A stretch of DNA of 49,067 nucleotides, from contig JACRPI010000030.1 of the NCBI GenBank assembly GCA_016214075.1, positions 1 through 49,067 of the forward strand. The letters are read 5' to 3'. This DNA comes from Candidatus Woesearchaeota archaeon. GTDB taxonomy: Archaea > Nanobdellota > Nanobdellia > Woesearchaeales > DSVV01. The notes below the pieces were generated by a model. The model was not told where the DNA came from. It worked only from the letters and a program-made list of their open reading frames with translations, and searched no databases. Made by a program: the position numbers and the translations under genes. Positions 1-49,067 of the stretch are shown here, piece by piece. The first letter of the stretch is position 1. The number at the start of each line of letters is the position of its first letter.

Positions 1-66
1 AAGTTCATCCGGAATTCTCCAACCATCATCTCTAACAACTAATCCCATCGGGTCACCTCTTCTCAT
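1..66 (-). CDS. IS5-family transposase, N-terminal fragment
   Basis: The ATG at 66 on the minus strand opens 22 codons before the window ends. The peptide starts MRRGDPMG and continues with DDGWRIPDEL, the usual opening of IS5/IS427-group DDE transposases, just before the W-x-x-I-x-P-L-L-P segment. The catalytic domain lies outside the window. The matching C-terminus of the same family is at 48945-49067. The family call rests on the two ends together. Confidence 0.65.
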   Translation of the reverse strand, partial: MRRGDPMGLVVRDDGWRIPDEL

Positions 67-136
67 TCTCACGTGACCCATTCCCTAATATCTATTCAAT
101 GAGAAAGCTACTATTTATTCCTTTCGGGATAGGCTC
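1..136 (-). mobile_element. IS5-like insertion sequence, 5' end (partial)
   Basis: This is the transposase-start end of an insertion sequence that runs off the left edge of the window. Its terminal inverted repeat reads CTTAGAGCCTATCCC on the minus strand, at 126-140. The reverse complement of that string occurs at 48929-48943, where the opposite end of the same kind of IS begins. Where the IS stops and the target begins is uncertain by about 4 bases, because the flanking CTTA/TAAG also matches. The element interrupts the gene at 181-1335. Confidence 0.75.
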
Positions 137-180
137 TAAGTAATTCTGATAAATCCAGAATACAGGATATCGCGAGGAAT

Positions 181-1335
181 ATGAATCCCCCATTTAGTGT
201 AGATATAGAGCAAATAGACAATTTGGCTGTAATTGATATACCAATTGAGACCAGTAAGCCCTATTCAATAAATGGCCACTTTTTCCTAAGAATTGGCACT
301 AATTCACAGCAATTGAACAGGGATGAAATCAAAGGGTTTTTTCAAGATGAGGGTTTGATACCATTTGACGAGAAATTAAATAAGGAATTTGACATAGGTA
401 AGAACTTTAATAAAACAGCATATGTAAATTTTCTCAAGAGAAGCAAGATAAGTGCAGACCTATCTGCTGCAAAATTGCTGGCTAATATCGGCTTTATTAA
501 AAATAACAGGATGACTAATGCAGGAGTGTTGTTCTTTTGCAAAGATGTTTCCAAGTTTTTTTTGAATTCTCACATAACCTGTGTTTTGTTCCAAGGCACA
601 AATAAGTCTATCATTCTTGATAAACAAGAGTTTAATTTTGATTTGATTGCCAATTATGATAAAGCGATAGAGTATATGAAATCAAAATTGAATACTGAAT
701 TCTATATTAAGAAATATAGGGAAGAGTTCCTCGAGCTGCCTGAAAATGCATTAAGAGAAGCTATACTTAACGCGCTTGCGCACAGAGATTATTTTTCTCC
801 TTCACATATCCAAATCAATATCTTCAATGATAAAGTGGAAATAATAAACCCCGCATCATTTCCATCAAAAATAACTATTGCTGACTTATTAAGCGGAAGC
901 CACCCCAAAAATAGATTCTTGTTTTCTATGATGCAAAGGGCTGATTTGGCTGAAGAGGTAGGTTCTGGCATTGGCAGAATGAAATCTGAAATGGAGGCTT
1001 ATAAGCTGGATACCCCAAAATTTGAATATACAGGCGTTTGGTTTATTGTAACATTTAATCGTCCTGATTTGCAAGCTAACAGCTATCAAAAAAGGTTGGG
1101 TTTAAAGGCCACTGAAGAAGGAAGTTCCCAGAAAAGTTCCCAGAAAAGTTCCCAGAAAAGTTCCCAGAAAATACTTGTTTTAATTGAACAAAATCCAGCT
1201 GTTACTATTGAGGAGATGGCAGGCAAATTATCGCTTACAGACAGGGCAATCAAGAAGAATCTGGCTAAGCTCAAGGAGAAAGGATTGATTAAGAGAGTAG
1301 GCCCTGACAAAGGCGGGCATTGGGAGATAAAATGA
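181..1335 (+). CDS. AlbA_2/Schlafen-type ATP-binding regulator, 5'-truncated by an IS
   Basis: This is the C-terminal part of a COG2865-type protein (divergent AlbA_2 domain, then a histidine-kinase-like ATPase fold, then winged helix). Visible family marks are NALAHRDYF (about residues 197-205), EEVGSGIGRM (about 260-269) and a C-terminal HTH after the linker. The frame is open upstream from 133 and encodes SNSDKSRIQDIARN, a normal part of the AlbA_2 domain, so the first ~100 residues were lost when the IS at 1-136 inserted. The annotated ATG is therefore probably internal. A linker of four SSQK repeats comes from a 12-bp tandem repeat. Such proteins are often linked to defence or regulation, but the function here is unknown and the gene is probably dead. 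Confidence 0.7.
   Translation: MNPPFSVDIEQIDNLAVIDIPIETSKPYSINGHFFLRIGTNSQQLNRDEIKGFFQDEGLIPFDEKLNKEFDIGKNFNKTAYVNFLKRSKISADLSAAKLLANIGFIKNNRMTNAGVLFFCKDVSKFFLNSHITCVLFQGTNKSIILDKQEFNFDLIANYDKAIEYMKSKLNTEFYIKKYREEFLELPENALREAILNALAHRDYFSPSHIQINIFNDKVEIINPASFPSKITIADLLSGSHPKNRFLFSMMQRADLAEEVGSGIGRMKSEMEAYKLDTPKFEYTGVWFIVTFNRPDLQANSYQKRLGLKATEEGSSQKSSQKSSQKSSQKILVLIEQNPAVTIEEMAGKLSLTDRAIKKNLAKLKEKGLIKRVGPDKGGHWEIK
1123..1170 (+). repeat. four perfect 12-bp tandem repeats (SSQK linker)
   Basis: The 12-mer AGTTCCCAGAAA occurs four times without interruption and encodes (SSQK)4 between the ATPase-like and HTH regions of the surrounding gene. The unit keeps the reading frame, so copy-number change would only alter linker length. 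Confidence 0.9.
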
Positions 1336-1370
1336 CTTTATTAACAAAATCAAGATACGGAATAAAATGA
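1332..1370 (+). pseudogene. DUF2779/Cas4-like nuclease start, 12-codon remnant
   Basis: The peptide MTLLTKSRYGIK ends at a TGA. Its first seven residues and DNA match the start of the longer fragment at 3079-3258 (MTLLTKSKY). The ATG overlaps the stop of the preceding gene (ATGA). It is read as a decayed 5' end of the same nuclease family, too short to be functional. Confidence 0.5.
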
Positions 1371-1381
1371 GATGAGATCAT

Positions 1382-1453
1382 ATGACAACCTACTCACACT
1401 CAAAACTCGGCACATTCCAACAGTGCAAATACAAACTGCAATATTACAAATGA
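1382..1453 (+). pseudogene. PD-(D/E)XK nuclease start, 23-codon remnant
   Basis: The first 18 residues (MTTYSHSKLGTFQQCKYK) are identical to the start of the IS-interrupted gene at 48792, with a few synonymous DNA differences. The frame then diverges and stops. The motif S-x-L-x-x-F-x-x-C-x-x-K-Y is the usual N-terminus of RecB/Cas4-like PD-(D/E)XK nucleases. It is a second, decayed copy of that gene's 5' end. Confidence 0.6.
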
Positions 1454-1502
1454 AATCATTGATTGGTAGCAGGAAAATTACGCAATTAGAGGATAAGAAC
1501 AG

Positions 1503-1631
1503 ATGAAAAAAGGAAAAACAGGAGAAAGAAAGCAACGGAAGATGATATTAATTGAAAAGATTGGTTGGGGATTTGTAATTACATCAGCAGCTTTATTGAT
1601 ACTTCGTATATTGGGTTTGATAGGGGAATAA
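1503..1631 (+). CDS. small single-pass membrane protein (42 aa), unknown
   Basis: A basic N-terminus (MKKGKTGERKQRK) is followed by a hydrophobic stretch of about 22 residues (GFVITSAALLILRILGLIG), giving a plausible N-in single-pass membrane peptide. It is not homologous to anything I recognise. It lies between two nuclease fragments and the PD-(D/E)XK-like gene, in a degraded region, so it may itself be a remnant. There is no strong ribosome-binding site. Confidence 0.35.
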   Translation: MKKGKTGERKQRKMILIEKIGWGFVITSAALLILRILGLIGE

Positions 1632-1666
1632 AATGAAATTGTATGGGACTTCAGAGATGTGATATA

Positions 1667-3064
1667 ATGGTTGGAATTGATAAGCATAAAAATATTTTTT
1701 ACTTTTATCGTGGTCCCACTTCTAAGCAAGAAGGAAATGATGATGCGATCACTCGCCAATTAGAGAATAATATAACCAAAGCATTAGTTAATGTGTTAGA
1801 TCCTGAGAATTTAGAGGAGAATTTTCATGATAAATCTGATGATGTTCTAGCAAAGAAGTTTTTTATAGATATACTCAAGACAAAGAAAGATGAGCTTGGT
1901 AACCTTAAAAGAGTAGAATTACAAAAGTATTGCAGTGCCCCAGAAGCTCAAAATCGTATCCCTGATGCCGTCTTTACATTTGAAAGAAAAATAATAGGAA
2001 TAGAATCTAAATACAAAGCACCTATAATAAGTGAACAACTAAAGGGGCAGTGGGAACATCTACAAAGCTTTGATGATAACCCCATTTTGATTGTATTGGC
2101 ACCTGCTTCTAAAATAAAGGAAGCTAAAGAGCTATTTGATACCCATAAAACAACATTGTATCCTTTTTCTTGGGAGCAGGTACATGATTTCTTTGAAAGA
2201 GAAGGTTTACAATCGTCTAAAGATAAAAATAACCTTCTTAACAAACAGTTTACTGAATATTTGAGGTTGATGCACATGACAGAACGATTTACAAAATATG
2301 ATTTTAGTGAAGTAGCCGATCTTGAACTGGAAAAAGGAACACCTGAAAAAGAACTAACTGATAAGTTTGATAATTTTATTGATCGTTTTGTTAAAGAGAT
2401 AACTAAAGATCCAACCATAAAATATCTTAAGAGTTCAAAAAAATCTAACAAGAATTTGTGGATAACTATAAACAAAGAGAGTAAAAATACTTTTGACGAA
2501 TTTCACATTACAAGTCATTTAGCAAGCAATGGGATTGATTTAATGTTCACAACAGAAGAAAGAAAAATGCCAAAGAAACTAGCGATGTTATTAGGGGCAA
2601 AAGATGCAAACTTCTGGAAAAAAGAACCTGCTTTAAAATTTTGGAATAAGATAGAAAGAATTACTTTACCTATCAAAGGAAGCAACCAAAAATGTGAATT
2701 CAAAATTATATTTCAAGGTGTTAGGAAATATCGTCAAGGTGATGGGAATGAAGAACCTATTTGCACTTTTGAATTTGAACTTAATGATAAAAAAGATGAT
2801 AAAGAATACCTTAAAAAGCATCAAGATACAATAGACGCAAGAAAAGAATATTTAGGTAGTATCCTCAGTACGCTCTATAACATTGATCTCAAACAACAAA
2901 ATAGATACTATCGTTTCAGAATTTCTTGCCTCGTCAAAAGAAAGGGTATAGAAGACGAAAAAACAATAGATGACCAAATAACGTATTTTGTAGAGCAGAC
3001 TGAACCAATAATTGACATATACAAATTTTTTCAAGAATTATTAAACGGAGAAAACCAAAAGTAA
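1667..3064 (+). CDS. PD-(D/E)XK-like nuclease domain protein
   Basis: This protein of about 465 residues is not assigned to a named family. Residues ~97-115 carry RIPDAVF, a hydrophobic strand and GIESKYK, that is D100, then E113-x-K115, which fits the D...ExK core of PD-(D/E)XK nucleases. A hydrophobic strand (PILIVLAPAS) follows, as in that fold. The C-terminal two thirds is charged and mixed alpha/beta with no motif I know. I prefer the ATG at 1667 over 1643 because it follows a GTGAT-type ribosome-binding sequence and starts MVGIDKHKN. It sits among nuclease remnants and near an IS, a context typical of defence islands. A restriction or defence role is inference only. Confidence 0.5.
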   Translation: MVGIDKHKNIFYFYRGPTSKQEGNDDAITRQLENNITKALVNVLDPENLEENFHDKSDDVLAKKFFIDILKTKKDELGNLKRVELQKYCSAPEAQNRIPDAVFTFERKIIGIESKYKAPIISEQLKGQWEHLQSFDDNPILIVLAPASKIKEAKELFDTHKTTLYPFSWEQVHDFFEREGLQSSKDKNNLLNKQFTEYLRLMHMTERFTKYDFSEVADLELEKGTPEKELTDKFDNFIDRFVKEITKDPTIKYLKSSKKSNKNLWITINKESKNTFDEFHITSHLASNGIDLMFTTEERKMPKKLAMLLGAKDANFWKKEPALKFWNKIERITLPIKGSNQKCEFKIIFQGVRKYRQGDGNEEPICTFEFELNDKKDDKEYLKKHQDTIDARKEYLGSILSTLYNIDLKQQNRYYRFRISCLVKRKGIEDEKTIDDQITYFVEQTEPIIDIYKFFQELLNGENQK

Positions 3065-3078
3065 TTGAAAGGGATAAT

Positions 3079-3258
3079 ATGACTTTATTAACAAAATCAA
3101 AATATATGGCAGGATTATCTTGTCCAAAGTATCTCTGGATGATGTTTCATGACTTGGATAAACTTCCAGAGAAAGACATGGCAACAGAGTATGTTATTGA
3201 GCAAGGGCATATTGTTGGACAGTTAGCAAAGAAACTTTTTCCCATTGTCAAATTATGA
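3079..3258 (+). pseudogene. DUF2779/Cas4-like nuclease, truncated after 59 codons
   Basis: The peptide starts MTLLTKSKYMAGLSCPKYLW and contains IEQGHIVGQLAKKLFP. This matches the conserved opening of DUF2779 proteins (LTKS-x-Y-x-x-G-L-x-C-P-K-x-L-W, then QG-x-x-VG-x-L-A-x-x-L-F-P), which carry a Cas4/RecB-like nuclease domain. The frame stops just before the usual G-I/V-D position, so only the N-terminal Cys-containing part remains. The breakpoint near 3258 abuts the 5' flank of the 3394 gene. Confidence 0.6.
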
Positions 3259-3360
3259 AACGAACCAAGCACATATCCATTATTTGATAAGAAGTTTCCT
3301 TCCCCAGCGCACATCAGATACTCCCGCTCAGCAGCAGAAAGATTAAACGTTTTTTCCAAA

Positions 3361-3376
3361 CATTTTTATAATAAAA
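3361..3376 (+). promoter_or_regulatory. TATA box of the 3394 gene
   Basis: The sequence TTTTTATAATAAAAC lies about 20-30 bases before the ATG at 3394, the spacing for a leaderless or very short-leader archaeal transcript. Confidence 0.5.
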
Positions 3377-3393
3377 CAATACGAAATGCAGTC

Positions 3394-3879
3394 ATGGCAT
3401 TCCTTGACAAACTCAAATTCTGGAAAAAAGGCGATGACGCGTTTGCTGACCTTGATAAGCAACTCGGAACAATGCCGCAAACACCCGGGACTCCAGAATC
3501 ACAAGGCTATGGACCACTCTCCCACGAGCAAGGATTCACGCCCTCTTCTGATGAGGATCTTCTTCGATCATCAGACACAGGACTTGATTTTGGAAAACAA
3601 GGGGGACAAAGTACAGAAGGATTCTCTGGATTTGGCATGGAACATCCAGGCGATAAGCAAATGCCTTCCTACGAACAGCCAAGACAAGTGTACGAAGTCG
3701 CGCCACAAGCTGCGCCCGCGCAAAATGTTTCACAGCAATTAGAATTAGTCGCAGCAAAATTAGACACGATTCGCGTTTCTTTAGAAAGCATTAATCATCG
3801 GCTTGTCGCTGTTGAACGAGCGTTACATGTGCAGGATGAAGAAGAAGTCGCTCCGAGAAGAAGACGAGGAGTTTGGTAA
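3394..3879 (+). CDS. conserved archaeal hypothetical protein with C-terminal coiled coil (161 aa)
   Basis: The N-terminus (MAFLDKLKFWKKGDD) is amphipathic and basic. It is followed by a low-complexity, Pro/Gln/Gly-rich middle (about residues 25-105) and then by a helical heptad-like segment (about 112-150, LELVAAKLDTIRVSLESINH). The end is a basic RRRRGVW tail. This layout recurs in small DPANN proteins of unknown function; a membrane-surface or filament role is possible but unproven. It converges with the gene at 3883-4311, three bases away. Confidence 0.65.
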   Translation: MAFLDKLKFWKKGDDAFADLDKQLGTMPQTPGTPESQGYGPLSHEQGFTPSSDEDLLRSSDTGLDFGKQGGQSTEGFSGFGMEHPGDKQMPSYEQPRQVYEVAPQAAPAQNVSQQLELVAAKLDTIRVSLESINHRLVAVERALHVQDEEEVAPRRRRGVW

Positions 3880-3882
3880 GAG

Positions 3883-4311
3883 TTACGCAGTTTCCTGTTT
3901 TGCTGCTGGCTGTGGGAAATACACAAACGCTCCTGCGGAAGCTCTGTACATATCCAAGACATACGCAACAAGTGTATCACGCATATCAACAAGAGGCTGA
4001 TCGCTTAAACCCGGAATGATTCCGGTCGTTATGTTTATTTGAAGAACCGCAGCGATGTTTCCTTCCTCTCTTGAAGGTGAATAATCTGGATTGATACTTG
4101 CTCCTTCCTGGTACAGAACATACACAATACCAAATGTTTTTGGGTCAACTAACCTATATCTACTTCCTGGTTCTCTTCCTGCATTCTTTTTGTGTGTAAG
4201 AGGAACACACTCTTGTTTTGCAAGCGTTGTTTCAAGATTTGCGGGTTTCTTACGGAAACCTATGTACTGCTGCTCTGTTATCGCCTTTTTCTCTTCATTT
4301 GTTGTGGTCAT
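3883..4311 (-). CDS. hypothetical protein (142 aa)
   Basis: I do not recognise this protein. It has no signal peptide or membrane segment. The middle (GSRYRLVDPKTFGIVYVLYQEGASI) looks like alternating beta strands, followed by an acidic PSREEGN loop and a helix-prone VDMRDTLVAYVLDMYRA segment near the C-terminus. Codon use resembles the core genes around it. It is convergent with 3394-3879. Confidence 0.5.
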   Translation of the reverse strand: MTTTNEEKKAITEQQYIGFRKKPANLETTLAKQECVPLTHKKNAGREPGSRYRLVDPKTFGIVYVLYQEGASINPDYSPSREEGNIAAVLQINITTGIIPGLSDQPLVDMRDTLVAYVLDMYRASAGAFVYFPQPAAKQETA

Positions 4312-4541
4312 ACTCTTTCAATCTCTGACTTCCTTACGCATAGTCCTAAACTTGCGCAGAAATACAGAAAAGACCTATTTCCTTTTAAATTTTCCCGCAT
4401 TAATCACTCCATTATGGTGGCAGAAGAGAGGGTGCAAAACAGCATATTTTTCAAAAGATTTATATATTCCTGATCTCCTTCAGTCTATTATCAGAGATTA
4501 AGAGGATTCTTATAATACTTAAAACAAAACGAGGGATTTTT

Positions 4542-5213
4542 ATGAACGCAACCGAAGCAGTAGCAAAGAAAGTAGAAGACGCAACACTCAGCACAGGAAC
4601 AACAACCCTTGCAATCGTCTGTAAAGATGGCTTAGTTCTCGCAGCAGACAAACGAGCAACCGCTGGCTACATGATCGCGAACAAGCGCACAGAGAAAATC
4701 CAGCAAATCGCGGACAAAATGGTCATCACGATGGCAGGAACTGTCAGCGACGCACAACTTCTCACGAAATTAATTAAAGCAGAATTACAACTCAAAAAGA
4801 TTCGTAGTGGACGAGAAAACACTGTCAAAGAAGCGGCAAACCTTCTCGCAAACATGGTGTACGGCAACATTCGCCGCATGTCCATGATCCCAGGCATCGC
4901 GCATTTTATTGTTGGCGGCGCGGATGAAACAGGATTCTATGTGTATGATATTTATCCAGATGGTTCGCTTTCCCTGATTGATGATTACATCTCTTCAGGA
5001 AGCGGCAGTGTCATGGCATTTGGTGTCCTTGAAACACTCTATCACAAGAATATTACCACTGCTGAAGCAGTTGAACTTGCGGTAAAAGGAGTCAACGCGG
5101 CAATGCAGCGCGACATCGCATCTGGAAACGGCGCGATGATCGTCACCATCACGCAAAAAGGAGTCGAAAAAGTATTTGACCAAGACATTGATGGACATTT
5201 GAAGTTGAAATAA
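4542..5213 (+). CDS. psmB: 20S proteasome beta subunit
   Basis: This is the catalytic beta subunit of the archaeal 20S proteasome, an N-terminal nucleophile hydrolase that degrades unfolded cytosolic proteins with the alpha ring and PAN/Cdc48. A 19-residue propeptide ends in STG, and autocleavage would expose Thr20 (G/TTTLAI). Mature-numbering Asp17 and Lys33 are present as D36 and K52, so the site is complete. The GSGS segment and the length (204 residues mature) are typical. A purine-rich GAGGG sequence sits 6-10 bases before the ATG, with AT-rich promoter-like sequence upstream. The alpha subunit is not in the window. The next gene on this strand is aCPSF1. Confidence 0.95.
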   Translation: MNATEAVAKKVEDATLSTGTTTLAIVCKDGLVLAADKRATAGYMIANKRTEKIQQIADKMVITMAGTVSDAQLLTKLIKAELQLKKIRSGRENTVKEAANLLANMVYGNIRRMSMIPGIAHFIVGGADETGFYVYDIYPDGSLSLIDDYISSGSGSVMAFGVLETLYHKNITTAEAVELAVKGVNAAMQRDIASGNGAMIVTITQKGVEKVFDQDIDGHLKLK

Positions 5214-5310
5214 AAGATTCTAAAAAAAAGAGGTGTATGTATTTTTTAGTTATCTTTTTTATTTTGGATATCTTAGTTGTTATGTTTATTTTATCGTATG
5301 TATAAAACCC

Positions 5311-5347
5311 CAATTTTTCTTTCAGAAAAATCGGGTCCCCCTGACAT
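5311..5347 (+). repeat. hairpin followed by GGGTCCCCCTGACA motif, copy 1
   Basis: ATTTTTCT and AGAAAAAT pair around a TTC loop, flanked by CCC and GGG, and the motif GGGTCCCCCTGACA follows. The same AATTTTTCTTTCA and GGGTCCCCCTGACA strings recur at 10508-10567, upstream of another rightward gene. Role unknown. Confidence 0.45.
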
Positions 5348-5431
5348 TAGTGTTCTGCGGAGCGATTGTCAAGTGAGCGAATAACATAAAAAATATGCTC
5401 TGTGCATATAAGAAAATGAGGAGTAGTTGTT

Positions 5432-7333
5432 ATGACCAAAATTATCAAAGAAATTATGAAGGTTGTTCCTGAAGCAAAAATCAGCGAAGCATGTTTTGAA
5501 GGAGCAAACATTGTGCTCTACTCTAAAAATAAAGATTTTGTTCTTGAACCAGGGACCTGCATCCGCGAAGCAGTCGATCTTATCAAAAAACGCGTTGAAC
5601 TTCGACCAGATCCCGCGCTCACGATGGATGTTGAAGCAACAGAAAAAGAAATCCGCGCGCTTATTCCTGAAGAAGCTGGCTTGCAACAAGTTATCTTTGA
5701 TCCCCAGCGATCCCGCGTCATTATTGAAGCAGAAAAACCCGGCGTTGCTATCGGCAAACAAGGAGCGACGCTCTACGAAATCAAGAAAAAAACATTCTGG
5801 GTTCCTATTGTGCGAAGAAGCCCACCTATTCGATCACAGCTCATGGAAAACATCAGACTTGTTCTTTATCAGCACAGCGATTATCGCCGAAAATTCCTTG
5901 ACAAAATTGGGCATAGAATTTATGACGGCTGGCAGCGCGAGAAAAAACACGAATGGGTGCGACTCAGCATGCTTGGCGCTGGACGAGAAGTTGGACGAAG
6001 CTGTTTCTTGCTGCAAACACCTGAATCACGGATTATGTTAGATTGTGGAATCAATCCCTCTGGACTCGTTGGATCTGAATATCCTTATTTTGAAGCGCCT
6101 GAATTCAACATTAATGATCTTGACGCAGTTATCATCACGCACAGCCACTTAGATCACTGCGGCTTTTTGCCGTATCTCTACAAATTTGGTTTTCGCGGAC
6201 CGACCTATTGCACCGCGCCAACAAGAGATATTATGTCTTTGCTGCAATTGGACATGATTAAAATCGCGCGCGCTGAAGGAAAAGAACCCCTTTACACGAG
6301 CGATGATGTCAAAGAAGCAATCAAACATACGATTTGTTTAGATTTTGACGAAGTCTCTGACATTACTCCTGATGTGAGAATTACGCTGTACAACGCAGGT
6401 CACATTATTGGCAGCGCGATGGTTCACCTGCACATTGGCAATGGACTGCACAACATGCTTTACACTGGCGACATGAAATATGGACGAACAACATTGCTTG
6501 ATCCCGCAGTCACGCAATTTCCTCGTCTTGAATCCATGATTATTGAAAGCACCTATGGTGGAAAAGATAATAATTATCCGACGCACTTTGAATGCGAACA
6601 GCAATTTATTGAGATCATCACCAAAACCCTTGAACGACGTGGACGCGTGCTGCTGCCTGTTCTTGGCGTTGGGCGAGCGCAAGAAGTACTTCTTGTTATT
6701 GAAGAACTCGTCAGAACTGGACGTTTGGAAGCAATTCCAGTCTACATTGACGGCATGGTCTGGGACGTTACCGCGATTCACTCCGCATACCCTGAATTTT
6801 TGAACGCAAACGTGCGAAAACTTATTTTTCAGAAAGACCATAATCCATTCCTCTCTCCTATCTTTAAAGAAGTGGGCGGTGGAAAAGAACGACAACAGAT
6901 TATGGAAGAAACTGGACCATGCGTTGTTCTCGCAACATCCGGTATGCTTGTCGGTGGACCGAGCGTGCAGTATTTGAAACATTTCGCCGCGTCTGATCGA
7001 AACAGCCTTGTCTTTACTTCCTACCAAGGAGAAGGAAGTTTGGGACGAAGAATCCAGCAAGGGGAACGAGAAATCGCGTTTGACGCTGGCGCGAACAAGA
7101 AACCTGAAGTCGTCAAAATAAATATGGAAATCCATACCATTGAAGGATTATCTGGTCACAGCAGTCGTAAAGAACTCATGAATTTTATTTATCGCTGCAT
7201 GCCAAAGCCGAAGAAAATTATCGTGAATCACGGAGAGAGCAGCAGATGCTTAGATCTTGCTTCTTCTGTGCATAAACAGTTCAAGATTGAGACAGCATCA
7301 CCGCGGAATCTGGAAGTTTTGCGCGTGAAGTAG
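5432..7333 (+). CDS. aCPSF1/FttA: KH-metallo-beta-lactamase-beta-CASP ribonuclease and termination factor
   Basis: This is the archaeal homologue of CPSF73, known to cleave nascent RNA and terminate transcription (FttA). Domains in order are two N-terminal KH domains (the GVAIGKQG loop at about 104-111 belongs to the second), a metallo-beta-lactamase core with the zinc motif H237-S-H-L-D-H242, and a beta-CASP insertion followed by the C-terminal histidines (VNHGESS near the end). The length of 633 is normal for the family. GAGGAG sits a few bases before the ATG. It stands alone on its strand after psmB and converges with the permease-methyltransferase gene. Confidence 0.95.
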   Translation: MTKIIKEIMKVVPEAKISEACFEGANIVLYSKNKDFVLEPGTCIREAVDLIKKRVELRPDPALTMDVEATEKEIRALIPEEAGLQQVIFDPQRSRVIIEAEKPGVAIGKQGATLYEIKKKTFWVPIVRRSPPIRSQLMENIRLVLYQHSDYRRKFLDKIGHRIYDGWQREKKHEWVRLSMLGAGREVGRSCFLLQTPESRIMLDCGINPSGLVGSEYPYFEAPEFNINDLDAVIITHSHLDHCGFLPYLYKFGFRGPTYCTAPTRDIMSLLQLDMIKIARAEGKEPLYTSDDVKEAIKHTICLDFDEVSDITPDVRITLYNAGHIIGSAMVHLHIGNGLHNMLYTGDMKYGRTTLLDPAVTQFPRLESMIIESTYGGKDNNYPTHFECEQQFIEIITKTLERRGRVLLPVLGVGRAQEVLLVIEELVRTGRLEAIPVYIDGMVWDVTAIHSAYPEFLNANVRKLIFQKDHNPFLSPIFKEVGGGKERQQIMEETGPCVVLATSGMLVGGPSVQYLKHFAASDRNSLVFTSYQGEGSLGRRIQQGEREIAFDAGANKKPEVVKINMEIHTIEGLSGHSSRKELMNFIYRCMPKPKKIIVNHGESSRCLDLASSVHKQFKIETASPRNLEVLRVK

Positions 7334-7370
7334 GAGACAAATTACTCTTTGTTTTAGAAATAGCTATACA

Positions 7371-9353
7371 TCAAATGTACGGCACGCCTTCCTGACTTTT
7401 CATGCCATAAATCACCACATAATCCCAGAGTAAACCTTTGTAAACCTGCACGGTGACTGAAAATCCATTCTCCATGAATACTTCTCGAATTTTATCTGGA
7501 TGCGCGAGCCACCCTACATTTGGCAACACTTTATAGAGATTCGCGTACTCAATAAAACAAACATGCCCTCCTTCTGGCAGGCGAATATGCAATTCTTTGA
7601 GCACTTTTTTCAAATCCTGAATGTAGGATAACATTCCAAACGAAAAAATCATGTCTACTCGCGGAACATCGGGATGGACACGGTTAACTTGATGCTCGTC
7701 ATGAATCGTATGAACATGCGTGTGTCCTTTTTTTGCCGCGCGCTTGTCTATAATCTTGATGTTGCCTTTGCTGAGATCAACAGCGTAAATATGGCCTCCT
7801 GGTTTGACTAACTCCGCAAGATGCATGGTCATTGTTCCAACGCCAGAACCAAACTCGAGAATATTTTTTCCTTCATACCCTTCAAACAACGTCAACACTT
7901 GTTTTCTGATATCTCGCGGGAGAAGAAAATCTTCCAACCAATAGGTCAAAACAGAAATATCGTTGATTACTGGAATGATCACATCTGGATTGTGATAGAG
8001 CGTGAGGAGCATGTAAATAGGAATCGCGAACCCAATAATTGAAAGTCCGATAAAAAATGTCGAGAGCGCACTCGGATCTTCAAACATCCAGACAACAATA
8101 ACGCTTGTGTAAAGAAGTGAGACGAGAATTGGACCAACAACCCCAAATTTTATTTTATACGCACGAGGAAAGTCCGGCATTTTGTAGCGCAACACAGGAA
8201 CACAACAGATAACCGCGATGTAGAGAAACAACGCAAGCGGAACTTCTAATGAAAGCATCATGGTATATTGCCCAAACCCTATCAAAAGCATGAATATGGA
8301 AACAATAGTCTGGAAGATGATCGCTTTGTGCGGTGTCTGAAATCGTGGATGCACATCTGCCATCGCGTCGACAAAGAGTTTATCTCTCGCTAACGCAAGA
8401 AGCAAACGCGGCGATGTCACGACAATACTCGCTGTTGCTCCTGTTAATGAAAGAAAGACAGCTATTCCTACAAGCGGCGCTCCCCAGCTCCCAAACAAAA
8501 TAGTCGCGACATCTGCCGCAGGAATCTCTGATAGAATAAGTTCCTCCCAATTAATTACTCCTAACATGACAAACGCCATGACAAATCCCGCGACAGTAAC
8601 TCCAATACATGTCCAAACAAGAACTTTTGGAATAACTTTCTCAGGATTTTCTGTTTCTTCCGCAATATACGTCGCGCCGTCCCAACCAAAAAATGTTTCC
8701 ACAATAAAGAAAAACGCAACAAAAATGTAAATTGGAGAATACGGTAAGAATGGAGTGAAATTACTCATATTCACTTCGAAAATACCCCTGAAAATGATCG
8801 CTAATACAATTGCAATAGCTGCCGCGGAGAAAAATCCAAGAATCGCACCGCTTGCTTCGACGCCGCGCATAGTGATATAATTGAGAAATAACAAAATCGC
8901 AATTCCAATAACTAATTTTATTGCTGCCGCATGTTCTGGTGGAAAAAAATCAGGAAAAACAAAAACAAGATAATCAAGTCCCGCGATCAGCAATACCGCC
9001 CCCGCAAGATTTCCTGTGACCCATGTAATCCATCCAATAAGAAATGAAGGAAATCGCCCATAACTTTGTTTAGTAAACTCGTAGACACCCCCTGCCTTCG
9101 GAAACATCGCGACGAGTTCACCAAAACACATTCCAACATAGACTGTTACTATTCCTAATAAAACCCAAGCAATTAACGATGCAGGACCCGCGTAACTTGC
9201 CGCGATTCCCGCGCCAAAAAATAAACCAGAACCAATCATTGAGGCGATGGTTAACGATATAACAGTGAAGAGACTTGCTTTTTTTTCCAACTCTTTCTTT
9301 TCTTCTCTTTTTTCCTGATCTGGCTGACTAAGAATCTCTTCTGTGGTGACCAT
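7371..9353 (-). CDS. APC-type amino-acid permease fused to a class I SAM methyltransferase
   Basis: Residues ~27-460 form an APC-superfamily transporter with about 12 membrane helices; the first carries the substrate motif IGSGLFFG (about 41-48). After a cytosolic linker, residues ~480-650 form a Rossmann methyltransferase with motif I ILEFGSGVGTM (about 495-505), an acidic end of strand 2 (YAVDLS) and a motif-IV-like PRVDMIFSFG. There is no stop or frameshift between the halves. The substrates of both halves are unknown. The nearest analogy for the methyltransferase is the protein-L-isoaspartate/UbiE-like set, but this is weak. The first 24 bases are nearly identical to the start of the upstream yhcG-like gene, three bases away. 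Confidence 0.85.
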   Translation of the reverse strand: MVTTEEILSQPDQEKREEKKELEKKASLFTVISLTIASMIGSGLFFGAGIAASYAGPASLIAWVLLGIVTVYVGMCFGELVAMFPKAGGVYEFTKQSYGRFPSFLIGWITWVTGNLAGAVLLIAGLDYLVFVFPDFFPPEHAAAIKLVIGIAILLFLNYITMRGVEASGAILGFFSAAAIAIVLAIIFRGIFEVNMSNFTPFLPYSPIYIFVAFFFIVETFFGWDGATYIAEETENPEKVIPKVLVWTCIGVTVAGFVMAFVMLGVINWEELILSEIPAADVATILFGSWGAPLVGIAVFLSLTGATASIVVTSPRLLLALARDKLFVDAMADVHPRFQTPHKAIIFQTIVSIFMLLIGFGQYTMMLSLEVPLALFLYIAVICCVPVLRYKMPDFPRAYKIKFGVVGPILVSLLYTSVIVVWMFEDPSALSTFFIGLSIIGFAIPIYMLLTLYHNPDVIIPVINDISVLTYWLEDFLLPRDIRKQVLTLFEGYEGKNILEFGSGVGTMTMHLAELVKPGGHIYAVDLSKGNIKIIDKRAAKKGHTHVHTIHDEHQVNRVHPDVPRVDMIFSFGMLSYIQDLKKVLKELHIRLPEGGHVCFIEYANLYKVLPNVGWLAHPDKIREVFMENGFSVTVQVYKGLLWDYVVIYGMKSQEGVPYI

Positions 9354-9356
9354 TGT

Positions 9357-10388
9357 TTACTCATCACCTTGCTTCTTTGTCAGTAAATATAATTCGTGAA
9401 GTTTCTTTTGTAATACTTGTTTATTGATTAACTTTGTTTTATATTCTGAAATAAGAGTGGGTGAAAGGCTTCTGCTCAATGCGTACTCTACGACTTCATC
9501 ATCCTTACTTTTACAAAGGAGGATGCCTACAGAAGGATTTTCATGTTTTTTCTTTACATTTCGATCTAGTGCTTCAAGATAAAAGTTTAACTTCCCAAGA
9601 AATTCAGGTTTAAAGTCTTCTATTTTGAGCTCAAAGGCAACTAAGCACTGCAAGCTCCTATGATAAAAAAGTAGATCAATAAAATAATCATTATTCCCTA
9701 CCTGTATTCTGTACTCTTCTCCAACAAATGCAAAATCTCTTCCGAACTCAAGAACAAAATCTTTAAAACTATTGAGTAACGCAATCTGTAAATCTTTTTC
9801 AGAATGGTCTTTTGGTAAATCAAGAAAATCAAAGATATATGTGTCCTTGAATACTTCTAAAAGTTCCGGTCTTTTTTGTCTCATCACTGCTGAGATTTTT
9901 TTCCGAGATATAACACTCCTTTCAAAATAGCCAGAATCAATCTGCCGTTCAAGCTCTCGAGAGCTATAATTCTCTTTTATTGAAAGTCTAATGTAAAATT
10001 CTCTCTCTTGAATGGTCTTTGCTTTGGATAAAATTAAGAGATTATTTGTCCAGCTTATTTGTCTCAGCAGTGCCGAGAGTTTTGACTGCTGTTTATATAG
10101 ATCATAAAACTGCTTCATCCTCCAAAGATTTTTATCTGAATAGCCGCGTAAATGAGGATACTTGTTAGATATAAAAAAGGATAATTCTGTTACAACTGAC
10201 TCACCCCATTGGGCGGTTTTTATCTTTTTACTTATATAGGCTCCAATTGCCCAGTACAAATCAATGAGATTTGTATTTACCGTTGCGAGTGCTTTCTTTT
10301 TTGCACTCTGAATAAGGGAGACAATATGAAGAAAATCTTTTTCCATTTTTCCTGATTTTGTGACAAGAATCTCTTCTGTGATGACCAT
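9357..10388 (-). CDS. YhcG/DUF1016 PDDEXK nuclease family protein
   Basis: The N-terminal helical domain holds the family's IGAYISKK, W-x-N and LRQISWTNNLLIL segments. The C-terminal PD-(D/E)XK domain has YFIDLLFYHRSLQCLVAFELK, with Asp of the FIDL strand and Glu-x-Lys of AFELK. The protein is 343 aa, the usual family size, and is thought to act in DNA processing or defence. The likely ancestral start is Met15 (MEKDFLHIV). The first 14 residues (MVITEEILVTKSGK) mimic the start of the downstream permease (MVTTEEIL) and appear to have been acquired from it. A TATA box lies 21-30 bases upstream. Confidence 0.85.
   Translation of the reverse strand: MVITEEILVTKSGKMEKDFLHIVSLIQSAKKKALATVNTNLIDLYWAIGAYISKKIKTAQWGESVVTELSFFISNKYPHLRGYSDKNLWRMKQFYDLYKQQSKLSALLRQISWTNNLLILSKAKTIQEREFYIRLSIKENYSSRELERQIDSGYFERSVISRKKISAVMRQKRPELLEVFKDTYIFDFLDLPKDHSEKDLQIALLNSFKDFVLEFGRDFAFVGEEYRIQVGNNDYFIDLLFYHRSLQCLVAFELKIEDFKPEFLGKLNFYLEALDRNVKKKHENPSVGILLCKSKDDEVVEYALSRSLSPTLISEYKTKLINKQVLQKKLHELYLLTKKQGDE
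10340..10388 (-). repeat. 5'-end direct repeat shared with the permease gene (other copy 9305-9353)
   Basis: The first 24 coding bases of the YhcG gene match those of the permease with one mismatch (MV[I/T]TEEIL). After a short unmatched stretch, ATCAGGAAAAA matches again. This looks like a duplication formed when the nuclease gene was inserted at the permease start. Confidence 0.7.
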
Positions 10389-10408
10389 GAGATATTTTGG
10401 TGGTTTTT

Positions 10409-10418
10409 CCTATATAAA
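10409..10418 (-). promoter_or_regulatory. TATA box of the yhcG-permease unit
   Basis: On the minus strand CTTTATATAGG lies about 21-30 bases before the ATG at 10388, the spacing of a leaderless archaeal promoter. It probably drove the permease before the nuclease gene arrived. Confidence 0.6.
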
Positions 10419-10494
10419 GGTTGGGAAAAAATGTGCCATCTTATCTTTCGAGGGATATATTATTTTTTCTGACATTTTAAAAAAAAACAAATAA

Positions 10495-10567
10495 CCCCAT
10501 TCACCGAATTTTTCTTTCAAATTTCTTTTTTTCATTCGTTACTTCGGCTCATGGGTCCCCCTGACAG
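10495..10567 (+). repeat. GGGTCCCCCTGACA motif with upstream hairpin, copy 2
   Basis: CCCAT near 10496 can pair with ATGGG just before TCCCCCTGACA. Between them lies AATTTTTCTTTCA, shared with copy 1 at 5311-5347, plus about 33 extra bases. Both copies precede rightward genes. Function unknown. Confidence 0.4.
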
Positions 10568-10650
10568 TAAAAGGCCTTGTGGGTGTGTGTTTTTTTTGTT
10601 GTTGAGTAAATAATCGCCTTACAGTCTTTGAAAATCCCTATATAATTTTT

Positions 10651-10671
10651 TTATTATTATTATTATTATTA
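10651..10671 (+). repeat. (TTA)7 microsatellite
   Basis: Seven uninterrupted TTA triplets lie in the 10389-10747 intergenic stretch, about 50 bases before the TATA-like AAATATATATAGC of the gene at 10748. A slippage-prone tract this close to a promoter could vary expression, but nothing here proves it. Confidence 0.85.
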
Positions 10672-10747
10672 TGAAAAGTCGACAATTTCGCTTGCTGGAT
10701 CGAATGGCACGAAAAAATATATATAGCACAGAAAAATAAGTTGATCC

Positions 10748-11170
10748 ATGGAATCCTGGAAAGCATGCATCGCAAAAAAATACATTACAAAAACAAAACC
10801 AAACAGAAGCATGGCGATTCAGATGGAACGCATGGCGCTTCTTCGCGAAGATTTTCTTCAACATCATGTTGATCAGAAATATATTGTCCTCAAACTTGAG
10901 GCGTATTATGATATTGTTAAAGAGTTGTTGTATTCAAATTTATACAAAAACGGATATACCTGCAGCAATCCTCAATGTCTTGTTGGTTATTTTGAACACC
11001 ATCTTCGTGGTTTTAAAAAAGAATACGGCCTGATTGAAGAACTTTTTTCTCTGAAACTGAAGATGCATAGGATTCCTCCACAAAAAATTCAGGATTTTTT
11101 ACAGAAAAATGAAGAGTTGTTGAAAAAAACTATTTCTTTGTTGAAAGAACGATTGCGGGCGCTTGGGTAG
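10748..11170 (+). CDS. all-helical hypothetical protein, HEPN-like (140 aa)
   Basis: Predicted helices dominate. The segment KLEAYYDIVKELLYSNLYKNGY, then CLVGYFEHHLRG and a long charged C-terminal helix resemble the four-helix layout of HEPN proteins found next to nucleotidyltransferases, but the RNase motif R-x4-6-H is not clear. A TATA-like AAATATATATAGC lies about 22-35 bases before the ATG. The start could also be Met22/Met26 (MAIQMERMALL). The gene converges with the tRNA at 11204. Confidence 0.5.
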   Translation: MESWKACIAKKYITKTKPNRSMAIQMERMALLREDFLQHHVDQKYIVLKLEAYYDIVKELLYSNLYKNGYTCSNPQCLVGYFEHHLRGFKKEYGLIEELFSLKLKMHRIPPQKIQDFLQKNEELLKKTISLLKERLRALG

Positions 11171-11203
11171 GAAAAATTTATATTATTAGTGTGATTATGA
11201 AGA

Positions 11204-11321
11204 CGCTGGAGCTGGGATTTGAACCCAGAGCGGCCTGTGAAAACCGAGAGGCTTTCTGAAGCCTCTAGACTTCCCTAGAGGCATATCAGACCTCCGCCCT
11301 ACCTGATTAGACGACTCCAGC
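11204..11321 (-). tRNA. class II tRNA with bulge-helix-bulge intron, predicted anticodon GAU
   Basis: The acceptor stem GCTGGAG/CTCCAGC, D arm (GTCT/GGGC), T arm CTGGG-TTCAAAT-CCCAG and a 19-nt variable arm are all clear; the discriminator is G. A 30-nt intron (11254-11283) sits between positions 37 and 38. It forms a textbook BHB: CTGA pairs with TCAG, 3-nt bulges TAT and AAA, and an intronic hairpin GCCTCTAG/CTAGAGGC. Splicing yields loop CTGATAA, anticodon GAU (Ile). The long variable arm, G73 and D loop (AATCaGGTA) resemble the tRNA-Ser at 23838 instead. Identity is therefore ambiguous. Confidence 0.85.
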
Positions 11322-11323
11322 AT

Positions 11324-11480
11324 CTTGTCTTTTTCTTAGACTAACTTATTAATACAAATATCGACGAGTTTTCCGAAAAAATTTCAAGAAAATACCATAT
11401 TTTTTCGGTTTGTTCGAAAGATTTTCGGATAGAATGATTTTTTCCGAAAAGTTTACAGATATGGCGAAAGGAAATATTAT
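11324..11480 (-). promoter_or_regulatory. ~150-bp TTTCGGAAAA-rich upstream block, copy 1 (before the class II tRNA)
   Basis: Read on the minus strand, this block aligns almost end to end with 41750-41905 on the plus strand (roughly 75% by eye). Shared features in order are CTTTCGCCATAT, TTTTCGGA, GAAAATCTTTCG, CGAAAAAATA, TTTTCGGAAAA, TCGTCGA, a TATA-like AT stretch and AAAAAGACA. The alignment ends within a few bases of the tRNA 5' end, so it is best read as a shared promoter or upstream region of RNA genes. Confidence 0.6.
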
Positions 11481-12913
11481 AATTTTGGCTCTTCTAACTC
11501 TTCTTTTATTTCTTTTAAGATAGAAATCACTTTCTCCTGTCTTTCATTAGATTCATTTAATACTTTGGTTGTATCCTTACTCAAATGTGTCACAGAAGTA
11601 GAAACTCGTGAGAAAGAAGTGTCAAGCTTTTTTACTGCTTCTTTTAGTTCATCTTTTTTGTTTATCGCTTCTTTCCTGAAATTATCAATGCTTGCTTTTA
11701 GATTTGTACCTTCTCTCGTTATACTCTCTTTAATATTATCTAAAAATCCATATGCTTTTTTTTCACTCTCTTGATTATTTCTTTTTTCAAGATAATAAAT
11801 TAGCCATGGAATAAAAACAGACATCATAATAGAGCATATTGTTAGATAAAGAATAAATGAAGTTTTTGCTTCTTCCCTTATGCTGAGTATCCTATTCAAT
11901 CTTTCTTTCGCATCCTGATTTTCAAGTTCCATCCTATCTAAAAGAGGATATAAATAATAAGAATAATACTCCTCATAAAAACCATTTTTGTTTAACTCTT
12001 CTCTTGCATTAGATGTAAAGTCTTGAAAGTCTTTTAATTGGATTCTATAATCACTTACCTTTGTAGGAATATGTTCAAAAAAGAGTATTGTAAACCAGAA
12101 TTTGCCGGTTAAAGATTCTTCATAATCAAATATATCTTCTTTCAGACGTCCTAATTGCTGTTCTTTATAATATGCAGGGTAAAATACTGTAGAAAGAAAT
12201 ACGGACTGCTTTTTTATGCTGGCTTGTTCATGGCCATTGGAAATAAGAGATGTTTCTGAGAAAATAATCTCTCTACTTGTTATCTTGTTAATATTATCCC
12301 AATCAGCACCATACATAATATAAACAGAATCTGAGGCTCCAAAATGAACAGAGATATCATTGAATTTAGTATTAAATAAAGACGTTTCAATTTCAGAGAA
12401 ATTATTATTACTTCTGCATTCAAAATCTGAACTAAACAAATCACAACCTAAATCAGGAATAGGATTAATGATATAAACACGTACCATCACATTACTATAA
12501 TTTTCGCAGTTTTTATATGTTGTAATTACCCCTTGAATTACATCTTCTTCTCCACTACCTTTTTCTAGTTCTCCCATATCTGAAAAGTTGTAACTTAGAA
12601 GCCAATGATTTTTTAATAGGGTAACATATATTACATCTCTCTTACTCTCATCAGATAAATGAATTTCTGCACTAAATAAACGATCGTCAGAAGTAGGATA
12701 TTCTTTTATGAATGAAACTTGAGGCAGATTATACAATGACTTGTTGACAGATGATATCTCTTCATCAGAAATAATAAAATTTTCACTACATCCATACCTT
12801 CCTATCACAGCATAGGTTTTTTTCGTGTTATTTAATGAATCAGAAGCAAAAGATACAGGTATAAAGACTGAAAAAATAAGAAACATGATTACATAAAAAG
12901 AAACTCTCTTCAT
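11477..12913 (-). CDS. membrane-anchored hypothetical protein with external domain and cytosolic coiled coil
   Basis: I prefer Met at 12913 (MKRVSFYVIMFLIFSVFIPVSFASD), which gives a classic signal peptide; the longer frame to 12961 overlaps thrS. An extracytoplasmic domain of ~300 residues follows, with several Cys and many predicted N-glycosylation sequons. A single membrane helix (ILYLTICSIMMSVFIPWLIYY) lies about 355-377 residues in. The C-terminal ~90 residues are a charged coiled coil. The topology suggests a surface sensor or anchoring protein. I do not recognise the family. It lies 10 bases after thrS on the same strand. Confidence 0.65.
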   Translation of the reverse strand: MKRVSFYVIMFLIFSVFIPVSFASDSLNNTKKTYAVIGRYGCSENFIISDEEISSVNKSLYNLPQVSFIKEYPTSDDRLFSAEIHLSDESKRDVIYVTLLKNHWLLSYNFSDMGELEKGSGEEDVIQGVITTYKNCENYSNVMVRVYIINPIPDLGCDLFSSDFECRSNNNFSEIETSLFNTKFNDISVHFGASDSVYIMYGADWDNINKITSREIIFSETSLISNGHEQASIKKQSVFLSTVFYPAYYKEQQLGRLKEDIFDYEESLTGKFWFTILFFEHIPTKVSDYRIQLKDFQDFTSNAREELNKNGFYEEYYSYYLYPLLDRMELENQDAKERLNRILSIREEAKTSFILYLTICSIMMSVFIPWLIYYLEKRNNQESEKKAYGFLDNIKESITREGTNLKASIDNFRKEAINKKDELKEAVKKLDTSFSRVSTSVTHLSKDTTKVLNESNERQEKVISILKEIKEELEEPKL

Positions 12914-12923
12914 AATTCCTCCT

Positions 12924-14825
12924 TCACAATCTTCTCTCCTTAATTTCTTTGAGAAGTTCATTCAAGAACACATCCACTTTCTTCTCTCCATGGACAACAT
13001 TGTCTCTTGTTCTAATGTTGACGGTGTGGTCTTTCTGCTCTTTTTCTCCTACAACAAGAATGTAATTTATTTGCGCTAATTGCGCTTCACGGACTTTCTT
13101 ATTCAATGACTCTGAACGATCATCCACTTCTGCACGGATAAGCTGCTCTCGCAATTGACTGCACACTTTTTCCGCGTACTCGTTAAAACGATCCGCAAGT
13201 GGCAAGACTTTCACTTGCACTGGATTTAACCATAATGGGAACTTTCCCGCGTATTGTTCGATGAGGATTCCAATAAATCTGTCTAATGAACCAAGCACTG
13301 CTCGATGCACCATGACCGGCGTGTGTTTTTTTCCATCCGTGCCTTCATAGGTTAACCCAAATCGCTGTGGAAGCTGGAAATCCACTTGGATTGTCGAGAG
13401 CTGCCAGCTTCTTCCTATACAATCTTTGATGTGGAGATCTATCTTTGGACCATAAAACGCGCCATCACCTGGGTTGAGTTTGTAGGGAATATTATTTTTT
13501 TCTAACGCCGCTTTCAACGCAGCTTCCGCTCTTTCCCACTGCTCTGCTGTTCCCATGGAATTTTCAGGGCGGGTGGAGAGCTCAATTCTATATTCAAAGT
13601 TGAATACTTTTGTGTAGACCACATTCGCAAAATCAATCGCGTCATCGAGTTCATGATCAAGTTGATCTAACGTACAGAAAATGTGCGCATCATCCTGCTG
13701 GAATTTTCTGACTCTTGTCAAACCACCAAGAACTCCTCTGAGCTCATTTCGATGAAGCGGAGCGAAATCCGCTATTCTCAATGGAAGATCGCGATAACTT
13801 TTCATATCTGTTTTGTAGAGCAAACAATGTGATGGACAATTCATTGGCTTGAGAGATACTTCTTTGTTGTCGACAGTGAAAGTGAACATGTTATCTTTGT
13901 AATGCGCCCAGTGACCAGACGTTTCCCACAACGATTTGTCATAGACCAATGGTGTGACGACTTCTTTAAAGCCGCGCTTCCAATATTGCTCTCTGATAAA
14001 TTTTTGAAGTTCGTTGAAAATAACTGTTCCTTTTGGATGGAAAAACGCCGCGCCAGGAGATTCTTCCTGGAAACTGATAAGGTCAAGCTCTCGTCCTACT
14101 TTTCTGTGATCTCTTTTCAACGCTTCTTCAATTTGCGCAAGATATTCTTTCAAGAGTTTTTTATCAGGGAAACTAATGCCGTAAATTCTTTGGAGCTGCT
14201 TGTTCTTCGCGTCGCCACGCCAATATGCGCCAGCCATTTTGGTGAGCTTGAACGCTTTGATGTGCGACGTGTTTGGCACGTGCGGACCTGTGCAAAGATC
14301 TTTGAATTCTCCCTGCTGATACACGGAGACTGTTTTTCCAGGAATTTCTGTAATGAGTTCGACTTTGTATTTGTTGTCCTTGAACATTTTGAGCGCTTCT
14401 TCTTTGCTCAATTCTAATCGTTTCACTTCTAATTTTCTGTTGACAATTTCAGTCATTCTTGCTTCGATTTTATCAAGATCTTCCTGCGTGAACGGGGGAT
14501 GATCAATGTCATAATAGAATCCTTCTTCGACTACCGGACCAATAGTGAGCTTTGCTTCGGGAAATAATTCTGTTACTGCCTGCGCGAGGAGGTGCGCTGA
14601 ACTGTGGCGGAAGATTTCGACTCCTGCTTCATCTTTGAATGTGATAAGTTTGAGTGTGCAATCGTGATTGAGATGTTTTGTCGCGTCGACTATTTCGTTG
14701 TTTATTACTGCGCCGACTGTCGCGCGCATAAGTCCTTCGCTGATAGAATGCGCGACATCTAATGGTGTTGATCCTTTCTTGCATGTTTTTTTTGAATTGT
14801 CTGGAAGCGTTACTGTGATGGTCAT
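12924..14825 (-). CDS. thrS: threonyl-tRNA synthetase, bacterial type
   Basis: This enzyme charges tRNA-Thr with threonine in the cytosol. Domains in order are TGS (1-60), the N2 editing domain with H74-S-S-A-H78 and CTGPHVP, the class II catalytic core (motif 2 RNELRG, zinc Cys in MNCPSHC, His in MVHRAVLG) and a C-terminal anticodon-binding domain. The length of 633 and the N2 editing domain match bacterial and eukaryotic ThrRS, not the D-Tyr-deacylase-like editing domain typical of Euryarchaeota. A TATA box (ACTATATAAAC) lies about 27-38 bases before the ATG. It diverges from 14905. Confidence 0.95.
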   Translation of the reverse strand: MTITVTLPDNSKKTCKKGSTPLDVAHSISEGLMRATVGAVINNEIVDATKHLNHDCTLKLITFKDEAGVEIFRHSSAHLLAQAVTELFPEAKLTIGPVVEEGFYYDIDHPPFTQEDLDKIEARMTEIVNRKLEVKRLELSKEEALKMFKDNKYKVELITEIPGKTVSVYQQGEFKDLCTGPHVPNTSHIKAFKLTKMAGAYWRGDAKNKQLQRIYGISFPDKKLLKEYLAQIEEALKRDHRKVGRELDLISFQEESPGAAFFHPKGTVIFNELQKFIREQYWKRGFKEVVTPLVYDKSLWETSGHWAHYKDNMFTFTVDNKEVSLKPMNCPSHCLLYKTDMKSYRDLPLRIADFAPLHRNELRGVLGGLTRVRKFQQDDAHIFCTLDQLDHELDDAIDFANVVYTKVFNFEYRIELSTRPENSMGTAEQWERAEAALKAALEKNNIPYKLNPGDGAFYGPKIDLHIKDCIGRSWQLSTIQVDFQLPQRFGLTYEGTDGKKHTPVMVHRAVLGSLDRFIGILIEQYAGKFPLWLNPVQVKVLPLADRFNEYAEKVCSQLREQLIRAEVDDRSESLNKKVREAQLAQINYILVVGEKEQKDHTVNIRTRDNVVHGEKKVDVFLNELLKEIKERRL

Positions 14826-14851
14826 GAAGTTGTTGATTACTATAATTAGTT

Positions 14852-14884
14852 TATATAGTTTGCCTTGAATTAAATATATAAACC
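14852..14884. promoter_or_regulatory. back-to-back TATA boxes for thrS and the 14905 gene
   Basis: AGTTTATATAGT (read on the plus strand) serves the leftward thrS, and AAATATATAAAC about 20 bases further on serves the rightward gene at 14905. Each is roughly 25-35 bases from its start codon. Confidence 0.6.
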
Positions 14885-14904
14885 GCTGTGTATCTCTTTC
14901 TTCT

Positions 14905-15786
14905 ATGCAAGAAGGAATTACAACATTGGACGCATTTCAAAAATGGTGTGGAAGCTTTGATTGTTGGGATTACAAAGAGCTTCAAGACTTACTTCGTGAT
15001 GGGACGCTCTCTCTCAATAATCCTCTTGGTGTTTTATTAGAAGTACTTCGTTATGAGAAAGAAACTACAGGAATGATACTGTGGCAGTTATGGGATAAAG
15101 AATGTGTGGAACGTTATTTAGGTTCTTTTCATGAGGAAGCTGCTGAATTGCCACTAGAATTCTGGGAAGCTCTTCAAGAGTATCCTGATGCTATAGATTC
15201 CTTCAATCGTTCTTTGGAGAAGAGTAGGTATGCCGAGAACAGGGTTAAGTATAAAGAAACACTTCATGCTCAATTTAAACTAGAGGGTTCGTCAGTTCCA
15301 GACGAATATTTGAAATGTTTGGAGAGGTGTACGCATGCCGTGGATGTGGCTAAGAAGCATAAAGAAACACTTTATGCTCAACGTAAACAATGGGCTCCGT
15401 CAGTTTCAGACGATGATTTGGAATATCTTAGTAAGCATGTGGATGTACAGATTTATGAACAATTTACAGCAATGCGAGATAAATATGGAATTACTGCTTT
15501 TTCACAGGGATCATTATTTCAAGACAGCGTTCGTATATTAGAAACCTTCATTAGTACGTGGTATGAAACACCACGAACTGATGAAAGAGTATGGAACCCT
15601 TCTTTCGCTCCAGACAGAGAACGTAACCCACAAATTGCTGCATTTTGTCAAGCAAATTCACCAGGAGCTATTCTTCGAGAGTTTGATCTTTCTTGTAAGA
15701 AAGATAACTTCAGTATATATCCGTTTGATGGCTGGGGTTTAGCAGAATGCGTTCGATTGTCGTATGAATCTAGAGTACAGAAATAG
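14905..15786 (+). CDS. hypothetical protein with an internal ~36-residue duplication (293 aa)
   Basis: I do not recognise the family. The protein is soluble, helical and rich in aromatic residues. Two tandem copies of a unit beginning KYKETLHAQ and KHKETLYAQ and ending in a D-x-[YD]-L-[KE] segment lie near residues 114-185; the DNA copies are ~108 bases apart and still similar, so the duplication is fairly recent. A TATA box precedes the ATG by about 22-33 bases. The 3' end faces the small leftward gene at 15791. Confidence 0.5.
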   Translation: MQEGITTLDAFQKWCGSFDCWDYKELQDLLRDGTLSLNNPLGVLLEVLRYEKETTGMILWQLWDKECVERYLGSFHEEAAELPLEFWEALQEYPDAIDSFNRSLEKSRYAENRVKYKETLHAQFKLEGSSVPDEYLKCLERCTHAVDVAKKHKETLYAQRKQWAPSVSDDDLEYLSKHVDVQIYEQFTAMRDKYGITAFSQGSLFQDSVRILETFISTWYETPRTDERVWNPSFAPDRERNPQIAAFCQANSPGAILREFDLSCKKDNFSIYPFDGWGLAECVRLSYESRVQK

Positions 15787-15790
15787 TGAA

Positions 15791-16006
15791 TCAAACAAAC
15801 CTCGGATATCCTTCCAAATTTTTAATATTGTATAATCCTCGTGCTTTCTTTTTTCCGTTTGGCTGCTGCAATAATCTATCAAGAAATTGCTCATGCTTTA
15901 TGAATTGCGCATTAATGAATTCTGTGTGAATTTTTTTCCACTCGGTTGGATGCTCTTTCATAAAAGCTGCCCAACGCTCAATAAAATCCATGTGTGATTC
16001 TCGCAT
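15791..16006 (-). CDS. small helical protein (71 aa), downstream of a nucleotidyltransferase
   Basis: The core MDFIERWAAFMKEHPTEWKK followed by a helical, basic tail suggests a compact helical protein. It starts 24 bases after the stop of the nucleotidyltransferase-like gene and is probably co-transcribed. Size and position would fit a toxin-antitoxin partner, but I know no family for it. Confidence 0.45.
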   Translation of the reverse strand: MRESHMDFIERWAAFMKEHPTEWKKIHTEFINAQFIKHEQFLDRLLQQPNGKKKARGLYNIKNLEGYPRFV

Positions 16007-16030
16007 GCTATTCCCTCATTCTTCCAACTA

Positions 16031-16642
16031 TTATTCTCCCAATCGTATTTTCCTTATTAATTTTTTTATTTCATTGATCTCTTTTTCGTTTATTCTTTCA
16101 CTATACACCATTCGCAGATGTTTCGCGTCTTCCATGTCTTTATCTGATTTGAGATATTCTTCTTTGAACGCAATATTAATAGCAATACTTGAAAACCAGA
16201 CATCAAGACCAGTCAGAGGGATTTTTTCTTTTGTCTGAAGCTGAATATTGTCCAGCATATCCTTCGCAAATTTTATTTCCATCTCAGGAACCGGCTTGTC
16301 TTTCCATGTATATCGAACAGAGACATTATCTTTTAGGTAATCATACACTTCATGGCTCGCGGCAGATTGCACACACACAAAACCATTCTTGTACAAGTCA
16401 TCATGAAGTTTTGAAAATACAGCTGGTGAAAGATGTGGAATAATCATGTCAATGTCTTCTGTTCCACGAACTCTTCCTGAGGCAATCGCAAGAAACCCTG
16501 AAACAATAATGTACGGCGTATGTCGTTCAACTATTTTGCAAAAATCAATACAAAATTTATCTAAAAGGGACTTATCTTTTATTGCGCGATCCATGGAAGA
16601 TATGAAACGCTTGTTCGTTAAATAGTTTTCCTTCAAAAACAC
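16031..16642 (-). CDS. nucleotidyltransferase-fold protein
   Basis: The segment IIVSGFLAIASGRVRGTEDIDMII (split over residues 45-68) carries the Pol-beta-type pattern G...R-x-T-x-D-[x]-D with D63 and D65 as likely metal ligands. The rest (FAKDMLDNIQLQ, LTGLDVWFSSIAI) resembles AbiEii/DUF6036-like nucleotidyltransferases that occur in toxin-antitoxin or abortive-infection pairs. The N-terminal start could be Met17. It is divergent from eno and shares the intergenic promoter region. The small gene at 15791 follows on the same strand. Confidence 0.6.
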   Translation of the reverse strand: MFLKENYLTNKRFISSMDRAIKDKSLLDKFCIDFCKIVERHTPYIIVSGFLAIASGRVRGTEDIDMIIPHLSPAVFSKLHDDLYKNGFVCVQSAASHEVYDYLKDNVSVRYTWKDKPVPEMEIKFAKDMLDNIQLQTKEKIPLTGLDVWFSSIAINIAFKEEYLKSDKDMEDAKHLRMVYSERINEKEINEIKKLIRKIRLGE

Positions 16643-16677
16643 AATCTTTATAATTTCATATTCTCAGAAAATATTCC

Positions 16678-17955
16678 ATGGCAAAAATACAAGCAATCAA
16701 AGGACGAGAAGTGTTGGATTCCCGTGGAAATCCAACTGTTGAAGCGCAAGTCAAAGTCGCAGGACACTGGTTTCGAGCAATTGTTCCATCAGGGGCAAGC
16801 ACTGGCAAACACGAAGCTGTCGAACTTCGTGATGGAAATAAAAAAAGATATCATGGCAAAGGCGTTCTCACCGCTGTTCAAAATGTGAACATGGAAATTT
16901 CTGGACGATTAGATGGCATGAAAATAGGCGATGCCGCTGATCAGCGAATTATTGATGATGCGCTCATTCATCTTGATGAAACGTATAACAAACATATTCT
17001 TGGCGCAAACGCGATGCTCGCAGTCTCTCTTGCCTGCGCACGAGCTGGCGCCGCACAACACAAACAACATCTTTTTTCCTTTATCGCGGACGTTTCTAAA
17101 AAATCTCCTTACCTTATGCCTGTTCCGCAGATGAACATCATCAATGGTGGCGTTCACGCAGGACAGAAAAATGATATTCAAGAACACATGATCATGCCTG
17201 TTGGCGCAAGCTCTTTCAAAGAAGGATTGCGCATGGGCGCGGAATGTTATCACTCACTCAAAGAATTGCTTCACAAAAAGTTTAAAGCGCAAGGAACACT
17301 TATTGGCGATGAAGGAGGATTTGTGCCGCCATTAAAGACTGTTGGCGAGCGACTTGCGTTGGTGGAACAAGCTGTGGAGAATGCAGGCTATCGCATGAAA
17401 AAAGATATTGTTTTCGCGCTCGACGCTGCCGCATCAGAATTTTTTGATGGCAAAGAGTACAGCCTTGGGACAAAGAAATATTCTGGCGCCGCGCTCATGG
17501 ATTATTATAAAGGACTTTCCAGCGCGTATCCTATCGCTTCCATTGAAGATGGCTTCGCAGAAGATGATTGGGGAAGCTGGGTAAACTTTACTAAAGAGAT
17601 GGGCAAAAAATTGCAAATTGTTGGCGATGATCTTCTTGTTACTAATCCTAAACGAATTGAAGCAGGAATTTCCAAACGCGCATGCAACGCGCTTTTACTC
17701 AAAGTGAATCAAATTGGCACAGTTACAGAAGCGCTTGACGCCGCAAAGCGCGCGCAATCCGCTGACTGGCGTGTTGTCGTAAGTCATCGCAGCGGAGAGA
17801 CTGAAGATCCATTCATCGCAGATCTTGTTGTCGGCATTAACGCAGGGCAAGCAAAGTTTGGCGCTCCTAGCCGAAGCGATCGTGTCGCGAAGTACAACCA
17901 ATTATTACGCATTGAAGAAGCGCTCGGCAAAAAAGCGAAGTATGGTGTTAAATAA
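16678..17955 (+). CDS. eno: enolase
   Basis: This enzyme interconverts 2-phosphoglycerate and phosphoenolpyruvate in glycolysis and gluconeogenesis. Family motifs are SGASTGKHEA (about 39-48), the acid metal ligands in ALDAA, SIEDG and GDDLLVTN, the catalytic Lys in LLLKVNQIG (about K342) and SHRSGETED. The length of 425 is standard. A TATA box (CTTTATAATTT) lies about 25-35 bases before the ATG. The EEP-family gene follows after 12 bases. The phosphoglycerate mutase that makes its substrate is at 20520. Confidence 0.97.
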   Translation: MAKIQAIKGREVLDSRGNPTVEAQVKVAGHWFRAIVPSGASTGKHEAVELRDGNKKRYHGKGVLTAVQNVNMEISGRLDGMKIGDAADQRIIDDALIHLDETYNKHILGANAMLAVSLACARAGAAQHKQHLFSFIADVSKKSPYLMPVPQMNIINGGVHAGQKNDIQEHMIMPVGASSFKEGLRMGAECYHSLKELLHKKFKAQGTLIGDEGGFVPPLKTVGERLALVEQAVENAGYRMKKDIVFALDAAASEFFDGKEYSLGTKKYSGAALMDYYKGLSSAYPIASIEDGFAEDDWGSWVNFTKEMGKKLQIVGDDLLVTNPKRIEAGISKRACNALLLKVNQIGTVTEALDAAKRAQSADWRVVVSHRSGETEDPFIADLVVGINAGQAKFGAPSRSDRVAKYNQLLRIEEALGKKAKYGVK

Positions 17956-17967
17956 TTTGGTGCTGCA

Positions 17968-18735
17968 ATGAATCGACTTATTGTTTACAACATTGAATAT
18001 TGCGAAGGAATGACTGGTCAATGGTGGGAATATCTTTATTTCTGGCGCATCTTTTTTCCCCCCCCAGGACTTGACAAACAGATTGTTGAACATCTCAAGA
18101 AGTTGAAACCTGATATCCTTGCGCTTGTTGAAGTGGACACTGGTTCATTTCGCGCAAAAAAAGATGAAGTGGTGTATTTTGAAAAGCAGCTTGGCATGAA
18201 AAGTTTTGTTGAGAAAGTAAAATATCCTGTCCACGGCTGGCTGAAGCTTTTTCATCATGTTCCTATTCTTGATAAACAAGCAAACGCGATCATCGCAAAG
18301 AAAAAATTATCCAAAGTAAAATACCATGTTTTTCATGAGGGAACAAAACGTCTTGTGATTGAAGCAACCATCCATCTTCCAAAAAAGGTGACTTTATTGC
18401 TTGCGCATCTCGCGCTTGGAGGAGAAACACGAGCGCAGCAGATTAAAGAACTCATTACAATGGTCAACAAGATTAAGAACCCTGTTATTCTCATGGGTGA
18501 TTTTAACACGTTCCGTGGTGAAGAAGAAATTCAATCGCTTCTTGAGAAAACACATTTGCATCATCAATATGAGATGGACAAAACATCACAGACGCTCACT
18601 GAACCAACATTTCATCCGTCTAAACGACTTGATTATATCCTTACTTCTAAACAAATTAAAGTAAAGAATTATCAGGTCTTGAATTTTCATTTCTCTGATC
18701 ATCTTCCATTGATGGTTGATTTTGAGGTGAAGTGA
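17968..18735 (+). CDS. endonuclease/exonuclease/phosphatase (EEP) family protein
   Basis: The fold's metal site is complete: N8 in VYNIEY, E in LALVEVD, D-x-N in LMGDFNT, the R-x-D-Y-I strand and SDHLPLMVDF at the end. The protein is 255 aa with no signal peptide or DNA-binding extension. Family members cleave nucleic acids or phosphoesters of inositol or lipids; the substrate here cannot be read. It follows eno by 12 bases with GGTG before the start, so it is probably in the same transcript. Confidence 0.8.
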   Translation: MNRLIVYNIEYCEGMTGQWWEYLYFWRIFFPPPGLDKQIVEHLKKLKPDILALVEVDTGSFRAKKDEVVYFEKQLGMKSFVEKVKYPVHGWLKLFHHVPILDKQANAIIAKKKLSKVKYHVFHEGTKRLVIEATIHLPKKVTLLLAHLALGGETRAQQIKELITMVNKIKNPVILMGDFNTFRGEEEIQSLLEKTHLHHQYEMDKTSQTLTEPTFHPSKRLDYILTSKQIKVKNYQVLNFHFSDHLPLMVDFEVK

Positions 18736-18750
18736 TATTATAATTATATA

Positions 18751-18852
18751 ATCCCGCCGCAGCTGGCGGCCTACGGACAAAATTCATAGAATTTTGTCCT
18801 ACGCGACACCCCAAGGGGCCATCCCCCGTCGCGTCGGCGCCAGCGGCGGGAT
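18751..18852 (+). repeat. three-way-junction palindromic element, family C
   Basis: ATCCCGCC-GCTGGCG pairs with CGCCAGC-GGCGGGAT (15 bp with a 3-nt bulge). Inside are a perfect hairpin GGACAAAATTC/GAATTTTGTCC (loop ATA) and a second arm GCGAC/GTCGC holding CCCC/GGGG. The layout (outer stem, hairpin, CCTAC, second hairpin) and the string TTGTCCTAC are shared with family A. The end reads GCGGGATTTGAAG, like an inverted tRNA T arm, as in family B. It fills the gap between the EEP and aldo/keto reductase genes. Confidence 0.75.
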
Positions 18853-18872
18853 TTGAAGAGGACGATGCAAAA

Positions 18873-19757
18873 ATGAACAATTCGCATATTGAATACACCG
18901 CATTGGGAGGCAGTCCCCTCCCTGTTCTTGGTCTTGGGACGTGGCAAATAGGTGGTAAACTGGAGAGAAGCACTAGCCACGACAAAGAAGAAATTGAAGC
19001 ACTCAAAACAGGCATTCAACTTGGGCTAACGCATATTGATACCGCAGAACTCTATGGAGAAGGACATACAGAAGAACTTGTCGCGCAGGCAATCAAACAA
19101 AGCAAAGTGCCTCGAAAAGATTTGTTTATTACATCGAAGGTTATGCAGCAGCATCTTCATTATGATGATGTTCTTACGGCATGCAAGAAAAGTTTAGAGA
19201 GACTACATACTGATTATCTTGATCTATATCTTGTTCATTTTCCAAATTCACAAATTCCCATTACTGAAACTATGCGCGCAATGAATGAACTGGTTGAGAA
19301 TAAGATGGTTCGCATGATTGGGGCCAGTAACTTTTCTGTTGCTGAACTTCAGGAAGCGCAGAAATATTCCAAACATAAAATTGTCGCAAATCAAATTGAA
19401 TATAGCTTACTTGCACGCGACGTAGGCAAATACATGAAACGCATGGAATCTGAAATAATACCTTGCTGCGAGCAGCATGGCATAAAAGTGGTTGCGTGGC
19501 GACCGCTTGCGTATGGTCTTCTCGCAAAAGAAGGGTTTCCTGTGCTTGACGCACTTGCTCAGAAATATGGCAAAACGCAGGGACAAATCGCGTTGAATTG
19601 GATCATTTCTAAAAATATGCTTGTTCTCGTGAAGGCAACAAAGACTGAGCACATAAAAGAGAATATTGGCGCAATGAGCTGGCGATTATCTGAGGATGAT
19701 ATTGTTGCGTTGGAATTAGGATTTGAGAAATGGCGAAGGAAGTACCACACGCAATAG
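18873..19757 (+). CDS. aldo/keto reductase
   Basis: This is an NAD(P)H-dependent carbonyl reductase with a (beta/alpha)8 barrel. The catalytic tetrad D56, Y61, K89 and H122 is intact (HIDTAELYG, TSK, LVHFP), as are GASNFS and the QIEYS strand. The length of 294 is normal. The substrate is unknown; DkgA/2,5-diketogluconate reductase-like or general aldehyde reduction is possible. It is separated from the EEP gene by the family C palindrome. Confidence 0.9.
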   Translation: MNNSHIEYTALGGSPLPVLGLGTWQIGGKLERSTSHDKEEIEALKTGIQLGLTHIDTAELYGEGHTEELVAQAIKQSKVPRKDLFITSKVMQQHLHYDDVLTACKKSLERLHTDYLDLYLVHFPNSQIPITETMRAMNELVENKMVRMIGASNFSVAELQEAQKYSKHKIVANQIEYSLLARDVGKYMKRMESEIIPCCEQHGIKVVAWRPLAYGLLAKEGFPVLDALAQKYGKTQGQIALNWIISKNMLVLVKATKTEHIKENIGAMSWRLSEDDIVALELGFEKWRRKYHTQ

Positions 19758-19809
19758 TTCTGCAAAATATTTATAAAACAATGGCTATTTTTCTCTGATA
19801 GGTGAAACT

Positions 19810-20157
19810 ATGACTGAAGAACATCAAGGTGGCGAAGAAACACCGTATCAAAAACCACTTTCTTTACAAGAAAGAATTGGACAACAAATTACTGGAATTC
19901 CTGCTGGACAGTATGGAGTTATCTGTATTCCTATGCAAGTAACTGCACCAGAAGTTGGTGCTTCTTATGTTTTAGACCTTGAAACCGCACTTTTAGAAGC
20001 TGAAACAAAATCAAGAGCAGCAGGAGAACTTACACCCGATAGAAAAGGTGTTCTTCATCCAGAGCTTTTTGACACCAGACGATACGCTGTTTATGATTCT
20101 TCTGGAACACAGGTTGCGCTTTATACAAGTGGCGAGAGATATCAGAAGAGAAATTAG
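19810..20157 (+). CDS. hypothetical protein (115 aa)
   Basis: I do not recognise this protein. The N-terminal ~30 residues are polar. A strand-rich section follows (GQYGVICIPMQV, SYVLDLE), then an ETALLEAETKSRAAGE helix and a terminal strand pair (YAVYDSSGTQVALYTSG). A TATA box (TATTTATAAAAC) and an AGGTGA ribosome-binding site 6 bases before the ATG support expression. A family A element begins 48 bases after the stop. Confidence 0.5.
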   Translation: MTEEHQGGEETPYQKPLSLQERIGQQITGIPAGQYGVICIPMQVTAPEVGASYVLDLETALLEAETKSRAAGELTPDRKGVLHPELFDTRRYAVYDSSGTQVALYTSGERYQKRN

Positions 20158-20204
20158 TTTTTTGTTCTTCTATTTTTCTTTAAATTATCGTAATGGATTA
20201 TAAT

Positions 20205-20432
20205 AAAACCAACAACAACACAGGCACAGACGGCCAACTTTTTTGCTCCATTCTCATTTCTAACGCAAAAAAGCTTGTCCTACTTCGCGAACTGCAACCC
20301 CCCACTTCGTATGGGAACGCAGTTCGCTCCGTCTGGCCATGTTGTTGGTTTTACTAAACACAGAGACTCGAACGCTTCATGTGAGAGTCTCTGTGTTTAG
20401 ACGCGAGCACTTGTCGAGCGTCTCTTTTTTTT
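20205..20432 (+). ncRNA. family A structured element, copy 1 (long form with terminator-like hairpin)
   Basis: The outer helix AAAACCAACAACA/TGTTGTTGGTTTT continues through TGGC-CAGACGG-type pairing with conserved bulges. Inner hairpins are TTTTTTGC/GCAAAAAA and CGAACTGC/GCAGTTCG. The linker CCTACTTCG is conserved. Downstream are AAACACAGAGACTC/GAGTCTCTGTGTTT and then AGACGC/GCGTCT followed by eight T. This could be a transcribed structured RNA or a mobile palindrome; orientation is set by the T-run. It lies before the phosphoglycerate mutase promoter. Confidence 0.7.
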
Positions 20433-20519
20433 AGTTTCTTAAGCAAATAATAAACAAAAATCTTCCAAATCACCCCTTCTTAAGAAAACTATTTATAGCA
20501 TGAGATGACAAAAGAACTC

Positions 20520-22049
20520 ATGACTTTCAAACCTGTTGTTCTTATTGTCCGCGATGGCTGGGGTTACTCTCCTGAAAAAAAGGGAAACGCGATCGCGCAC
20601 GCAAAAGTGCCCAACGATACATTGTATATGAAGAAATATCCCACCACACTTCTTGACGCAAGCGGCAACGCTGTTGGATTACCCGCAGGAACACAAGGTG
20701 GTTCTGAGGTTGGACATCTGACTATGGGCGCAGGCGGTATTATCTGGCAACCCCTCGAACTTATTAATCGAACGATACACAATGGAAGCTTCTTTGAAAA
20801 CGCTGTGCTTCTTCAGGCAGCGGAAAACTGCAGGAAGAACAAAAGCGCATTTCATATTATGGGTCTTTTTTCTGATCAAGGTGTTCACGCAACTGTTGAC
20901 CATCTTTACGCGTTACTTGAATTTGCGAAAAAACAGAAACAGGAAAAAGTATTTCTTCATTTATTCTTAGATGGACGAGATGTTCCTGAGCGAAGCGCGC
21001 ACAAATATCTTGTTGAACTCAATCATCACATCAGAAAGATAGGTGTTGGTAAAATCGCGTCGCTTGTTGGTCGTTATTACGCGATGGATCGCGACACAAA
21101 CTGGGATCGAACAACAAAAGCATACGAACTTCTTGTTGCTGGAAAAGGTTTTTCTTCTGCATCTGCTGAAGAAGGAATTCTTGCGGCGTATGAACGTGGC
21201 GATAAAACAGATTATTATGTTCAGCCAACAGTCATCACAGAAAATGGAAAACCTGTTGGACTTGTTGGAGAAAAAGACAGTGTTATTTTTTATAATTTTA
21301 GAAGCGACAGAACACGACAAATGACCTCCATGCTTTCTGGGAAAAAATGCGCTGTATCGGTTTCTGCGCGCAGACCGCAGACATTCTTTGTTTGTTTTTC
21401 CGAGTACGATAAGGAGTTTCACCTTCCTGTTGCTTTTCCTCAACAGAAAGTCGCGCACAATTTGGGACGATGCTTAAGTGAAGCAGGACTACGGCAACTG
21501 CGCATCGCTGAAACTGAGAAATACGCCCATGTCACCTTCTTTTTTAACAGCCAAGTAGAGGAAGGATTTCCCAAAGAAGATAGAATTCTTGTTCCTTCAC
21601 CAAAGGTTCCATCGTATGAAACACAGCCTGAAATGAGCGCTTACGGAATTACAGAGAAAGCATGTGCGGCAATGGAGAAAAAAGAATATGATTTTGTTTT
21701 GATCAATCTTGCAAACCCTGATCTTGTGGGACACAGCGGAAATTATCAGGCAACTGTCCGTGCGTGTGAAGTTGTTGACGAATGCGTTGGGAAGATTGTT
21801 TCTGCTGTTTTGAAGAAGGATGGCGTTGTATTGCTGACTGGCGATCACGGCAACGCAGAACAGATGCTCTATCCTAACGGAGAACCTTGCCCTAGCCATA
21901 CGACCAACAAAGTGCCGCTTTCTGTGATTAGCAATCATTTAACGCATGAACTTCGTGAAAATGGAGGGTTGCAGGATATAGGGCCAACTATTTTGAAATT
22001 ACTCGATGTTCCAAAACCTGAAGAAATGGGTGGGAAGAGTTTGGTGTGA
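20520..22049 (+). CDS. gpmI: 2,3-bisphosphoglycerate-independent phosphoglycerate mutase
   Basis: This enzyme interconverts 3- and 2-phosphoglycerate using two metal ions and a phosphoserine intermediate. It belongs to the alkaline-phosphatase superfamily and is of the long bacterial type (about 510 aa), not the short archaeal ApgM. Motifs are VRDGWG, the nucleophile Ser in GGSEVGHLTMGAG, DGRD, RDTNWDR and TGDHGNAEQM. Starting at the second Met (20520, MTFKPVVLIV) makes the nucleophile Ser62, as in characterised enzymes, and fits the TATA box (CTATTTATAGC) about 20-30 bases upstream; an upstream ATG at 20505 is also in frame. Confidence 0.95.
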   Translation: MTFKPVVLIVRDGWGYSPEKKGNAIAHAKVPNDTLYMKKYPTTLLDASGNAVGLPAGTQGGSEVGHLTMGAGGIIWQPLELINRTIHNGSFFENAVLLQAAENCRKNKSAFHIMGLFSDQGVHATVDHLYALLEFAKKQKQEKVFLHLFLDGRDVPERSAHKYLVELNHHIRKIGVGKIASLVGRYYAMDRDTNWDRTTKAYELLVAGKGFSSASAEEGILAAYERGDKTDYYVQPTVITENGKPVGLVGEKDSVIFYNFRSDRTRQMTSMLSGKKCAVSVSARRPQTFFVCFSEYDKEFHLPVAFPQQKVAHNLGRCLSEAGLRQLRIAETEKYAHVTFFFNSQVEEGFPKEDRILVPSPKVPSYETQPEMSAYGITEKACAAMEKKEYDFVLINLANPDLVGHSGNYQATVRACEVVDECVGKIVSAVLKKDGVVLLTGDHGNAEQMLYPNGEPCPSHTTNKVPLSVISNHLTHELRENGGLQDIGPTILKLLDVPKPEEMGGKSLV

Positions 22050-22091
22050 AAAAAACAAACTATTTAAAGTAAAACAAACAGAATTTTCTCT

Positions 22092-22526
22092 ATGTCACTC
22101 CCTGAATGGATCACTATTTTTCTGAAAAACAAAGATATGATGAAACAGCAGATTCTTCATATTGAAGAGAAAGGGCACATTGTGCATATCACCTTCAAAG
22201 GAGACAAAAAACAGGATTCTTTTTGTTATGAAAAACTTGGTGATTTGCATGAGATTCTTGCTGCCGCGAAAAAGAGTGATAGTGACCCAAACTATTCTGT
22301 CAACGTTGTTTGTTATAATACTACTGCGAATTTACAGGTGCTTATCGATCATTGGCAACAATTTGCGACTCATCAACGAGTGATGTTCTATTTCGTCAAT
22401 CCTAAATCTCTGACAGACATCAAGTGGATTGTGAACCCTTGGCTTCACAACCGCATTGGAGATGAGAAAAGTCTTGTTCCTGGCTTGAAAAGTATGGCAA
22501 GTATGGTTGAAGAATGGAAAGGATAA
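22092..22526 (+). CDS. hypothetical protein (144 aa)
   Basis: No known family. The alternating strand and helix pattern (HIVHITFKG, YSVNVVCYNTTANLQVLIDHW, RVMFYFVNP, then a terminal helix) suggests a small alpha/beta fold. There is no signal peptide or membrane helix. It starts 43 bases after gpmI with its own AT-rich promoter-like sequence. A tRNA-Gly gene converges at its 3' end. Confidence 0.55.
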   Translation: MSLPEWITIFLKNKDMMKQQILHIEEKGHIVHITFKGDKKQDSFCYEKLGDLHEILAAAKKSDSDPNYSVNVVCYNTTANLQVLIDHWQQFATHQRVMFYFVNPKSLTDIKWIVNPWLHNRIGDEKSLVPGLKSMASMVEEWKG

Positions 22527-22539
22527 ATTCGTAAGAAAA

Positions 22540-22610
22540 TGCACTAGCCGGGATTTGAACCCGGGTCGCAAGCTTGGGAAGCTCGAATCCTACCGCTGGA
22601 CTACTAATGC
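22540..22610 (-). tRNA. tRNA-Gly (CCC)
   Basis: The acceptor GCATTAG/CTAGTGC, D arm GTCC/GGAT, anticodon stem CGAGC/GCTTG with loop TTCCCAA, and T arm CCGGG-TTCAAAT-CCCGG all pair. The anticodon is CCC, the discriminator A; CCA is not encoded and there is no intron. Confidence 0.95.
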
Positions 22611-22659
22611 GATAAAGAGAAAGAATAGGGTTTCCTATTAATAATTTATGGCAGTACTC

Positions 22660-23661
22660 TTATGCCACTCTATTTTTTGGTCTCTTTTTTACAGAAGCGA
22701 TATTCTCAATAGAAGTATCAAGAATTCTTGTAAGCCCTTCTTTTGAATACCACGCACTATGCGGTGTTATAATGACATTGTCCATCTTCATTAACAAGTG
22801 ATCTTCCAATATTGTTTTCAGATTACATTTTGGAGGAAATTTGCTTGTCAAAAGTTGTTTTTCTTCCTGCACTTCGCATTCCTGTTCGAGCACATCCAAC
22901 CCAGCACCACCAAGATGTTTATTTTTCAGCGCACGATACAACGCGTCTGTTTCTATTAACGCTCCTCTTGCTGTATTGATAAGCAACGCGCCTTTCTTCA
23001 TCATGCCAATAGTTTCTCTATTCATAAGATGATGATTCTCTCGTGTATAAGGAATATGAAGAGAGACTATGTCCGCATTACTCAATAATTTTTTGAACGA
23101 GACATACTGCACTCCATATTGTTTTGTTAATTCTTTCTTGGGGTTATGACAGTATGCAAGAATTTTCATTTCAAATCCATTCGCAATCCTGATGACGTGT
23201 TCTCCAATGTTTCCTGTTCCTAAAACACCGAGTGTCTTTCCTCGAAGATCTGTGCCCTGCAATCCTTTACAAGTGAACTCATTTTCTTCCCTTACTCTTT
23301 TTATTAACGGATACATTTTTCTTGTGAGTGTTAGGATAAGAGCGAACGCAAACTCCGCAACAGTATTCTCTCCATATTTTGGAACATTCATCGCAATAAT
23401 ACCTTTCTTCTTGCAATAGTCTCCATCAATGTGATCATATCCTGTAGAAAGCGTCACGATGTATTTGAGCTTTGGCAGTTTCTTGAGCACTGCCGCTGAA
23501 CACTCTGAATGCACAAAAACACCAATGCACGCCGCGTCTTTCGCTGTTTCCGCGTTTTCTCTTGACAATGGACCACGAATGAAAGTGAGTTTGTGGTGCT
23601 TGAGCTTTTGCTCCATATACTCTTTTTCCCAAGGCTCGAGTTCAAAGAAAGTGATGTTCAT
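22660..23661 (-). CDS. D-isomer-specific 2-hydroxyacid dehydrogenase (D-lactate dehydrogenase-like)
   Basis: This is an NAD-dependent oxidoreductase that interconverts a 2-oxo acid and the D-2-hydroxy acid. The Rossmann motif GVLGTGNIG (about 145-153), the catalytic Arg in INTARGALI, the downstream Glu and the His in ITPHSAW are present. The N-terminal half has the family's VFVHSECSAAVL and STGYDHID segments. The length of 333 is typical. It resembles LdhA-type enzymes most (substrate inferred). It may recycle NADH from the glycolytic steps encoded nearby. It stands alone on its strand between two tRNA genes. Confidence 0.9.
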   Translation of the reverse strand: MNITFFELEPWEKEYMEQKLKHHKLTFIRGPLSRENAETAKDAACIGVFVHSECSAAVLKKLPKLKYIVTLSTGYDHIDGDYCKKKGIIAMNVPKYGENTVAEFAFALILTLTRKMYPLIKRVREENEFTCKGLQGTDLRGKTLGVLGTGNIGEHVIRIANGFEMKILAYCHNPKKELTKQYGVQYVSFKKLLSNADIVSLHIPYTRENHHLMNRETIGMMKKGALLINTARGALIETDALYRALKNKHLGGAGLDVLEQECEVQEEKQLLTSKFPPKCNLKTILEDHLLMKMDNVIITPHSAWYSKEGLTRILDTSIENIASVKKRPKNRVA

Positions 23662-23724
23662 GGTGTTTCCTTACGCTTCATTCTTATTAAACCTTTCGTC
23701 AGTAGGAGTATAGATTAAGAAAAA

Positions 23725-23806
23725 CGCCAACGCCCGGATTCCACCGAACGAAGTGAGCGTGGCACCAAAAATTCGCAAGAATTTTTGTGTGTGTTCAAAT
23801 CCGGCT
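23725..23806 (-). repeat. tRNA-linked hairpin element, family B copy 1 (next to tRNA-Ser)
   Basis: On the minus strand the element begins CCGGATTTGAAC (inverted T arm), contains CAAAAATTC/GAATTTTTG and CGCTCACTTCGTTCGG, and ends AATCCGGGCGTTGGCG, an exact 16-base copy of the 3' end of tRNA-Ser (other copy 23838-23853). CCGGATT/AATCCGG closes the structure. Its counterpart at 25500-25577 shares the core but carries tRNA-Lys ends. Confidence 0.75.
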
Positions 23807-23837
23807 ACGAAAAACAATAAGATTTGGAAGAGAAGGA

Positions 23838-23921
23838 CGCCAACGCCCGGATTTGAACCGGGAGATCCTTGCGGAAACAAGATTTCCAGTCTTGCGGAGT
23901 ACCAGATTGTCCCACGTTGGC
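23838..23921 (-). tRNA. tRNA-Ser (GGA)
   Basis: This is a class II tRNA: acceptor GCCAACG/CGTTGGC, anticodon stem CAAGA/TCTTG with loop CTGGAAA (anticodon GGA), long variable arm with GCAAGG loop, T arm CCCGG-TTCAAAT-CCGGG, discriminator G. There is no intron and no encoded CCA. A family B element lies 31 bases downstream. Confidence 0.95.
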
Positions 23922-24140
23922 AAGATTATTGTTTTAGAACAATGAATTGTTTATAAAAGTTATTGCTGGTTAGGTTTCGCAATCTTGTTTCTTTATCACT
24001 CTCTTAACTCGCTTTATTTGTTTTTGAATTCTCATGTCTTTATTTTCACCTTCTTATTTAATAAATAAAGGATAAACTGTGTAGTAGGTCGTTGCTAAGC
24101 GATTATCTGCTTTCTGGCGCGTGTATGAGAAATGAATGAG
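23922..24140. other. gene-free stretch between tRNA-Ser and mutY
   Basis: AT-rich sequence holding an AGTAGGTCGTTGCTAAGCGA stretch near 24083. I see no coding frame, repeat copy or clear hairpin. It may hold the tRNA-Ser promoter, with TTTATAAAAG-like sequence near 23950. Confidence 0.4.
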
Positions 24141-25001
24141 TTATGGCAATGAAAGCATATTATTTTCCTTTTTAATCAAACCATCCTTTTCTAATTGCAC
24201 AATAATCTCTTCAAACTTTTCCTTTTCCCGTTTAATATTCTGCTCGATAAGTTGTTTGTAGATTTGATCCTGCTCCTGCCCATTCTTTGTGGTCAAGAGT
24301 TTCAAAATCGTTCCTCTGACAATTCTATCTGAATCTTTGAATGGCACGACTTTCTTTTTCTTCCACGTCGCTTCTATTCGCTCTTTGTTATTCGCTGCTG
24401 CACAATGTCTCTGAAGAGGACAAAGATCGCATTTTGGATTTTTTGCTGAACAAAATAACGCGCCAATGTCCATAAGCGCATTATGCCAGTTTCTTGATTC
24501 ATTTGTTGGAAGGATATGCCACGCAATCGCTTCCGCCGCTTCAATTTTTCCATAAAATATTCTCTTGAAAATTCTCTCAATGTTGACATCGATCACCACG
24601 ACATCTTTATTGTTCGCAAAACTCTGCACAGCCGCAGCAGTATACTTTCCAAGCCCTGGAAGCGCAATCAACTCTTCTGTTGTTTCTGGAAATTTTCCAT
24701 TATATTTTTGTTTGATTGTTTGCGCGCATTTTTGCAAATAAAGCGCTCTTCTGTTGTAGCCAAGCCCTGACCACATTTTTAGAACATCTGCTGTTTGCGC
24801 GTCTGCCAATGATGAGACTGTTGGAAATTGTTCAAGAAACGCGTAATATTTTGGAATGACACGATCGACTTGTGTTTGCTGCAGCATCATTTCTGAAACA
24901 AGAATTCTGTATGGATCTGTTGTTTGCCTCCAAGGAAGCTGACGACCATTTTTTTTGTACCACTGGAGGATTGTTTGTTGGATTTCCTGAATGTTGTCCA
25001 T
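24141..25001 (-). CDS. mutY: A/G-specific adenine DNA glycosylase
   Basis: This enzyme removes adenine mispaired with 8-oxoguanine in base-excision repair. Starting at Met 25001 puts the catalytic residues at E37 (VSEMMLQQTQV) and D138 (VIDVNIERIF), the same numbers as in E. coli. The helix-hairpin-helix LPGLGKYTAAAV and the [4Fe-4S] cysteines C184, C191, C194 and C200 are all present. The C-terminal NUDIX-like 8-oxoG recognition domain is missing and replaced by a short winged-helix-like segment, so specificity could be relaxed toward T/G mismatches. An upstream in-frame Met at 25052 is less likely. Confidence 0.93.
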   Translation of the reverse strand: MDNIQEIQQTILQWYKKNGRQLPWRQTTDPYRILVSEMMLQQTQVDRVIPKYYAFLEQFPTVSSLADAQTADVLKMWSGLGYNRRALYLQKCAQTIKQKYNGKFPETTEELIALPGLGKYTAAAVQSFANNKDVVVIDVNIERIFKRIFYGKIEAAEAIAWHILPTNESRNWHNALMDIGALFCSAKNPKCDLCPLQRHCAAANNKERIEATWKKKKVVPFKDSDRIVRGTILKLLTTKNGQEQDQIYKQLIEQNIKREKEKFEEIIVQLEKDGLIKKENNMLSLP

Positions 25002-25059
25002 TCGTGTAAATAAATGAAAAAGCTTAAAAAAGGTTCTTATTTTCGTGAGCATAGAAATT

Positions 25060-25134
25060 GGCGGTGTAACTCAGCCTGGTTAGAGTGCCACGCTCATAAC
25101 GTGGATGTCGTGGGTTCAAAGCCCATCACCGCCA
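25060..25134 (+). tRNA. tRNA with CAU anticodon (elongator Met, or Ile2)
   Basis: The acceptor GGCGGTG/CACCGCC, anticodon stem CCACG/CGTGG with loop CTCATAA, and T arm GTGGG-TTCAAAG-CCCAT pair well; the discriminator is A. The initiator GGG/CCC anticodon stem is absent, so it is elongator Met or the Ile-CAU isoacceptor read after agmatidine modification. No intron. Confidence 0.9.
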
Positions 25135-25180
25135 GCTTTTTGTTCTTAAAATCTATCAAACGCATTATCTTCAAATACAA

Positions 25181-25309
25181 GCAAAAACAACAACAATGGC
25201 ACAGACGGCCAACTTTTTGGCTTTCTCTAATCAATTAAGCCAAAAAGCTTGTCCTACTTCGCAAAATTTGTATCGCAAATTTTGCTCCGTCTGGCCATGT
25301 TGTTTTTGC
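25181..25309 (+). ncRNA. family A structured element, copy 2 (short form)
   Basis: The outer helix GCAAAAACAACA/TGTTGTTTTTGC continues through ATGGC/GCCAT and CAGACGG/CCGTCTG with the same 3-nt and 1-nt bulges as the other copies. The inner hairpins are TTTTTGGCTT/AAGCCAAAAA and GCAAAATTTG/CAAATTTTGC, so their sequences differ from copies 1 and 4 while pairing is kept. It lies between tRNA-Met and tRNA-Lys, without the downstream hairpins. Confidence 0.7.
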
Positions 25310-25381
25310 CTGACTACTTTTTCTTCAATCTTCTTTTCCATGAATTAAACATATAAACAACCTCTTTTTCACAAGAGACAT

Positions 25382-25488
25382 GGGCCGTTAGCTCAGCCTG
25401 GTAGAGCGAAGGACTCTTATTTAAAATGAAGGACTCCTTTATTCAAGAAGAAATCCTTAGGTCACGGGTTCGAATCCCGCACGGCCCG
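25382..25488 (+). tRNA. tRNA-Lys (CUU) with intron
   Basis: The acceptor GGGCCGT/ACGGCCC, D arm GCTC/GAGC, and T arm CGGG-TTCGAAT-CCCG pair; discriminator G. A 33-nt intron (about 25420-25452) splits the anticodon loop after position 37. The spliced loop is CTCTTAA, anticodon CUU, on stem AAGGA/TCCTT. The intron carries GAAGGACTCCTT, a near copy of the exon GAAGGACTCTT. The BHB is imperfect, so splice sites are approximate. Confidence 0.9.
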
Positions 25489-25499
25489 TATTTTCTATA

Positions 25500-25577
25500 G
25501 CGGGATTCGAACGTGCTCAAAAATCACAGATTTTTGGCAGAACGCTCACTACGTTCGGTTCAATCCCGCATGGTCCG
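25500..25577 (+). repeat. tRNA-linked hairpin element, family B copy 2 (next to tRNA-Lys)
   Basis: It begins GCGGGATTCGAAC, the inverse of the tRNA-Lys T arm, contains CAAAAATC/GATTTTTG and GAACG/CGTTC, and ends GGTTCAATCCCGCATGGTCC, a slightly degenerate copy of the tRNA-Lys 3' end (25467-25488). GCGGGATT/AATCCCGC closes it. It starts 11 bases after the tRNA and is followed by a T-run. Confidence 0.75.
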
Positions 25578-25625
25578 TTTTTTATTGGATATCTTTTAAT
25601 AGAGATTATAGTTTTACGGTGTTCT

Positions 25626-26795
25626 ATGGCAAATTTTTTTTCAAAGATGGTTCATAAACTAAAAGAACTCTTTTCTTTTAAAGTACACGAAGATGATGCT
25701 AGAGACATTTATCCCCTTCTGTCTAAGGAAATTAAAATGAGAGTTTATCTAATTAGAATGGCTTCTCGATACGCAGATCCTGATGAAGACTACTCAACGG
25801 TGGGACTTCAGAAAGAGAATAAACATCTTTGGTTCTCTAAAATGTTATGGGAAAGAACTCAGAAATTTATTGCTGATTTTGAGAAACTAAAAGAACTTAA
25901 AAAAATAATATGGGATGAGATAAAAAGTATAGTAAATAATGAAAGACATGAACGTATTCTTACATTATTTTACGCAGACATATCTCCAAAACAAATTGAA
26001 GATCTTGTTCGTATAACATATGCAGTAATAATTACAAAAAATTATTCTTTAGAACAATTTCGCGAAGTTAAAGGAATTCTTTCGGAGGATATTGTTAAAT
26101 TAAGAGAGGATATTGAAAAAAATAAAGTGATACAACAGTTTTTATCTCAGTTAAAGACATTCGAAGTTGAATCAGAAAAAATACAAAAAGATGCGATGAA
26201 TGAGTATAAATTTAATCTACAAAAACCAGAACTAACTCGAAACAGTTTAACTGCTATTTCTATTTTTGTAAGTATAGTTCTTGTCGTTGTAACAATCTGG
26301 ACTATTACCATTACAAGTGGAAACATTGAGTTATCTAATAAATTAATTGAAAGACAACTAGATTCCATTGCTCCTTTAAATCCTGAAATTCACTTTTATA
26401 TTCCTAATCCTTCTACTTATTTAGCCTTTCAAAGATATTATTTGGGTACAGCAGAAGCAGGTTTCTACATGTTAATAAGCAATAATGGACAGTTTCCTGC
26501 AGGTTCTGTTCAAATCCGCTTAGAAAATGAACAAATAATTTGTATTCCTCCTAAAGGTGGATTCATAGAATCTTTAAATGACACACAAATTATGGGAGTT
26601 AGATTCGACTGTCGTTCTCAGATATGTGCTGCAAAAGGAGAGTGTGATACTTCTTCAATAACTTTAGGGGAGCAGGAATTGAATTTGAGTATAGAATGTC
26701 AATATTGTAATGAAACAATAAAAGAAAGAATTAATATTTGTGTATATAACTCAAGTCAAATATTAGATTGTGGAGAAGAATGGGGTCTATCTTAA
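25626..26795 (+). CDS. membrane-anchored hypothetical protein with external Cys-containing domain
   Basis: The N-terminal ~210 residues are helical, charged and cytosolic. One membrane helix (TAISIFVSIVLVVVTIWTIT, about 212-233) is followed by a ~150-residue outer domain with strands and Cys pairs (ICIPP, FDCRSQICAAKGECD, IECQYCNETI), which could form disulphides or bind metal. There is no signal peptide. The family is not recognised. Codon use is AT-rich, like the 11477 membrane protein. It follows the family B element by 48 bases and converges with the HIT gene. Confidence 0.55.
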   Translation: MANFFSKMVHKLKELFSFKVHEDDARDIYPLLSKEIKMRVYLIRMASRYADPDEDYSTVGLQKENKHLWFSKMLWERTQKFIADFEKLKELKKIIWDEIKSIVNNERHERILTLFYADISPKQIEDLVRITYAVIITKNYSLEQFREVKGILSEDIVKLREDIEKNKVIQQFLSQLKTFEVESEKIQKDAMNEYKFNLQKPELTRNSLTAISIFVSIVLVVVTIWTITITSGNIELSNKLIERQLDSIAPLNPEIHFYIPNPSTYLAFQRYYLGTAEAGFYMLISNNGQFPAGSVQIRLENEQIICIPPKGGFIESLNDTQIMGVRFDCRSQICAAKGECDTSSITLGEQELNLSIECQYCNETIKERINICVYNSSQILDCGEEWGLS

Positions 26796-26806
26796 ACTTA
26801 TTTTCT

Positions 26807-27262
26807 TTATTGCAACTTCCCAGAAATCTCTTTCATCTCATCTTGCGACAACTTCAACGATTTTTCCCACTGCAAAAAGCCTTCATGATGATCATCCTCA
26901 TATCTTGGAACAACATGAATATGCGCATGCGGGACTTCCAAACCCCACGTCACAAAATGAACATACTTCGCATTCATATTTGAAACAAGTTTCTTCGCGA
27001 TCTTTTGCGCGACCTTCCAATATCCACTCTGATCATCAACATCATACACCCACTGAAAATGCTTTTTGGGAATCACTAAGACATGTCCCTTATTCAATGG
27101 TTTAATATCAAGAAACGCGAGATACTCTTTATCTTCATACACTTTATTGCACGGAATTTCTCCTTTCGCGATTTTACAGAATATACAGTGATATAACTCT
27201 GTTCCACTCGCTTTGCTCGTGACAGAGTTATCATTTTTTTTATTTACTGCTTTCATAATCAT
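26807..27262 (-). CDS. HIT-family nucleotide hydrolase
   Basis: This is a histidine-triad protein acting on nucleoside phosphoramidates or dinucleotides. The triad PHAHIHVVP is intact, with the upstream CIFCKIAKGEIP and HVLVIPKKHF strands; a Cys pair (CIFC) may bind zinc. The first ~22 residues are an extra, low-complexity tail encoded by a palindrome (27193-27231), so the native start may have been nearer the CIFC segment. Starts at 27262 or 27256 are possible. It is the last gene of the leftward MoxR cluster, 33 bases after moxR. Confidence 0.85.
   Translation of the reverse strand: MIMKAVNKKNDNSVTSKASGTELYHCIFCKIAKGEIPCNKVYEDKEYLAFLDIKPLNKGHVLVIPKKHFQWVYDVDDQSGYWKVAQKIAKKLVSNMNAKYVHFVTWGLEVPHAHIHVVPRYEDDHHEGFLQWEKSLKLSQDEMKEISGKLQ
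27193..27231 (-). repeat. 10-bp-arm hairpin inside the HIT gene 5' end
   Basis: ATAACTCTGT and ACAGAGTTAT form a perfect inverted repeat around 19 bases. Arm and loop sizes match the hairpins at 41569-41749. It encodes the atypical N-terminal tail of the HIT protein. Confidence 0.7.
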
Positions 27263-27295
27263 AAAACCTTTCTGAACGAAGTGAAGAGATTGATT

Positions 27296-28252
27296 TTAAA
27301 CCCTAACCTTCTTCAGCAAATGCTCCACCACTTTATCTGTTGTCAAGCCTTTTCGTTCTGCTTCGAAGTTCAGAATAATTCTATGCCGCAAAATTGGATA
27401 CGCCATCTCTTTTATATCTTCTTCACTGACATGCGCCCTCCCCTGCATTAACGCGCGAGCTTTCGCTGCAAGAACAATCCCAATAGACGCTCGAGGAGAC
27501 GCGCCAAACTCAATGAATTCTTTCTCATTTCTTGTCGCGGTCACAATAGCGATAGAATATTTCACCAAGTCATTAGCAATAGGGACTTGTCTCGTAAACC
27601 GCTGCAACGCAAGCAATGAATTTTTCCCTAGTATTTTTCTCAATGGTTCCTGTTCATTTTTGCTGTATTGCGTGACAATTCTAAACTCTTCATCCTGATC
27701 AGGATATCCCAACAAAATTTTCAGCAAGAATCGGTCAGACTGCGCTTCGGGCAATGGATAGGTTCCTTCCTGCTCAATCGGGTTCTGCGTCGCTAAAACA
27801 AAAAACGGAGGATCTAATTTGTGCGTGACTCCACCTGCAGTAACCTGCTTCTCCTGCATCGCTTCTAATAGCGCGGCCTGTGTTTTTGGCGTTGCTCTGT
27901 TGATTTCGTCCGCAAGCAAAATGTTTGTAAAGACTGGTCCTTTCTGGAATTTAAAGACTCGTTTCCCCGATGATTCATCAATAATTTCTGTTCCAATAAT
28001 ATCTGACGGCATCAGGTCTGGCGTACACTGGATTCGCCTAAATTCAAGCTCCATTACTTCAGAAATTGCCTTGATCAAAGAAGTTTTTCCAAGACCGGGA
28101 TAACTCTCCAAAAGTCCGTTTGATCCAGTCAGCATACAGATCAAAACCTGCTCCACGACTCTTCGCTGCCCAATAATGGACTTCTCAATTTCCGCGTGGA
28201 TTGTATCAAATGTTTGTTTTAATTTTTCTATTTGCAGGCTTGTCATACGCAT
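27296..28252 (-). CDS. MoxR-family AAA+ ATPase
   Basis: This is a chaperone-like AAA+ ATPase of the MoxR/RavA class. The Walker A region is YPGLGKTS (about 51-58), Walker B ILLADEINRA with D115-E116, and sensor 1 is ATQNP; the C-terminal lid is present. The length of 318 is normal. Family members work with VWA-domain proteins to assemble or activate complexes, often at the membrane. That fits the two VWA proteins upstream on this strand (29950, 32313). No DUF58 gene, the usual third member, is present. A TATA-like sequence is not obvious, so it probably shares their transcript. Confidence 0.93.
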   Translation of the reverse strand: MRMTSLQIEKLKQTFDTIHAEIEKSIIGQRRVVEQVLICMLTGSNGLLESYPGLGKTSLIKAISEVMELEFRRIQCTPDLMPSDIIGTEIIDESSGKRVFKFQKGPVFTNILLADEINRATPKTQAALLEAMQEKQVTAGGVTHKLDPPFFVLATQNPIEQEGTYPLPEAQSDRFLLKILLGYPDQDEEFRIVTQYSKNEQEPLRKILGKNSLLALQRFTRQVPIANDLVKYSIAIVTATRNEKEFIEFGASPRASIGIVLAAKARALMQGRAHVSEEDIKEMAYPILRHRIILNFEAERKGLTTDKVVEHLLKKVRV

Positions 28253-28330
28253 CTTCCTCTTTTGTTTTTTATGTCATCTCTGTTTGACCAGCTTCTCACG
28301 CCATTTTCCGACGAAAGAGATCAATGTTGT

Positions 28331-29065
28331 TTAATAATCTCGTACTTTGCTAAAGTAATTTCTAATATATATTCTTTTCTTTTTTGGTATTGTTTCCTCA
28401 AATGATTTTCCGCCAAATATCTCTTCAGGCAGACCCTCTGCCATGGACTCCTGCGGAATTTGCAACCTCAAGACATTGACATTATTCAGGTTATTCAGCG
28501 CAAAATCGTCGTTTATACTGTCAATACTGCTGCCGAGCAATGAATCCGCGATGTGCCCTTTCAAAAGTTTATCACGCAAACTATTCCATAACCCATTCTC
28601 GATAATTCCTTCCATATCCACAATCATGAAGTTGTAAACACCAACCATAATAATCACAAAAGAAACCACTGTAATATATCCGAGCTTTTTTAACAGTTCT
28701 TTGAAATTAAAAAATGAGGAAACTTTCATAGAACGAAGGGTTTTAATAATAGAAAGACGAAGTTTCATGACAATAAAATTGTCATGCTGCAGCGTATCCG
28801 CCGCTGTTCGCAATCGTTCTGTCAGTTCAGGATGCTCTCGCTCGACTTCTTTCAAATCTCTTCTCGTCACCACTTTATATGCCCGATAAGCAACGAAAAA
28901 AAGTGTGGGAATAATCGCGACTTCTCTATACAAATTAATGATGGAGAGGAAAAGATAGATAACCAAAAAGACAAAAACACCTTCCACTGCAACCATGAAT
29001 AGTTGTGCAACTGCGCGAACAGTGTAAATTTCTCGCAATGCTTTTTTGAAATCATCCATAAGCAA
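28331..29065 (-). CDS. membrane protein of the MoxR/VWA cluster (244 aa)
   Basis: Two N-terminal membrane helices (about 20-60, separated by INLYREVA) and one near residue 130 (YITVVSFVIIMVGVYNFMIV) flank a cytosolic helical loop; the ~90-residue C-terminal part faces outward or is soluble. No family I can name with confidence; similar multi-helix proteins occur in bacterial Bat-like operons. It lies between the coiled-coil membrane protein and moxR, with short gaps that suggest one operon. Confidence 0.65.
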   Translation of the reverse strand: MLMDDFKKALREIYTVRAVAQLFMVAVEGVFVFLVIYLFLSIINLYREVAIIPTLFFVAYRAYKVVTRRDLKEVEREHPELTERLRTAADTLQHDNFIVMKLRLSIIKTLRSMKVSSFFNFKELLKKLGYITVVSFVIIMVGVYNFMIVDMEGIIENGLWNSLRDKLLKGHIADSLLGSSIDSINDDFALNNLNNVNVLRLQIPQESMAEGLPEEIFGGKSFEETIPKKKRIYIRNYFSKVRDY

Positions 29066-29109
29066 TCACTATACATTTCTCTTTAACATGTCTCTTCAAT
29101 TAAGGCAAT

Positions 29110-29688
29110 CTATCCTTCGATTTCATCCAAATAATTAACGACTTGATTTACATCCCCAAGCGCATTGTTGACACAAGTGTGGCATGAATCTACATCAGCA
29201 CAACCATTGCAATCATCCAACCTATTCTGCGCGGATTGCGCATATTCATTCGCGCTATCCGCGGCTTCTCTATTAGTATCCACTGTCGCTTCACAGGTTG
29301 TTAAACTGCTTTCTGTCGACGCTAAATCTGCCTCTGTATCTTCAAGGTCTTCTTGCGTGCTTTGTAGCGAAGATTCTGTTTCTTCCAATGTTGATTGTGT
29401 TTCTGTATACAAATCATTGAATTCATCCTGTGATTCTAACTGGTAATTTAATGCAGCGTCCAACTCGACAGTAAGGTTTTCTGTCTTTGCCGCGCAGGCA
29501 TCAAGCTTTGCCACAGTTATTGTTAAATTTTCATTTGTCTGCTCAAGCTTATCTTTGACTTTGTTATATTTGCTGATAATACTTCCCGCAGAGCTTTGAT
29601 AGAACAGTGTTAAACCGACAATCGCGATAATGACCACAAGAATTAATAAAATAAGTTTAAAATCAATATCTCTCTGCATGAATCCCAT
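29110..29688 (-). CDS. membrane-anchored coiled-coil protein (192 aa)
   Basis: An N-terminal membrane helix (FKLILLILVVIIAIVGLTLF, about 10-29) is followed by a long acidic coiled coil to about residue 150. Heptad-like repeats of E-x-x-L-x-S/D-x-x are rich in Thr, Ser and Asp. A Cys cluster (CNGCADVDSCHTCVNN) near the C-terminus could bind metal or cross-link subunits. Start at 29688; Met4 is an alternative. It is part of the MoxR/VWA cluster and is preceded by a family A element. Confidence 0.7.
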   Translation of the reverse strand: MGFMQRDIDFKLILLILVVIIAIVGLTLFYQSSAGSIISKYNKVKDKLEQTNENLTITVAKLDACAAKTENLTVELDAALNYQLESQDEFNDLYTETQSTLEETESSLQSTQEDLEDTEADLASTESSLTTCEATVDTNREAADSANEYAQSAQNRLDDCNGCADVDSCHTCVNNALGDVNQVVNYLDEIEG

Positions 29689-29782
29689 GATATCACCTGC
29701 TTTTGTTCTATTTTTTCGTTTCTCGTCTCTTTTTTATTCTTCAGTAATTTAAATGTTTTGGATTAGACCAATTTTTATTTAT

Positions 29783-29918
29783 GCAAAACCAACAACAACA
29801 ATGGCACAGACGGCCAACTTTTTTGCTCTCTTTCAATTCCGAACGCAAAAAAGCTTGTCCTACTCCGTAAAATTTGTGAAACAAATTTTACTCCGTCTGG
29901 CCATGTTGTTGGTTTTGC
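29783..29918 (+). ncRNA. family A structured element, copy 3 (short form, inside the VWA/MoxR cluster)
   Basis: The outer helix GCAAAACCAACAACA/TGTTGTTGGTTTTGC has the same bulges and TGGC-CAGACGG continuation as the other copies. Inner hairpins are TTTTTTGC/GCAAAAAA and TAAAATTTGT/ACAAATTTTA. It lies between two leftward genes of one cluster; its conserved linker CCTACTCCG defines the plus orientation. No downstream hairpins or T-run. Confidence 0.7.
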
Positions 29919-29949
29919 TATTCACTATTCAAATATATTCCTCTAATTA

Positions 29950-32313
29950 CTATCCTCTATTTTTTCTATTCTGTAGCAATCTTCGTACAAATATTTCAAA
30001 GAGGAAGAGCATCATTGCCGCTGCCAATACATACCAGTCTATATCTTTCTTTTCCAACACTTTTACTTTCGCGTCACTCTGTACTTTTGAGATAATTCCA
30101 TCAATGTTATCCGGCGAGAAGAGAACACCATTAGTTCGCTCTGCTAAATTTTTGAGGCCATTTTCATTAAAGCCCACATCCATGTACTCTTCTTCATAAT
30201 TCACCGCAAACGGAACACTCATAATTTCGTCAAATCCTGCTTCCTGCGGAATAAGACTGCACTCGTAATGATCTTCAATAGGAAGGAAACTGCATCTGCT
30301 TGTCGAAGGATAAGATTCTCCTTTGTACGAAATTTTTGCTTCTTTACCCACATACGCGTCGCTGACATCCACATACTTTGCTTTCTTTCTATTCGGATCA
30401 CCAATAGCCCAATCGAAAATTCTGTAAATCAAATCCTTATTTTGTTCTTCGACAATGTCTTCTGCCCACTCATAACCGTCATCTGTAGTAATCGCAACAA
30501 CTTTGTTGTAATTATTTACGGTGACAATCGGCAACCCTGTTCCTGTTGTTATCAACTGCACACCACTTGGCGAAACAGTGACTTTGTTTTCTCCTGTGAC
30601 CACTGCATTAATGACTAAGTCACTTGTGATATAATGGTTGTAATTCGCGATGATCAACGCTTTTTCGAAGAGCGAATTTAGACTGAAATAGGAATCAATA
30701 AACATACCTCCACCAAGCGAACTGAGATAGCGACGAACTTGCCAAAGCACAGAATCATCAAGATCAACACTCGTGAAGTCATAGACGTGCATACGAATAC
30801 CCATTTTTCGCAGTTCCGCAATTTCGTTGACTGCTTTTGGGAGATATTTTGTTCCATGGATGTTTCCATCACTCACCAAGATAATGTTATTATTGCCGCT
30901 GACGCCCGTCAACATTTCTTTCGCTACTTTCAGTCCAGTATCAAGCGCAGCAGGTCTGAGCCATAATGTTCCATCAATTGTCGTGACGTCCTGAAAATCA
31001 TTTAATGCCTGCTTCATCGCTTCCGCGTCCGCCACAGGAGCAAGCGGATAAATCACATGACCCGCGTAGGAAAAGTCCGCTACTCCAATGTTCACCTTTT
31101 CTTTTCGCTGTTTGAGAATGTCAATCAACGCCGCAGCTGCCTGTTCTGTTTCTGTCATGGACAGCTGGACAATTCCTGACATATCCACAAGGATAATAAA
31201 ATTGAAGTTGTTGTCTTTCTCTTCTGTAATTCCCGCTTTCACAGGAAGGATTGGATCAAGCTCACTTGGACCTTCGAAGGAGTTCATTCCACCCCAGACA
31301 ATAAGACCATTGCCATCATCTGTATACGCTTCCAATGTTTCCGCGCCACTTGCACTTACTTCATGCATCACATCATTAATCGCAACCGCGAAATACGGAG
31401 AAAGATCTGACGGAACAGAACGAACAGAAGTAACATCGTATCTTTCCGGAAGGATGTCATCAAAGTCTGATGGACGATAATTGACATACAAGATTTTTGG
31501 CTTTTCCACAATCTCCACTACTTTATACCACTCATTGTTTCCTGTGAAATAATCATCCGCTTCCAGCGTCGCGACAATTTTGTGATAGCCCACATCATCA
31601 AAGTTATTTTTGAGATCGAGAGAGGAAGCGCTCATCTGTCCTTCATAGACTGGATACCCATCCACAGTCACTTTGACTCGAGAATCTTTCTTCATGTTAT
31701 CCAGCGCGACACTAAAATAATAATCAGTATCCACGATTCCTGTCTTCGGACCTTTTATTTTCACTGCTGCGTCGTCTTCCACTTCCTTAAGCTCGATTGC
31801 ATTAATCGTGGTGTTAAACTTTTCCGCGTACGCTCCCAAATCAATAAAATTCATGGAATCATGCGCGTTATTCCCATCTGTGACAAGCAGGAGATTTTTG
31901 TACTGCAGCTGCCTAAATATCGCATCACCAAGCCTTGAATTTGTTCCTGACGCAATCGGAATCATAGAAACAGGCACCTTTTCTTCTAATTCTACTTTTA
32001 GCGCATTCACATCATACTTGAAAAGATCCATCGACGTTGAATTGTCGTACAAGAGCATGATCGTTGGATCTCCCCGCGACACTGTTTCGACTGAATAAAA
32101 CGGCCCCGCAAGCGAGAAAATCAACAACGCAATAAGAAGCGTTCTTGTGATCGTCATGAATACTCGGGTTGTCCAGTTAATGCGCTGCTCTTCTTTGGGC
32201 AACTTCATAAACGGAACAAATGTGAGGATAATGGAGAGAAGAATCAGCGGCGCCGCGATCCACAAATATTCCGGATACTCAAACTGCACGAGATTAAATA
32301 AGGTGAACGCCAT
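29950..32313 (-). CDS. VWA-domain membrane protein (BatB/BatA-like, 787 aa)
   Basis: The N-terminus has two membrane helices (about 15-31 and 52-70), as in aerotolerance (Bat) proteins. One VWA-like region starts at LLYDNSTSMDL, with the MIDAS pattern D-x-S-x-S. A second at IILVDMSGIVQLS is degenerate (D-x-S-x-x). A glutamine-amidotransferase-like segment lies between them. A C-terminal helix (WYVLAAAMMLFLFEIFVRRLL) anchors it again. It overlaps the stop of 32313-34151 by one base, so the two are translationally coupled. It probably works with MoxR in cell-surface assembly (family knowledge, not shown here). Confidence 0.85.
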   Translation of the reverse strand: MAFTLFNLVQFEYPEYLWIAAPLILLSIILTFVPFMKLPKEEQRINWTTRVFMTITRTLLIALLIFSLAGPFYSVETVSRGDPTIMLLYDNSTSMDLFKYDVNALKVELEEKVPVSMIPIASGTNSRLGDAIFRQLQYKNLLLVTDGNNAHDSMNFIDLGAYAEKFNTTINAIELKEVEDDAAVKIKGPKTGIVDTDYYFSVALDNMKKDSRVKVTVDGYPVYEGQMSASSLDLKNNFDDVGYHKIVATLEADDYFTGNNEWYKVVEIVEKPKILYVNYRPSDFDDILPERYDVTSVRSVPSDLSPYFAVAINDVMHEVSASGAETLEAYTDDGNGLIVWGGMNSFEGPSELDPILPVKAGITEEKDNNFNFIILVDMSGIVQLSMTETEQAAAALIDILKQRKEKVNIGVADFSYAGHVIYPLAPVADAEAMKQALNDFQDVTTIDGTLWLRPAALDTGLKVAKEMLTGVSGNNNIILVSDGNIHGTKYLPKAVNEIAELRKMGIRMHVYDFTSVDLDDSVLWQVRRYLSSLGGGMFIDSYFSLNSLFEKALIIANYNHYITSDLVINAVVTGENKVTVSPSGVQLITTGTGLPIVTVNNYNKVVAITTDDGYEWAEDIVEEQNKDLIYRIFDWAIGDPNRKKAKYVDVSDAYVGKEAKISYKGESYPSTSRCSFLPIEDHYECSLIPQEAGFDEIMSVPFAVNYEEEYMDVGFNENGLKNLAERTNGVLFSPDNIDGIISKVQSDAKVKVLEKKDIDWYVLAAAMMLFLFEIFVRRLLQNRKNRG

Positions 32314-34151
32314 TAGAAGTCACCTCTCATTTTGACATATATTAATTCGAGGAATAAAACAATGAGCATGATAATAATCAACGCTTTTGTTAGCGGCTGC
32401 TTGGATGTTACTTTTTCTGTTTCCGCTTCTATCAACGCGCTTTCAAACTCTTCGTTGACATAATCCACATTGGACTCCACTTTATTGAGGAGATTGACCG
32501 CAACCTGTTTATCTTTGTATTGATATATTCCAACTTCATCAAACTCAATGCTTTCCATATCGTCTTGCTTTCCTGACGGCGTCCGCACTGGTATTTCATT
32601 GTCAAAGACAACTTTTTCGCCAATTCTGTAATTTAATGTTTCAATAGTATCCTTTCCGATAACGTAATCCACTAACTGCAGCCAAAAGAGTGGATAGGAA
32701 ACATCATACTTGAACGTGCTGTTTGTTTCAAAAATGCCGTAATACACCACTGTCCCTTCACCATAACTTCCGATTGCCAAAATAGGAACAGCATCAGGCG
32801 TTGCCGCAAGCGTTACTGTGTTTTCTTTTGCTGTCGCTGCCATGTACTTGTCCAGTGTTGTAATTGAAACGCCATCTGTAACTGCAGTGAGAACATTTGC
32901 CATCGCAACATCTACTCTTTGATTTCGGACTGGCTCATCCGCAAATGTAACTGGAAGAATATCATCAAGATCCAAGTCTTCCAAATCATCCTGCGCAGTA
33001 ACAATCAACGTCGACCCATCCGCGACCGCTTCTTTAATTCTGCTGATGACAGAGCTAGGAAGACTATCTGTGGTGACATCACTTATGACAATAACATCGT
33101 GATCCACGACGGGCATGACCGGCGGTTCTCCTTTTTCTACTGTCGCTTCATCATTCCACACTTCCGCGTATGCTTCAAGAACAGGATAGACATAACTCTG
33201 TTCATTATTTGTAATGACGAGAATACTTGTTTCCTTTCTCTGCGGAACACTCAATAGCACGTGATTATCCAAATCAAAATCATCTCCTGTTTCCAACGTG
33301 ATGTTGTTAAGACTAGAAACGTGCTCGAAGGTCAGTTTTTCCTGCCAGTTCGCCGCAATGTCAAGATCATACTCTTTTCCGTTTATCGTCACTGTTACTG
33401 ACGCGGTATCATCATTATAATTCTGCAGCGTCACAATGGTTTCTTCATCCACGCTTTCCATATCCACAATGCCCACGTTGTCCGCTTCTTCTCTTAACGA
33501 TATAAATTCTACTCTGTGTCCTTTTGCTTCTAACGATTCTTTCGCAATGTATGGATCAAGAGGATCTGTATTGATAAAATCACTGATGACCACAACTTTT
33601 CCTTTATGCTCTCCCAGAAGGTCATCCGCCGCAAGAATGCTTGAACCAATTGCTGAAAGCGCGCTTGACTGCGGAATATAATTGACAACGTCCAGCGCGT
33701 CTTCTCTGTCTCCTTCCTGCAGAACAACATACGGCGCGTTTTGCGCGAGAATAATACTCACTTTTCCTTCCAAATGGTCTTTTGCCTCGCTGATCGCGCT
33801 ACTGAGCCTGCTCGTCAATCCGCCGCTTGTTGCCATACTCGCGCTATTATCAATCACAAGGACAGTGTACTCCGCAGCAACATCCGCTGTTGTGTTATAA
33901 TATGGATGCATCGCCGCAACTGCCATGAGTAAGAGGATGAAAAGATGGAAAAAAATCAGAAGATCTCTGAGAAATCGCTGAAAGAAAGAAGCGCTTTTCT
34001 GCGTGTGCATTTCTCTGTGCAGAAACATAAGTGAGGGAATGACGCGCTCATTTGGTTTTGGCTTGATGAGATACATCAGAATGAAGAAAATTAATCCCGC
34101 GAAAAGCCACGCGCCCGCGAGATTATCTGCATAACTCAAAATACTGACCAT
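32313..34151 (-). CDS. VWA-domain membrane protein (BatA-like, 612 aa)
   Basis: Two N-terminal membrane helices (about 14-29 and 65-85) precede a VWA domain starting at VLVIDNSASMATSG, with an intact D-x-S-x-S MIDAS. Strand-rich domains and a GATase1-like segment (VIVISDVT, STLIVTAQD) follow, then a C-terminal membrane helix (KALIIIMLIVLFLELIYV). It is the first gene of the leftward VWA/MoxR cluster, with a TATA box 21-32 bases before its ATG. Confidence 0.85.
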   Translation of the reverse strand: MVSILSYADNLAGAWLFAGLIFFILMYLIKPKPNERVIPSLMFLHREMHTQKSASFFQRFLRDLLIFFHLFILLLMAVAAMHPYYNTTADVAAEYTVLVIDNSASMATSGGLTSRLSSAISEAKDHLEGKVSIILAQNAPYVVLQEGDREDALDVVNYIPQSSALSAIGSSILAADDLLGEHKGKVVVISDFINTDPLDPYIAKESLEAKGHRVEFISLREEADNVGIVDMESVDEETIVTLQNYNDDTASVTVTINGKEYDLDIAANWQEKLTFEHVSSLNNITLETGDDFDLDNHVLLSVPQRKETSILVITNNEQSYVYPVLEAYAEVWNDEATVEKGEPPVMPVVDHDVIVISDVTTDSLPSSVISRIKEAVADGSTLIVTAQDDLEDLDLDDILPVTFADEPVRNQRVDVAMANVLTAVTDGVSITTLDKYMAATAKENTVTLAATPDAVPILAIGSYGEGTVVYYGIFETNSTFKYDVSYPLFWLQLVDYVIGKDTIETLNYRIGEKVVFDNEIPVRTPSGKQDDMESIEFDEVGIYQYKDKQVAVNLLNKVESNVDYVNEEFESALIEAETEKVTSKQPLTKALIIIMLIVLFLELIYVKMRGDF

Positions 34152-34171
34152 AATTATTTTTTGAGATTTCC

Positions 34172-34183
34172 AGTATTATAAAG
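34172..34183 (-). promoter_or_regulatory. TATA box of the VWA/MoxR cluster
   Basis: On the minus strand CTTTATAATAC lies 21-32 bases before the ATG at 34151, consistent with a leaderless start for the first VWA gene. Confidence 0.55.
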
Positions 34184-34207
34184 TTTGCTTTTTGGGGGAG
34201 AGTTACT

Positions 34208-34507
34208 TCATGCGGGAAACACACTAAACCCCTTTCCTTCTATCTTAATTATAACATCGTTACCTTTTTGCAAGCGCAAGGCAGACTCCAACTCTTTTGG
34301 AACACGAATGATCAAGTTACTCTTAATTTTTCCCAACTTTGCGCGGAGTTGCTCTTTCCGTAATTTGTTTAACAATAATATTCTTTCTGCTTGGGCAGGA
34401 TCATAATAAATTTCACCACAAGAACACTTCCAACCATCTATATCAAACTCATTAAACTGCAATCCTTTCTGAAAGAGCATTTTTTTTCCACATGTATGAC
34501 ATTTCAT
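34208..34507 (-). CDS. zinc-ribbon/AbrB-type antitoxin (YgiT-like)
   Basis: C3-x2-C and a later C-x-C form a small zinc ribbon at the N-terminus (MKCHTCGKK, WKCSCGEIYY). The C-terminal half (LIIRVPKELESALRLQKGNDVIIK) is a swapped-hairpin AbrB/MazE-type DNA-binding domain. Starting at Met 34507, just after the toxin stop, gives a 99-aa protein; the longer frame to 34588 overlaps the toxin. As antitoxin it should neutralise the neighbouring DUF4258 protein and repress the operon through the direct CATATG repeats upstream. Confidence 0.75.
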   Translation of the reverse strand: MKCHTCGKKMLFQKGLQFNEFDIDGWKCSCGEIYYDPAQAERILLLNKLRKEQLRAKLGKIKSNLIIRVPKELESALRLQKGNDVIIKIEGKGFSVFPA

Positions 34508-34511
34508 GTTT

Positions 34512-34781
34512 TCACCTTTTTGTAAATTGCCCAAAATGGATGAGCACCCAACATTCTTCTCGAAGAATTTCATGATAGTCTTTGACAATCACCGCATTCC
34601 ACGTTTTGGCTCCTTTGTTAAGCCATTTTTCAATAGTGCCTTCTTTTCTTTTTCTTGGCGCATCAATACCATATTCTAACACTTCAATAACATCAAGCAC
34701 TGTTTTTTCATACTTCATGAGCTCTCGCATTGCAGCGTTTGATACTGCTATTCGAAGTCCTTTGTACTGTTCACTGGACAT
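34512..34781 (-). CDS. DUF4258-like toxin of a toxin-antitoxin pair (89 aa)
   Basis: This is a small alpha/beta protein with helix, helix, strand order (ELMKYEKTVLDVIEVLEYG, then IEKWLNKG and TWNAVIVKDYHEI). The placement before a YgiT-type zinc-ribbon antitoxin is typical of DUF4258/MqsR-like toxins, which are RelE-like mRNA interferases. The ATG at 34781 has GGAGGT a few bases upstream. The stop is four bases before the antitoxin start. Confidence 0.65.
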   Translation of the reverse strand: MSSEQYKGLRIAVSNAAMRELMKYEKTVLDVIEVLEYGIDAPRKRKEGTIEKWLNKGAKTWNAVIVKDYHEILREECWVLIHFGQFTKR

Positions 34782-34786
34782 ACGCT

Positions 34787-34819
34787 ACCTCCATATGTTA
34801 AAGACATATGTATATAAAG
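34787..34819 (-). promoter_or_regulatory. promoter and operator of the toxin-antitoxin pair
   Basis: Two CATATG hexamers (34792-34797, 34805-34810) lie between the ribosome-binding site GGAGGT and a TATA box (CTTTATATAC on the minus strand). They may be antitoxin operator half-sites. Confidence 0.5.
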
Positions 34820-34912
34820 TTTTCTTAAGTTACAAGAAGATATTTGGTTTAGATATTATATGAATTTACTGTATAAATTATTCGAATGCATAAGAATACC
34901 AAATAATATACC

Positions 34913-36151
34913 TTACTCCATCTGTTTCAACGGGATTTTTTTTTCTTTTTCTTTCCTATCTGGTAATGTTTCTAAAGAATTTGGCATGATGCGCGCTCCA
35001 GACGCTTTTGCATGCGCTGGTTTTTGCGCAGCGGATTGAGCGTGTTGCGCGTGGTTTTGTTGATTTTCATGAACTATAACTGGTGGTCGCGAGACAGGAG
35101 GATGCTTCTGCGCGACAACGTGCTTCTTGTCAATGCCTTCTTTCAAGAACGCAAGCATGCTATTTTTTTGATCTCTATCCTGCTGCAATGGCTGCGCAGA
35201 AGGAACATGACGAGGATGCTGCGCATGCGTCCCCTGTCCTGCTCCCATGTGAGGAATAACCACATGCCCTTTCGGATGATATGGTTCTTTTGGCATGTCT
35301 GCGCCGAATTTTGGCGTGTGAATTTTATCTTCCACAAGATCATGCTCTTTCTCTGCCTGCTTTCGCATCTTCTTGTCTTTAATCTGCACGACAATGTCTT
35401 CTTTTCCTTTTTTTGAAAATGCGCAAACTATTCCTGTACTGATAAACGCAACCGCCGCGTTGAGAATTAAAATCATATCACTGCCTGGCGCTTTTCCAAG
35501 AATCGCATACTGCGTTCCCAAAATAAATATTCCCACTGTTAGTAAAACAGCAAGAAGCGGAATTGCCGCGAGCAGTTGGCTCTTTGGCAGAAAATAATAC
35601 GCGATGTTCGCGAGGATGAACGTGAGGAATAATGGAAGGAAATTTGGAATAATTGTAACAATTGACGTGTCTGTCGTGATGCTCAAAAAAACAAGGAACG
35701 CAAAAATCAGGAAGATAGTAAGTGACGCGACAATTTGCTGCGGGAATTTCACTGGACTTGCGTCGAGACGATAATCGACCACTTTTCCGCTTTCAATAAT
35801 GAGAATCGCTTCATCAATGACGCTAGGATCATGACCAAAGTTAATCAACGCTTTCTTGATCGCTTCGAGTGGATAGCCGACTTTGTGTTCTTTGACAATG
35901 TAATCTATGAGCAGGCTCTGGACGTACACTTTGAGTTCTTGATCCAGATCATGCGCGCTATACATCGCAGGCTTTTTCTTTGGAACAGTGACATGCAGCA
36001 TGTCGAGAATTTCTTTTACTAATGGTTTTTTGTAGCCGAATCTGAGCAGCGCGCTTTTGATATCAGGAAGATCATAGCCTTGCTCTAACTGAAAAAGAAC
36101 ATACTCTCCCAAATGCTTTTTCATGTACATATCATCGTAGAGTGAGTCCAT
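34913..36151 (-). CDS. multi-helix membrane hypothetical protein (412 aa)
   Basis: I start it at Met 36151 (MDSLYDDMYMKKHLGEYV) because the upstream extension runs into a family A repeat. Two copies of a ~45-residue helical module ([F/Y]VLFQLEQGYDLPDIKSALLRFGY and YIVKEHKVGYPLEAIKKALINFGH) precede about five membrane helices (about 150-260). The tail is polar, His/Gln/Pro-rich and ends basic. The duplicated module looks like a UBA- or SHOCT-like helical hairpin. Function unknown. Confidence 0.65.
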   Translation of the reverse strand: MDSLYDDMYMKKHLGEYVLFQLEQGYDLPDIKSALLRFGYKKPLVKEILDMLHVTVPKKKPAMYSAHDLDQELKVYVQSLLIDYIVKEHKVGYPLEAIKKALINFGHDPSVIDEAILIIESGKVVDYRLDASPVKFPQQIVASLTIFLIFAFLVFLSITTDTSIVTIIPNFLPLFLTFILANIAYYFLPKSQLLAAIPLLAVLLTVGIFILGTQYAILGKAPGSDMILILNAAVAFISTGIVCAFSKKGKEDIVVQIKDKKMRKQAEKEHDLVEDKIHTPKFGADMPKEPYHPKGHVVIPHMGAGQGTHAQHPRHVPSAQPLQQDRDQKNSMLAFLKEGIDKKHVVAQKHPPVSRPPVIVHENQQNHAQHAQSAAQKPAHAKASGARIMPNSLETLPDRKEKEKKIPLKQME

Positions 36152-36234
36152 GAGATTTTTTGAAGAAAAGAGGTTTATATAATTTTGGAATTTATGTTGA
36201 AATATTGTGAATATTAGAAAAATAGTCACCGTTA

Positions 36235-36428
36235 GCAAAAACAACAACACTGGCACAGACGGTCGTGCTCACGCACGCCCTACTCCGCAAACGAGAACCC
36301 CATACTCCGTATGGGAACCTCGTTCGCTCCGTCTGGCCATGTTGTTTTTGCTCTACGCACAAGGCTGAACATTCCTGTGAAGCCTTGTGCGTTGGAGACG
36401 CGAGCATTTGTCGAGCGTCTCTCTTTTT
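36235..36428 (+). ncRNA. family A structured element, copy 4 (long form with terminator-like hairpin)
   Basis: The outer helix GCAAAAACAACA/TGTTGTTTTTGC keeps the family bulges. Inner hairpins are CGTGC/GCACG and AACGAG/CTCGTT with CCCATAC/GTATGGG on top, entirely different sequences from copies 2 and 3. Downstream are ACGCACAAGGCT/AGCCTTGTGCGT and GAGACGC/GCGTCTC plus T-run, as in copy 1 (loop GAAC-TTC-TGTGA shared). It fills the 36152-36527 gap before gatD. Confidence 0.7.
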
Positions 36429-36527
36429 ATTTGTTTAATAGAACTGTGTAAGTGTGAATGATATGTCCTTACAAAATTCCACATTCAAACCAATATCTTT
36501 AAAAGTCAGCATTCTTATCATAACCTC

Positions 36528-37844
36528 ATGACTGAAAAACACACAAGCGAGCCGCATCCTGGCGATATGGTCAGCATTCAACTCGACGATGGTATTGTGC
36601 AAACTGGAATTCTTATGCCACGGCCTTCACTCTGCGAAACAACAGAAGAAATGGTTTCATTAAAACTCAAAACAGGATATAATATTGGTATCAAGAAAAG
36701 CAAAATAAAATCTGTTCATGTGATTGAAAAACATAAAACCCCTGAAGCGCATAAAAAAGCGATTCCTCTCAATGAAAAGCTCCCCACTGTTTCTATTTTA
36801 TCTACCGGAGGAACAATCTCCTCTAAAGTGGATTACAGAACTGGTGGTGTATACGCAGATTACACCGCAGAAGATTTTGTGCAGATGTGTCCTGAACTCT
36901 CGTCTCTCGCAAACCTCAAAACACGAAAAGTAATGAGCGTGATGAGCGAAGACATGCTTCCTGACGATTGGAAAACCCTGGCAAAAGTTATTTACGAAGA
37001 ACTCCAAACAAATGTTGCGGGGGTCGTTGTGACTATGGGAACAGACACTCTTCATTTTGCTGTCGCGGCAATGAGTTTTTTGCTTGGCAAAATCAACAAA
37101 CCTGTTGTCTTCACCGCATCACAGCGCTCGATTGACCGCGGGAGCACAGACGCATTCATGAATCTTATTTGCGCGGTAAAGGCAGCTGCACAATTTGACG
37201 GCGCAGAAGTGATGACCTGCCTTCACGGAACAACAAACGATGAATACTGTCTTCTCATTCGCGGAACAAAAGTGCGAAAAATGCATACTTCTCGACGAGA
37301 CGCGTTCAGGCCAATTAACGCGTTGCCTCTCGCGAAAGTGTTTGTGGACAAACCGCTTGAAATTATTGATCCAGGATATCGAAAGAAGAGTTCAAATAGG
37401 TTTAGTTCAGAAATTCATTTTGAAGAAAAAGTCGCGCTCATTACTGTATATCCTAACATTGATCCGGAGATCATTGACTATTACCTTTCTAAAGGATACA
37501 AAGGAATAGTCATTGCAGGAACCGCGCTTGGACACGTGAACACATGGACGAAAAAAAGCATGATTCCATTTATCAAAAAAGCGACAGACATGAAAGTTCC
37601 TGTTGTGATGAGCACGCAAACTATTTACGGCGCAGTTCATCCTTTTGTTTATACTAACTTACGCAAAGTTTCTATCGAAGCAGGAGCGATTTATGTCCAC
37701 GACATGCTTCCTGATGTCGCGTACATCAAATTATGCTGGGTTCTTGGACAGACAAAAAGTTATGACAAAGTGAAAGAATTAATGCTAACGAATATTGCCG
37801 GCGAAATTAACGAGCGAACGTTTGTTGATACGTTTTTGAAGTAG
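36528..37844 (+). CDS. gatD: Glu-tRNA(Gln) amidotransferase subunit D
   Basis: GatD is the asparaginase-like glutaminase of the archaeal GatDE complex, which turns Glu-tRNA(Gln) into Gln-tRNA(Gln). An N-terminal beta-barrel (1-80) is followed by the asparaginase domain, with STGGT (T93, T96) and TMGTDTL (T172, D173), plus the Lys in VFTASQRSIDRG region. The length of 438 is typical. GatE is not in this window. A TATA-like TCTTTAAAAG precedes the ATG by about 28-37 bases. The family A element lies immediately upstream. Confidence 0.95.
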   Translation: MTEKHTSEPHPGDMVSIQLDDGIVQTGILMPRPSLCETTEEMVSLKLKTGYNIGIKKSKIKSVHVIEKHKTPEAHKKAIPLNEKLPTVSILSTGGTISSKVDYRTGGVYADYTAEDFVQMCPELSSLANLKTRKVMSVMSEDMLPDDWKTLAKVIYEELQTNVAGVVVTMGTDTLHFAVAAMSFLLGKINKPVVFTASQRSIDRGSTDAFMNLICAVKAAAQFDGAEVMTCLHGTTNDEYCLLIRGTKVRKMHTSRRDAFRPINALPLAKVFVDKPLEIIDPGYRKKSSNRFSSEIHFEEKVALITVYPNIDPEIIDYYLSKGYKGIVIAGTALGHVNTWTKKSMIPFIKKATDMKVPVVMSTQTIYGAVHPFVYTNLRKVSIEAGAIYVHDMLPDVAYIKLCWVLGQTKSYDKVKELMLTNIAGEINERTFVDTFLK

Positions 37845-37917
37845 ATTTGTTTGCTTTTATACTGTACAATGAAATGAACAGAAAACTTTAAATAGCTCTT
37901 CTGTTCAACATGTTGTT

Positions 37918-38058
37918 ATGAACATATTTATCCATACGGAAGCTGCAAAAGAACATCTTTCCATTGCAGAAAGACTTGACACTCAACTTGCTGGAGAGAA
38001 CGGACAGAAGTATGAAACAGTGAAGAAATTAGCAAAATTAGTTGTGGAGGAATTATGA
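37918..38058 (+). CDS. small helical protein (46 aa) paired with a nucleotidyltransferase
   Basis: The peptide MNIFIHTEAAKEHLSIAERLD is followed by a helical C-terminus. Its stop overlaps the start of the nucleotidyltransferase gene by four bases (ATGA), which indicates translational coupling. It is probably the partner in an MNT-type toxin-antitoxin module; it is too short for a full HEPN domain. It is not recognised at family level. Confidence 0.5.
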   Translation: MNIFIHTEAAKEHLSIAERLDTQLAGENGQKYETVKKLAKLVVEEL

Positions 38059-38696
38059 TTTCCAAGCAAAATAAGTTTGAATATACTCTTTCTTTGTTGC
38101 AAGAAAAATTTGCTGCGCATAAAGAAATAGAAGTAGTTTATTTGTATGGCAGTGTTTCTCGTGGGGATTATAGTTTGCGGCATTCTGATCTTGATTTGCT
38201 TCTGATTCTTTCTTGCACTAGCAACAAAAAGATTGAAGAAAAAATAAAAAATGCGCTTATCTCTCTCGGACTCAAAAATGGCGTTAAAATTCAGATAGAA
38301 TTTATTGGAAAGAACATCACAGAAGAAGATCATTCTCTGTTACGCAAAGTTATTGAAGAGGGCAAAGTGTTATACGCAAAAGGAACTGTTGTTTTTGATC
38401 ATCTGCAGCTTGGTTTGCGGCAGTTCATTGTGTATTCTTATTCTCTCAAAAAAAGCACACAAAAAAGTTATTTTTCAAAAGTGCTTCATGGAAGAAAGTC
38501 ATGGTATTATGAGAAAAGGAAAAATGGCAAAAGAGAAAAAATAGTCAAAGAATATGCGGGAATTATTGATAACAACACTATTTTTGAGTTGGGACGAGGG
38601 GCATTACTGGTTGCAAAAGAACGACAAAAAGATATGCTTCATGTTTTTGAACAATTTGGTGTGGTGTATGAAATTAAAAGGATTGTCTATGGGTGA
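38055..38696 (+). CDS. MNT-type nucleotidyltransferase
   Basis: The N-terminal minimal nucleotidyltransferase domain has G32-S-V-S-R-G-D and the paired carboxylates D45-L-D47 (SDLDLLLIL), with a third acidic strand (IQIEFIG). A C-terminal helical extension (about 110-213) is rich in Lys and Tyr. MNT proteins of MNT-HEPN systems AMPylate their toxin partner; here the C-terminal extension may supply or replace the HEPN part. It overlaps the 46-aa gene by four bases and faces the dehydrogenase at 38710. Confidence 0.75.
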   Translation: MISKQNKFEYTLSLLQEKFAAHKEIEVVYLYGSVSRGDYSLRHSDLDLLLILSCTSNKKIEEKIKNALISLGLKNGVKIQIEFIGKNITEEDHSLLRKVIEEGKVLYAKGTVVFDHLQLGLRQFIVYSYSLKKSTQKSYFSKVLHGRKSWYYEKRKNGKREKIVKEYAGIIDNNTIFELGRGALLVAKERQKDMLHVFEQFGVVYEIKRIVYG

Positions 38697-38709
38697 GTTT
38701 TCTGTTGTT

Positions 38710-40347
38710 TTATTGTTCAATCTTTTGAAATCTTAACGCTTCTTTCATGTGTCCTAACAGTTTATATGTTTTCAAACGAATAGATTCTTGTGTTTTCCAT
38801 CCTGCTCTATAAGTGAGTACATGATTTGCAAGACGATTTCCAATCTTTGTTCCTTGAGCAGGATCAAGACCAATTGTTTGCGCTGTTGGCAAACCTTGAT
38901 AGACATCTAACGCTGCATAAATTTCATTTCTCAGCATTCTTTCTGTTAATGCAATTTGATCTACTGCATTCGCATCACTTGTGTTTATGAAATATGTTCC
39001 ATCCCACATCATTGCAATTCTTTCTGGAGTAAGTAATCCTTCTGCTTTATGTGCAGGAACGTGAACTGTCACTACGTCACTTGTTGTAAGAAGTTGGTCA
39101 AGTGGAACGTAGCGAGGGGATCCTAATCTTGTTTGTTTGATATCAGAAAAATCATACTCCCTTTGTCCTGCATATTGCACATCCATTCCCAAACTAGCAG
39201 CAAGAGAAGCAACTTTTCTTCCAATTCTTCCAAGACCAATAATTCCTATTGTTTTTCCTCGAAGTGTTTCTTCATAATGTGGTGTTTCTGCAAGGTCTAT
39301 TGCTTTTTCTCCTTTTGCTCTGAGAGCAGCAACAATCTTTTTTCTTTCTTCTAAGGATGCTCGATGTGCATATTGCTCATCCAAAAGAGTTCTTGAATTG
39401 TAGATCATAAAGTCATGATTTGAGAGAACTATATCAAAGTCAATATACTCCCCATTAGAATCTTCCTGAATACACTCTGTTCTCATACCAAAACCATTTT
39501 CTAATACATAAGATAAGAGACCCATCGGTGCATCTCTTCTAAAAAAACTATCAACAACAAGACCAACATTTTTTCCTTGCAGCATTCGTTCGGGAATAAT
39601 TTCATCTAATGTTTTTTTACCAAAACTTCCATAATGCTGCTGCGCTCTTCCTAATTTGTGAAACTGATGCGAGAATTTTCCTCTTCTGGTATTTTTCTCA
39701 TTCATCGCTGATTCCCTATAATACGCAAATAATTTTCCTAAAACATCTATAATATAATCATCATCTTTTGTTGCACGCTCATCTGTTTTTTTATTTCTCT
39801 CAATAAGTTTGACAAGCCCATCAAAGACAAGTTCTCCGACAGAATCAGTCCCATAATCCGGAACGCAATTCGTATATATTCCTGCATCTCTTGCTTTCTG
39901 GACATTCAAACGATGTTCAAACTCATGCGTCCATGTGATAATTGCTTTTGTTTTTCCTTCTTCAATGAGTTTGTCTAGTGTTGCATCCGGAATCTCTGTC
40001 CAACAAGTGAGAATACAATCTGCATCCTTCACCCTGTTATAGAGATTTTGTGCATTGAGATCTTGCCGCAATCCTGCTTCTGTCCAGCACTGTGCTGTCC
40101 GAAGACGTTCATGAATTTCTGTTGAGATTCCAGCAAAGCTTTCCGGTAAACTGGATGGCCAAATAATAATAGATGCGTCTTCTGGAAGAGTATACCCTTC
40201 TGGAACATCCCACTGTCTTGTTTCATCATTATACTGCAGAGGAACACGCTCTACTTTTGGCTTTTCCACCATCCCTTTCAGCACTTCCTCATGCTCTGGA
40301 TAAAAGATGACTGTATCCAACGCAACTATCTTTTTGAATTTGTTCAT
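38710..40347 (-). CDS. oversized D-2-hydroxyacid dehydrogenase-like protein (545 aa)
   Basis: The C-terminal ~190 residues are a clear NAD-binding domain of this family: GIIGLGRIGRKVASLAASLG (starting about 366), then NTSDANAVD replacing the usual NTARG, and DVYQGLPT in place of the His/Glu segments. The N-terminal catalytic half includes DADCILTCW and THEFEHRLNVQKARDAGIYTNCVPDYGTDSVGEL (about 107-175). About 190 extra residues (about 176-365) are inserted before the Rossmann domain. The Arg and His catalytic residues are not evident, so it may be a regulator or use another substrate. It diverges from a TrmB regulator. Confidence 0.8.
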   Translation of the reverse strand: MNKFKKIVALDTVIFYPEHEEVLKGMVEKPKVERVPLQYNDETRQWDVPEGYTLPEDASIIIWPSSLPESFAGISTEIHERLRTAQCWTEAGLRQDLNAQNLYNRVKDADCILTCWTEIPDATLDKLIEEGKTKAIITWTHEFEHRLNVQKARDAGIYTNCVPDYGTDSVGELVFDGLVKLIERNKKTDERATKDDDYIIDVLGKLFAYYRESAMNEKNTRRGKFSHQFHKLGRAQQHYGSFGKKTLDEIIPERMLQGKNVGLVVDSFFRRDAPMGLLSYVLENGFGMRTECIQEDSNGEYIDFDIVLSNHDFMIYNSRTLLDEQYAHRASLEERKKIVAALRAKGEKAIDLAETPHYEETLRGKTIGIIGLGRIGRKVASLAASLGMDVQYAGQREYDFSDIKQTRLGSPRYVPLDQLLTTSDVVTVHVPAHKAEGLLTPERIAMMWDGTYFINTSDANAVDQIALTERMLRNEIYAALDVYQGLPTAQTIGLDPAQGTKIGNRLANHVLTYRAGWKTQESIRLKTYKLLGHMKEALRFQKIEQ

Positions 40348-40404
40348 TTGTTATCACTATTACTCCTTACACATAGTTACACTCCTCAATTATATTAAAC
40401 TATG

Positions 40405-40437
40405 TTGTCTTAAAATAAGACGACAATATTTATAAAG
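40405..40437. promoter_or_regulatory. palindromic operator and TATA box between the dehydrogenase and TrmB genes
   Basis: TTGTCTTA-aaa-TAAGAC-GACAA (40405-40426) is a nearly complete palindrome. It abuts the TATA box (ATATTTATAAAG) of the TrmB gene, 23-33 bases before its ATG. It is a likely TrmB binding site that controls both divergent genes. Confidence 0.6.
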
Positions 40438-40459
40438 AAAGAGTATTCTTCTACAAAAT

Positions 40460-41572
40460 ATGAACCAAGAAGAAGTACTGCAAAATTTTGGGCTTACTGT
40501 GGCAGAAGTACAAGTGTATATTACTCTTCTGAAATTTGGAGAAATGACCGCAAGCGAACTCGCAAAAAAAACAGGCGCAAACAGAACATTCACCTATGAT
40601 AGGTTGAAGAAGCTTGGCGATACTGGACTTGTCAGTTCTTTCATCAAAGACAATAAAAAGTATTTCCTCCCTGCGCAGCCTTCTCAATTACTTTCTATTC
40701 TCAAAGAACGAGAAGAACAAATCAAAAATATTTTACCACAACTAGAACAACTCAAGCAAGAAAAAGAATCTGGACCAATTGTTGAGCTTTATTCAAGTAG
40801 CAAGGGAGTACAAACTGCGCTCAATCTTATGCTCAAACAGAAATATGCGATTTATCTTCATGGAACTTTAAAGAAATTTCAAGAATGCATGCCTACTTTT
40901 TTCACGATTTGGAACGCACGTCGTATGAAACAAAAAAGTTTCATGAAAATTCTTTCAAGTGAGGAAGTTGTGTTAGAATACGCAGAGGCAGATCTTCTTT
41001 CAGAAGAAGAAAAAACAGAAACAGCTACTTTTACCTTTGGTGACGCAACATTGCTCGTGATGTGGAGCGAATATCCTGTCGCAATTCTTATCAAAAGCAA
41101 AGAAATTGCTGACAATACCATTGCGTTCTTTAATACTATCTGGAACAGAGATGTTAAGATTTATTCAGGGATTAAAGGAATTCAACGCGCGTTTAATGAA
41201 TTGCTTTATGACACAAAAGAGTTTGTTGGATTTGGGTACAGCAAACAGCTTTCGGATGTCTATACTGTTGAATTCAGCAACAAATGGCATGAAGAAAGAG
41301 TGAGAAAAAAAATCACTACTCGAATTATTGGTTTTGATGAGAAGGCAACAAAAGTATATTTTGGACCACGAACAAAAGAGAAAAAACAATTCTTTGTCCA
41401 TTTTTTGCCAAGAGAGCTCCAAGGACCAGCATGTATTTCGCTTTCAGATACAATGATCGCAACTTTTGTGTATACAGAAAAAAGGTTTCATGTGATTCTC
41501 AATAAGAACAAAGAAACTGTAGCAGTCTACAAAAAATATTTTGAAGAACTTTGGAAGCAAGCGAAATTATAG
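40460..41572 (+). CDS. TrmB-family transcription regulator with duplicated effector domain (370 aa)
   Basis: The N-terminal winged helix (1-70) is of TrmB/HTH type (GLTVAEVQVYITLLKFGEMT, then KKTGANRTFTYDRLKKL). Two related effector halves follow: ELYSSSKGVQTALNLML (about 110) and KIYSGIKGIQRAFNELL (about 234), each beginning a phospholipase-D-like fold as in TrmBL proteins. The length of 370 suits two such domains. The ligand is unknown, often a sugar. It is divergent from the 38710 dehydrogenase across a palindromic operator, so it probably controls that gene and itself. Confidence 0.85.
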   Translation: MNQEEVLQNFGLTVAEVQVYITLLKFGEMTASELAKKTGANRTFTYDRLKKLGDTGLVSSFIKDNKKYFLPAQPSQLLSILKEREEQIKNILPQLEQLKQEKESGPIVELYSSSKGVQTALNLMLKQKYAIYLHGTLKKFQECMPTFFTIWNARRMKQKSFMKILSSEEVVLEYAEADLLSEEEKTETATFTFGDATLLVMWSEYPVAILIKSKEIADNTIAFFNTIWNRDVKIYSGIKGIQRAFNELLYDTKEFVGFGYSKQLSDVYTVEFSNKWHEERVRKKITTRIIGFDEKATKVYFGPRTKEKKQFFVHFLPRELQGPACISLSDTMIATFVYTEKRFHVILNKNKETVAVYKKYFEELWKQAKL

Positions 41573-41749
41573 TTGAGGTGCATACATGTTCGAAATATTG
41601 GCACCTCAACTATAGCAGACGCAATAAATTATTGTAACTTGTTTGCGTCTGCGGAATAGTGAACGCACTATCTTTATTACAATAATTTGGTGCGTTCACT
41701 ATATTCAGCAAAAGTGGTTTCAAATGTTCGAAAATTAACCACTTTTGCT
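41569..41749 (+). repeat. array of four perfect hairpins with related loops
   Basis: Arms are ATAGTTGAGGTGC/GCACCTCAACTAT (13 bp), GCAGACGCAA/TTGCGTCTGC (10), ATAGTGAACGCAC/GTGCGTTCACTAT (13) and AGCAAAAGTGGTT/AACCACTTTTGCT (13). Loops are 17-21 nt. Loops 1 and 4 share ATGTTCGAAA; loops 2 and 3 are complementary over 12 nt (AAATTATTGTAA and TTACAATAATTT). Short junctions of 1-4 bases (TATAG-like) separate units. The first arm overlaps the TrmB stop codon. Confidence 0.9.
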
Positions 41750-41751
41750 AT

Positions 41752-41900
41752 ATAATTTTTCTTTCGCCATATTCGTAAGGTTTTCGGAAAAACTTCTTTT
41801 TGGCGAAAATCTTTCGGATGATTCGAAAAAATACTTCCTTTTCTTAGAAAATTTTCGGAAAAGTCGTCGAAGAATTATTTAATATGTTCATTCTAAAAAA
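41752..41900 (+). promoter_or_regulatory. ~150-bp TTTCGGAAAA-rich upstream block, copy 2
   Basis: It aligns with 11324-11480 (minus strand), keeping CTTTCGCCATAT, TTTTCGGAAAA, GAAAATCTTTCG, TCGTCGA, an AT-rich TATA-like stretch (ATTTAATATG) and AAAAAGACA in the same order and spacing. Copy 1 ends at a tRNA gene, so this copy probably controls the structured region that starts at 41901. Confidence 0.6.
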
Positions 41901-42045
41901 AGACAGAAATATTGCCGAGATCGCATAATTTGGTAACGGCGAACAAATGCGTTTCTGTCTTATTGACGGAAAACACTGATTCTTTGGTTCAATTATGCAC
42001 TTTCGCTGACGCATTCAGGTGTTTTACGACTAGAATGCGCTATTT
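41901..42045 (+). ncRNA. candidate non-coding RNA with two pseudoknot-like modules
   Basis: AGACAGAAA (41901) pairs with TTTCTGTCT (41952) and encloses the crossing pairs GCCG/CGGC and CGCAT/ATGCG. Next, AAAACAC/GTGTTTT and CGCATTC/GAATGCG cross in the same way (41970-42039). The TATA-like stretch at about 41875-41888 is 15-25 bases upstream. No coding frame is convincing. I do not recognise the RNA family. The 3' end is not defined. Confidence 0.45.
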
Positions 42046-42118
42046 TATTTATATATGGCGAAACTGCTATTTAAGATCTTCCCTTCTTTTGCGACAAAAT
42101 GCGTTTTTTAGAAAAAAT

Positions 42119-42313
42119 TTACTCTTTAGAAAATATGCTTGTTTTTCTTGTCCTCTGCAGTTCTTTTTGAATAGCCATGCGAATAAATTGAGAGACAGAC
42201 ATATAGCTGTTTGTGACACTCTTTATTTCATTCCATAAGTTGTCAGAAATAGCTATGCTTCGCTGTCTGTTTCTTCTTTTGCTGTTTGGCTGTATCTCAT
42301 CCATCTTCTTCAC
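42119..42313 (-). CDS. ribbon-helix-helix-like small protein (64 aa)
   Basis: The segment RSIAISDNLWNEIKSVTNSYMSVSQFIRMAIQKELQ has the strand-helix-helix pattern of RHH/CopG regulators. A basic N-terminus (KRRNRQR) precedes it. It overlaps the start of the gene before it by 17 bases and is the last member of a three-gene operon. It probably binds DNA as a dimer. Confidence 0.6.
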   Translation of the reverse strand: MKKMDEIQPNSKRRNRQRSIAISDNLWNEIKSVTNSYMSVSQFIRMAIQKELQRTRKTSIFSKE

Positions 42314-42497
42314 ATATTTTTTTGTAGATTTTGTCTATCTTTTCTATAGTCCCATATTGCATAAATAGAACAAAGCGGACATAGTCGCTCAATCTCTTAA
42401 ATCCTGCAGCACTCGCTTTCGCTCTCAATATCTGTTTCTGTTCAGCAGTAAAAAGAAAAAGAATGGGAATGAATTTTTGCTTTGACAATGTGAACAC
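42297..42497 (-). CDS. RHH/mobilisation-like small protein (66 aa)
   Basis: The segment IPILFLFTAEQKQILRAKASAAGFKRLSDYVRFVLF follows the pattern of RHH proteins such as plasmid MobC-type (bA-[helix]-[KR]-A-x-x-x-G-x-x-x-x-x-[YF]-[VI]-R). The start codon directly follows the stop of 42498-42752, and the 3' end overlaps 42119-42313. Confidence 0.55.
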   Translation of the reverse strand: MFTLSKQKFIPILFLFTAEQKQILRAKASAAGFKRLSDYVRFVLFMQYGTIEKIDKIYKKICEEDG

Positions 42498-42752
42498 CTA
42501 TTCCAAATATTTTGAAAGTATTCCTGTCATAAAAGTCTCTTCAATTCCAAGATGCAATTCTAAAGCTTCTATTTTCTCTTTGTACGCTCCAGTATCGTAT
42601 TGCTTTGCTTCTTCCAAGAGATGTTTTGCAAGATCAAGCTCTTGTCTTTCAATATATTGTCCAGCAATACGAACTAATGTGCTCACATATCTTTTTTCCC
42701 ATTCTATTGCTTCAACAATGTTGTCTATCCTGTATGCAAGTGCTCCGTCCAT
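42498..42752 (-). CDS. helical hypothetical protein heading an RHH operon (84 aa)
   Basis: It is almost wholly helical and charged (MDGALAYRIDNIVEAIEWEK, then a TPR-like LAKHLLEEAKQYD). No known family. It has a strong GGAGG ribosome-binding site before the ATG. It is the first gene of a tight operon with two RHH-like proteins, downstream of the palindrome at 42809-42826. Confidence 0.55.
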   Translation of the reverse strand: MDGALAYRIDNIVEAIEWEKRYVSTLVRIAGQYIERQELDLAKHLLEEAKQYDTGAYKEKIEALELHLGIEETFMTGILSKYLE

Positions 42753-42808
42753 AGTATCGCCTCCAAAATTGATTAAGAAATAGTAGCTTTGAGATCGTAA
42801 ATATGTTT

Positions 42809-42826
42809 GGTAAAAATATTTTTACC
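42809..42826. promoter_or_regulatory. 18-bp palindromic operator of the RHH operon
   Basis: GGTAAAAATATTTTTACC is a perfect palindrome 57 bases before the ATG at 42752. A similar half-site, GGTAAAAAATATTTGAC, lies at 42923-42939 past the 3' end of the aldolase gene. It is a likely binding site for one of the RHH proteins. Confidence 0.65.
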
Positions 42827-42943
42827 AGATTTGACATTTTCTGAGAAAAATGAGGAAAATAACGAAAAATTATTCAAAAAAGAAAAAAGAAGAGGTCAGT
42901 TTTAGACAATTTATATAGGTCTGGTAAAAAATATTTGACTTTT

Positions 42944-43726
42944 TTATGACAATTTATAATCTACCACAACTCTCTCAACAGTCAAACCCTCATGCACAAT
43001 CCCCTTCACCGCATTAACAAACGCAGTGGTGTTCTCATGATGGAAAGCATTTCTTCCAATCGCTACCCCTTTTCCACCAACAGCGATACAATCATACACA
43101 TTCTGCAATATTGTTCTTGTATCCACTTTCGCGCCACCTGCCATAATCACAGGAATTGGTGTTGAACGCACCACTTCAGCAAACGCATCTTTGCCACCGA
43201 CATATTTTGTTTTGACAATATCAGCGCCAGCTTCTGCTGCTAAACGAACAGCATAACACGTTGCATCAACTAACCCATCTTCACGCATTTGTTCGCCACG
43301 TGGATATGCAATTGCCATCACAGGCAATTCAGCAATGTACGCTTGCGCAGCAACACGCGCAAGAATCTCCAGTTGTTCATGAATGTGCAACGAACCAACG
43401 TTCAAATGCACTGCAACTCCTGCGACACCAAGTGCAACAGCTTGCTCAACAGAATAAATTTGTATTTTCTCTTGCGGATTACTGCTATACTTTGTACTTG
43501 CAGTAAGATTCAAGACATATGCGGTTTCTCCAATATTTTCTCTACATTGTTTCCATGGACCAAGAAAGCCAAGCATTGCGTCTGGTTGTGCAGCAACAAT
43601 TTCCTTGATTTTTGCTCGCATATCTTTTAAGCCGCCAACTGGACCATCTAACAATCCATCGTCCATTGGAATGGTGACTATTTTGCCTTTAGGCATAAGC
43701 TTTGCAATTTGTTCTTGGAGTGTCAT
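42944..43726 (-). CDS. class I aldolase of the DeoC/FbaB (archaeal FBP aldolase) family
   Basis: This is a TIM-barrel Schiff-base aldolase. The lysine pair in ADIVKTKYVGG (K172, K174) holds the Schiff-base residue, with D in IPMDDGLLDGP, and PVIMAGGAK and GKGVAIGRNAF form the phosphate-binding end. The length of 260 matches archaeal fructose-bisphosphate aldolases and ADTH synthases; the two cannot be told apart by eye, but no other shikimate-route gene is near, so FBP aldolase is favoured. It follows the VOC gene by five bases. Confidence 0.9.
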   Translation of the reverse strand: MTLQEQIAKLMPKGKIVTIPMDDGLLDGPVGGLKDMRAKIKEIVAAQPDAMLGFLGPWKQCRENIGETAYVLNLTASTKYSSNPQEKIQIYSVEQAVALGVAGVAVHLNVGSLHIHEQLEILARVAAQAYIAELPVMAIAYPRGEQMREDGLVDATCYAVRLAAEAGADIVKTKYVGGKDAFAEVVRSTPIPVIMAGGAKVDTRTILQNVYDCIAVGGKGVAIGRNAFHHENTTAFVNAVKGIVHEGLTVERVVVDYKLS

Positions 43727-43731
43727 TGCAA

Positions 43732-44139
43732 TTACCTGTACGGTTGTTTTACTTCAACAGGGATTCCATCTGGGTCTTTTACTGTAAAATAACGAACTGT
43801 TTTTCCACGAACAATATCACTCAGTTCTCCACCCTTTATTCGTAAATCTTCCTGTGCCTCTTCAAGATTAGGAACAAGGAGTGCAAAATGTTTTACTCCA
43901 ATAACACCCAAATTTTCATGGAAATCTTGTGCATAGTCTGGTAATACACGAGCTTCATACGGTTGAAATAATTCTAATCCTTGCTCTCCAAGCCGAAGCA
44001 TTGCGCCTTTTTTTCGTAAATCTGGTCTGTCAAACCGAACCTCTTCTCTAAATCCAAACATTGCTCTATACCATTCTACTGATCTATCGAGATCACTCAC
44101 AGTGATAGCCACGTGATCCATCTGATATGCTGTTGTCAT
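43732..44139 (-). CDS. VOC (glyoxalase/dioxygenase) superfamily protein
   Basis: Two beta-alpha-beta-beta-beta modules are visible. The likely metal ligands are H9 (DHVAITVSD), E in LELFQP, H in VKHFALLV and E in IPVEVKQPY, the usual H/E/H/E set of glyoxalase I or methylmalonyl-CoA epimerase-like proteins. The length of 135 is standard. The start overlaps the 3' end of the NACHT-like gene by 47 bases; Met7 (MDHVAITV) is an alternative start. The aldolase follows, suggesting one operon. Substrate unknown. Confidence 0.85.
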   Translation of the reverse strand: MTTAYQMDHVAITVSDLDRSVEWYRAMFGFREEVRFDRPDLRKKGAMLRLGEQGLELFQPYEARVLPDYAQDFHENLGVIGVKHFALLVPNLEEAQEDLRIKGGELSDIVRGKTVRYFTVKDPDGIPVEVKQPYR

Positions 44140-46252
44140 TTTCTTTTACCTCCATCAATATCGTTTCTGCTCCTACCAAATTGTGAAGGAGCTTTGTTCC
44201 CTGTTCTTCTGTTAAACGAGGAATAATATAACTTGCATGATAGCGAATAATTGGTTTCTTATCCTGCAATGCAATTTCAATATATGGAAACGCTTGTTTC
44301 GTATCAATGTGCGCAAGTTCTATCAGCGCATGCCCTTTCATGAAATCTTGTTGTGCATGTTCAATGAGCGTAAGTAGTTTCTGCTGCTGTTTTTGTTGTA
44401 TGCGCTTTACTTGTTCTTGATTTATGCTCTGTAATCGCTCTAGTGTTCGTGCAGTTTGACAAACAAGAATAGGATCGTCATTGGTAAGAAATTTTTTGAG
44501 TTCTAAAACCATTGAAATATCATTTTGCAATCCTACAATTTCAATAATGCTATATTGCAAATGCTTATTTGATGTTGCAATTAGTGCGCTTCGTAGTGTT
44601 TGCATTCTCTTATCATCTAATGCAATTGTGGTGTGATAAAGAATGTTCACTAATCGCGGAGTAATATCTTCTTCACATTGTCCAAAAAAGTCGAGAAGTG
44701 TTTGAATTACGTATGGATCATTCCATTCATAGAAAATTTCTCGTAATGAATACCAATGCGGATAAAAAAGTGCATCAGTATAATTATAGATGTTTAAGAG
44801 TGCATGAAGGATGCCTTGATAATCATTCCACTCGGGTGTCTTTACTTCTTTCAAACATTTTGTTGCAAGAAATAAATATTCATGGTTCACTGTTCGCACA
44901 TATTCTGTAAAAATAGCGTAGATAAGTTCTTTTGGATTATCAACTAATCCTGCATAAAAAGGAAGAACAGATTTTCTTTTGAAAAGCATTGTTGTATCAA
45001 ACGGATGTATGCTCATATAGAGAGCAATAAAGTAATCTCTTATGCGTTGATGAGAAAATGTGTATGCTCCATTTTCCAGTTCTTGGAGAATTTCAATTTT
45101 CAACAATGCGACAATAAGTTCTTGTTCATACTTCTTTTCCCACTGTTCTTCTTTTGCGATTGCGCTCACTTGCTCCAAAAGAGAGCTATGTGAGAAAGTC
45201 ATTTCTGTTTTGAAAGCGATTTGTGCCAATACTTTTTTTAGATCTGCGCTATAATAGTTCTTGTTCTTCTTTTCGTGCAATACAAGAGATTCTGTGATAA
45301 ACGCATCATATACATCTACCTTCTTTGCATTCTCTGGAAATTTTTTTTTGATATGAAGAGCCATCATAATATGCAATGGCGTTTTACAAAGCTCTTTAAT
45401 AGCATGTGGAAGTGAACTCCACGCTTCTTCTTTATTTTTGCTTTGAAGAAATGTTTGCACTTGTTTTTGATTCATTGGCGCAAGAGCAAACGTTGGTAAT
45501 GGCAACATCTCTTTTGGATCGTGCGACGTTCGTGTGGTAATAACCATCTTATTTTTTGGATAGTGTTTTGTGAATGCATACAGTTCAGAAAGCGTCTTTT
45601 CATATTCTGGATTTTCATCTAAGCCATCAAAGAGCAATAAAAATGAGCCTTGTTCAAAATGGTATTCTATAGTTTCTTTGGAAACCGGAGTACGAAGACA
45701 TTGTTTTATGAAAACGAAGAAATCATCTTTGTGATAGTGTTGCAGAGGTAGGAAAAGAGGAATGCGTTCTTTTTCTTGTGCTGCCAGAAGTTTGAGAAGT
45801 GTTGTTTTTCCACTTCCTGAATCTCCTATCAAAAGAAAGATTGGAAATTGCTTTAGGATGTCATATGGATTTTTTGTTCCTTCAACGTATTGCCTATACT
45901 GAAATTCTGAAAGATACGTAGGAATAATGTCCAACAAAACATAATCTTTTGTCTCTAAAATTGGTCGTTCTTTGGAGAGCGATTGAAGAACCAATGGTTT
46001 TTGCTGTGCAATTCTCTGCTCAATCATCACTGTATTGAGTGCATATTCTTTATTCGCTTCTAAAAGAAAACGATCATTTACTAACTCTCTGATTGCTTTG
46101 TAAACGCCATGATATGTAATGGATATACCTTGCTGTTTGATACAATAAAATATCTTTTTCGCGCTACTTTGAGGATACTGGTTTATGGCATTAATGACTG
46201 CGTCTTTAAGAACAAGCTTTCCATTTTCTGGGCTAAAAATACGAATGAACAT
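44093..46252 (-). CDS. NACHT-like STAND NTPase with N-terminal winged helix and HEAT-like repeats (719 aa)
   Basis: The N-terminal ~90 residues are a winged helix (AVINAINQYPQSSAKKIFYC, then GVYKAIRELVND). The NTPase follows: Walker A GDSGSGKTTLLKL (about 142-154), Walker B LLLFDGLDENPEY (about 206-218) and sensor ITTRTSHDP. A helical region and HEAT-like repeats finish (ALQDKKPIIRYHASYIIPRL). The domain order matches STAND signalling NTPases, some of which are antiviral sensors; the partner effector is not fused. The 3' end overlaps the VOC gene. Confidence 0.85.
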   Translation of the reverse strand: MFIRIFSPENGKLVLKDAVINAINQYPQSSAKKIFYCIKQQGISITYHGVYKAIRELVNDRFLLEANKEYALNTVMIEQRIAQQKPLVLQSLSKERPILETKDYVLLDIIPTYLSEFQYRQYVEGTKNPYDILKQFPIFLLIGDSGSGKTTLLKLLAAQEKERIPLFLPLQHYHKDDFFVFIKQCLRTPVSKETIEYHFEQGSFLLLFDGLDENPEYEKTLSELYAFTKHYPKNKMVITTRTSHDPKEMLPLPTFALAPMNQKQVQTFLQSKNKEEAWSSLPHAIKELCKTPLHIMMALHIKKKFPENAKKVDVYDAFITESLVLHEKKNKNYYSADLKKVLAQIAFKTEMTFSHSSLLEQVSAIAKEEQWEKKYEQELIVALLKIEILQELENGAYTFSHQRIRDYFIALYMSIHPFDTTMLFKRKSVLPFYAGLVDNPKELIYAIFTEYVRTVNHEYLFLATKCLKEVKTPEWNDYQGILHALLNIYNYTDALFYPHWYSLREIFYEWNDPYVIQTLLDFFGQCEEDITPRLVNILYHTTIALDDKRMQTLRSALIATSNKHLQYSIIEIVGLQNDISMVLELKKFLTNDDPILVCQTARTLERLQSINQEQVKRIQQKQQQKLLTLIEHAQQDFMKGHALIELAHIDTKQAFPYIEIALQDKKPIIRYHASYIIPRLTEEQGTKLLHNLVGAETILMEVKENDNSISDGSRGYHCE

Positions 46253-46333
46253 CTGTGATGCCAGTCCACCACCCCTCTCAAATAGAAGACTAATGAAATA
46301 CGCAATTTAAGGCTTCCTATAAAGATTATATAC

Positions 46334-46789
46334 CTATTTAGAATGAGTATCAAAGATGAGGAGAATCGCACGAGCATCACTTTGGTTGATTATTGCATAT
46401 TCTTCAGAAGGCGTTAAAACATATGGTTTATCGCCTTGTCTCATAACCGTAGAATATCGCTTATTATCTCTCGAATCTTTCCAACACAAGACTGCTTTTC
46501 CTTCATAAAGAAAGATTGGTGAAGTTGCATCAGGCGCTTGCGCATCTTCAATCCCTTCGTTTGGCTCTAATTTGAGCCAATATGCAGAGCATGAACCATG
46601 ACTTACTTCTGCTGTTAATCCTGTTGGTTGATAGTGACCGCCTCTGGAATATGCTTGCCAAAGTGAATCATCCCAATGTTGAATACGGCGGATTAGATCA
46701 AATTGAGAGCTGTCAATGTGCGTTGCTTCTTGTGTCCATAGTCGAAATTTATCTGTGAGTGTCATCATCAATAAGAAAGAATAGTTCAT
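46334..46789 (-). CDS. hypothetical protein, cupin-like (151 aa)
   Basis: The C-terminal half is strand-rich (SPIFLYEGKAVLCWKD, YSTVMRQGDKPYVLTPSEEYAIINQ, ILLIFDTH) and resembles a cupin barrel, but His metal ligands are not clear. The N-terminal part is helical. Starts at Met9 or Met10 (MMTLTDKFRLW) are possible. The family is not recognised. It lies upstream of the NACHT gene on the same strand. Confidence 0.5.
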   Translation of the reverse strand: MNYSFLLMMTLTDKFRLWTQEATHIDSSQFDLIRRIQHWDDSLWQAYSRGGHYQPTGLTAEVSHGSCSAYWLKLEPNEGIEDAQAPDATSPIFLYEGKAVLCWKDSRDNKRYSTVMRQGDKPYVLTPSEEYAIINQSDARAILLIFDTHSK

Positions 46790-46845
46790 GGTTATTTAAA
46801 GATAGTTGAGAAGAGGTGAGTTGGGGAAGACGATTGTTGTTTGGT

Positions 46846-47181
46846 TCATAGTAATGTCATTTGCTTACTTTGATCTATTCCTTTATCCAATACTTTCAAT
46901 TGCATGCAAATAATCATGCGCAATCGTTTTCTGATGCCAACAACAGAAACACTTCGTCCTATAGAAAGTCTTTCTGCTAAATGAAAAATCTCTTTATGCG
47001 CTTTGAGAGCAATGAATCGTATTTCATAATCTTCTTTCTTGACAGTTAATCGTATATTACCATTTTTCGTGACGCCTTTAGCACTAATTGTTCCTTTGAG
47101 TCTGATTCTGCTTTTGTACTCCTTGATCTTTCGTTCTTCATCGGCTAATTTTGTGACAAGGTTAATAAGTGTCCTATCCAT
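46846..47181 (-). CDS. OB-fold-like hypothetical protein (111 aa)
   Basis: A short N-terminal helix precedes a strand-rich section (IRLKGTISAKGVTKNGNIRLTVKK, YEIRFIALKA, SVSVVGIRKRLRMIICMQLKVLD) with an OB-like pattern. A single-strand nucleic-acid or tRNA-binding role is possible. The promoter region has AT-rich sequence upstream. No known family with confidence. Confidence 0.5.
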   Translation of the reverse strand: MDRTLINLVTKLADEERKIKEYKSRIRLKGTISAKGVTKNGNIRLTVKKEDYEIRFIALKAHKEIFHLAERLSIGRSVSVVGIRKRLRMIICMQLKVLDKGIDQSKQMTLL

Positions 47182-47282
47182 ATAATCATAATGAAAGTAT
47201 TTGCGTATATAAAACTGATTTTATTCTTATCTGAATTTTCTGAAAAGATGATTTAATATATCTCCATCCACTATAAAATCAG

Positions 47283-47603
47283 ATGCTATACACAAAGATA
47301 GAATCAAATTATGTTAAAGAGAAAGTTAGGAAGACATCATGGAAAAATAGAGACTATATTGATAACCTTATGCGTATAGAATACTTGGTAATGGAAGGTA
47401 CTTTAGGTTGGTCTACAGGATATATTCGTCAACATCTTGAAGAAACATATCCTGCCGAATGGAAAGCAATTTGGTTGGAATTGAATCCAAGACTCTATAT
47501 GGCTATCCTCAAGCGGAGAGAAGAAAAAGAAACAAGAAAGCCAACACCAAAAGAAGATACAGAGGAATATAGGGAATGGAAGAGTATTGGTGGGAAAGGA
47601 TAA
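47283..47603 (+). CDS. charged hypothetical protein (106 aa)
   Basis: It is helical with a Trp-rich core (LGWSTGYIRQHLEETYPAEWKAIWLE) and a polar Lys/Glu tail. No known family. It sits before the CARF-HTH gene in the right-hand accessory island. Confidence 0.45.
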   Translation: MLYTKIESNYVKEKVRKTSWKNRDYIDNLMRIEYLVMEGTLGWSTGYIRQHLEETYPAEWKAIWLELNPRLYMAILKRREEKETRKPTPKEDTEEYREWKSIGGKG

Positions 47604-47632
47604 ATTGCACTGGGGTTAAACCATAATTTTGT

Positions 47633-47690
47633 GAGAATATTCTCGTCTTAATGAGACGAGTCTCATAAAAGCATAATCTTTATAAGGAAC
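47633..47690 (+). promoter_or_regulatory. nested palindromes and TATA box upstream of the CARF-HTH gene
   Basis: Three overlapping palindromes are GAGAATATTCTC (47633-47644), CTCGTCT-taatg-AGACGAG (47642-47660) and TGAGAC-ga-GTCTCA (47652-47665). The TATA box (ATCTTTATAAGG) follows about 20-30 bases before the ATG at 47709. This is a probable autoregulated operator of the HTH protein. Confidence 0.7.
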
Positions 47691-47708
47691 AACGTGTTTC
47701 TTTCCACT

Positions 47709-48308
47709 ATGGCAAATGTTTTGATTGCAACATTGTACGGACACGAACCAGTTATTGTAACAGCAACAAAAGTAAGTGCTGATAGGTTAATATTGCTCCC
47801 AAGTGATTCTTCTGATGATACACAACGAGAAGCGTTAAACATCATTCAAAAGAGTCTAGGTTCAGTTATGAATGTTAAAGTGCTGCAAACGAAAACCTAT
47901 GACGTTGTCTCTGTTGCATCTGAAATTGTCAAGATTATTGATATGATAAATGAACGTGATAATATCTTTGTCGATGTGACTTCTGGAAGAAAAACACGAG
48001 CATTTGGTGTTCTTTTTGGATGCTATGCTCGAGCGTCCAGAGTTAAGAAAATCCTTTATGTTCGTAAAGAAGATAATAAGATAGTACAGCTTCCAAAAGT
48101 TTCTTACAATCTTCCAGACAAACAGAGAAGGGTTGTTGCATACTTGTCATATAATCCAAAACCAAATATTGTAGATTTGCTTAAGCGAATGAAGATTTCT
48201 CGAGCAATGCTTTATCGTTACATTTCAGATTTAAAAGATATGGAAATTATTGAAGAGAATAAAGGAGAATATCAATTAACAGACTATGGAAAAATAGTGG
48301 TGTTGTAA
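47709..48308 (+). CDS. CARF-domain winged-helix regulator (Csa3-like)
   Basis: The N-terminal ~130 residues are a CARF fold (MANVLIATLYGHEP, then FVDVTSGRKTRAFG with T91-S-G-R-K, the usual ligand-binding loop). A winged helix follows (about 133-199, RRVVAYLSYNP, KISRAMLYRYISDL). Csa3 proteins sense cyclic oligoadenylate and regulate CRISPR or defence genes. Here there is no CRISPR array or cas operon. The start at 47709 gives the family MANVLI opening; an in-frame ATG at 47694 is upstream of it. The phosphatase gene begins one base after the stop. Confidence 0.85.
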   Translation: MANVLIATLYGHEPVIVTATKVSADRLILLPSDSSDDTQREALNIIQKSLGSVMNVKVLQTKTYDVVSVASEIVKIIDMINERDNIFVDVTSGRKTRAFGVLFGCYARASRVKKILYVRKEDNKIVQLPKVSYNLPDKQRRVVAYLSYNPKPNIVDLLKRMKISRAMLYRYISDLKDMEIIEENKGEYQLTDYGKIVVL

Positions 48309-48309
48309 C

Positions 48310-48789
48310 ATGAAAGAAGTTTGTAATAATTTGTATGTTGGAACAGAAGCGTCATGTTTCCATAGTCCAAAAGAAGGTTGGGCTGTCATTCATGCTTGTA
48401 AATCACCTTGTCACCAGAAAAGGTTGAATTATACTGGAAGCTTATCTCCTTCTCATCCAAACTACTTAATTTTTGAGGAAGAAAATAATCTATACTTGAA
48501 CATTGTCGACATGGATAAAATTCTCCCCAAATATACAGATCCTGTCTTTGGGAAAGCAATAGCGTTTATAGAGCAGAATATTGCTAATAAGAAAATAATA
48601 ATCCATTGCAATCAAGGACAATCAAGGTCTCCTGCAATTGCTTTAGTTTTTCTAGCAAAAAAAGAATTGTTCACTAAATCATCCTATCCAGAAGCGGTTA
48701 TTGCATTTCGCAAACTTTACCCAAACTACCAACCAGGAATTTGCATTCAAAATTATCTTATTAACAATTGGCAGAGGTTAGTTAATTGA
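48310..48789 (+). CDS. dual-specificity protein phosphatase-like
   Basis: The signature H-C100-x5-R106 (IIHCNQGQSRSPAIALVFL) is intact and the general acid may be Asp in VDMDKILPKYTDP. An N-terminal LYVGTEA-type start is typical of DSPs. The length of 159 is normal. It is separated by one base from the CARF-HTH stop, so the two are co-translated. The substrate could be a phosphoprotein or phosphorylated nucleotide. Confidence 0.85.
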   Translation: MKEVCNNLYVGTEASCFHSPKEGWAVIHACKSPCHQKRLNYTGSLSPSHPNYLIFEEENNLYLNIVDMDKILPKYTDPVFGKAIAFIEQNIANKKIIIHCNQGQSRSPAIALVFLAKKELFTKSSYPEAVIAFRKLYPNYQPGICIQNYLINNWQRLVN

Positions 48790-48791
48790 AG

Positions 48792-48932
48792 ATGACAACC
48801 TACTCACACTCAAAACTTGGTACATTCCAACAATGCAAATACAAGTATAAGCTTCAATACATTGACAAAGTCAAAGTAGATGTCCCTGACACAGTAGAAA
48901 CATTCATGGGAAAATTGGTTCATGAAGTCTTA
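48792..48932 (+). pseudogene. PD-(D/E)XK nuclease start, interrupted by an IS
   Basis: The opening MTTYSHSKLGTFQQCKYKYK and the later segment ETFMGKLVHEVLE match RecB/Cas4-like PD-(D/E)XK nucleases (S-x-L-x-x-F-x-x-C, then G-x-x-x-H-E-x-L). The gene starts 2 bases after the phosphatase stop. The IS enters after codon 47 (reading into the IS to a TGA at 48951), so it is inactive. A decayed copy of the same start lies at 1382-1453. Confidence 0.75.
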
Positions 48933-49067
48933 GAGCCTATCCCATTAGATTGACCTCCATGTAATTATTCCACATGCGAGATGCAATAATCCTATGTAAG
49001 CATCTGGTCTTTTAGACCAACGAATCAATAACCCTCTAAATCGGTTGAACCAACTATGTGTACGTTC
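48933..49067 (-). mobile_element. IS5-like insertion sequence, 3' end (partial)
   Basis: The terminal repeat CTTAGAGCCTATCCC (48929-48943) is the inverse of the one at 126-140. The element encodes the end of a leftward transposase and runs off the right edge. Its orientation matches the IS at position 1. Confidence 0.75.
48945..49067 (-). CDS. IS5-family transposase, C-terminal fragment
   Basis: The last 40 residues include ERTHSWFNRFRGLLIRW and end HLACGIITWRSI. This is the well-known C-terminal region of IS5/IS427-group transposases (E-R-T-x-x-W-L-x-R-x-R-R-L). The DDE catalytic glutamate lies in this Y/E-R-x-x-x-W region. The N-terminal part of such a transposase is at 1-66. Confidence 0.75.
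   Translation of the reverse strand, partial: ERTHSWFNRFRGLLIRWSKRPDAYIGLLHLACGIITWRSI

What the first reader, a model, noticed from the sequence alone, without database searches (positions are those of the whole stretch)
47633..48953. CARF-HTH regulator, phosphatase and PD-(D/E)XK nuclease in one tight operon
A Csa3-like CARF regulator is followed after 1 base by a dual-specificity phosphatase and after 2 more by a RecB/Cas4-like nuclease, under a promoter with three nested palindromes and without any CRISPR. A second-messenger-controlled phosphatase and nuclease pair would be an unusual defence or stress module. The IS has knocked out the nuclease.
Basis: partly seen in the sequence, partly recalled or inferred. 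Interest (0 to 1): 0.7.

Follow-up and report, generated by a model that had tools for sequence, protein, structure and literature searches.

The report
CARF-switched defence operon, cut by transposon
The three genes are the front end of an archaeal anti-virus operon whose nucleotide-sensing regulator also sits, with its own promoter, in front of many different defence genes in related archaea, as if it were an interchangeable switch.

Summary
A Csa3-like CARF-wHTH gene, a DSP phosphatase (gap 1 nt) and the first 47 codons of a PD-(D/E)XK nuclease (gap 2 nt) lie in one operon cut by an insertion sequence. The phosphatase link was found in no other genome. The CARF-nuclease link recurs: 13 of 61 CARF loci carry the nuclease downstream. 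The operon does not end at the IS: another contig holds the rest of the nuclease, then DUF1232 and PbeA, PbeB-like, PbeC and PbeD-like genes. A relative (G152) has CARF-nuclease-DUF1232-PbeABCD intact beside a Dnd gene set. No Cas10, Cas1 or DndC was found in this genome. Across DPANN archaea the promoter plus CARF gene heads variable defence cargo. In two close pairs the homology stops at the CARF stop codon, and in a third one locus has a 1.4-kb insertion exactly there. Second copies of the CARF gene's last ~18-45 nt lie between cargo genes. Best reading: a CRISPR-independent, nucleotide-sensing switch that is shuffled in front of defence genes. An integron-like mechanism is possible but unproven; ligand and recombinase are unknown. 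The components are known; the modular platform appears new.

The parts
47633..47666 (.). overlapping palindromes just upstream of the TATA box; predicted operator of the CARF regulator
   Evidence: perfect inverted repeats listed; shared ATGAGA element at equal distance from the TATA box in G107, G143, G152, G192 (sequence read); single repeats not beyond shuffles
47679..47687 (+). TATA-box-like TTTATAAGG, about 25 nt before the CARF ATG (possibly leaderless transcript)
   Evidence: sequence read; aligned with four related promoters
47709..48308 (+). CARF-wHTH regulator, 199 aa
48310..48789 (+). dual-specificity phosphatase, 159 aa, active-site motif HCNQGQSRS
   Evidence: 62% identical copy in G073
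48792..48932 (+). first 47 codons of a RecB/Cas4-like PD-(D/E)XK nuclease; the rest is on contig C8
48933..49067 (-). end of an insertion sequence (at least 18 such ends in the genome), apparent 3-bp target duplication TTA; contig stops inside it
1..136 (.). other end of a copy of the same insertion sequence at the left edge of the window; 130 of 130 nt identical to the copy end on C8
137..1335 (+). 3' part of an AlbA_2/HATPase_c_4 gene that continues the second CARF operon of this genome (CARF paralogue on contig C18); target duplication TAA
1332..1370 (+). 12-codon remnant of the 5' end of a DUF2779-type gene
1382..1453 (+). remnant of the 5' end of the same nuclease; 53 nt at 94% identity to the start of the gene at 48792
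1646..3064 (+). 472-aa protein distantly related to cargo genes of two other CARF operons (29% and 23% identity)
   Evidence: (no Pfam hit)
3079..3258 (+). 59-codon remnant of the 5' end of a DUF2779-type nuclease gene
   Evidence: 64% identity to the cargo gene L066_2

Best explanation
This is the 5' end of a CARF-controlled restriction-type defence operon: CARF-wHTH, DSP, PD-(D/E)XK nuclease, DUF1232 protein, PbeA, PbeB-like, PbeC, PbeD-like. Inferred mechanism: a CARF dimer binds an operator that abuts the BRE/TATA element of its own promoter and holds the operon low. A nucleotide signal made on infection, source unknown and not Cas10, binds the CARF pocket and releases the promoter. The helicase, SMC-type ATPase and nuclease then act on DNA lacking the self mark. 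In G152 the mark would be phosphorothioate (convergent Dnd genes); here no DndC is found, and a convergent C5-cytosine methylase is the candidate. The DSP is a locally acquired accessory, not the heart of the system. The promoter plus CARF gene is itself a reusable switch found in front of different defence genes in many DPANN archaea, with cargo gained or lost at the CARF stop codon. In this genome the IS interrupts the nuclease and probably weakens expression of the genes behind it. Shown: gene order, the contig join by IS junctions and reading frame, recurrence of CARF-nuclease, the conserved operator in relatives, cargo exchange. Inferred: ligand, direction of regulation, biochemical action, function of the DSP.
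For: Operon continuation: C8 carries residues 44-385 of the nuclease behind the other IS end; joined frame open, 383 aa. Then DUF1232, PbeA (PADLOC 5e-237), a 68-aa ORF at the PbeB position, PbeC (1.4e-147), a 132-aa ORF at the PbeD position, convergent C5 methylase. G152 has CARF-nuclease-DUF1232-PbeA-63 aa-PbeC-141 aa intact, with DndC (1.4e-165) and genes read as DndA/E/D/B convergent to it. Recurrence: 13 of 61 CARF loci have the nuclease downstream, 1 upstream. Tight linkage: of 54 CARF genes with a neighbour, 45 have it on the same strand, 38 within 30 nt. Cargo against same-genome control genes: PDDEXK_1 11, Bro-N 10, DUF2779 6, GmrSD_N 4, AlbA_2 4 of 113, none with 2 or more among 113 controls; 482 versus 27 PADLOC models hit. 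Operator: 37 of 40 promoters of the sister group exceed the 99% shuffle level in a leave-one-out test. Exchange: G107/G143 homology is confined to -205 to +5 around the CARF gene, L077/L124 to -78 to 0; L107 has a 1.39-kb insertion at the CARF stop relative to L139; 7 extra CARF tails, all downstream on the same strand, 0 in controls. No Cas10 over cut-off in 19 CARF genomes.
Against: No binding, expression or infection data. The C30-C8 join rests on IS junctions and reading frame in a fragmented MAG, not on a read across the IS. PbeB and PbeD are assigned by position and size only. The window's own palindromes are not individually significant, and its promoter belongs to the smaller sister group with 5 examples. 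Csa3a is thought to activate, so the direction assumed here may be wrong. Only Cas10 was tested as a signal source. The operon is broken, so it may be non-functional in this organism.
Confidence: 0.6

Rival explanations
1. The CARF-wHTH is an ordinary Csa3-type regulator left over from, or serving at a distance, a type III CRISPR system; cA4 from Cas10 controls it and the neighbours are incidental.
For: Closest fold is Csa3 bound to cA4; Pfam Csa3_N just over cut-off; PADLOC CasR models also match.
Against: No Cas10 palm over cut-off in any of 19 CARF-positive genomes and Cas1 in only 3 of them, not in this one; the neighbours are the same small set of defence families again and again.
Confidence: 0.1
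2. The operon is a chance pile-up in a defence island: the regulator, phosphatase and nuclease are unrelated genes that happen to be adjacent, with no common control.
For: DSP linkage found nowhere else; cargo differs between close CARF relatives.
Against: Gaps of 1-2 nt here and within 30 nt in 38 of 54 CARF loci; no room for further promoters; nuclease downstream 13 times, upstream once; conserved promoter element before CARF genes.
Confidence: 0.12
3. The phosphatase-nuclease pair is itself the effector: the DSP dephosphorylates or destroys the signal (or a protein) and the nuclease cuts.
For: Both are in the operon, DSP active-site residues intact.
Against: No second genome with CARF-DSP or DSP-nuclease in the genomes searched; relatives have the nuclease directly behind the CARF without a DSP (G152, G220, L088, L118); DSP relatives occur in phages.
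Confidence: 0.1
4. The CARF gene's 3' end is an attachment site for promoterless defence gene cassettes, integron-like, with a recombinase acting in trans. (This adds to the best explanation rather than excluding it.)
For: Filled and empty site pair L107/L139 with an 18-nt tail repeat; 7 extra tails, all ending at the CARF stop, 0 in controls; homology between CARF loci ends at the stop codon.
Against: Repeat lengths vary (about 18-45 nt); no recombinase identified; no tail between cargo genes in the window; gene remnants at the window's left end are 5' ends, which fits plain deletion and recombination.
Confidence: 0.2

Closest known systems
Csa3 (CARF-wHTH CRISPR regulators; PMC8699464, PMC8844856)
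   Same: Domain order, fold (best PDB match 6wxq), palindromes upstream of the BRE/TATA box.
   Different: Not beside cas genes, no Cas10 in the genome; heads non-CRISPR defence operons as their first gene.
PbeABCD with DndCDEA (archaeal phosphorothioate-based defence; PMC6459918, PMC10853773)
   Same: PbeA and PbeC by full-length profile matches, small genes at the PbeB and PbeD positions; in G152 also the Dnd genes.
   Different: Preceded by a CARF regulator, a Cas4-like nuclease and a DUF1232 protein; in this genome no DndC but a convergent C5 methylase. Pbe without Dnd but with a methylase nearby was already reported (PMC6459918); CARF is not mentioned in PMC10853773.
BrxR/CapW WYL regulators of defence islands (PMC9122601)
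   Same: A ligand-domain wHTH regulator in front of diverse defence systems, inverted repeats in its own promoter.
   Different: CARF instead of WYL, archaeal, and the promoter plus regulator is exchanged as a unit between cargo sets.
CARF regulators linked to defence outside CRISPR (PMC4012209; PADLOC CARF3 models)
   Same: The idea that CARF proteins regulate defence genes, and the family itself, are known.
   Different: The DPANN cargo operons, conserved operator and CARF-tail repeats were not found described in the papers searched.
Integron gene cassettes
   Same: Promoterless genes added behind a fixed promoter, short repeats at gene boundaries.
   Different: No integrase and no attC structure found; repeats are pieces of the regulator gene itself.

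Membership tests
Csa3-type CARF-wHTH regulators | CARF Rossmann domain followed by winged HTH | tested here: met
Csa3-type CARF-wHTH regulators | association with CRISPR-cas genes | tested here: not met
   no Cas1 in this genome, 3 of 19 CARF genomes
Csa3-type CARF-wHTH regulators | cyclic oligoadenylate source (Cas10) in the genome | tested here: not met
   PF22335, 0 of 19 over cut-off
Csa3-type CARF-wHTH regulators | binding of cA4 | not testable with these tools
   invariant T91, R94, K95 in 33 sequences fit a ligand loop, no assay
PbeABCD | PbeA helicase and PbeC SMC-type ATPase in one operon | tested here: met
   (5e-237, 1.4e-147), on contig C8 joined by IS junction
PbeABCD | small PbeB and PbeD genes | tested here: inconclusive
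   68-aa and 132-aa ORFs at the right places, no profile match for the latter
PbeABCD | dndCDEA modification genes | tested here: not met
   DndC absent in G000, present in G152
PbeABCD | antiviral activity dependent on DNA modification | not testable with these tools
   no experiment
Dual-specificity phosphatases | DSPc domain with HCx5R(S/T) signature | tested here: met
   HCNQGQSRS in the sequence
WYL regulators (BrxR/CapW) | WYL domain | tested here: not met
   CARF-type domain, no WYL
Integrons | short repeats at cassette boundaries behind a fixed promoter | tested here: inconclusive
   repeats of the CARF tail in 6 loci by profile plus the L107 pair, none in the window
Integrons | IntI recombinase | not tested
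   no recombinase among the leading Pfam families of the cargo; genomes not searched for one

The most novel reading that the evidence does not exclude
In DPANN archaea a promoter-CARF unit serves as a regulated landing platform: promoterless defence genes are added or swapped at a recombination site formed by the last tens of nucleotides of the CARF gene, so that every new acquisition comes under a nucleotide-sensing switch that does not need CRISPR.
Probability: 0.22. Interest if true: 0.9.

Novelty: new variant of a known kind. Interest (0 to 1): 0.66.

Why it matters
It points to nucleotide-signal control of defence in archaea that lack CRISPR and Cas10, which implies an unidentified signal and synthase. 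It also shows a regulator and promoter travelling as a unit in front of changing defence genes, which would explain how new defence genes acquire safe, inducible expression. And it gives a concrete bait, the CARF gene and its tail, for finding new defence genes in DPANN genomes.

Tried and rejected
Phosphatase as a conserved partner: rejected (one viral contig hit, lies beside phage-like structural genes). C18 nuclease fragment as the other half of the window's nuclease: rejected, different subfamily and a different repeat at its end; the true other half is on C8. CARF in viral contigs: none. Window palindromes as significant by themselves: not beyond shuffles. CARF-tail copy between DSP and nuclease in the window: none; a weak likeness near 1643 was seen by eye but not scored. 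First nuclease coordinates were off by one and were corrected. Literature searches found no description of the platform; subscription papers are not held.

Full report
Observation. The window is the whole of contig C30 of a 1.62-Mb genome in 46 contigs. Its relatives with this gene are named mostly Candidatus Woesearchaeota. At its right end a 199-aa CARF-wHTH gene (47709-48308) is followed after 1 nt by a 159-aa dual-specificity phosphatase (48310-48789) and after 2 nt by a PD-(D/E)XK nuclease start (48792), which an insertion sequence cuts at 48933. The CARF identity is supported by Pfam, by a full-length PADLOC CARF3 profile and by a confident AlphaFold model whose best solved match is Csa3 with cA4. 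The palindromes exist, but single repeats are not beyond shuffled sequence.

What the IS hides. The IS end occurs 18 times in the genome, nearly all at contig ends. A search with the intact nuclease of a relative found the missing part on contig C8, residues 44-385, 54% identical. The C8 end carries the other end of the same IS followed by TTA, the same triplet that precedes the IS in the window, and the two parts read through in one 383-codon frame. Behind the nuclease on C8 come a DUF1232 protein, a PbeA helicase, a 68-aa ORF, a PbeC ATPase and a 132-aa ORF, facing a C5-cytosine methylase. So the finding is the head of a Pbe-type restriction operon, not a three-gene module. In G152, of another family, CARF, nuclease, DUF1232, PbeA, a 63-aa gene, PbeC and a 141-aa gene are contiguous and face genes that read as DndA, DndE, DndD, DndC and DndB (DndC by profile, the others by position and sequence reading). 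DndC was not found in the window's genome. Pbe genes with a methylase nearby instead of Dnd have been reported (PMC6459918).

The left end of the window belongs to the genome's second CARF operon. Contig C18 has a paralogous CARF gene (43% identical) followed by an AlbA_2 gene cut by the same IS; the window's first 136 nt are the IS's other end, followed by the duplicated TAA and the rest of the AlbA_2 gene. Behind it lie remnants of the 5' ends of a DUF2779 gene (twice) and of the very nuclease found at the right end (53 nt at 94%). Both operons have therefore lost or exchanged cargo.

Is the linkage conserved? The phosphatase link was not found elsewhere: close homologues occur in 2 of 371 genomes of the phylum including this one, plus two very weak hits, and the other close copy (G073) follows a Bro-N gene without a CARF. 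The CARF link to defence genes is strong. Homologues occur in 28 of 194 order-level relatives and in 53 loci of a public genome collection, mostly DPANN. Of 54 non-redundant CARF genes with a downstream gene, 45 have it on the same strand and 38 within 30 nt. Cargo families include the nuclease, Bro-N, DUF2779, GmrSD, AlbA_2, RhuM and DNA methylases; 113 control genes from the same genomes show none of these in two or more members, and 27 PADLOC models are hit against 482. The nuclease lies downstream in 13 of 61 loci, upstream in 1. Controls were taken from other parts of the same contigs, so they are not a random genome sample.

The regulator as a unit. In the larger sister group a palindromic element, TTTCTAtTattTaGTA...TAGAAA, lies directly before the TATA box: 37 of 40 promoters pass the 99% level of mononucleotide shuffles in a leave-one-out test. 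The window's group of five shares a different element at constant distance from the TATA box. In G107 and G143, with CARF proteins 93% identical, DNA homology runs from 205 nt before the gene to 5 nt after its stop, and the next genes differ. In L107 and L139 the flanks are collinear, but L107 has 1.39 kb more exactly between the CARF stop and Bro-N, ended by an 18-nt copy of the CARF tail. A profile of CARF tails found 7 further copies in six other loci, all downstream on the same strand, and none in reversed sequence or 14 control loci. On the CARF tree the presence of the nuclease changes at least 8 times.

Mechanism. The conserved element abuts the BRE, so a bound dimer should block TFB; I therefore favour repression relieved by a ligand, with modest confidence, since Csa3a is thought to activate (PMC8699464). 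The ligand is unknown: Cas10 is absent in the CARF genomes tested. The nuclease, DUF1232 protein, helicase and SMC-type ATPase would then restrict DNA without the self mark. The DSP keeps its catalytic motif but looks like recent cargo; what it dephosphorylates is open.

Judgement. The components are known kinds; the shuffled promoter-CARF switch with cargo exchange at the gene's end is, as far as the searched literature goes, not described.

Noticed in passing
upstream of type-B CARF genes, e.g. L112, L139, L107: A second in-frame start: 23 of 25 genes have an ATG about 60 nt upstream in frame, typically encoding M-E-x-[YF]-I-[NK], and 20 of 25 have a Shine-Dalgarno-like stretch before the inner start, suggesting long and short CARF forms.
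   Followed up: partly
L074 11827-12501 (G033:C92), Cas1 at G033:C92:34229-35011: One CARF cargo locus is followed by an ORF that by eye resembles the Cas12a N-terminus, with Cas1 further along the contig.
   Followed up: no
window 44093-46252 (-): 719-aa NACHT-domain protein with weak HEAT repeats, a possible further defence-type gene 1.5 kb from the CARF operon.
   Followed up: no
L027 11277-11737: A different repeat end (5 copies in the genome) truncates another PD-(D/E)XK nuclease gene on contig C18.
   Followed up: partly
window 11204-11321 (-) and 25382-25488 (+): Two tRNA genes of 118 and 107 nt, longer than the model, so probably with introns.
   Followed up: no
L169 2-1714: A VirB4/HerA-like ATPase ORF next to the C5 methylase on contig C8, read by eye only.
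   Followed up: no
L185 1428-1855: A DSP 53% identical to the window's on a GC-rich viral contig beside a large tape-measure-like ORF.
   Followed up: partly
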